From contig CAIXIX010000264.1 in assembly GCA_903919615.1 (NCBI GenBank), positions 1 to 33,114 on the forward strand: a DNA stretch of 33,114 nt, given 5' to 3'. Shown in pieces: positions 1-33,114 of the stretch (within the stretch, counting starts at the first letter, position 1; each line of letters opens with the position of its first letter). The notes under the pieces are model-generated. The model worked only from the letters and a program-made list of their open reading frames with translations. It was not told the DNA's origin and ran no database searches. A program made the position numbers and the translations under genes. This DNA is from an uncultured Chthonomonas sp. GTDB taxonomy: Bacteria; Armatimonadota; Chthonomonadetes; Chthonomonadales; Chthonomonadaceae.

Positions 1-227
1 AGCCAATATCGAGCCAAAAGCACAAACAGAACGCCAAATTCAACCGCACACGCGACGCGTGGGCACCTAGACGACGGCAATACCGACAAAGGTATCCCGT
101 CAACTACACTGCTAGATTTAATCTAGGACAGGCTCCTAGGTATGACGGCTGAGATCACGCTCCACGGTAGGCCCGTGAGGATCCAATGAGAACCTCAATG
201 CAGTGTGGTGTTTAAGCTGCATTTCGC
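1..227. other. Intergenic stretch without a visible gene
   Basis: I see no convincing coding frame here. The only ordered element is a perfect 7-bp inverted repeat, CTAGATT at 112-118 and AATCTAG at 120-126, separated by one base, which could be a protein binding site. A CCTAGG palindrome follows at 135-140. The role of either is unknown. Confidence 0.4.
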
Positions 228-256
228 TTGACATAAGAATGCAGCATCTATATACT
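228..256 (+). promoter_or_regulatory. Sigma-70-type promoter of the zinc-ribbon/glutaredoxin operon
   Basis: TTGACA at 228-233 is followed by a 17-nt spacer and TATACT at 251-256, close to the housekeeping consensus. Transcription would start near 263. This leaves about 90 nt of leader before the preferred TTG start at 352 and leaves almost no leader for the upstream GTG at 271. Confidence 0.8.
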
Positions 257-284
257 TAACATGGCTGGGTGTGCATGTGAGTTG

Positions 285-318
285 GGCTGAGATCGTGTCC
301 CTGACCGATTACTCAGCC
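285..318 (+). promoter_or_regulatory. Stem-loop in the 5' leader of the zinc-ribbon gene
   Basis: GGCTGAG at 285-291 pairs perfectly with CTCAGCC at 312-318 around a 20-nt loop. It lies between the inferred transcription start (about 263) and the Shine-Dalgarno site GGAGGAG at 338-344. It could affect translation or mRNA stability, but no known riboswitch class is recognisable. Confidence 0.35.
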
Positions 319-351
319 GATCTGCGACTTCACTTTCGGAGGAGTATCGAA

Positions 352-1143
352 TTGACAGACGAAGCTGTGAAAGTGATCGACGTTAAAGAGAGAACCTGGA
401 CAGACTCCATCGGTTCAATCCTTGTCGGTATAGCAATAGCGTTGATAGCAGGGCTTTTTATCTATTTTGGAAAGTTCATTATTCCTCCACACCTAGTGAA
501 GACATTCACGTTCATTATGTACATTGGTGTTGCCGTGGGAATTGGTATTGCTGCGGTTGCAACGTTTCAGGCAACGCGTGTTGAGAAAAAAGAGCCTAAT
601 ATCCCTGTTACGTGCCCATATTGTGACGGCACGAGTCTGTTCTTTGGATATCCAACAACCGATTTCGTTTGTGATGTGTGCAGCCGAACCGTGCATTTTC
701 AAGACGGTCAGATGATTCCTGTTCGGCGAATCGTGTGCCAGGCGTGCAAAACCGAACACAGGGTGCCCATGAACCTGAATCGGTACGTGTGCGATCGGTG
801 TAACAGGCCACTGCGCCTGTCGGCTGACCTAACGCAAAAGGTTGCTGCAGCATCTAATGCACTGAACGAAGCGATGATGCACAACTATGATGTTTTGCTC
901 ATCTCCTACGACCGACGGCATGAGACTGCGACGGCTATGAAGATTCAGAACATCATGACGGTGAACCTACCAGATGCCCGAAAAATTCTTCAAAGCGCCA
1001 GCGAACAGGCGCCCATTCCGATTGCGTGGGGCGAGCCGTTGCGTAAGGCGGAGGCGCTGCGCCGCCAGTTTGAAGAGCTCGGAGCCACAGTTTCGGTTAA
1101 GCCAAGCGCCGACGGTACGCCAATGTCAACTTCTGGGCGGTAA
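352..1143 (+). CDS. Membrane protein with two zinc-ribbon-like CxxC pairs and an L7/L12-like C-terminal domain
   Basis: The preferred start is TTG at 352: GGAGGAG sits 7 nt upstream, and the alternative GTG at 271 would lie only about 8 nt after the inferred transcription start. The 263-residue product has two hydrophobic segments (about 23-41 and 49-72). Four CxxC knuckles follow: CPYC 88-91, CDVC 107-110, CQAC 129-132 and CDRC 147-150, enough for two zinc sites. Residues about 178-250 resemble the C-terminal domain of ribosomal protein L7/L12: a YDV start, a short basic helix, the NLPDARKILQSA helix, a basic amphipathic helix and a final EELGATVSVK strand. In L7/L12 this fold contacts translation GTPases; here it would be membrane-anchored and its partner is unknown. 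The next gene, a glutaredoxin, begins 6 nt downstream, so the two form an operon. Zinc binding and the domain match are inferred from motifs. Confidence 0.75.
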   Translation: MTDEAVKVIDVKERTWTDSIGSILVGIAIALIAGLFIYFGKFIIPPHLVKTFTFIMYIGVAVGIGIAAVATFQATRVEKKEPNIPVTCPYCDGTSLFFGYPTTDFVCDVCSRTVHFQDGQMIPVRRIVCQACKTEHRVPMNLNRYVCDRCNRPLRLSADLTQKVAAASNALNEAMMHNYDVLLISYDRRHETATAMKIQNIMTVNLPDARKILQSASEQAPIPIAWGEPLRKAEALRRQFEELGATVSVKPSADGTPMSTSGR

Positions 1144-1148
1144 TCTCG

Positions 1149-1430
1149 ATGGGGCATCCGTTACTACAGAAAGCGGCAGTCACGGTCTATAGTACGACGT
1201 GGTGTCCTGATTGCAAAGATGCGCACGATGTATTCGTGAGGCTTGGGGTACCGTATCGAGAAATTGACATCGAGGCCGTGAGCGGTGCGGCTGACGAGAT
1301 GATTGCTCTGGCCGGTGGAGTGCGGCGCGTTCCAACTATTGTAATCAAACGTGGAGAACATACAGAGGTTCTCGTTGAGCCCGAACCCGAATTGCTTGCG
1401 TCGAAGCTGAAACCTGTCAAGGGCTGCTAA
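1149..1430 (+). CDS. Glutaredoxin/mycoredoxin-like thiol-disulfide oxidoreductase
   Basis: This 93-residue single-domain thioredoxin-fold protein has the dithiol active site CPDC at residues 19-22 directly after a TVYSTTW strand. The cis-proline motif is VPT (Pro62), and a short EALAGG-type helix precedes it. The size and CPxC motif fit the glutaredoxin/NrdH/mycoredoxin group, small cytoplasmic reductants of protein or mixed disulfides. The exact electron donor (glutathione, mycothiol, bacillithiol or thioredoxin reductase) cannot be told from sequence alone. It begins 6 nt after the zinc-ribbon membrane protein, shares its promoter and ends just before a strong terminator. Pairing with a cysteine-rich zinc protein suggests, but does not show, that it keeps those cysteines reduced. 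Confidence 0.85.
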   Translation: MGHPLLQKAAVTVYSTTWCPDCKDAHDVFVRLGVPYREIDIEAVSGAADEMIALAGGVRRVPTIVIKRGEHTEVLVEPEPELLASKLKPVKGC

Positions 1431-1449
1431 GCAACCAGCGATAAAAAAT

Positions 1450-1487
1450 AAACCAGGCTGCGAAGCATATGCTTCGCAGCCTGGTTT
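1450..1487. terminator. Perfect bidirectional intrinsic terminator
   Basis: A perfect 38-bp palindrome (arms AAACCAGGCTGCGAAGCAT and its complement) has TTTTT at its right end on the plus strand. AAAAAA at 1443-1448 becomes a U-tract on the minus strand. It lies between the convergent glutaredoxin and rpmB genes and should terminate both. Confidence 0.92.
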
Positions 1488-1512
1488 TTCATTGGTGCTG
1501 ACCGAAGGCAGT

Positions 1513-1791
1513 CTACTTCTTTTTAATGTGCTGGCGAGACTTCTTGGTGAGTTCCTTGGGAAGCGGGCGAGTACCGGTTAGGTACTCCTGGAACTTCTCA
1601 CTGGTCATTACACTGGTCGTTACCTTAAGGCGAACCTTACCCTCTGGCGTGTTCACGGTTACGATTTGCAGATTTGGCAAGAACGTATGATTCTTCTTTG
1701 GAGCGCGCAGGTTCCATGCGCCACTATGTGGATGGCGTCTTCGGTGCCCTTTTAGCGGGCCAACTCCAGATACCTGACATACTCGTGACAT
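1513..1791 (-). CDS. rpmB: 50S ribosomal protein bL28
   Basis: The product is 92 residues and starts with the family's signature MSRVCQVSG. It then has the basic RRRHPHSGAWNLRAPKKN stretch and the conserved FLPNLQ block, a beta-rich middle and a lysine-rich tail. bL28 is a structural protein of the large ribosomal subunit. The start at 1791 is set by AAGGAG 7 nt upstream and by the family N-terminus; the longer frame to 1851 is not needed. At 92 residues it is somewhat longer than the roughly 78 of E. coli, the extra residues being the C-terminal basic tail. It is transcribed alone from its own promoter and ends at the bidirectional terminator. Confidence 0.95.
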   Translation of the reverse strand: MSRVCQVSGVGPLKGHRRRHPHSGAWNLRAPKKNHTFLPNLQIVTVNTPEGKVRLKVTTSVMTSEKFQEYLTGTRPLPKELTKKSRQHIKKK

Positions 1792-1870
1792 GTGCCAACT
1801 CCTTATTTTGAACCAGATCCTGCAAATCGCGTGTAACGAGGATCTGGGCACTTTACGGCTGAAATCTATT

Positions 1871-1910
1871 GCTCTGATACAATGCAGGCAGAATGACCCC
1901 TGATCAGAGC
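1871..1910 (-). promoter_or_regulatory. Stem-loop in the rpmB 5' leader
   Basis: GCTCTGAT at 1871-1878 and ATCAGAGC at 1903-1910 form a perfect 8-bp stem. On the minus-strand transcript it would begin within a few bases of the inferred start near 1912, about 80 nt before the rpmB start codon. Leader structures at ribosomal-protein genes are often autoregulatory; here that is only a possibility. A 5' stem could also protect the mRNA. Confidence 0.5.
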
Positions 1911-1918
1911 GCCCGGCT

Positions 1919-1948
1919 AATATACCCTTGTCACCCAGCGAGTGTCAA
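1919..1948 (-). promoter_or_regulatory. Sigma-70-type promoter of rpmB
   Basis: On the minus strand TTGACA (1948-1943) is followed by an 18-nt spacer and TATATT (1924-1919). Transcription would start near 1912 and give a leader of about 120 nt for rpmB. Confidence 0.7.
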
Positions 1949-2011
1949 GGCGAATCGACGATGGGAAGCCTATCTTTCTGGAATTGCTAAGAGATTCAGG
2001 ATTGTGCGCTG

Positions 2012-2764
2012 TCAATTGCGATTCGATTCGAAGCAACGTGTATCAACTGGTTCGCCTGGATAATCGTTGTCTGAAATGGCCGTGTCGAGGTCAAATGTTT
2101 TGAGGAAACTCGCAGCCACAATGGGCACTGCGTCGCGAACACCCAAATCCTGGCCGATGATTCTTTGAATACTCGTCACGCCGTAGTCACTAATGCCACA
2201 TGGCACGATTAGGTTGAAGTGCGAAAGGTCTGTACAGACGTTGATTGCAAATCCATGCTGAGTTATCCAGCGGCTCGTACGTATTCCGATCGCTGCGATC
2301 TTTGCTGGCGCCGCCGTATCCATTGCCGTCCAAACACCTGTATAACCAGGGAATCGTGAAGCGTCGATTGCCCAGTACCTTAGTGCCGCAATGAGGGCCT
2401 CTTCTAGCCCTCGCAGATAACGATGAAGGTCAGGTTGATGGGGAGGCTCGTTCAGGTTAAGAATTGGGTATCCCACGAGCTGACCTGGGCCGTGATACGT
2501 TACATCGCCACCTCGGTTGGTTTCGACAACCTCCACACCTAATTCCTGAAGCCGTCGCGAGTCTGCTAGAATGTGTTTAGAATCGGCCCCGCGACCGAGA
2601 GTTAGTGTTGGCGGATGTTCGAGGAGGAGCAGCGTATCGGCAATCTCTCCCCGAAGTCTTTTTGCTGCCAGATCCTCTTGAAGCTCCCATGCTTCTCGAT
2701 ACGGAATTCGGCCCAGCCAGCGTATCTCGCATCCACGTCCCCGGTTACTTGTTTCAATGGTCAT
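2012..2764 (-). CDS. lipB: Octanoyl-[acyl-carrier-protein] transferase LipB
   Basis: LipB moves the octanoyl group from acyl-carrier protein to lipoyl domains of 2-oxoacid dehydrogenases and the glycine cleavage H protein, the first step of endogenous lipoate synthesis, in the cytoplasm. The 250-residue protein carries the family hallmarks RGGDVTYHGPGQLVGYPI (84-101), the catalytic lysine in PAKIAAIGIR (Lys155), QHGFAINV (169-176) and the acyl-thioester cysteine in LIVPCG (Cys189). Length is normal. No lipA is visible in the window. No Shine-Dalgarno site precedes the ATG at 2764; a -10-like TACTAT at 2779-2774 would place the transcript start almost at the ATG, so a leaderless mRNA is possible. 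It is divergent from the methyltransferase gene. Confidence 0.95.
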   Translation of the reverse strand: MTIETSNRGRGCEIRWLGRIPYREAWELQEDLAAKRLRGEIADTLLLLEHPPTLTLGRGADSKHILADSRRLQELGVEVVETNRGGDVTYHGPGQLVGYPILNLNEPPHQPDLHRYLRGLEEALIAALRYWAIDASRFPGYTGVWTAMDTAAPAKIAAIGIRTSRWITQHGFAINVCTDLSHFNLIVPCGISDYGVTSIQRIIGQDLGVRDAVPIVAASFLKTFDLDTAISDNDYPGEPVDTRCFESNRN

Positions 2765-2840
2765 AATAGTTGCATAGTACCTGACGCTGCGATTTGTTCC
2801 ATTGCAGCAATTCTTGCTTCAGATACAAGGAATAACCTAT

Positions 2841-4043
2841 TTGAAAACTCTTTCTGAGTGGCTACAGAGTATGTTTGTTGATGAAACGCTCATATCTGGC
2901 TGCCTTACCTCACCTGTGAAAAAAGGCGTTCGTCGAGTAGATATTCGACCTGTAGAACTTAAAGGACGGACCCACTTTCAATTCGCAGCGATGGATAGCA
3001 ACCGCGTTACGCATGCGAATCTCCTGCCCGAAGAGGCAGCACAACGAACTGCACAACTGCTAGGCGCCTCGTTCAAACAAGGCCTATTTCACACTGATAA
3101 TGCAGATCTCCACGTTCATGTGCGTAAGGACGGTGAACCAACGCTCTCAGTACGCCCACCTACCCGCACACCACAAAAGTTAGCGCTGCACAATCGTACC
3201 CCTGAGAGAATGCTACCTGAGGGGAAACCTGTCGACTTTCTGGTGCATCTTGGCGTCATGACGCAAGAGGGGCGCGTCATCAGCTCGATGTACGATAAGT
3301 ATCGTCAGATTAACCGATATCTCGAGATCGTGGATGACGTTGCGGCGGGGTTAAAGAGCGATCAACCAATTCGCATTGTTGACTTTGGCTCCGGCAAATC
3401 GTACCTGACGTTTGCTCTGTACTACTACTTCACGATTCTCAAGCAGAGGGCGGTCCGCATAACAGGGCTAGACTTAAAAGAGGACGTCATTGAACGTTGT
3501 AATGGAATAGCCGCAGCGATAGGATATACGGAGCTCCATTTCGAAGTAGGGGACATTGTGGGGTACAGCCGAGAACTACCGGCCGATATGGTTGTGTCGC
3601 TTCATGCATGTGATACTGCCACTGATGATGCGCTCACCTGGGCGGTAGATCGCGGTGCGCAGGTAATACTGGCCGTTCCGTGCTGTCAGCATGAGTTGTA
3701 TCCACAGATTAAGAACGAAGTGAATCGACCGCTGTTGAAGTACGGCATCTTGAAAGAAAGAGTGGCCTCTCTCGTAACAGATGCACTGCGCGCTGGCTGG
3801 TTAGAGCAGCAAGGCTACACGGTGCAGGTTTTGGAGTTTATAGACAGCGCACATACGCCAAAGAACCTTATGATTCGGGCGTCACTAGACCGCGGCAGTA
3901 AGCCGCCGATAGGCTTAATTCAGGAGTTTGCCGCGTTTCGAGATTTCTGGGGAGTAAGCCCACGGATTGAACGATTGGATCGAGATATCAGGAGAGTAGG
4001 CTGTGCGCCCTGTGAAGAGAACATATCACAGGACGCCAATTAG
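2841..4043 (+). CDS. SAM-dependent methyltransferase of the Methyltransf_32 type
   Basis: The protein has an N-terminal half without a recognised domain, then a class I methyltransferase fold. The SAM-binding motif I reads VDFGSGKSYLTFALYYY, motif II has the acidic GLDLKEDVIERC, and a later SLHACDTATDDAL block is followed by ILAVPCCQHEL. The HACD and PCCQHE motifs are typical of Methyltransf_32 (PF13679), related to the eukaryotic METTL25/GSTCD proteins; an RNA substrate is a plausible guess only. Start: TTG at 2841 has AAGGA 9 nt upstream. An upstream TTG at 2802 and an ATG at 2871 are in frame and remain possible. The stop lies 12 nt from the convergent YHYH gene, with no room for a terminator between them. 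Confidence 0.85.
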   Translation: MKTLSEWLQSMFVDETLISGCLTSPVKKGVRRVDIRPVELKGRTHFQFAAMDSNRVTHANLLPEEAAQRTAQLLGASFKQGLFHTDNADLHVHVRKDGEPTLSVRPPTRTPQKLALHNRTPERMLPEGKPVDFLVHLGVMTQEGRVISSMYDKYRQINRYLEIVDDVAAGLKSDQPIRIVDFGSGKSYLTFALYYYFTILKQRAVRITGLDLKEDVIERCNGIAAAIGYTELHFEVGDIVGYSRELPADMVVSLHACDTATDDALTWAVDRGAQVILAVPCCQHELYPQIKNEVNRPLLKYGILKERVASLVTDALRAGWLEQQGYTVQVLEFIDSAHTPKNLMIRASLDRGSKPPIGLIQEFAAFRDFWGVSPRIERLDRDIRRVGCAPCEENISQDAN

Positions 4044-4055
4044 AGGGCGTAGTCG

Positions 4056-5372
4056 TTAAGGACCGCCAGGTGGAGGGCCAAATCCTGGCTGTCCTCCGGG
4101 TGGCGGGCCGAAACCTTGCGGACCGCCAGGCGGCCCAAAAGCAGGCATCTGGTTTTGTTGTACAATGCTCTGCTGATCTGCCGTCAATACCGTCGATAAC
4201 TTCTCTCCAGTGGCCAGTCGCGAGATTTGACCCTTAGTGAGCTTTAAATCTGCAAATGCACGGAGAGCAAACCTGGAATTACGCAATGCATTCACTGCCT
4301 TTTCCAGTTTCGTAAGGTCGGCGCTCTGCGCCGCTGTCAGGTTGAGGTACTGAGGCAATCCATCCGATGGAATAAAGCCTGGTGGCGGGCCAAATTGGCT
4401 CCCGGGTCTGCCGAATTGCTGGCCTCCGGGACCGCCGAACTGCCCACCCGGCCCACCTGGGCCACCCGGTCCTCCCCGCCCTGGACCACCCTCACGCAGG
4501 AACGTCGCATCCGGAGTGCCGCGAAACTGTCGTGAAACGAATGGAAAAGTATCGGTAATCACATAGTAGTAGGTTCCGGCAGGATATTCGGGAGTAACTC
4601 CCGTTCTGCCGTTGAACTCATCCAGATCTCCTGCGCCTTTTACATACTCATAGTCCTGTGCGAAAGAGCCATCGTATGCTCCTCCGGGACTATTCTGTCC
4701 ACCAGGGCGGCTGCCACTTTTTAATCTGTAGCTCGACTTTAGAACCCTTATTGGGCTGTTTGCATTCTCTGAGTTGGAATACCCATAATTGCCATAGATC
4801 GGAAAACCGTCCGCAGCGAAACCGATCAGCGCCGGTTTATGTCTATAATCGAGCTTTTCTAACAGCGCAAATGGCAGGCCGTGATAATGGTACGCTCCGT
4901 TCGGTTGTACGTGCGCGAGGCTGGTGTCAACACCCAGGCCACCTTGACTGCTGAAAAACCCTGAAAGCGCTTCATATCTCCACTGAAAGTTGCCGTTCCA
5001 CGCCTCTGCGGTGCTCGGATCGTATGGAACGCCATTCACTGCAACTCCAAATACTTTTGGCAGCCGTGTGGCGGCAGCAGCAGGTACGGGATGTAGTGTA
5101 ACTCGATAGCTGTAGCTCTGAGCACGAATGGAATTTGGATTGTTGGCATTCGGAAATTGGCCCGTTGCGTGGTTGGGAATCCCGTTTGACGATATGTATC
5201 GGTACCCATCGCGCACATCCATTTTGAATTCTGATCGCAAGGTTGTTCGGTTTTCGTTGCCAGGGCCTTGCCTCAGATTCTGACTCATCGCCTCATGACG
5301 TGCGAGCAGCGCGCAGCCAACACCAGATACTACGATCAGGAACCCGCTTGACATCCTTCGATGTTGTTTCAT
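4056..5372 (-). CDS. Secreted YHYH-domain protein with Pro/Gly-rich tail and LTxxQ motifs
   Basis: The start at 5372 is chosen for AGGAG upstream and a classical signal peptide (basic MKQHRR, hydrophobic core, likely cut near EAMSQ). The central domain matches YHYH (PF14240): NGVPYDPST, then GAYHYHGLP with YHYH at about 161-164, GFAADGFPIYG, and GTYYYVITDTFPFV near its end. The domain occurs in secreted proteins of unknown biochemical role, often metal-related by inference from its histidines. A flexible GGPGGPGG-type linker follows, then a helical segment with LTAAQ (about 344) and VLTADQQ (about 393), resembling Spy/CpxP LTxxQ repeats, and a final Pro/Gly-rich tail. The product is 438 residues. 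It looks monocistronic. Confidence 0.85.
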   Translation of the reverse strand: MKQHRRMSSGFLIVVSGVGCALLARHEAMSQNLRQGPGNENRTTLRSEFKMDVRDGYRYISSNGIPNHATGQFPNANNPNSIRAQSYSYRVTLHPVPAAAATRLPKVFGVAVNGVPYDPSTAEAWNGNFQWRYEALSGFFSSQGGLGVDTSLAHVQPNGAYHYHGLPFALLEKLDYRHKPALIGFAADGFPIYGNYGYSNSENANSPIRVLKSSYRLKSGSRPGGQNSPGGAYDGSFAQDYEYVKGAGDLDEFNGRTGVTPEYPAGTYYYVITDTFPFVSRQFRGTPDATFLREGGPGRGGPGGPGGPGGQFGGPGGQQFGRPGSQFGPPPGFIPSDGLPQYLNLTAAQSADLTKLEKAVNALRNSRFALRAFADLKLTKGQISRLATGEKLSTVLTADQQSIVQQNQMPAFGPPGGPQGFGPPPGGQPGFGPPPGGP

Positions 5373-5420
5373 TCGATTTGTCTCTCCTGAACATGCTTTC
5401 TTAAGCTTACCCTGCCAGGC

Positions 5421-5449
5421 ATCACAGGGCAAATTCGTCGTGACGTCAA
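5421..5449 (-). promoter_or_regulatory. Candidate promoter of the YHYH gene
   Basis: On the minus strand TTGACG (5449-5444), a 17-nt spacer and TGTGAT (5426-5421) precede the YHYH start by about 50 nt. The -35 is good and the -10 only moderate. Confidence 0.45.
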
Positions 5450-5530
5450 CACGTTACAGGAGCGTAATGAATTTTAAATGAACGTAGATTGACGCGGCGA
5501 GTACTAGCATTAACTTTGGCTCAGTTTTGA

Positions 5531-6250
5531 CTATCTCGCAATTACCCTCTTTACCAGGCGTCGTGTCCCAGCGCCAACGGCCGCTCCAAGCATGCTTGCA
5601 AGCGTCCAAAATACAAACACAACCGTTCCTGTCGCGAGGCCAATTTGCCACATCGTTGGGCCAAGAGTCTGTGATCGCAATGCGTCGAGAAGAATATTGG
5701 GGGCCATCATCAATCCTGCGGCCTTCATGCTATTGCGGACTGAACGCCTGTCACTGAACATTCCCGTGAGGAGCCCTACAATAACAGGCAACCCAAACAA
5801 GCCGAGATTACTGATCATAACGAGTTTATCTGAACCGGTATCGTTCGCAACTCGAATTCCCATCGGAATAATCGTGAGCGTCATGATGTAGGCTGCAGCA
5901 AAGCCGAGCAACGTCAGCCGCCAAGTTCGTTTTTCAAGCTGAATATCGCCAGGCTGCGATGATCGCAGATGTGCGCGTTTGATTACACTCTCTTTGCCAA
6001 ATTGCCTCAGAGCGCTCGAAATCGCCTGTTCTTCGGTCTCCCCAAGTTCGATGTATGCTTCGATCAGCATCAACAGATGTGACCGCATTTCTTCTCGAGT
6101 TGCTTCGGTGGATATTGTGCCGTCGTTGGAATGCAGCGTATCAATCTGCAGTCGATCAAGGAAGCTTTCTATCCGCTGATCTGTTGAAGGCGATTGTTCA
6201 CTTGAATTCGCGGGCGAGGCGCTCTCGGACTGTTGATGATGTGCTCTCAT
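5531..6250 (-). CDS. HAAS-type membrane protein partnered with PadR
   Basis: This 239-residue protein starts at 6250, where GGAGG lies 5 nt upstream, and overlaps the end of the PadR gene by 53 nt, so the two are co-expressed. The first 30 residues are Ser/Gln-rich and disordered. Residues about 30-90 form a helical module (EEMRSHLLMLIEAYIELGETEEQAISSALRQFG) typical of the HAAS/permease-prefix domain found beside PadR regulators. Four hydrophobic segments follow, and the protein ends with a basic RRLVKRVIAR. Known PadR-HAAS pairs act in envelope or antimicrobial stress signalling; the function here is inferred from that association. No ABC transporter is adjacent. Confidence 0.75.
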   Translation of the reverse strand: MRAHHQQSESASPANSSEQSPSTDQRIESFLDRLQIDTLHSNDGTISTEATREEMRSHLLMLIEAYIELGETEEQAISSALRQFGKESVIKRAHLRSSQPGDIQLEKRTWRLTLLGFAAAYIMTLTIIPMGIRVANDTGSDKLVMISNLGLFGLPVIVGLLTGMFSDRRSVRNSMKAAGLMMAPNILLDALRSQTLGPTMWQIGLATGTVVFVFWTLASMLGAAVGAGTRRLVKRVIAR

Positions 6251-6578
6251 CCTGACCTCCAATAACACTGGTGATTGCTGTAGTGAAGCTCTGCCATGCG
6301 CTTGTTCTCTCGACGAGGAAACTTCGGCCGGCGTCGGAAATGTTGTAGATTTTGCGATCGCGCCCCCCGGGTTCTTTGCGCCACACGCCACTAATCATGC
6401 CATCACGCTCCAACGCGTGCAACGCCGGGTACAGTGTCCCTTCCTTAAATTTGAGCGCGTTGTTGCTTCGTCGTTCAATCTCACGGGCGATTCCATAACC
6501 GTGCATTGGGCCATCCCTTAGAACCGCCAGGACGAGTGTTGGCGTATTTCCTTTGAGCAGTTCCCTGTCTGGTTCCAT
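6198..6578 (-). CDS. PadR family transcriptional regulator
   Basis: The 126-residue protein has the PadR winged helix: LLKGNTPTLVLAVLRDGPMHGYGIAREIERRS, then FKEGTLYPALHALERDGMISG and the wing RKIYNISDAGR. PadR proteins are dimeric repressors that usually control their own operon and respond to small molecules. The start at 6578 is set by GGGAG 6 nt upstream and by the position of the family N-terminus. The promoter and a strong palindrome lie directly upstream and are most simply explained as its autoregulatory site. The downstream overlapping gene encodes the HAAS-type membrane protein. Confidence 0.92.
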   Translation of the reverse strand: MEPDRELLKGNTPTLVLAVLRDGPMHGYGIAREIERRSNNALKFKEGTLYPALHALERDGMISGVWRKEPGGRDRKIYNISDAGRSFLVERTSAWQSFTTAITSVIGGQDESTSSTVRERLAREFK

Positions 6579-6590
6579 TTCAAACTCCCG

Positions 6591-6638
6591 ATCCAATGCA
6601 TTGGATACAAGTATACATTGGATTACGATGCATGTCAA
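6591..6638 (-). promoter_or_regulatory. padR promoter with overlapping palindromic operator
   Basis: On the minus strand TTGACA (6638-6633), a 17-nt spacer and TATACT (6615-6610) form a consensus promoter with a start near 6603. The perfect 16-bp palindrome ATCCAATGCATTGGAT (6591-6606) covers the transcription start. A third CATTGGAT half-site lies at 6616-6623 inside the spacer, 17 bp from the first. This layout fits repression by PadR. Confidence 0.85.
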
Positions 6639-6667
6639 TATCGTCGTGAGTTCCCAAACCCAAACAA

Positions 6668-6706
6668 AAAGACCAGCCGAGAGTTCTCACATCTCGGCTG
6701 GTCTTT
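6668..6706 (-). terminator. Intrinsic terminator after the DUF1080 gene
   Basis: A 15-bp stem (AAAGACCAGCCGAGA at 6668-6682 with its complement at 6692-6706) encloses a 9-nt loop and reads into TTTTTGTTTG on the minus strand. It ends the long minus-strand run that includes alaS. Confidence 0.9.
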
Positions 6707-6728
6707 CAGCTTTTCTGCATCCGGGAGC

Positions 6729-7484
6729 CTAAGGAGCTGGCGGAGTCTCCGGTTTAGGCGCAGTGCCTGGCAGTGCAGATTTGAACGTCTTGATATAGAT
6801 ATTCTTGAACTGCGCAACCGTATTTTCGCCATGGCACAGCTGGAATCCGAGGGGACCGCTCTCGTACCCTTCGGGATCGTCGCCCTCTCCTGTCTTAACG
6901 CCGTTTAGGAACACTACGTAGTGGTGTCCGATCATTCGGAAGTAGTAGTGGTTCCAGTCTTCTCGATGCAGGATCTTTTCCGCCTGGTCGGCAGGAAAAT
7001 CGAGGATCTTCTTCTGGCGATGGTGTTCGTCCCATAGGCAGCCCCAATAGCCGTCTCCCATATCCACCTGGTAACCCGGGACATCGTCAAAGGATTTTGG
7101 ATGAATCCGGCAGCAGACTCCGCTGTTATATCCCTTCATCTTGAAATCGATGTGCATGGCAAAGTCAGAGTAGTCCTTCGCGGAAAACATGTAGTGGTGG
7201 TGCGGGGTGCTTTTGCCTTTATCGCCCACTATTGCGCCATCCGATACCTTCCAGTAGCCTTCTTCGCCAATCCAGCCCTTTAGTGATTTGCCATCAAACA
7301 AGGATTTCCAGCCCTTCGCGGTTGGTTTCCCATCGAGCAGCTTCCCGTCGTCATCATCCCCGGCCTGAATCTGCCCTTGTGGAAGTGAGGGAAGCGCCGA
7401 ACCTGATGTGCTCTGACAAAGCGCCGGGGTTGCGAGCGCCATCACAATGGCTACTGCACCAATATGAAAGTGGAAACGTGTCAT
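6729..7484 (-). CDS. Secreted DUF1080 (3-keto-disaccharide hydrolase-type) protein
   Basis: The start at 7484 has AGGAG 5 nt upstream and gives a signal peptide ending near PALCQ. After a short acidic linker, the single DUF1080 (PF06439) domain begins with GWKSLFDGKSLKGW and contains YWKVSDGAIVG, FAMHIDFKMKGYNSGVCCRI, PGYQVDMGDGYWG and the closing GPLGFQL..VAQFKNIYIKTF. The fold is a concanavalin-like jelly roll; family members bind or cleave sugars, and some hydrolyse 3-keto-glycosides. The C-terminus is Pro-rich. At 251 residues the length is typical. It follows the phosphatase-like membrane gene by 49 nt on the same strand and is closed by an intrinsic terminator. Confidence 0.88.
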   Translation of the reverse strand: MTRFHFHIGAVAIVMALATPALCQSTSGSALPSLPQGQIQAGDDDDGKLLDGKPTAKGWKSLFDGKSLKGWIGEEGYWKVSDGAIVGDKGKSTPHHHYMFSAKDYSDFAMHIDFKMKGYNSGVCCRIHPKSFDDVPGYQVDMGDGYWGCLWDEHHRQKKILDFPADQAEKILHREDWNHYYFRMIGHHYVVFLNGVKTGEGDDPEGYESGPLGFQLCHGENTVAQFKNIYIKTFKSALPGTAPKPETPPAP

Positions 7485-7533
7485 TTTTGCTCCTGGATGC
7501 GTGAAGTGTGCCGGATAGTTATACAAGAACCCT

Positions 7534-9837
7534 CTAAGAACCTGCAGGGCTGCCAGGCTCGAGATCTATGATGAGGTAGTAGAAGGTTAACACCATTGCG
7601 CATGCTGCCATGAAATCTACCGTTGCGACGCCGGAATCTTTAAACACAAGAGCAGCAAGGGCACCGGTGCCGCAGCACCTTAGGGCGGCTTCTAGGCCTG
7701 CACGCCTACCAACTGCGTTCCGGAGCGCTTCGCGAGTTAGCAGATTTGCAAGCCAACACCCCAGCAATATCGCGATAACGCCGCCAAGTACGGCTGGAGT
7801 AACCAGGTAGTGGAGATTGAGTTCAATCTTACGGATTACGATATCGAGAAGGTAATTAAGACCCCGGCCATGTGAGGCTGCATGGATGGCCTGACCGTTG
7901 TGTGAACTGTTATTGCCATTGGCCTCCGCATCAATTGCGCCAAAAAGGAATGCAACTGCAAGCCCTACAACAGACAGCGCTACCACCGGTTTCCAGGTTA
8001 CTACTTTACCACGCAGGACCATCGTTCCAGCGCCAAATGCTGTAAAAGTCACGACGAGGCTGCCAGCATTCGCACCAAGGCCAGGCCAACCGCAAAGCAC
8101 AGCGAGAGCAGCCCAGAAGCCAACGGAGGCAATCTTCAGTGACCGAGGGCGTAAGCTGCGTCCCAACAATCGGGCAGATTCATCCAACAAGCAAAAGGCT
8201 GAAAGCAGGGCAAAAGCAACAATTACTCCGAGATACTCATTTCCTACGCCGTAGTAGCGTATGCCCGAGACTGCATAGGTGCAGAAGAGCGAGTCCTTTT
8301 GGAGCTGTTGGCCCATCAGTGTGTCAACCACAATAACGATGAGCGATTGAAGCATCATGAGCAGAGCGGGCGATAGCTTGGTGAAGTACGCCACAATGTA
8401 ACTTAGCACGGTTAGTAGGATGCCCCATCCAACTATTCTCAGTCCGTATTCTACAAGAGTTGGAGGCAGGAAAAGGGGAGCAAACAGCATCGCAACGGGC
8501 ATACCCAATATGAATACGAAACCCGGTGCGGTCAGGTGCGCAGCTTTAGGTGCAAACCGCCTTGCAGCCAGCCCAACTACGATAATTGCAAAGCATCCAA
8601 TCCCGAGTGGATAGAGGAGCAAAGGTTTTGCGGGCTCATTCATGCCCGAAATTGCGTCCAGCCGATCGACAGCCGCGATGCGTCGCTCGATAGAGTCGTA
8701 GCCAGTTGTGATGCTGTTGATTGGCCTGCCTGTCATCGCCGGTGGGATAGATGCGCCAAAGAGGTGCAGGACCGTAGGAGCAAAATCAATGTTCGCGATA
8801 AGACCAATGCGGCGCGTGGTGGGTGAGGTTAGGAGCCCCGCCGCAAAGTCGGGGCCAGCAGCGAGAAATGGCGTCAGCCGATCCCAGGCGCCACCCCTAG
8901 CTTTGTTCGCAACAGGACGTGGGCTAACGAGCATAATGTCTGCGCCATTGTCCTGGGCGTAATGGCTGAGGGCATAAACCAGGATGTTCAAACGTCGCAG
9001 AGCATCAGCTCGGCGAGCATGAAACTGTTGGTCGGATAGGTAGCTTCTAGCGCTTTCGAGACGGCCAAGGTCTCCTGTTTGGACGACGATGAAATCGGCT
9101 TGCGATTCGATGGCAGCTTGAGAAAGTGCAAGCGGATCGTCGATGAGACCAAATGATGCAGCGTTATCAAACCGGAGAATGGATACACTTCCGCTGCCTG
9201 TACCGTTTGCATTTACTGTAAGCAGTGAGGCCGAACGATCTGGCACATAGGTATCACAGTTCCCAACAACCCAGGTGGATACTGGAGGGGACACTGTAGC
9301 TAGCGCGGCCCCAAGTCGCGCACTATCGAGCCCACGTGAAGCAAGTATGGAGATGCCTATGTGTTTGATGCCGGAGTTCGCTTCCGGCGTCGTCATCTCG
9401 ATATTCGTCTCGAGCGGACCGATGCGCCTCATGAAAACGGCGCGCGCGGATCCCTCTTCGCCGGGTACTGCTTCCCAATCGTTAAACGCGGACTCATCTC
9501 CGGCTTGCGATGCTGCCTGTTGCCCAACGGCCAATGTAAGCAATGCTGCCGGGCCGGACCGCTTGCCCTGAACGGCACAGTTCATCATTCCGATTGAGCC
9601 GCGATCCGCGAGTTCACGGAGTGCGCTGCACTCCGAATTAACTAGGTCATCGAAACGAAGCGCATCGGCAATGACTGCAATAACTCGATGGCGTTTTTGT
9701 GCAGCCGCGCCTCCATTGGCACAGGCAAGCAGCGCTATTGCGACAGCAGCAGGCCGCCAAAACAGTGACCCATTGTGCAGCATTCGTCGAAGCAATGGCG
9801 CGGATCCCAAATCAGGATCCGCAGAGATATGGTTCAC
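7534..9837 (-). CDS. Alkaline-phosphatase-superfamily-like protein with polytopic membrane domain
   Basis: The 767-residue protein begins with a hydrophobic leader, then a roughly 350-residue extracytoplasmic domain of alkaline phosphatase/sulfatase type. Its first strand VIAVIADALRFDDL is followed by ADRGSIGMMN and SGPAALLTLAVG, with later blocks ADFIVVQTGDLGRLE, ADIMLVSPRP and the terminal IANIDFAPTVLHLFG typical of this fold. About ten transmembrane helices fill residues 405-760. I cannot name a substrate; a lipid- or cell-wall-linked phosphate or phosphonate group would be a guess. The GTG start at 9837 overlaps the alaS TGA stop as GTGA, so translation is probably coupled to alaS; no strong Shine-Dalgarno site is present. 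Confidence 0.75.
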   Translation of the reverse strand: MNHISADPDLGSAPLLRRMLHNGSLFWRPAAVAIALLACANGGAAAQKRHRVIAVIADALRFDDLVNSECSALRELADRGSIGMMNCAVQGKRSGPAALLTLAVGQQAASQAGDESAFNDWEAVPGEEGSARAVFMRRIGPLETNIEMTTPEANSGIKHIGISILASRGLDSARLGAALATVSPPVSTWVVGNCDTYVPDRSASLLTVNANGTGSGSVSILRFDNAASFGLIDDPLALSQAAIESQADFIVVQTGDLGRLESARSYLSDQQFHARRADALRRLNILVYALSHYAQDNGADIMLVSPRPVANKARGGAWDRLTPFLAAGPDFAAGLLTSPTTRRIGLIANIDFAPTVLHLFGASIPPAMTGRPINSITTGYDSIERRIAAVDRLDAISGMNEPAKPLLLYPLGIGCFAIIVVGLAARRFAPKAAHLTAPGFVFILGMPVAMLFAPLFLPPTLVEYGLRIVGWGILLTVLSYIVAYFTKLSPALLMMLQSLIVIVVDTLMGQQLQKDSLFCTYAVSGIRYYGVGNEYLGVIVAFALLSAFCLLDESARLLGRSLRPRSLKIASVGFWAALAVLCGWPGLGANAGSLVVTFTAFGAGTMVLRGKVVTWKPVVALSVVGLAVAFLFGAIDAEANGNNSSHNGQAIHAASHGRGLNYLLDIVIRKIELNLHYLVTPAVLGGVIAILLGCWLANLLTREALRNAVGRRAGLEAALRCCGTGALAALVFKDSGVATVDFMAACAMVLTFYYLIIDLEPGSPAGS

Positions 9838-12539
9838 GAGAGACGACTTTCGATGAGGCTAGCAACTGCAGATAGCGCGTCGTTCAGGCGTGCCGGATCT
9901 TTGCCGCCTGCCTGTGCAAAATCGGGTCTGCCTCCTCCTCCTCCGCCAGCAATCTTTGCGACATCTCGAACAAGATTGCCCGCGTGAAGGCCGCGTGTTA
10001 AAAGGTCAGGGGTAACTCTGGCAACAAAGGCCACCTTCCCTTCAAATACGGAACCCAGCACGATCACTGCGGTGCCAAGCTGCTTGGCAGCACGATCGGC
10101 AAAGTTGCCTAGCGACTCTGCGTCTGCGCCCTCAATCGCAAGAGATACTACGGGGACATCCTTTACCAATACGGGTGTCAGTTCCGCCGATTGGCTAGCT
10201 CCTGCACCGCTCTTAAGCTGGCGAATCTGCTTCTCAAGATCGCTTTGCTGCGACTTGATTCGTTCAGCCGCACCAACGACGTCCGCAACGTTCGATTTTA
10301 GCGTATCAGCAATTCGGTAGAGGGACTCTTCTTGTCGGGCAACCAGTTCAAGCGCGGCCTCGCCAGTTACGGCTTCGATGCGGCGCACTCCCGCAGAGAC
10401 GCCTGTCTGGCTCACGATTTTGAGCAGTCCCAACTGGCTGGTGTGACGAAGATGAGTGCCTCCGCAGAGCTCACGGCTAAAATCGCCGATCTCGATCATT
10501 CGCACACGCTCCCCATACTTCTCGCCGAAGAGGGCCATCGCTCCACGCGCCTTCGCCTCCGCAATTGGCAGATCCGCATGCACAACAACATCGGTATCGT
10601 TCAGCGCCTGGATGTTGACAATCTTCTCGATGTGGGCGATCTCAGCGCTGGTAATTGGCTGGCTATGGGTGAAGTCGAAGCGAAGTCGTTCGGCAGAAAC
10701 CATAGAGCCCTTCTGATGAACGTGGCTGCCTAGAACCTCCCGCAGCGCAGCCTGCAGCAGGTGAGTCGCGGTATGGTTGCGCATGATGCTTAGTCTGCGA
10801 TACGTGTTGACGAATGCGGTCACACTCTGCCCAACGCGCGCTTCACCCTCCTGGATGGTTACCGTATGCAGGAATATTCCGCCGGTCTTGTGTGTATCCG
10901 TGACGGCAGCACGCAATCGGCATGTGACGTTTTCGTCTCCACTTTCAACCAAACCAGTGTCGCCAACCTGGCCGCCTGATTCCGCATAGAACGGAGTACG
11001 GTCCAGTACGAGCACAGCGTCATCGCCCGTTGTTGCCGACTCGTTAGAGGCGCCATTTACTATTATCGCGAGGATTTTTGCTGCGCCCTCTGTGTGGTTG
11101 TAGCCCAAGAATTCAGTCTTAGGTATCTCCGTGAGCAGATCGGCTACACCGATGTCGCCGAACACATCCTTCACGTTCCCAGCGCTGGAAAGCTGCCTTT
11201 GCCTCTCCATCTCCTCTTCATAGCCAGCAATGTCGAGCGTGATGCCCTGTTCGGCGGCAACGTCAGCGGTGACTTCGGGCGGGAAGCCAAACGTATCGTA
11301 CAGCTTAAATACATCGGAGCCGGGAAGGATCTTTGAGCGCTGAACAGAGTCGTGCTCAAGCAGCACGGCCAGGCGCGCCATGCCGTTATCCAGCGTCTTT
11401 CTGAAAGTTTCCTCTTCTGTACGAAGCGTATTCAAAATCAGGTTGCGGCGCTCCACCAACTCCGGGTAGAAATCGCCCATCTGTTCAATGATCTTAGGCG
11501 CGACTTCATGCAGAAATAGGGAGTCGAAGCCAAGCGCCGTTTTTCCGAAACGAATCGCTCGGCGCAGAATATAGCGAAGCACATAGCCTCTGCCAGCCTT
11601 TTCCGGAAGAATACCGTCCGCAATGCAAAAGACTGCGCTCCGCGTGTGCTCAGCAACAACGCGAAACGCAAAGTCCACCGGACTCATTGTGCCGTTGTAA
11701 GTCAGGCCGCTTAACGACGCAATGTGGTCGAGCGTTGGTCCAAAGAGGTCGGTTTCGAAGACGCTCGTTTTGCCCTGAGAGACGTATGCTATTCGGTCCA
11801 GGCCGGCGCCAGTATCGTTGTTTTTGCGCGGAAGGGGAGTTAGGAGGGGCTTGCCGTTTTCATCTTCGCTGCGGTCGAACTGAGTAAAGACGTTGTTCCA
11901 AATTTCTGTCCAGCGACCTGCGGCGTCATCCAGGAGGTAACGCTCAGTAGGCGAGAGGGCAGGATCCGATGTCATCTGGTCGAGCGGGGCAACCCGGTAA
12001 AAGATCTCAGAGCAGGGGCCGCACGGCCCGTTTGGGCCATTGGAAATTGCGCCTGCCGGCCAGTAGTTCTTGTCTTCGCCGAGGCGGTGAATTCGATCAT
12101 CCGGCAGCCCAATAACATCGTGCCAGACAGCATAGGCCTCACTATCTTCAATGTAGACCGTTACGCACATGCGATCGCCGTCGAGCCCGACAACCTGAGT
12201 TAGAAACTCCCATGTCCACGGGATCACTTCCGACTTGAAATAGTCTCCAAAGCTGAAGTTTCCCAGCATTTCGAAGAACGTGCAATGGGAGAAATCGCCA
12301 ACGCTATCGATGTCGCCGGAACGAATACACTTCTGTACCGTAGCGATTCTTCCGTTCGGCGCGAGAGACGCATTGAGAAAGTAGGGCTTAAACTGCTGCA
12401 TGCCCGAGCCTGTAAACAGGGTCGTGTTATCGGGGTTGCCTAGCACGTCAACTGGGGCAAGCGCCGCGCCAGGCAAGCGCAAGTGACCTCTCTCAGTAAA
12501 GAACTCAAGGTATTTTGTGCGAATCTCGTGGGCTAACAT
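9834..12539 (-). CDS. alaS: Alanyl-tRNA synthetase
   Basis: This enzyme charges tRNA-Ala in the cytoplasm. The 901-residue product has the full bacterial architecture. The class II catalytic core carries LFTGSGMQQFKPYF and RSGDIDSVGDFSHCTFFEMLGNFSFGDYFK. The editing domain has zinc-ligand motifs HTATH (589-593) and CGGTH (692-696). A coiled coil (ESLYRIADTLKSNV..KQIRQLK) is followed by the C-Ala domain ending in GGGGGGRPDFAQAGGKDPARLNDAL. Nothing essential is missing. GGAG lies 11 nt before the ATG, slightly far. A tRNA-Ala gene with the G3-U70 identity pair occurs elsewhere in the window. The following gene overlaps by 4 nt. No T-box is visible in the 121-nt upstream gap. Confidence 0.98.
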   Translation of the reverse strand: MLAHEIRTKYLEFFTERGHLRLPGAALAPVDVLGNPDNTTLFTGSGMQQFKPYFLNASLAPNGRIATVQKCIRSGDIDSVGDFSHCTFFEMLGNFSFGDYFKSEVIPWTWEFLTQVVGLDGDRMCVTVYIEDSEAYAVWHDVIGLPDDRIHRLGEDKNYWPAGAISNGPNGPCGPCSEIFYRVAPLDQMTSDPALSPTERYLLDDAAGRWTEIWNNVFTQFDRSEDENGKPLLTPLPRKNNDTGAGLDRIAYVSQGKTSVFETDLFGPTLDHIASLSGLTYNGTMSPVDFAFRVVAEHTRSAVFCIADGILPEKAGRGYVLRYILRRAIRFGKTALGFDSLFLHEVAPKIIEQMGDFYPELVERRNLILNTLRTEEETFRKTLDNGMARLAVLLEHDSVQRSKILPGSDVFKLYDTFGFPPEVTADVAAEQGITLDIAGYEEEMERQRQLSSAGNVKDVFGDIGVADLLTEIPKTEFLGYNHTEGAAKILAIIVNGASNESATTGDDAVLVLDRTPFYAESGGQVGDTGLVESGDENVTCRLRAAVTDTHKTGGIFLHTVTIQEGEARVGQSVTAFVNTYRRLSIMRNHTATHLLQAALREVLGSHVHQKGSMVSAERLRFDFTHSQPITSAEIAHIEKIVNIQALNDTDVVVHADLPIAEAKARGAMALFGEKYGERVRMIEIGDFSRELCGGTHLRHTSQLGLLKIVSQTGVSAGVRRIEAVTGEAALELVARQEESLYRIADTLKSNVADVVGAAERIKSQQSDLEKQIRQLKSGAGASQSAELTPVLVKDVPVVSLAIEGADAESLGNFADRAAKQLGTAVIVLGSVFEGKVAFVARVTPDLLTRGLHAGNLVRDVAKIAGGGGGGRPDFAQAGGKDPARLNDALSAVASLIESRLS

Positions 12540-12660
12540 TCAGCGTTACACTCCGGCCACCATCTGTAAAGTATCTGACACTAAAATTGCGTTATTAGTA
12601 TACATCACGCTCCTGCAGCCCTTTGGCTATTACCTTCCTGAAACCGGCAATCTTCGCAGA

Positions 12661-14712
12661 TCATGGTTTCGCGACGGTGACGCAATCGAGCCCGAAATAG
12701 TATCTCGCGCCTTTGGACAGCGGATTGGCGCCAACAACCTGTGCATGAAGGATGAATTTACCGTTTATTGGAGTGTGCACGCCAAGATCAAACTGAGCCG
12801 GCCGAACGTCTGGTGCATACCCGTCAAACTGCCCAGCAACAGCCTCCGAGTTCACTCGGAAACTGAGGGTTGCGAAATCGGAAGCCTGTGTTGCGAATAG
12901 AACCAGATGCTGTGGCACAGAATCCATAGTGGGCCACTCAAGGGTGATGCTGTCTTCAACGCGTTCAGCTTTTCCGAGCAGGTGTTTTCCACCGCTCCAT
13001 CGATCTGCGCCAAACGGCTCCATATCCTGTTCTCCGACAAAGAACTTCCCATTCTGAGAAACCAGTTTCATTGTTTCGCATTCGATGGCGCCCTGACGAT
13101 GGTGAGGTTCAGTGAGAGCGGCCGCTTCTGCTAGCGTCGGTATTTTTAGTGTGGCCGCTACGGGCTGCTCTTTAACGCTGCACGAAACTCCAGGAAGGGC
13201 GTACCAGTAGGTTGTTGCTGCGTAAGTTAGCGCCATCGGCTTCCACGAGATAAGCTCGAAGTTAAACTTGAGCGTTCTTCTAAATGGTATCGCGTCGAGG
13301 CTTCGCGTCCGAATCAACGTATTATGACCTTGTGTCATTGGCTGGTCGATGCGTGGTTCCCCGGTGAACGGCGTTTGATGAGCAGGTTGTGGAGCGTAAG
13401 AAAAACTGTAGTAGTCTTCCGTGCCTGTACCGAGGTGTGATGGAAAGGTTTCGTCATCGATCCAGATCTTCTCGTTGCCCTCTCCATACCATGTGGCCAA
13501 TGGATTGAATAGCGCCAGAGTGTCACCAACATACACGCCTCTGCCACTAAGTGTGACGAAGTTCCATTCTCGCGGTGGCTCCGTTTGCAGCCCGGATTCG
13601 TAGTGCCATACGGCATGAAAGTGCATTGAACGATCGTTCCATTGCCATCGGGCAGTCTGCGTTTGAAGGCTGAAATCCACTGCTGTAACGCCGAGATTGA
13701 TGATCGAAATTCTTGCTGATGATTTATAGGGCATCACCCAACTGCTGGTCATAATACCGGTTTCATCGACGCTTGAATCGTAGTTCCTTACGCGATTTAA
13801 GCCAACTCCGCTTCCAAAGAAATCGCTGACAGGACACCAGATCGTCGGCTCGCCATCACACTCCATCTTCAGGATCAGTGACCGAAGCGCCAAATCCATA
13901 GCTACGTGCTGAGCTTGGGGGATTGTTAGCCGTATAGACTGAACTGCCGCAGGGCCTTGCGGCAGCTTCAGAGCGAGTGTGGCGCCTGGCCGGATCGGCC
14001 CACCCAATTGTTCTGGCTGTGAACTTGAAAATCGTACAGGATATAATAAATGGTGGTTCACTCTGGCAATAAGCGGCCGAAGTGGCTCCAGATCGGATAT
14101 CTGAAAAGTCTTGACCGGTGTATCGCCATCGTAGCATCTGTAGTTGATCTGGTAGTAGCGTGAACTCTGGCCAGACTCCTCCCACGTCACCTTGCAGTGC
14201 CTCGCGTAGGGTATGGGAAGATAGAGGGTGTTCCCGCCATTGCTATCCGGGTGGTAGCCCGGATGTGGCTGAAGCAGCGGCGGAGCGATTGCCAGCTTGC
14301 CGCTCACAAGGTCGTATGCAGGATATGTGATAGATGCTGTGGTCGCGTAATCCAAGTAGATACGCAGGACGCCCTTCTTATTTCGATCGGTTGTGAGCCA
14401 AAAGCGTACGATGGCGCCAGGACCATCGGCGTCCATCATTACCTTTTCGTCATGGCCGTCGCGGCTTTCTGTCCGAATGAACTGGTTCTGATCGTTGTTG
14501 GCGAACCAACCCGGTTTGTCTGGGGAGATTCTTGTGCGGTCGTAGCTGCTAGCCTCACGCGAACTGTAGGGAAATCGAGGCCATTTTGCCAGGGATGTGC
14601 GATCCGTCATCTCTTCCAACAGAGAACGCGTGGTAACTTGAGCACAGACTTGGTTGGAGACGGCCAAGCAGACGCCCAGCAGCAGCGCCATTGCGACATT
14701 TCTGGTATTCAT
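12661..14712 (-). CDS. Secreted DUF2961/GH172 family glycoside hydrolase
   Basis: The 683-residue protein starts with a clear signal peptide (MNTRNVAMALLLGVCLAVSNQVCAQ). The N-terminal two thirds match DUF2961 (PF11175), now glycoside hydrolase family 172: GWFANNDQNQFIRTE, GPGAIVRFWLT, RIYLDYATTASITYPAYDL, and the hallmark GTGTEDYYSFSY around Glu432. Characterised GH172 enzymes act on alpha-D-fructofuranosides or D-arabinofuranosides and form jelly-roll oligomers. The last 150 residues (from GAIECETMKLVS) look like a separate beta-sandwich, possibly carbohydrate-binding. It sits 121 nt upstream of alaS on the same strand, probably by chance rather than function. Substrate is not established. 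Confidence 0.88.
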   Translation of the reverse strand: MNTRNVAMALLLGVCLAVSNQVCAQVTTRSLLEEMTDRTSLAKWPRFPYSSREASSYDRTRISPDKPGWFANNDQNQFIRTESRDGHDEKVMMDADGPGAIVRFWLTTDRNKKGVLRIYLDYATTASITYPAYDLVSGKLAIAPPLLQPHPGYHPDSNGGNTLYLPIPYARHCKVTWEESGQSSRYYQINYRCYDGDTPVKTFQISDLEPLRPLIARVNHHLLYPVRFSSSQPEQLGGPIRPGATLALKLPQGPAAVQSIRLTIPQAQHVAMDLALRSLILKMECDGEPTIWCPVSDFFGSGVGLNRVRNYDSSVDETGIMTSSWVMPYKSSARISIINLGVTAVDFSLQTQTARWQWNDRSMHFHAVWHYESGLQTEPPREWNFVTLSGRGVYVGDTLALFNPLATWYGEGNEKIWIDDETFPSHLGTGTEDYYSFSYAPQPAHQTPFTGEPRIDQPMTQGHNTLIRTRSLDAIPFRRTLKFNFELISWKPMALTYAATTYWYALPGVSCSVKEQPVAATLKIPTLAEAAALTEPHHRQGAIECETMKLVSQNGKFFVGEQDMEPFGADRWSGGKHLLGKAERVEDSITLEWPTMDSVPQHLVLFATQASDFATLSFRVNSEAVAGQFDGYAPDVRPAQFDLGVHTPINGKFILHAQVVGANPLSKGARYYFGLDCVTVAKP

Positions 14713-14789
14713 GCCTTATTATGAACCACGAGGCAGGCTGGTCGCAGCGATTTCGGATGAAGTCAATTCGAATGGGGGACGTGTGGGGG

Positions 14790-14814
14790 GCAGGCGACGA
14801 AATCTGTCGCCTGC
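14790..14814. other. GC-rich hairpin between the M48 and GH172 genes
   Basis: GCAGGCGAC (14790-14798) pairs with GTCGCCTGC (14806-14814) around a 7-nt loop. No U-tract follows on either strand, so it is not a standard intrinsic terminator. It may limit read-through or stabilise the upstream mRNA end. Confidence 0.4.
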
Positions 14815-14834
14815 GCGAAAAGGACAATACCTGG

Positions 14835-16100
14835 TTACTGGTGCGGAGCGTCTAGCTGCATTTTTTGATTTATGAGCATGATTGCCCCAACAAGATCCTG
14901 CTTCAATTGATCCAGACTTTTACCCAACACATCGGCGTCAGCCTGCTGGAAAAGCGCGATATCCCGAAGGTAAACCTTATTTGTGGACCGTCCAAATCGA
15001 ACATCAAATGGCTGTAAGCCCTGGTCGATGTGTTTGTTGATTTTTGATGCGATATCGGTAGCGCGGTCGGCAGCGGATTTGCCTTCCGCAGCGGTGATAC
15101 GGCAAAGAGGCATGCTTCGAATACTCATCTCGGCCAGATCTATACCCGCAACTGCGCCTTTCACAGGTTTTACACTCACGAGCAGTGTAGGATCTACTTT
15201 ACTCAGCTCAATTGGAATATGCAGTTCTTCGAGCGTCTGCCGAGCTGAATCCACTCTTTCTGCGCCAGGCGGGTGAGTTCTGAGAATTCCCATGTCGACA
15301 AAGTTCTTACGGTCCTCATCCGCTGCCATACGGATCATAAAGCTGTACAGTCCAACGGGGTTAAAGTGCGTGTGTGTGAGCAAAAGGATGCCGGAGTGAT
15401 CCGCGTCCTGCTCGGCTGAAACGCCCCAGGAATTTGCTCTGGCTATCGCCACCAGATATCCGCCATTGAGTATGTTTGCGACGTCGTTGGATCGTGCGTG
15501 CGTAGCGACGACAAGGCCGGCAAGCGCAGGAATAAGGATGTTCTGGAAGTTGTTCTGGTCCTTCATCAGCTTAACCATATGGTGATGCGCTGCGTGGGAT
15601 ACCTCGTGGGCAAGTACGCCTGCAAGTTCATCGTCTGAACGAACGTAGTCCAGCAGCCCTTTGTTTACATAGATGAAGCCACCAGGAAGCGAGTATGCGT
15701 TTACATCCTTGTCGTTTACAACTTTGAACGTATAGTTAAATTTCTTGACCCACGAATAGCCGTAGGTTTGTTTGATTGGGTAGGTGTTTGCCGCTTCGGC
15801 AATCTCTTTACCTATGCGATTCACCCGACCAACTACCACCGCATCGGTAATGAGTTGGACGTGCTTATCGTTCTCCTCAGCATTTGCGCGCCCAAGCTTG
15901 ACTTCGTTGTCTTCGGTAAGCGGGGGCTGCTTGTCCTTCGCTGCAGCAATTGCAGCCGCTGCCGCTGCCTGATCCTGCGTTGTGCCGGCGCCCTGCGCAA
16001 TCACCCGGCTTCCAACGGCGGCGAGCAGAATCGTGGCTGCCGCGATCACAATTGAGGCGCGGTAGCTGAGTCTTCGATCGCCGAGGCAGCGCTTAACCAT
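14835..16100 (-). CDS. M48-family secreted zinc metalloprotease
   Basis: The start at 16100 has AAGGTGAG just upstream. An N-terminal signal/anchor (hydrophobic 15-36) is followed by an Ala-rich linker and a peptidase M48 domain. NAYSLPGGFIYVNKGLLDYV leads into the zinc site HEVSH (165-169) and the third ligand Glu230 in SAEQDADHSG; THPPGAERVD closes the domain. Such BepA/Oma1-like proteases act in the periplasm on envelope proteins. The last 110 residues are unusual: an ATDIASKINKHIDQG..DVRFGRSTNKVYLRD..FQQADADVLGKSLDQLKQDL pattern recalls the small periplasmic domain of some MscS-type channels. It is the last gene of a six-gene minus-strand block. Confidence 0.88.
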   Translation of the reverse strand: MVKRCLGDRRLSYRASIVIAAATILLAAVGSRVIAQGAGTTQDQAAAAAAIAAAKDKQPPLTEDNEVKLGRANAEENDKHVQLITDAVVVGRVNRIGKEIAEAANTYPIKQTYGYSWVKKFNYTFKVVNDKDVNAYSLPGGFIYVNKGLLDYVRSDDELAGVLAHEVSHAAHHHMVKLMKDQNNFQNILIPALAGLVVATHARSNDVANILNGGYLVAIARANSWGVSAEQDADHSGILLLTHTHFNPVGLYSFMIRMAADEDRKNFVDMGILRTHPPGAERVDSARQTLEELHIPIELSKVDPTLLVSVKPVKGAVAGIDLAEMSIRSMPLCRITAAEGKSAADRATDIASKINKHIDQGLQPFDVRFGRSTNKVYLRDIALFQQADADVLGKSLDQLKQDLVGAIMLINQKMQLDAPHQ

Positions 16101-16138
16101 AATCTCACCTTTCAACGTATGCCACCTGATCAATCGGT

Positions 16139-16669
16139 CTATTGCGGCAACAAATCTTCTGTTTCGCCATCAACCCATGTAACGCGAGCATCAAGAATGT
16201 CGTGGCTCAGCAGGAACCGAAACTCCTGTAATCCCCGAAGTTCGTGGCTGTCGCCATCCGCTTTGAGACCTACATTGATCCACAATCCGTCTGTAGAGTC
16301 TTTACGCATGCAGGAGATGGATATGCGCCTGTCCAGCGCTATTACCTCTATAGTACATGGAAAGAGCTCCCTGTGTTCCAATACACGTTGGCTGGCTACA
16401 TTCGTGACGTATGAGGCCAGAGTCGCGCGTACGATAGTCGAACCCGTTCCGTCGCCCGGTGCGACGATATCGATGTTGAGGCTCTCAACATCGTACTCCG
16501 AAATCGCGAGAGTATTAAGAAACATGCTGAAGCTGATAGGGTTATTGTCCGTGACTATTACCTGGACCAATCCTCCACCGATAATCTCCGCAATGTCTGC
16601 TAGCTTTGGTCTCGATGCGCTGTCCTGCTGCGGCGTTGGCGCCGCCGGTTTGTTGGATTTTCCGAACAA
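16139..16669 (-). CDS. Conserved-looking hypothetical protein
   Basis: I do not recognise a family. TTG at 16669 is the likely start because GGAGG lies 6 nt upstream; the open frame continues to 16726 but without a ribosome site. The 176-residue product has no signal peptide or membrane segment. It begins with a Pro/Gln-rich disordered stretch, then an alternating helix-strand region (ADIAEIIGGGLVQVIV, ESLNIDIVAPGD, STIVRATLASYVTNVASQRVL) and later a strand-rich part (CTIEVIALDRRISISC, LWINVGLK). It lies 38 nt upstream of the M48 protease and 94 nt downstream of the Gly-rich membrane protein, so it is probably a cytoplasmic member of that operon. Confidence 0.65.
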   Translation of the reverse strand: MFGKSNKPAAPTPQQDSASRPKLADIAEIIGGGLVQVIVTDNNPISFSMFLNTLAISEYDVESLNIDIVAPGDGTGSTIVRATLASYVTNVASQRVLEHRELFPCTIEVIALDRRISISCMRKDSTDGLWINVGLKADGDSHELRGLQEFRFLLSHDILDARVTWVDGETEDLLPQ

Positions 16670-16763
16670 TTCGCTCCTCCACAAATAAAATCGACCCCCC
16701 GGGCGAATGTGCGCAGAAGCGCGCATTAATTAGCCCAGGGGGAGATGTTTTAGCGACCTTACG

Positions 16764-17336
16764 CTATTTATAGGTTGTGTATCGGATAGATCGTCCACCG
16801 AAGAACATCTTACCGATAATACCGAGAAAAACCGCGAACAATAACAGGCCGAATAACAGTCTGAAGAAGCTGAAACCGCCCGGGTGATAGAAGCCATCTG
16901 CACCAATGTATGGAGCGCCGTAGTAAAACGCAGGGTGAAACGGCATCCAGTAGTACCATGCAGGATGGTACCAGTAATCGCCGTAACCTCCATAGTAGTG
17001 GGCAGATCTTCCGCCATAGCTATATACCGAGCTGGAGCCCGTGTAGCTTCTGGAACCAAAGCCTCCGCTTCTGCCGAATGACCCCGAACTACTGGAGCCG
17101 CCAAATGATCGACTGCTCCCGCCCAGACTTCCACTCGAACGCCCAAAACTACCCCCGCCACTGCCAAAGCTTCCGCCGCCAAATCCGCTGCTGGAGCGGC
17201 CGAAAGAGCCGCCGCCACTTCTCCCGCCAAAACGCTGGGCCGAAGCAGGTATGGAAGGCAGTGCAACGGCGACAGCAATGGCGCCTGCAACAAACAGCCT
17301 GGCGATACTCTTAATGCAAGAATTTACTGAACGCAT
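16764..17336 (-). CDS. Gly/Ser/Phe-rich membrane protein
   Basis: The start at 17336 has AGGAG 6 nt upstream and gives a signal peptide cut near PASAQ. Residues about 35-100 are a low-complexity run of GGSFG, GRSSG and SFGRS units. A Tyr/Trp/His-rich stretch (YYGGYGDYWYHPAWYYW) comes next, then a transmembrane helix (FFRLLFGLLLFAVFLGIIG) close to the C-terminus and a basic end. This is a bitopic or tail-anchored extracytoplasmic protein of 190 residues with no catalytic motif. The FG-rich composition is shared with the lipoprotein at 20005-21072 of the same block, which suggests that the two interact or form a common surface layer. Confidence 0.7.
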   Translation of the reverse strand: MRSVNSCIKSIARLFVAGAIAVAVALPSIPASAQRFGGRSGGGSFGRSSSGFGGGSFGSGGGSFGRSSGSLGGSSRSFGGSSSSGSFGRSGGFGSRSYTGSSSVYSYGGRSAHYYGGYGDYWYHPAWYYWMPFHPAFYYGAPYIGADGFYHPGGFSFFRLLFGLLLFAVFLGIIGKMFFGGRSIRYTTYK

Positions 17337-17432
17337 CTTTTTCTCCTGAAGCTTGGGATCGACCGCGCATTCGACTGCCTGGCGTCCCAAATACCAGCGA
17401 AGCGATACGAAACGAACAACAACCAAGTACCC

Positions 17433-17879
17433 CTATATGATGTTATACGTTGCAACTTCATCTGCAGTGAGCCAGTGCGGCTTATAGATGGTGATGCTCG
17501 CTTCAACAATATTATTATCGGCGTCTATGTTGACGAGCAGGTCCACGATATTGTTTGTCACATCTACGCCATTGTAGGTAACGCGCGTAAATTCGAAATC
17601 GAAAAACGGATGTGTGTTCTCTACAATTAAGGTATGACCGGGGAACTCAAGGTCGAGCCGTCCCGGAAAAATGCCCTGTTCGACGTCTGGATTATCCTGC
17701 GTGCGAATGATCGCATTGATCGTGCCACCTGCATATATTCCGCCTCGATCGGGATCGCCCCAGCCATCGCGGCCGGCGTGTATTTCAACAAACAGTTGTG
17801 AGGCGAGCACCTCCTGGCCATTGTTGAAGAGGGACGTCGTATCCCAATCGCCATCGGTATGAAAGATCATCGTATTCAA
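17433..17879 (-). CDS. Hypothetical acidic, beta-rich protein
   Basis: No family is recognised. The start is TTG at 17879, with GGAG 9 nt upstream; the first ATG, at 17870, is too far from that site. The 148-residue product is acidic (many Asp, Asn and Glu), without signal peptide or membrane helix. Its pattern of strands (QLFVEIHAGRDGWGDPDRGGIYAG, TINAIIRTQD, FDFEFTRVTYNGVDVTNN, EASITIYKPHW) suggests a beta-sandwich. Asp-rich loops could bind calcium, but no canonical motif is complete. It lies between the DUF3352 gene (51 nt upstream) and the Gly-rich membrane gene (96 nt downstream), so it is probably co-transcribed. Confidence 0.6.
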   Translation of the reverse strand: MNTMIFHTDGDWDTTSLFNNGQEVLASQLFVEIHAGRDGWGDPDRGGIYAGGTINAIIRTQDNPDVEQGIFPGRLDLEFPGHTLIVENTHPFFDFEFTRVTYNGVDVTNNIVDLLVNIDADNNIVEASITIYKPHWLTADEVATYNII

Positions 17880-17930
17880 AGTAAGCGTCTCCGTAATTGA
17901 AGTTTGACTGAAACCAGGTTTAATTCGCGA

Positions 17931-19919
17931 TCACTGTGTAATATTGGTCGATTTGTGATTGTCTCGAGCGTGCATGGTTGCTGCGAGTTTCAACGCCTTT
18001 TCCCAGTTGCATGGGATCACTGCTCTCGCTGTGATGAGTCCATCCTCGAAGCCCTGGCTGCACACGAGGCCCGTGGAACCTACAAGTTCGGTAATTTCCC
18101 CGGGTTTGATTTCCTCGTTTCCCCGATTAACTTTCCCTAAATAGCCGGCGATTGTCTGCAGTATGGCGTGAGCATCAAGCACCAGTATCTCTCTCGGTTC
18201 ACGGCTTACCTCCTTTAGATTCGCAGCCATTGCGGTGTCGGAGTCCATCCTATCTTTGTTCTGGGTATGGTCGGCAATGGCTCGCTCAATCAGGCTTCGG
18301 GACGAGGCGATCAGAATGGTCTTTCCACAGACTGCCCAGATTAGCTGCTTCTCTTCCGGCTTTGATACCAATGCTGACGGCGCGACGGGGGCAGCGGAGC
18401 CTATATGAATTCCGGAGCCGTTTACGTCGATCTTAACGCCCCCGGGCATTGATGTCACTACAGAACTACCGTTAATCTTGACGGTTCCACCACCAGCATC
18501 TACGTTCACTTTTCCATCCGCCACTTTAACGACGGTATTGCCAGACTGAACAGTTACCCCAGATCCGCCAATTTGCACGGTGCCGCCATTCGAGTTATTA
18601 ATCTCAATGCTGCCGTTGCTGCCTGGACTCACTGGAGGTTGTCCAAGCCCCGAAGTTTCGCGCAGCGAGCGTTGAGTATCTTCGTCGAGGGTCCAAATAG
18701 TTGCACCTTGCACCGTTTCGGAATGGAAAGAAGGTGCGTGTCCACCATCCTTACTGCTCTGTTCAACCACCACTTGCTTGATCTTCTCAACCATCGTGGC
18801 TGGATCGGAACCGTTTTGATCGTCGATTACGATTAACCCATCCGGGATCGGCTGCTTATCCGGATTGGAAGACGGATAGACGGCCAGCGCAAAATTGCCT
18901 TGAAGCCCCGTGAGTATGTCCCTCTCAATATTGAGGTGCATCTCCTTTTCAAAGTCTCTTATACTCTTGTCGACATCGGAAGCGTCGCCGCCGAATGCGC
19001 TTAGCATCGATTTTGTCGACCAGTAGTTCGCGGGCTGCGCGATAGCCATCAGGCCATAAGGATGTGCCGGGAAAAAGGAGTAGAGATTCGCCGTATTGAT
19101 GGGGCGTATATTGCGAACTGTGTTTGCGATGGTCTCGTCAAACGCGGTTGGCGACTTCATGAGCAGTTCGATTCCGTTTTCACGGAGGGTAGCGCTGCAT
19201 GTTGCCCACGCAATGCCCGGATTTTGCTTTGTCTTGCTAGTCGCAGTATTCGCAATGCTGAGGTCAACAAAGAGCATCAGGTTAGCGCTTCCAGGCAGCC
19301 TGCTGCGTGCATCTCGGAAACTCTGAAGTCCCGATACCGACGCGCCATCTCCATGGGCTACCATTGCGACGCGGTTTAAGTTCTGAATGGAGTCTGCAGC
19401 CACTAGATAGCTCTTAAGGACGCATGCATAACCGTTATTGTCCTTTAAGTGGAATGCCGAAAATGTTCCGCTGCGCTCTTGTGTTCCAAACTTGGCAAGG
19501 ATGGTCTCTGTCGCAGCCGGGTCCTTGATCGCCGCAATTACTACTCCATCGGAAACCTGACTGTCACCCTGATTGCGTTTCCATCCGGCCGCAGCGTAGC
19601 TAACACCAAGCTGTGGTCGGAGGGCGCTAAAGAGACCGTGATCATGGGTCGAATTTTTCAGTACTGTCTGAAACGGATCATCGAGATGCTCGTCGTGCAT
19701 CGCTTTCGCTAGTCGAGCAAAAAAGGCGACCTGGTCCGGTCCCGGCGTTAGATCGAAAGACGCGACAACTACTGCGTCTGCAGGCACAAGGGAAATGGCC
19801 TCTTCACCAGGGCGTTGGAACACATGTCTGTAAGCATATAGAGCGGTTGCGAGCACACCGAACGCAACCACAAGAGCCAACGGCCTGGTTTTGCCAGCAC
19901 GGGATGTAACGGAGCGCAT
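17931..19919 (-). CDS. DUF3352-like membrane-anchored protein with beta-strand repeat insert
   Basis: AGAGG lies 8 nt before the ATG at 19919; the frame stays open further upstream but only overlaps the preceding gene. The 662-residue protein has one N-terminal membrane anchor, then LVPADAVVVASFDLTPGPDQVAFFARLAKAM, the opening of DUF3352-type domains. A repeated TGLQGNFALAVYPSS..PDGLIVIDDQNG module follows. Residues about 433-506 are an insert of short alternating strands with Gly/Asn turns (SIEINNSNGGTVQIGGSGVT and similar), repeated every 8-10 residues. The C-terminal part (LIWAVCGKTILIASSRSLIERAIAD) returns to the DUF3352 pattern. DUF3352 has no established function. It is the second gene of the envelope block. 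Confidence 0.72.
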   Translation of the reverse strand: MRSVTSRAGKTRPLALVVAFGVLATALYAYRHVFQRPGEEAISLVPADAVVVASFDLTPGPDQVAFFARLAKAMHDEHLDDPFQTVLKNSTHDHGLFSALRPQLGVSYAAAGWKRNQGDSQVSDGVVIAAIKDPAATETILAKFGTQERSGTFSAFHLKDNNGYACVLKSYLVAADSIQNLNRVAMVAHGDGASVSGLQSFRDARSRLPGSANLMLFVDLSIANTATSKTKQNPGIAWATCSATLRENGIELLMKSPTAFDETIANTVRNIRPINTANLYSFFPAHPYGLMAIAQPANYWSTKSMLSAFGGDASDVDKSIRDFEKEMHLNIERDILTGLQGNFALAVYPSSNPDKQPIPDGLIVIDDQNGSDPATMVEKIKQVVVEQSSKDGGHAPSFHSETVQGATIWTLDEDTQRSLRETSGLGQPPVSPGSNGSIEINNSNGGTVQIGGSGVTVQSGNTVVKVADGKVNVDAGGGTVKINGSSVVTSMPGGVKIDVNGSGIHIGSAAPVAPSALVSKPEEKQLIWAVCGKTILIASSRSLIERAIADHTQNKDRMDSDTAMAANLKEVSREPREILVLDAHAILQTIAGYLGKVNRGNEEIKPGEITELVGSTGLVCSQGFEDGLITARAVIPCNWEKALKLAATMHARDNHKSTNITQ

Positions 19920-20004
19920 ATCTAGTACCTCTTGTTCTGTCAATGCAGCGGCGAAATCTCGCGACAAAGGTCTTACCCTTGTGTCCTGAAGTCGACTTTG
20001 GAGT

Positions 20005-21072
20005 TTAGCGTCGGCGACCCCCACCAAAAGAGCGTCCACCCCCGCCAAACGAACCTCCGCTGGATCGTCCCCCTCCAAAGGAAGATCCACCGGCAGCCCG
20101 TCCTCCGCCGAATGAGGAACCGCTTCCGGCAGAACGGCCGCCGCCAAAAGAGGATCCGCCCGAAGGTCGAGTGCCAAAACTACCCCCACCTGAAGGCCGG
20201 GTGCCGAAACTACCTCCGCCACCGAAGGTGCGTGTGCCGCCGGAGCGGAAAGAGCCTGTTGATCCGGCTGCGGAACCGCCGAAGGTGCGGCGAGCGCCTA
20301 CATTGCTTGATCCGAACGATCGACGCGCTGAGCCAAATGTTCCACCCCGAGGCGCCGAGTAGTTGTGATAAACCGTGGTAGTGCGGTAGTAGTTACGGTG
20401 TACGGTGTAGTATGAGTGGTAGCTAACAAAACTGGTGTATCGCACACCGCCGATGCCAACGTAGTATCCCGGCATCCACCCGAAGTGTGAGTAGGGCGTA
20501 TAACCCCACATGCCTCCATAGCAAGACATGCCCGGATACCAGCCCATCGCAAGGTATTCGCCCCAGGTTGGCGCTACCGCAACGTACATCGGCTGCGAAT
20601 AAGCGTAATCGTTGGGTATAGGGTACCAGCGAGCATTTTGCGCCGCAGCATTCTCGAGATAGCCACCAGGCTGCAAGTAGAGAACAGGGGTCTGGCCCTC
20701 ATTTATGAAGTAAGGCTGACCACTCGTTCGGCCAAATTTCAAAACATACAGGCTCTGGTTTACGAACGGAACGACGATAGTCTCACCGCTCTGCGCGATA
20801 ATTTGGTAACCGCCCTGGTCGAAGCTCGCATGCGTGATCGGCACCTGTTGTCCCTGGGGCACGTCCTGCCACTGGTACACGCCTGCGGCTTGCTGGCCCC
20901 CCCCGCCCTGGTTATCCATCGGTGGCGCAGTAGAAACCGGCGCAGATTGCTGTTGCGCGATGGGAGGCGCCATATTATATGTTGGTTGCTGACGTGCGCA
21001 TCCTGCCAGCAGAAGCACGGCGCAAATCGGCGCCGATGCAAATTTGACATTTGATTTCGATAATTGCTTCAT
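20005..21072 (-). CDS. Lipoprotein with Tyr-rich domain and FG-repeat tail
   Basis: A type II signal peptide with lipobox LAGC (22-25) marks residue Cys25 as the lipidated N-terminus. A Gln/Pro-rich linker, a small beta domain (SFDQGGYQIIAQSGETIVVPFVNQSLYVLKF), then a Trp/Tyr-rich part (WGEYLAMGWYPGMSCYGG, SYHSYYTVHRNYYRTTTVYHNY) follow. The last 110 residues are low-complexity SFGGGR, GTRPSGGG and RRSFG units rich in Gly, Ser, Phe and Arg. The start at 21072 is preferred to TTG at 21084, because GGGAG is only 1 nt from that TTG. The product is 355 residues. It is the first gene of the six-gene block. Function is unknown; the tail resembles self-associating sequences. Confidence 0.75.
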   Translation of the reverse strand: MKQLSKSNVKFASAPICAVLLLAGCARQQPTYNMAPPIAQQQSAPVSTAPPMDNQGGGGQQAAGVYQWQDVPQGQQVPITHASFDQGGYQIIAQSGETIVVPFVNQSLYVLKFGRTSGQPYFINEGQTPVLYLQPGGYLENAAAQNARWYPIPNDYAYSQPMYVAVAPTWGEYLAMGWYPGMSCYGGMWGYTPYSHFGWMPGYYVGIGGVRYTSFVSYHSYYTVHRNYYRTTTVYHNYSAPRGGTFGSARRSFGSSNVGARRTFGGSAAGSTGSFRSGGTRTFGGGGSFGTRPSGGGSFGTRPSGGSSFGGGRSAGSGSSFGGGRAAGGSSFGGGRSSGGSFGGGGRSFGGGRRR

Positions 21073-21373
21073 AGCCTCGCTCAATCTCCCTTGCGCATCT
21101 CTAATTAAGGTAATACCCGTGTGCTGCCGGGTAGACTTTCAATGCAATTACGATTGCGCTGACCGTCGCGCTTCATAATATGTTGGCACATAGCGGTGAT
21201 AAAGAGTTCACAGCGTGCGATCACCTCGCTGTGCGCTCGATGGGGATACAGCGTGATGTGTAAACGCATCGATAGTAAATAGAGGATCGGCGCACTATGG
21301 AGGCGCCGACGCGGGAGAGTGTGCGATCACCGGAGATGCTGCAGAAACAGAACGACGCCGTACATTAAGACGG
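21073..21373. promoter_or_regulatory. Divergent intergenic region between the lipoprotein and MFS genes
   Basis: It must hold promoters for both directions, but none is near consensus. Visible elements are a perfect 7-bp inverted repeat, CACAGCG (21209-21215) with CGCTGTG (21227-21233), and an 11-bp direct repeat GTGCGATCACC at 21215-21225 and 21321-21331. Either could bind a regulator shared by the two transcripts. Confidence 0.4.
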
Positions 21374-22657
21374 ATGCGGAGCCTCCTCGGCAGGTTGGTT
21401 CCGGATGACGTTTGGCACAATTGGCGCTGGGACGTTACCGCAGGCATTTGCGCCGGCATTTATCAGGGCGCTATCTGGACTTTTGCGCTGCAGCTTGCGC
21501 GAGGAAAGCTGCATGCCACGGGCCCGCAGATGGCGCTCGCTACGGCGGCGCCCGCTGTTGGCGTGCTGTTTGCGGCTCTCTGGGCAAGACAGATGGAGGG
21601 CAAGCCCCGGCTTCCCTTCGTTACCGTCACGTGGCTAATCGCGCGCGGTATGTTCATGCTCACGCCGCTGCTGGTGCGCGGTGAGTTCGCTCGCCCCTTC
21701 TACATTTCACTAATTTGTCTGGCTCCTATCATTTTCTCCGTATCGATCCCAGCCTACACGTTCGTGATGCAAGATATCTATCCTGATGCGCTGCGCGGGA
21801 GGCTGATGAGCTATGTGCGTATCGCTCTGGCTGGTTCCATGCTGCTGACGGCAGCCATAATGGGATACCTGCAGCAGGTAGGCATAGCAGGCCATCATCT
21901 TGATTATAAATGGATGTTCGCCATCGGCGGTCTTGCGGGAGCTGCCTCTGCAGCAGCATTCAATCGCCTTCACGTGCCAGAGGTTCAGCACAAGGTCGTA
22001 ACCCCTCCGTTCGCCAGGTTTTTTCGCGAAACCTACTCTGTGCTCATTCACAATCCTGGTTACCGGTGGTTCACAATCAGTGTGTTCGTCAGCGGCTTTG
22101 GGAATCTTGTAGCTAATACTTACTATCCCATCTATCAGGTCGATCGGTTTCACATCACGCCAATGCAAATCGCGGGAATGCAAAACATTGCTGGCGTCTC
22201 CACGTTGATCAGCCTGATGCTATGGGGCTGGTATATGGATCGGCATGGATCCTTAAGCGCGGTACTTGTGTCGTACCTGTTTCTGCTGCTCATGCCGCTC
22301 TGTTATGCTCTTGGGCATTCGATTTTCTGGCTCTATGCTGCAGCCGCATTCAATGGGATCTCTGTCTCAGGCATTGACCTCGGCTATCTGAACGCAACGC
22401 TGATGTTTGCGGAACGTGGGCACGCATCACGCTATCAGGCCGTGCACTCCAGCTTTTTCGGTTTGCGAGGCACTATTGCACCGTTGGTGGCAATACGGAT
22501 GCTGCTGGTAATGAGCCATGCTGCAACCTTGAGACATGCTAACTGGCGCCTCGGATTTCTTGTTAGCTTCTGGGTGATGTTTGCCGGTGTTCTCTGCCAG
22601 GTAGTATCGATGCGCACCTATCGCATCGCAGCGCGAGAAGCGATCGCAAATCGGTAA
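21374..22657 (+). CDS. Major facilitator superfamily transporter
   Basis: The 427-residue protein is almost entirely hydrophobic with about 12 predicted transmembrane helices in two halves. The cytoplasmic loop after helix 2 has the weak MFS signature LWARQMEGKPR; YPDALRGRLMSYVRI after helix 4 is the conserved G-R-x-x-x-R/Y type loop; the equivalent loop in the second half is GWYMDRHG. A large central loop (RLHVPEVQHKVVTPPF) divides the halves. Substrate cannot be inferred; neighbours on both sides encode envelope and glycoside-hydrolase proteins, so a sugar or peptide is possible. The Shine-Dalgarno site before the ATG is weak. It is a single-gene unit convergent with GH127. Confidence 0.85.
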   Translation: MRSLLGRLVPDDVWHNWRWDVTAGICAGIYQGAIWTFALQLARGKLHATGPQMALATAAPAVGVLFAALWARQMEGKPRLPFVTVTWLIARGMFMLTPLLVRGEFARPFYISLICLAPIIFSVSIPAYTFVMQDIYPDALRGRLMSYVRIALAGSMLLTAAIMGYLQQVGIAGHHLDYKWMFAIGGLAGAASAAAFNRLHVPEVQHKVVTPPFARFFRETYSVLIHNPGYRWFTISVFVSGFGNLVANTYYPIYQVDRFHITPMQIAGMQNIAGVSTLISLMLWGWYMDRHGSLSAVLVSYLFLLLMPLCYALGHSIFWLYAAAAFNGISVSGIDLGYLNATLMFAERGHASRYQAVHSSFFGLRGTIAPLVAIRMLLVMSHAATLRHANWRLGFLVSFWVMFAGVLCQVVSMRTYRIAAREAIANR

Positions 22658-22666
22658 CGCGCATCT

Positions 22667-22714
22667 ACTATCTCACTAACTTACTATCTCACTCACTTAC
22701 TTACTTAGTGACTT
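22667..22714. repeat. Short 16-bp tandem repeat between convergent genes
   Basis: ACTATCTCACTAACTT (22667-22682) is repeated with one change at 22683-22698 and more loosely at 22699-22714, where it reaches the stop codon of the GH127 gene. It is an ACTT/ACTC microsatellite-like tract, probably from replication slippage. Confidence 0.7.
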
Positions 22715-24581
22715 ATCGCCCACTGGCCGTTCGGAATGCCTTGAAGTAGGTGGCAGTACGACGTCGTCGTAGTTCTGCGAACGGACGGAAGATAAGGTCG
22801 TGAGGGTGCACTGCATTCACGGATCGAAACGCGAGCGTCTCACCGTCCAACCGTTTTAACCAATCGTCGATGGGGCGTTTGTCTAGCGTCAATACGGGGA
22901 TCGGAGGGGACGGCATATCGTTTGGGACTGCGGTGGAGATTGGATCGCCCATGTCGCCACTGAGTACTAATGGGCCGTATGCAAGTGATACAACGCCTGC
23001 GTTTCCGGGTGCAGGTTCAATTCGCAATCCCATGCCGAACTGAATATCCAGATGGTCGCCGGCTCTCCAGAGGTGCGTTATCGTGATAAATCCGTCTGAG
23101 TTGACCGTGTAGTCCTTCAGCTTGCCGCTCAGTTTGATCGTGGGTTTACCGGTAGACCATGCTGGCATTCGAATGCTGATCGCGGCTTTATGCTCTGAGC
23201 CGGATAACACGCGGATGACAACGGCGCCATTCTGTGGAAACTGCGTTTCCTGTCGCAGCTTCAGGCCCGCTTCTGTCCAATCAACCTCGGAAGGCGCGAA
23301 CAGATTGACCCACAGGTGATCGTCAAGGTGTTTGTAGTAGATGGCATTTGCGTGCAAAAGATGGTTTTCCATCCCTGTCGCGACACAGCACCAGAAAGAG
23401 TCGAACGGAGTGCAGTACTTTCTGACCAAGCCGGATTTAAGCGGGACGAAATAGGTCATCATTCCTGTTTCTTGATACTGGGATCCCAGAATATGGTTAT
23501 ACTGGGCCTTCTCGTACCAGTCTCCGTATTCTGCCCGCGGCCCCCAGGTGAAGAGCCGCCTTGTGAGCTTTTGCATGTTGTAGGTGCAGCAGGTTTCGCA
23601 GTCGTCCTCTGCGAGATCCTCCGCGTACCTATCTGCTAATCCGAAGAACTCGCTTTTGCTCGTTCCGCCGATGGCATAGGTATGGTGACGAACGACCGTG
23701 CTCCAGAAGTTTTCCGCGATTGCCCTTTCGACTGGATCTCCAGTTCGTTCATAGATCCGCGCCTCTCCGATGATTTTGGGGATCTGGGTATTTGCATGCA
23801 GGCCAGCCAAATTATCGTTGCGTGCTGCAAGCGGATCACAAACCTTATTATGATGAAAGCGCAGAGCCAGTTCCGCATATTTAGGATTTTCGGTCTGCTC
23901 CGTTAGCTCCACAAGCGCATCATTGATGCCTCCGAACTCAGCCTCAAGCATTGTTTGCCATTGTTCAGCGCTCAAGTTCCGGGTAACATTGCATGCCCAG
24001 TCTCCGAGTTTTATGGCAATTTGCAGCGCTTTCTGGTTTCGACAGAGCCTGTGCGCATCCATCAGGCCGGTGAGAATTTTGTGAACGCGGTACCAGGTCG
24101 CGATACCATTGAGGAAGGGGTTGTCGACCTTAATGTGGCCCTGAGATATCTGAGCCCAGGCCTCGGGCAGTCTGGCATCGTAGAATAGAGCGCCATCTTC
24201 ACGCCTGTTCTGGCAAGTCTCCAGCTCATCAACGATGTGATCTGCTCGCTGTTTGAATCGCGGATCGTGGGTAATAGCCCACGCATCGCTTATTGCGGTA
24301 AGGTAGTGCCCCAGAACCTCTCCAGCATTGCCGTCGTTCCTGCTCTCCCACCCACCGTAAAATGGCGCTTTGGGAGGTAATCCAACAGCTCGAAGGTAGG
24401 GGTTGAGAAAGGCATCAGGGTTCAACTGCAACAGGTACCGAATATCGGCATCCTGAGCTTGTTTCAATGGGCCGTCTAGCAGGCGTACTTCATCGAGCTT
24501 AAAAGAGCTAGCAGGCAATATGGGTGTAGTGGGGATCGTGCAATGAAGCATTGCATGGACCAGTAGTAATAAAGAGATCAT
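22713..24581 (-). CDS. Secreted GH127 (DUF1680) beta-L-arabinofuranosidase-like enzyme
   Basis: The 622-residue protein opens with a short signal peptide, then the family start FKLDEVRLLDGPLKQAQDADIRYLL. The (alpha/alpha)6 barrel shows FYGGWESRNDGNAGEVLGHYLTA, EFGGINDALVELTEQT, LHANTQIPKIIGEARIYE and the zinc-thiol site: AEDDCETCCTYNMQKL (Cys328 and Cys331-332) and FWCCVATGMENH (Cys398-399). In characterised GH127, a Cys3-Glu zinc centre holds the catalytic cysteine that cleaves terminal beta-L-arabinofuranose. All the expected cysteines are present. The C-terminal third is beta-sandwich. It is convergent with the MFS transporter and, like GH172, points to use of furanose-rich plant or microbial glycans. 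Substrate is inferred from family only. Confidence 0.93.
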   Translation of the reverse strand: MISLLLLVHAMLHCTIPTTPILPASSFKLDEVRLLDGPLKQAQDADIRYLLQLNPDAFLNPYLRAVGLPPKAPFYGGWESRNDGNAGEVLGHYLTAISDAWAITHDPRFKQRADHIVDELETCQNRREDGALFYDARLPEAWAQISQGHIKVDNPFLNGIATWYRVHKILTGLMDAHRLCRNQKALQIAIKLGDWACNVTRNLSAEQWQTMLEAEFGGINDALVELTEQTENPKYAELALRFHHNKVCDPLAARNDNLAGLHANTQIPKIIGEARIYERTGDPVERAIAENFWSTVVRHHTYAIGGTSKSEFFGLADRYAEDLAEDDCETCCTYNMQKLTRRLFTWGPRAEYGDWYEKAQYNHILGSQYQETGMMTYFVPLKSGLVRKYCTPFDSFWCCVATGMENHLLHANAIYYKHLDDHLWVNLFAPSEVDWTEAGLKLRQETQFPQNGAVVIRVLSGSEHKAAISIRMPAWSTGKPTIKLSGKLKDYTVNSDGFITITHLWRAGDHLDIQFGMGLRIEPAPGNAGVVSLAYGPLVLSGDMGDPISTAVPNDMPSPPIPVLTLDKRPIDDWLKRLDGETLAFRSVNAVHPHDLIFRPFAELRRRRTATYFKAFRTASGR

Positions 24582-24945
24582 GCTTGGCTTGAAAATCGCT
24601 GGTAAATCTGCAAATGTTAGGAATTGAGTGATTGGTTCAGAATACGGAGCTATTCATTCTGATGGTTACAACCTCCTGCCTATTGTATCCAATTCAATCC
24701 AGTGCATGATAATGGAATGGCATGTTGGATTTCAACAGCCCGGCTGCCAGACGAGAATTGCCGATAAGTGTCGCCGCCACATACTCGGTCGAGGCTGGTG
24801 CTTTCAAATGGTACCATTGTAATAGGGCTCCACTGGCCCGAGCTGGACGAAGATTTGTCCGTTGCAGGTTTGATGGCGGGAGTTGACTACCGTTCAGCTT
24901 GATTATCGTTTAGCAGCGAAGCTTTTACGTTCGAAACAGTTGTAT
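24582..24945. other. Intergenic region between GH127 and the HEAT-like gene
   Basis: I find no gene or consensus promoter. TTGTATCCAAT at 24683-24693 exactly matches 11 bases of the padR operator region (complement at 6600-6610), and the following bases CAATCC partly continue the motif. It lies about 100 nt upstream of the GH127 start, so it may be a second PadR site or chance. Confidence 0.35.
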
Positions 24946-25347
24946 ATGAGGAAGAGAAAACAAAAACAGAACGAATCCATAGTTTGCCGTCTCGACCTTG
25001 AGCACCTACTCGCCGAGCTTAACTCGCCAGATGCGGCTGCGAGGGCAAAGGCGGTCCGGTCCATCTGTCCTTGCCGTCTGGGATGGCGCCATTTCGAAGC
25101 TGTGCTTGGATTGCTCGAGCAGCTGAAAAAGGACCCAGATCCGATAGTGCGCGCCAGTGCAATACATGTTTTTGAGGACGCCGACGAGATGGATAGCAGC
25201 GGCCCACCAACGACCCCACGTATGTACACGAACAGTATTGAGGCAAACAGATTCCGATTCGGCGGTATGACGGATGACGTTGAAGAGCGTCGCAAACAAA
25301 AAGCAGCGAAAAAGGCGAGTGATGCTGACCGCAAGCACCGCACTTAA
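24946..25347 (+). CDS. Small HEAT-repeat-like protein
   Basis: The chosen ATG at 24946 begins with a basic MRKRKQKQ tail; a TTG at 24883 is in frame but its GGGAG abuts it. The 133-residue product has two helical repeats: LDLEHLLAELNSPDAAARAKAVRSICPCRLGW and FEAVLGLLEQLKKDPDPIVRASAIHVFED, each with the D-x-x-x-R-x-x-A pattern of HEAT/PBS-lyase repeats. CPCR between the repeats recurs, as I recall, in a family of short bacterial HEAT proteins of unknown function. The C-terminus is charged and disordered (ERRKQKAAKKASDADRKHRT). It is probably a protein-binding scaffold in the cytoplasm. No Shine-Dalgarno site is seen, so the exact start is uncertain. Confidence 0.7.
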   Translation: MRKRKQKQNESIVCRLDLEHLLAELNSPDAAARAKAVRSICPCRLGWRHFEAVLGLLEQLKKDPDPIVRASAIHVFEDADEMDSSGPPTTPRMYTNSIEANRFRFGGMTDDVEERRKQKAAKKASDADRKHRT

Positions 25348-25432
25348 TGCGTGCTCATGATTGAAACCTATTGCTCCCTAGCGCGACTGAATAACCGTTT
25401 GTGGTTTCAACGCACAATTCAGGAGACGCAAC

Positions 25433-26569
25433 GTGCGAGGAAATAATCTACTTCTGAGCTTGTTCTGCGCAGTCGCGGCAATCCCATCGTTTGCATCAAC
25501 ACCTCCAAAGCTTCCGCGTCTGGATTGGACCCCACGTTCCGACTGGATTAACGTCAAGACCGACGTCACACCCGCAGCGGTTGGGGACGGCAAAGCGGAT
25601 GACACGGAGTCGCTGCAGAACGCGCTCGTGCTGTTAGGCGATGTCCCTGGTAAACGCACCACAGTCTACTTGCCTCCCGGTACCTACCGAATTTCGCGTA
25701 CGCTCGAGCTAAAACAGAAGGACGGCATCGCCATTATTGGCCATGGGCGCGACACGCGCGTGCTGTGGGATGGGCCTGGCGGCGAGGGCGACGAGTCGAG
25801 GATGTTCTGGAGCAACGGCTCACCTTGCAGTCGCTACATCGGAATCGTCTGGGATGGTGCAGGCAGAGCGAATACTGGCTTCGATCACGACTCACACAAT
25901 CTCTTCGAGACCGAGATCGATCATCAATGCGAAGCCTTCATTAACTGTCGGGGCTGTGGTTTAAGGATTGGCCACAACCAGTCGATCCCTGGGGCACAGG
26001 CAACGGCAGAGACAACCTACGACAATTGCCTCTTTTGCAACTGCGATCGTGGCGCCGCAGTACTGACCTTTAACGACTACAACCATACCTTCGCGGGCTG
26101 CGAATTTCGCGATTGTGGAACGGGAGTTTATGGTGGCAAGGGCTGCAACTTTTATGTGAGAGACAGTCACTTTGTTACGAGCCGCGTTACGGACGTGCTT
26201 TCGATGGCTGAACACGGCGTCTCGCTTAGACGGTGCACCTCTGTTGGGTCTCGAATGTTCTTCCAACAGAACTCGATTGCGACCGCCGTAGTCCAGGATT
26301 GCAGAGTGTCCGGCTGGACCAACCCTGACGGAGCTATTTCGCTCAACTACGGTCCCGTCATGGTGTTCGATTGCGCCTTTGAGCACGGTCCTGGCAGAGA
26401 CGCTGCGATCCGAACGGTTGACAGCCAGAAGCTGATCCTATCGAATAACCGTTATCCAGGCAGCAGCGCGCTGGTTAAGCGGTCTGGCACGCCGCCTGCC
26501 ATCGTGCCCGCTGGCAAGCTGACTGCAAGTCTGGTCTCCGCCGAAACGAGTTATCTTCGAGAAGTCTGA
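25433..26569 (+). CDS. Secreted pectate-lyase-type beta-helix protein, N-terminal part of a split gene
   Basis: GTG at 25433 has AGGAG 7 nt upstream. The product (378 residues) has a signal peptide cut near SFAS, then a right-handed beta-helix opening with the Pectate_lyase_3/GH28-related signature (INVKTDVTPAAVGDGKADDTESLQNAL, YLPPGTYRIS). Repeated turns follow: CRGCGLRIGHN, NCLFCNCDRGAAVLTF, CEFRDCGTGVYGG, FYVRDSHFV. It stops at a TGA (26567-26569), after which the same frame stays open with no intervening stop into the next beta-helix domain. It therefore looks like the first half of one two-domain secreted protein. Catalytic residues and substrate cannot be assigned; polysaccharide lyase or hydrolase activity is the family norm. 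Confidence 0.85.
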   Translation: MRGNNLLLSLFCAVAAIPSFASTPPKLPRLDWTPRSDWINVKTDVTPAAVGDGKADDTESLQNALVLLGDVPGKRTTVYLPPGTYRISRTLELKQKDGIAIIGHGRDTRVLWDGPGGEGDESRMFWSNGSPCSRYIGIVWDGAGRANTGFDHDSHNLFETEIDHQCEAFINCRGCGLRIGHNQSIPGAQATAETTYDNCLFCNCDRGAAVLTFNDYNHTFAGCEFRDCGTGVYGGKGCNFYVRDSHFVTSRVTDVLSMAEHGVSLRRCTSVGSRMFFQQNSIATAVVQDCRVSGWTNPDGAISLNYGPVMVFDCAFEHGPGRDAAIRTVDSQKLILSNNRYPGSSALVKRSGTPPAIVPAGKLTASLVSAETSYLREV

Positions 26570-26584
26570 CCGGCGGCCGGACGC

Positions 26585-27670
26585 GTGTTTGATGTGCGAA
26601 AAGACTTCGGTGCGAAGGGCGATGGCAATGCTGACGATACGGCGGCTTTACTGGCGGCCGTGGAGGCTGCACGACGGGCGGGGCACGGTGGGATCGCTTA
26701 TCTGCCTTCAGGGGACTATGCCGTCTCGAAAACAATCGAGATTACGGGTCGAGACTATAGCTTCGGCGGAAGTGGAATCCACTCTCGTATAATCTGGCGC
26801 GGTCCGAAGGATGGCGTAACGGTCCATGTGTCGGATCCATTCAATGTCTCGGTGGAGAACCTCAACATTGGTGAGGCGGGGGATCAGCCGAACAGTGCGG
26901 ATATTCTGCAGACAGGAACACTGCCTTCTAGAATCAACTATGAGCGCGTCTGGCTCTTCGGGATGTACCAGAAGCAGCCGGGCCGCAAAGGATTATTATG
27001 CCGTGATCTGCCCAGTGGAACGGCGATCGTTGGCAGGCATGTCACCGGAAATCTGCGCTTCAGCAACTGCGGCAAGGCATCTATCCTGTTCAATACCTCG
27101 TTTGAAGGCGCGATAGAGGTAGAGGGTAAACAGGACGGTCCGCGCGACGGGCTGCTTGGATTTATGACGCGGCTGGCGACCATCGAGAAGTTTGGGCTCT
27201 ACTTGCGGGACAGTCAGAATATCGTGATAAGCGATTACTATGTGGAACAGAGCGATCAGATGCTCAGCTTTGCAGGCAACCGCGGCGATGCGCCGGGAAG
27301 GGCAACCATCCAGATGGCGAAGAGCCATACCTACAAGGGGCCGGTGGTTGTGTCACAAGATTATGCGGGGCGCATTTCGCTGGGTCCAACGATGCCCTAT
27401 CCGGGCGGCGTTGCTGATGCCTTGTACAGTTTTCAGGGCAGTAACCCGATGGACCTCGTGTTTATGGGGTGCCAGGCATACGGACAGAAGCCGCGGTTCG
27501 AGTTCAGCCCCGCTATCCAGAAAGTGTTTTTGGAGAACTCGGGAGAAGGCATGGGACCAAATGAGATTCCTACAGGCGGACTCGGCGCTGTCGCCGGCGC
27601 TCTGGATGACCTTCGCCGCCTTGGCGAACTTGATTTGAAGCTAAACTATCCGGGAGTTCGGATGCACTGA
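26585..27670 (+). CDS. Second beta-helix domain, in frame behind a TGA (possible pseudogene or read-through product)
   Basis: This frame continues that of the preceding gene: TGA at 26567-26569, then five codons (PAAGR), then GTG at 26585. It has the canonical domain opening FDVRKDFGAKGDGNADDTAALLAAVEAA and GGIAYLPSGDYAVSKTIEI, then beta-helix turns to LDLKLNYPGVRMH. As an independent gene it would lack a signal peptide, and no Shine-Dalgarno site precedes the GTG. Tandem beta-helix domains are common in this superfamily, so the simplest reading is one former protein of about 745 residues broken by a nonsense mutation. Read-through of the leaky TGA-C context, or a sequencing error, are alternatives. 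The rest of the frame is intact, so any break is recent. Confidence 0.7.
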   Translation: MFDVRKDFGAKGDGNADDTAALLAAVEAARRAGHGGIAYLPSGDYAVSKTIEITGRDYSFGGSGIHSRIIWRGPKDGVTVHVSDPFNVSVENLNIGEAGDQPNSADILQTGTLPSRINYERVWLFGMYQKQPGRKGLLCRDLPSGTAIVGRHVTGNLRFSNCGKASILFNTSFEGAIEVEGKQDGPRDGLLGFMTRLATIEKFGLYLRDSQNIVISDYYVEQSDQMLSFAGNRGDAPGRATIQMAKSHTYKGPVVVSQDYAGRISLGPTMPYPGGVADALYSFQGSNPMDLVFMGCQAYGQKPRFEFSPAIQKVFLENSGEGMGPNEIPTGGLGAVAGALDDLRRLGELDLKLNYPGVRMH

Positions 27671-27689
27671 CAGCTTGTTCGATTTTGGC

Positions 27690-27718
27690 TTGACGAGGCC
27701 GCTAAACCGGAGTATACT
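27690..27718 (+). promoter_or_regulatory. Promoter of tRNA-Ala
   Basis: TTGACG (27690-27695), a 17-nt spacer and TATACT (27713-27718) precede the tRNA by 14 nt. Transcription should start near 27725. Confidence 0.85.
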
Positions 27719-27732
27719 TCTGTCGTTTGTTG

Positions 27733-27805
27733 GGGGCTGTGGCTCAGTTGGGAGAGCGCCTCGTTCGCATCGAGGAGGTCAGGGGTTCGAATCCCCTCAG
27801 CTCCA
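27733..27805 (+). tRNA. tRNA-Ala (anticodon CGC)
   Basis: The 73-nt sequence folds into a full cloverleaf. Acceptor GGGGCTG pairs with CAGCTCC including a G3-U70 wobble, the main identity element for alanyl-tRNA synthetase. The D-stem is GCTC/GAGC. The anticodon stem CCTCG/CGAGG encloses loop TTCGCAT with CGC at 27766-27768, and the T-arm is AGGGG-TTCGAAT-CCCCT. The discriminator is A and CCA is not encoded. It decodes GCG alanine codons. Confidence 0.97.
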
Positions 27806-27846
27806 TTTCGCCCCAGTGCTAACTCATATAGATTGAGCGTGAACCG

Positions 27847-27875
27847 AGCGCAATAGTTGAAAACTGCGCTTTTTT
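27847..27875 (+). terminator. Intrinsic terminator after tRNA-Ala
   Basis: AGCGC (27847-27851) pairs with GCGCT (27866-27870) and AGTT with AACT inside it, with a 3-nt bulge and a GAA loop. A run of six T begins at 27870. It lies about 40 nt after the tRNA. Confidence 0.75.
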
Positions 27876-27908
27876 CATCGCCTAATCGACATCGCTTAAA
27901 CCGGCAGG

Positions 27909-27937
27909 TGAGCGCCTCGTTAAAATCGAGGCGCTCA
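27909..27937 (+). repeat. Hairpin copying the tRNA-Ala anticodon arm
   Basis: TGAGCGCCTCG (27909-27919) and CGAGGCGCTCA (27927-27937) form a perfect 11-bp stem with loop TTAAAAT. From GAGCGCC to CGAGG the sequence equals the tRNA anticodon arm (27754-27775), except that the anticodon CGC is replaced by AAA. It may be an attachment-site relic or an RNA hairpin. Confidence 0.65.
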
Positions 27938-28141
27938 GTAGCTTATACATGTTTTGTTCCTTCTAACTAGCCGCAATCACAAGAAACAAGCTCAAGCTGA
28001 GCGTAATAGTTCGCGGTGGTATCCGCTCTAAAATGCTCGTTCGGTGTAGAAAAGTAGCTGCGTGAGCGCCTCGTTTTTGCCGGAATGGCCCGGTATTGAC
28101 GGGAATCTAAATCGTTAGTCGTCAAACCCGGGTAGCTGCTA

Positions 28142-29134
28142 ATGTGCTTGGAGAACAACAACTCTATCATGAACCCACCGAGGCATGACCTGCTGACGTT
28201 TATTTCCCAGGTGTCGGAGAACCTCGCAAAGGAATACGAACGTATTCAACTGCGGGTTAAAGAAGATCCAGGAACGGCCGGCGATCAAGGCGAGGAAAAC
28301 TGGGCTGATATACTTCGAGATTGGCTACCTCAAAGCTACGCCGTTGTCACGAAGGGCAGAATACTTGGGCACCAGGGTGAAGCGAGCCGTCAAGTCGACG
28401 TTATCGTGTTGCGACCGGGATACCCAAGATGCTTGCTGAGCAACAAACACTACTTAGCGGGCGGCGTAGCAGCCGCATTCGAGTGTAAGGTAACGCTTGA
28501 ATCTCACCATATTGACAAGGCCATGGAGAACGCCGTCCAAATACGGAATCTTGTTCCTAAACGGATCGGGTCTCCGTACCTAGAACTGAACACTCCGATA
28601 CTGTATGGATTACTGGCACATTCGCACGCGTGGAAGAGCCAGGCTTCTCATCCCTTTGCGAATATAAACGACCGCCTTCACGAAGCAGATAGGGCGAAGG
28701 TTAGTCACCCAAGGGAAATGCTAGACCTTTTGTGCGTGTCGGACGTGGCAACTTGGGTCGCGCACAAAACGACCCGCTTGCCAGCGTTTGAGCGAAGCGG
28801 AATTACTCCATTTGACGGCGCTGAGCGTTACCTACCGATACCATTGACCTGCCATATGGCTCTACCGCAAGATCAACCAGCTTCCGGACAGTGCGCAAAG
28901 GGCAATACTACTCCAGTCGGCGCGATGATGTATTCCCTTATGAGCAAGCTTGCCTGGGAGGACGTTAACCTTCGACCGATTGCGACGTATTTCCGGCTAG
29001 TGGGCGTCGGCGGATCCGGTTCCGCGACCACAAGACCATGGCCAATGAGCATTTACTCCGAGGCCGTTAACTCAAATTGGCAGCTGCCGAATCCATTGCT
29101 GGAATGGGACGAATGGGGCGAGGGGGTTGGCTGA
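28142..29134 (+). CDS. PD-(D/E)XK nuclease-like protein (DUF6602-like)
   Basis: The 330-residue protein has an N-terminal helix (SQVSENLAKEYERIQLRV), then a restriction-endonuclease-like core: GDQGEENWADILRDWLP (Glu51), KGRILG, RQVDVIVLRPGY (Asp86) and AAAFECKVTL (Glu114, Lys116). This spacing matches the E..D..ExK active site of the PD-(D/E)XK fold and the layout of DUF6602 proteins, which I recall from phage-defence and mobile regions. The C-terminal half has no known domain and ends with PNPLLEWDEWGEGVG. ATG at 28142 and ATG at 28169 are both possible starts; neither has a well-placed Shine-Dalgarno site. It follows the tRNA-adjacent repeats. DNA cleavage and a defence role are inferred. 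The 216 nt after it, up to the convergent gene, hold nothing recognisable. Confidence 0.72.
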   Translation: MCLENNNSIMNPPRHDLLTFISQVSENLAKEYERIQLRVKEDPGTAGDQGEENWADILRDWLPQSYAVVTKGRILGHQGEASRQVDVIVLRPGYPRCLLSNKHYLAGGVAAAFECKVTLESHHIDKAMENAVQIRNLVPKRIGSPYLELNTPILYGLLAHSHAWKSQASHPFANINDRLHEADRAKVSHPREMLDLLCVSDVATWVAHKTTRLPAFERSGITPFDGAERYLPIPLTCHMALPQDQPASGQCAKGNTTPVGAMMYSLMSKLAWEDVNLRPIATYFRLVGVGGSGSATTRPWPMSIYSEAVNSNWQLPNPLLEWDEWGEGVG

Positions 29135-29350
29135 CCTGAGCGTACCGCCGTCGGAGTATTGAATTGCTGTCTTGCCATTGGTGATAACAAATACCTTTGT
29201 GTTCCTGCCGATTCGCCCGCACGGTCCCCTAAGCGGTGTAACACAGGGAGCTGTTGAAGAATTAGTTTAAGGACCTCTCACTGGCGCACCATCTGTGTTA
29301 TCGCCACATTAGAGAAAACGAGTCCTAAGTTACCTGGACGAAGTAGAGTT

Positions 29351-30157
29351 CTACCTGATCAACAGCACGTCGTTTACAGCCTTTGCGGACAGTTCGAAAC
29401 TCATTAGCAAGGCTTTTTCTCGCTCAGGTTGAGGTGCGAAGATTTTGGGATTAGGATGGCCCACTTCATTCCGTTGACGCCTGTAAATGGCAAATAAAGT
29501 GTTCAAAGTGTCCTCAAGTTCTCTGAAGCTTCCTACGCTTCCAGCAAACTGCTTCTTGAGCTGGGGAATCTGCCTGACGACCCAATCCTTCTGCGTTTTC
29601 GCCAGGGCGTCGGAGTCAAACCGACCGGTCGCAGTGCCTGGCGTGAGAATCGCATCGATATGTTCAGCAAGTACGTAAATAAATCGCTCCGCCGACGCTC
29701 CAAGCATAAAGACGCTGGACTTCCATAGTTTGGCCTTCGCTGCAAGGAAGCTCTCGCGGAGGTAGTCGCGGGCCACTTCATCCATCGTGCCAGCATTCAT
29801 CTCACATATCGATATGAACTCGTCGACGCCGGTCAATTCGAATAAGGGTTTCGCGTCGTCGAAAACTATACCGGCGTCAGTGAGGACATATGAGTCGTCA
29901 GACCACGGGCTCTTAGCGATCAGCCGATGTTGGAGGAGTTCGCTTAACGCATATCCAAAGTTCTGGTCGAATGAGCTGTTTTCGAAACCCGCTTGATTGT
30001 CGCCAGTTATGCCAGAGAGTATGTTAAGCTTCTGCATAGGGCTAGGCACGTTGCGATTCATGCGGTACGCTTGCTGAAAGTACTGCAGCACCACAATTGA
30101 CAAATCGTCAACTGAGATGGTTGCCTGCATTGACTTATCGAGAGGAAACGTGATCAT
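29351..30157 (-). CDS. HEPN/DUF4145-like protein with N-terminal winged-helix-like segment
   Basis: The start at 30157 has GGAG 8 nt upstream. Residues 1-100 of 268 look like a winged-helix module (FGYALSELLQHRLIAKSPWSDDSYVLTDAGIVF). The remainder is helical: FMLGASAERFIYVLAEHIDAI matches the first helix pair of DUF4145-type HEPN proteins, and YRRQRNEVGHPNP (RNEVGH, 229-234) matches their R-N-x-x-x-H signature. In active HEPN RNases this motif is the catalytic pair. No nucleotidyltransferase partner (as in MNT-HEPN systems) is adjacent. It is convergent with the nuclease-like gene and divergent from the higA/radC remnants. RNase activity and a defence role are inferred from motif and location. 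Confidence 0.68.
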   Translation of the reverse strand: MITFPLDKSMQATISVDDLSIVVLQYFQQAYRMNRNVPSPMQKLNILSGITGDNQAGFENSSFDQNFGYALSELLQHRLIAKSPWSDDSYVLTDAGIVFDDAKPLFELTGVDEFISICEMNAGTMDEVARDYLRESFLAAKAKLWKSSVFMLGASAERFIYVLAEHIDAILTPGTATGRFDSDALAKTQKDWVVRQIPQLKKQFAGSVGSFRELEDTLNTLFAIYRRQRNEVGHPNPKIFAPQPEREKALLMSFELSAKAVNDVLLIR

Positions 30158-30196
30158 CGATCATTCTCCGTTGACGTCTTGCGGCGGATAGATGCG

Positions 30197-30228
30197 CGTC
30201 CGGTTAATTCATGAATATCGCACGGACG
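30197..30228 (-). promoter_or_regulatory. Candidate operator upstream of the HEPN-like gene
   Basis: CGTCCG (30197-30202) and CGGACG (30223-30228) flank a 10-bp palindrome ATTCATGAAT (30207-30216). The nested dyads lie 40-70 nt upstream of the start codon and could bind the winged-helix segment of the gene's own product. Confidence 0.35.
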
Positions 30229-30360
30229 ATAATGTGATATGCCTGTGCCGCGCTTGATCACGCTGACCCGGGATTTGAGTGTTGCCAGTAGGCCCGCATC
30301 CGGCAGTTTGCCCATGGGGCTACGTGCAGACTTATTAAAGCATTATACCAAAGCGGCATG

Positions 30361-30404
30361 TGCCGAATCCACTGCAGCGGTGGGACGATTGGGGCGAGGG
30401 GTAG
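30361..30404 (+). pseudogene. Fragment of a second nuclease gene 3' end
   Basis: About 35 of 41 bases match the 3' end of the nuclease-like gene (29085-29125). The reading frame gives [13 protein letters not shown] then TAG, against PNPLLEWDEWGEG in the intact gene. Nothing upstream matches, so only the tail of a former paralogue remains. Confidence 0.55.
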
Positions 30405-30426
30405 GACGCCCCGGACCTGCAAGATG

Positions 30427-30706
30427 TCAGTCGCTTGCTGAGATGCAGTGGCCGCCGCCGCCGTTTGCATAGTAGGGCACCTCGGCGCCGAGGGAGCGAC
30501 ATGCCAGAGATATCCGTCCGGTTGCACGACGAGCCATCGATAGATGGAGAAGGGTCTCCGGATGGGTGGTTGTGAGCCAGGATGACTGAGGATGCATTAC
30601 AAAGAATTGCGGGCTTGAAGACCTCACGCGGATGCACGAGAGAGGATTCCAGTATGTGAACGGCTATTGCGCATTTCAGAACACGATTTATAGCCCCTAT
30701 GGGTCC
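30427..30706 (-). pseudogene. radC: Truncated, frameshifted radC (JAB/MPN domain) remnant
   Basis: On the minus strand, [29 protein letters not shown] leads into [18 protein letters not shown], the core of RadC with its HxH metal site. About residue SID (near 30536) the RadC-like pattern leaves this frame. A neighbouring frame continues with [18 protein letters not shown], which resembles the family's C-terminus. The JAMM aspartate expected three residues after the serine is displaced. The N-terminal half is missing because the higA-type gene ends at 30712. RadC-like genes are frequent in mobile and anti-restriction regions, which fits the surroundings. Confidence 0.75.
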
Positions 30707-30711
30707 TGTAA

Positions 30712-31014
30712 CTAACGTGTGCCGACCAAACTGTCCAATGGTTGAATTCTATCGAGAGGCTTCTCCTCTTGCTTCCGTGTGTGATAAAGTTCCCATCGCA
30801 ATTGGACGTTCATCCAGAATTCGGAGGTGGTGCCGAAGACCTTTGCGAGCCGCAATACTGTGCTCGGTGTGACGCCACGTTTACCGTTTACCAATTCATT
30901 TATGCGTTGATATGGCACATGGATCGCCGTCGCCAGTTCGCGCTGCGACAACCCCATCGGGACAAGAAACTCTTCAAGGAGCATTTCGCCTGGATGGGTT
31001 GGTATGCGGATCAT
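30712..31014 (-). CDS. higA: HigA-type antitoxin (XRE family)
   Basis: The start at 31014 has AGGAA 6 nt upstream and matches the family N-terminus [17 protein letters not shown]. The 100-residue protein has the helix-turn-helix [42 protein letters not shown] followed by [22 protein letters not shown], diagnostic for HigA. HigA neutralises the RelE-like RNase toxin HigB and represses its operon. A higB gene would normally lie just upstream, but none is recognisable in 31015-31500 or downstream, so this is an orphan or the toxin has been lost. The frame extends to 31263 without a credible earlier start. Confidence 0.9.
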
Positions 31015-31053
31015 TGTTATTCCTGCCTCGGGTGGTTGTGAGCCTGGTTCGAA

Positions 31054-31069
31054 ACGCGCGGAAGCGCGT
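31054..31069 (-). promoter_or_regulatory. Candidate HigA operator
   Basis: ACGCGC (31054-31059) and GCGCGT (31064-31069) form a perfect dyad with a GGAA centre, 40-55 nt upstream of the higA start. Position and symmetry suit autoregulation by the dimeric antitoxin. No strong promoter consensus is visible nearby. Confidence 0.4.
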
Positions 31070-31138
31070 AGCACATATGGCAGCATAGACGCAACCAAAG
31101 AAGAGTGAGTTAGTGGGCTAGTAAGTTTGTGAGGCAAA

Positions 31139-31312
31139 GGCGATTCGCCGAAGCGCAACTTCCTCTCGAAATGAGAAGAAGTCCGTGGATAATTTACATG
31201 AATGTAGCTGAAATGGTAGTTGCGCTGCCTGCCACGCGCGTATCTGCTCGCGAAGATTGCCAAACGGGCCGAAAATTGCCATTATTTTGTGCATGTGCGC
31301 TGGCAATCTTCG
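31139..31312. other. Structured, apparently noncoding stretch upstream of higA
   Basis: The 490-nt gap 31015-31504 holds no gene I can support, but it is full of dyads. GGCGA/TCGCC lies at 31139-31149. AGCGCAACT (31152-31160) pairs with AGTTGCGCT (31218-31226) and encloses ACTTC-C-TCTC/GAGA-A-GAAGT (31158-31182). A 12-bp perfect pair CGAAGATTGCCA/TGGCAATCTTCG occupies 31251-31262 and 31301-31312. It may encode a structured RNA or be the relic of a mobile element. Confidence 0.45.
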
Positions 31313-31504
31313 GCGCGTTACTAGCTCTTGAGTTTGGTTTGCCTCGATTGAGCGCTGCCGTTCGCTCCGACCTTTATGGGGCGAGTTGCGGCCCGTTTTG
31401 CACGGATGAGGGTTCGACTTTCGATGCCGCGCAATGCGGCTAGATCATCCAGTTCTTTTTATCGGTGCCTGAGCCTCACCGTGTCTTCTTCACAGACGCG
31501 CCTG

Positions 31505-32458
31505 CTATTGCGGCGAACGGCGGCGGCGCGATAGTCGACCGACCACAAGCCCGGCTGCCAGGAGGAGTGCGACCGATCCAGGTTCTGGAGTGGAGTGTAG
31601 TGACCCAAGACCAGAAGCGGGAGCGAGATCATCCAGCCCCACCACTAAGGCATTCTGCGTCAGAGTGTTTGCGCCGAGGTTGAACTGATAGATGTGGGAA
31701 TCTCCCGCTGAGGCAATCCAAATGTTGCCTGCTCCATCGGAGGTGATGCCGTCTGGCAAATTCAGACTGCCGAAGAAGTGGTTGGTCGCCGAGTTCAGGT
31801 TGTTGGGGTCAATCTCAACAACGCCGTTGCTGAAGAGCGAAGATGCAAAGAGCATTCCTGTATACGGGTCGAAAGTCAATCCGTCGAGGCTATCCATTCC
31901 TGCGCTGGTGGCGAGTATCGCACCGGTGACCGGATCGATCTGCGCCACATACTTTCCGGTTGGACCGCCGTACCGATAGCCGAGATTCGCAAACAGTCGC
32001 CCTGAAGCGTCGTAAGTCAGACCTTCTGGATTGAGGCCCGGTGAGAGCAGCGTCGTCACAACGTTGGTGTTCAGATTTACCCGGTCAATTTTGCCGCCCA
32101 AGTACTCGCTCACAAGCACGCTGTTTCCGCCGGGTTCCAGGGTGAGGTCTGCAGGCTCATTAAATCCCGTCGCAATCAGAGTGTCTGTATTCGTGAACGG
32201 GTCGAATCGCCGCAGTTCACCAGTATATAACTGCGTGTAGATAATGCGTCCGGCACCGTCGAAGATGAGGCTATCGGCAGCACTCGGAGTGTTGAGAAGA
32301 AGACTGACACCAAGGGTGTTTGTGTCTACTTTGTTGATCTTGCTGCCGGAGATCGAAGTAGCATAAAGCTCTTCGGCGGTGGCAGCCGGGGCGAGACACG
32401 CAAATCCTGACAGGTTGGCAAAGCACAGGGCGAGCAATAGCTTCGAGAATCGCATCAT
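31505..32458 (-). CDS. PEP-CTERM beta-propeller protein
   Basis: The 317-residue protein has a signal peptide (cut near PAATAEE), then five to six blades of SMP-30/NHL type: repeated units such as SLIFDGAGRIIYTQLYTGELRRFDP, NPEGLTYDASGRLFAN, LDGLTFDPYTGMLFASS and LPDGITSDGAGNIWIAS. The end is a full PEP-CTERM sorting signal: STPEPGS, a hydrophobic helix and the basic RLSRRRRSPQ. Such proteins are exported, cut by exosortase and probably anchored at the cell surface or shed into exopolysaccharide. No exosortase gene is in the window. AAGGGA lies 7 nt before the first of two adjacent ATG codons. The ligand of the propeller is unknown. Confidence 0.9.
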   Translation of the reverse strand: MMRFSKLLLALCFANLSGFACLAPAATAEELYATSISGSKINKVDTNTLGVSLLLNTPSAADSLIFDGAGRIIYTQLYTGELRRFDPFTNTDTLIATGFNEPADLTLEPGGNSVLVSEYLGGKIDRVNLNTNVVTTLLSPGLNPEGLTYDASGRLFANLGYRYGGPTGKYVAQIDPVTGAILATSAGMDSLDGLTFDPYTGMLFASSLFSNGVVEIDPNNLNSATNHFFGSLNLPDGITSDGAGNIWIASAGDSHIYQFNLGANTLTQNALVVGLDDLAPASGLGSLHSTPEPGSVALLLAAGLVVGRLSRRRRSPQ

Positions 32459-32497
32459 TGGACCATCCCTTCAGCACGAAAATTTTGTTGCCGGCAC

Positions 32498-32528
32498 ACC
32501 AGATTGGTCTGGTTTGCTACAAATTGTA
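32498..32528 (-). promoter_or_regulatory. Dyad and -10-like element upstream of the PEP-CTERM gene
   Basis: On the minus strand TACAAT (32528-32523) is followed by the dyad ACCAGA-CCAA-TCTGGT (32513-32498), about 40 nt before the start codon. The -35 is not convincing. The dyad could be an operator in the leader. Confidence 0.35.
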
Positions 32529-32605
32529 CCAGTGTTTTTGCGTGGAAATTGCACGTGCCTTACCATTCCTCTCGTAGATCACCTTTACAACGCTGTCGTG
32601 CGTTA

Positions 32606-32841
32606 TCGTCGATTGGCTCTACTCTTCGGCGGGGTCTATTGCCCCGTGATAGTGATTTCGCAGGGCTCCGCGTGGTTTGAGTTATTCTTTTCGTCGGTTG
32701 CTCTGACCTCCGGATCAGAGTTTTGCCCCGTGATAGTGATTTTGCGGTGCTCCGCGAGGTTGAGGTGTTTGTTTTTTCGTCGGTTGGTGTACGCTTCGTA
32801 GGAAGCTATTGCCCCGTGATAGTGCTTTCGCAGGGCTCCGC
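32606..32841. repeat. Tandem array of about 85-bp units with variable 22-nt spacers
   Basis: A conserved core starting TTGCCCCGTGATAGTG and ending TCGTCGGTTG occurs at 32639-32700 and 32723-32786. A third copy starts at 32809, and the tail of an earlier one lies at 32606-32615. The segments between cores are 23, 22 and 22 nt and share little sequence. Two of them fold as hairpins (CTCTGA/TCAGAG at 32701-32720; GCTTC/GAAGC at 32793-32806). Identity between cores is roughly 80 percent by eye. Confidence 0.75.
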
Positions 32842-32853
32842 CCCGCACCCCGC

Positions 32854-32880
32854 TAAGGAGGGCTAGCGCCGCCCTCCTTA
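32854..32880. repeat. Strong hairpin at the end of the repeat array
   Basis: TAAGGAGGGC (32854-32863) pairs perfectly with GCCCTCCTTA (32871-32880) around a 7-nt loop. It follows a GC-rich GGGCTCCGCCCCGCACCCCGC segment. There is no U-tract, so it resembles a dispersed REP-like element more than a terminator. The stop codon of the minus-strand frame below lies in its right arm. Confidence 0.6.
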
Positions 32881-33114
32881 GAAACCTCCCGCGATTTGAA
32901 AAAGGGCCTCAACACGGACCATCTCCACGCCTATTGAAGTGGGGTTTGTATTTGACAGCTCATAATCGGCGAGTCGATGGTGCCCCGGTGTTTCGGCTTT
33001 GCGTTCGCTGAGAGTCTCTGCCCGGCCGGATTGGAAGGTTGACGTGGACGGTGTTTTCTTATCTGCAATTGAATGGTTCTGTGCATGCATCAGGTAGGCG
33101 CGATCATTGTCCCC
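32878..33114 (-). CDS. Possible C-terminal end of a gene running off the window
   Basis: On the minus strand the frame is open from the window edge to TAA at 32880-32878 and encodes 78 residues ending RVEALFQIAGGF. The composition is polar and no domain is recognised. It may be the tail of a real gene beyond the edge or noncoding sequence; only the neighbouring sequence can decide. Confidence 0.25.
   Translation of the reverse strand, partial: GDNDRAYLMHAQNHSIADKKTPSTSTFQSGRAETLSERKAETPGHHRLADYELSNTNPTSIGVEMVRVEALFQIAGGF

Follow-up and report, generated by a model that had tools for sequence, protein, structure and literature searches.

The locus at positions 25433 to 27670 raises the question of whether a single in-frame TGA marks a damaged gene, two separate genes or a stop codon that the ribosome passes over. 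It lies on the forward strand of the window, i.e., the whole stretch of 33,114 nucleotides that was analysed, which corresponds to contig C264 of G000, a draft genome of 7.4 Mb in 614 contigs from an uncultured Armatimonadota-type bacterium. Re-reading confirmed that one frame extends from a GTG at 25433 to a terminal TGA at 27668–27670 and that its sole break is the TGA at 26567–26569, codon 379 of 745, as the sequence-only reading had claimed. This codon, read directly and placed in the orthologue alignment, is followed by a C. The ribosome-binding site AGGAG (25421–25425, forward strand, read directly) precedes the GTG by 7 nt. The upstream open frame (25433–26569, forward strand; 378 aa) encodes a signal peptide and a first beta-helix domain. 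The signal peptide covers residues 1–22 (MRGNNLLLSLFCAVAAIPSFAS; 25433–25498, forward strand) and was recognised by inspection from its charged N-terminus, its hydrophobic core and the small residues at the cut. The downstream open frame (26570–27670, forward strand) consists of 366 codons and a TGA and encodes a second beta-helix domain. A stop-free run of 366 codons 3' of the TGA has a chance probability of about 3e-7 at the local composition, and the codon usage of this run is coding-like.

Each half is matched separately by PF12708 (Pect-lyase_RHGA_epim), with 7.8e-14 and 52.4 bits for the first and 1.9e-11 and 44.6 bits for the second, both above the gathering cut-off of 27 bits; this family is broad and membership of it indicates no substrate. 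The two halves also show a weak mutual resemblance (41% over 37 aa) which, joined to the PF12708 matches, bears out the earlier description of a tandem beta-helix protein. When the read-through protein was modelled with AlphaFold2 (mean pLDDT 86, pTM 0.89), two right-handed beta-helices were obtained. Since the last strand of domain 1 (residues 356–358) ends at 358 and the first strand of domain 2 (385–387) starts at 385, the TGA sits in the 26-residue linker joining both domains (residues 359–384 from the AlphaFold2 secondary structure; 26507–26584, forward strand). The break thus falls at a domain boundary, in agreement with what had been proposed from the letters alone.

The best whole-length structural relatives of the modelled protein are the GH55 enzymes, i.e., Lam55A from Phanerochaete chrysosporium (3eqn), the Chaetomium enzyme (5m5z), MnLam55A (8jhh) and SacteLam55A (4pew). 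Like the model, they are secreted as a single chain of about 750 residues in which a linker connects two tandem right-handed beta-helices. The superposition of the model on 3eqn (Z 21.3, 3.4 Å, 514 residues) spans residues 29–723 and includes both domains. However, identity to the full-length fungal GH55 structures is just 13–16%. Similarity to the GH55 sequence profile is found mostly at the start of each helix, and it pairs domain 1 of the window protein with GH55 domain 2 and vice versa. In GH55, the linker joins both helices and the active site is located at their interface; the catalytic set includes a general acid Glu with a Tyr at +3 in the C-terminal domain, a Glu-His pair and a Ser/Gln relay (PMC10637969). 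When compared by residue pattern, E605 is the only near-invariant Glu of domain 2 and has no Tyr at +3, and a conserved Glu-His pair (260–261) is located in domain 1. The model points to a secreted two-domain protein that would be GH55-laminarinase-like in fold. As the GH55 catalytic residues were not located in it, its membership of GH55 is putative. In contrast to GH55, the window copy carries a TGA between its two helices.

Whole-genome and collection searches led to a set of 43 non-redundant full-length orthologues, about 32–50% identical, from Armatimonadota, Planctomycetota, Verrucomicrobiota and Lentisphaerota. In each of them, one frame stays open through both domains. No stop at the linker and no second gene of its own at the junction was seen in any of the 43, the conservation of the stop being judged here against relatives no closer than about 50% identity. 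In the same way, two separate genes, each with its own start and signal peptide, an arrangement that would have spoken against an interrupted gene, were not found among them. Stops were flagged inside several orthologue matches and, when checked, turned out to be natural terminal stops. The wider family, with more than 40 intact tandem beta-helix proteins across four phyla and no characterised member found, would be worth testing in carbohydrate-enzyme assays.

The ancestral gene was one intact frame. The best explanation of the locus, with a probability of roughly 0.85, is that this otherwise intact gene either underwent a nonsense mutation recently or owes the TGA to an assembly error at a single base, the figure being a joint one for both. 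The ancestral single frame of a secreted tandem beta-helix protein would have been interrupted in the linker by a single nonsense codon. If real, the change would be a recent mutation, giving a young pseudogene or a strain variant; alternatively, it would be a single-base error of the draft assembly. Should the stop be real, ribosomes would mainly make the exported first domain and the second domain would be lost, except through basal leakage at UGA, so that the gene has probably lost its function. For annotation, this means that both called ORFs belong in one interrupted-gene record and not in two genes.

The residues found in the orthologues at the TGA column are V in 19, A in 15, Q, W and I in two each, and P, R and S in one each, with no Cys. 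The sequence-only reading had offered a single change from TGG or CGA as one explanation of the stop. The nonsense mutation itself agrees with the 43 of 43 uninterrupted orthologues, whereas an origin from Trp or Arg finds no support in a column consisting mostly of Val and Ala, in which Trp is seen twice and Arg once.

Isolated lesions appear ordinary in this family because several draft-MAG orthologues (L058, L062/L096, L066 and L074) are also broken by lone frameshifts, with the remainder intact; none of them has two intact genes. In the Verrucomicrobia orthologue L074, frameshifts at about 6980–7130 fall in the last part of domain 1 and close to the corresponding linker, and the second domain is intact. 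Nonsense-interrupted genes and young pseudogenes of draft bacterial genomes likewise show one stop, an otherwise intact frame and uninterrupted orthologues. Unlike such pseudogenes in general, the window copy has its stop in an inter-domain linker. This counts to some extent against the best explanation, as the linker makes up 26 of the 745 residues (about 3.5%) and a stop there is somewhat better than a random one for leaving a foldable first domain. The gene itself can be regarded as accessory because only one of 17 genomes of its own family, G000, carries it. The search thus yielded no relative close enough to estimate dN/dS. Relatives of the neighbouring glycosidase-like gene (22713–24581) in the same-genus genome G001 are only about 41% identical.

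The downstream half shows no decay. All 12 of its near-invariant polar or aromatic residues are retained and, in a tree of 44 sequences, the terminal branch of the window copy has a length of 0.655 when built from the upstream half and of 0.697 when built from the downstream one. Once normalised, the downstream/upstream branch ratio is 1.10, within a range of 0.26–1.56 over the 44 sequences. The conserved residues being kept and the branch length being ordinary, either the stop would be young or the living population would lack it, or translation would still reach the downstream part. The probability that simulated neutral decay leaves a 366-codon frame stop-free is about 0.18 when divergence is 5% and about 0.03–0.04 when it is 10%; these values count stops alone and become much lower when indels are added. 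As neutral decay seldom leaves such a frame intact, the lesion is probably recent. Departures at 90%-conserved columns are seen at 7 of 53 positions downstream, all of them conservative, versus 2 of 66 upstream. At the sequence level, these counts are suggestive at most of some relaxation of the downstream half, and several intact orthologues equal or exceed them.

The intact and unrelaxed state of the downstream half would also be expected if the stop were read through. According to this alternative, programmed or tolerated read-through of a leaky UGA-C in the linker would give a short exported N-domain together with a little full-length protein, and the inter-domain position suits two such products. 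The window copy shares with cases of bacterial UGA read-through an in-frame UGA-C and an open frame beyond it, and differs from them by an unconserved stop and by the absence of a stimulatory structure. UGA is the leakiest stop codon in E. coli and is mostly read as Trp (PMC11126739), a residue present at the column in the two orthologues mentioned above. Since UGA is leaky, basal read-through is expected at any such codon and does not thereby become programmed; the leakage would here probably be incidental.

The view that a TGA followed by C is the leakiest context needs to be qualified for this genome, in which TGAC is commonplace. Of 301 long ORFs sampled over 647 kb of the assembly, TGA terminates 103, including 25 with TGAC. 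A reassignment of TGA was considered and is ruled out by its use as terminator in these 103 ORFs. Furthermore, no SECIS-like or stimulatory RNA fold was detected after the TGA: the segment 26560–26640 has a z of +0.97, and an equally good or better fold was obtained for 170 of 200 shuffles. The N-domain alone was not found among the homologues, the close matches in the phylum being two-domain frames, contig ends or frameshifts. By analogy with GH55, whose active site is formed where both domains meet, the first domain alone would not have the whole site, and a short N-domain form would have no evident activity. Joined to the lack of any stop at the linker in the 43 orthologues, these results provide no positive evidence for the short and long secreted forms proposed by the sequence-only reading, and read-through as a programmed or tolerated process seems unlikely. 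The more specific proposal that a lineage-specific leaky UGA serves to secrete a lone N-domain, for instance as a glycan-binding decoy or carrier, along with a little two-domain GH55-like enzyme, appears very unlikely. If read-through were nevertheless true, it would be an unusual bacterial case of two secreted isoforms obtained by leaky termination.

The insertion of selenocysteine at the TGA had to be considered because the genome encodes both SelA (497 bits; G000:C569:1270-2634) and SelB (372 bits; G000:C275:13913-15805), each above the curated cut-off. The presence of these two proteins indicates that the lineage may make selenoproteins. This alternative was weighed seriously and then rejected on the column, the fold and the tRNA. 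Cys occurs at the column in none of the 43 orthologues, most shuffles of the RNA that follows the TGA fold better than it does, and no tRNA-Sec was found above the Rfam cut-off in the 614-contig genome, where the best matches are ordinary Ser, Leu, Arg and Tyr tRNAs. Moreover, the site belongs to a variable linker and not to an active site. A selenoprotein at this locus is thus extremely improbable.

An intact downstream frame could also result from gene fission, the second half having become a gene of its own through re-initiation at the first in-frame start after the TGA. This start is a GTG (26585–26587, forward strand) located 15 nt past the TGA, with a weak GGCGG (26572–26576, forward strand) 8 nt 5' of it. 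The earlier statement that the downstream half has no ribosome site should therefore be corrected, this GTG being a poor second start and not an absent one. However, the product would be devoid of a signal peptide, unlike its exported partner domain, and no orthologue has two intact separate genes, which makes fission highly unlikely.

How frequently such interruptions occur elsewhere in the assembly was assessed in the same 647 kb sample, which contains 14 same-frame coding pairs, part of them classified with Pfam and the rest by eye. No second gene cut by a lone stop was recognised among these 14 pairs. The Pfam-tested pairs mostly have unrelated domains on each side, and further pairs, judged by eye, consist of normal adjacent genes with a start of their own (msrA, truB and rpsK-like). 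Single-base errors look rare here because none of the 14 pairs is another stop-cut gene, and this counts against the best explanation. Lone nonsense codons are uncommon in the assembly, yet one case calls for no special explanation.

Other kinds of gene remnants are present in this genome. For example, in one of the 14 pairs, at about 12630–13020 on the reverse strand of L155 (G000:C445), the C-terminal domain of S-adenosylmethionine synthetase (PF02773), a metK remnant, shares its reading frame with an unrelated sequence to which it is joined on the upstream side. The N-terminal and central domains of this metK were not seen nearby in any frame, which points to a remnant or a rearrangement. 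On the contig of the interrupted gene, a tmRNA called by ARAGORN at 27584–27805 (forward strand) is a false positive that overlaps the 3' end of the gene and a tRNA-Ala (CGC), Rfam supporting the tRNA only. This tRNA-Ala (27733–27805, forward strand) lies just 3' of the gene and is separate from it. The same contig carries a further gene remnant at 30440–30640 on the reverse strand, a RadC-like fragment, identified by eye, whose sequence becomes degenerate beyond about 55 residues.
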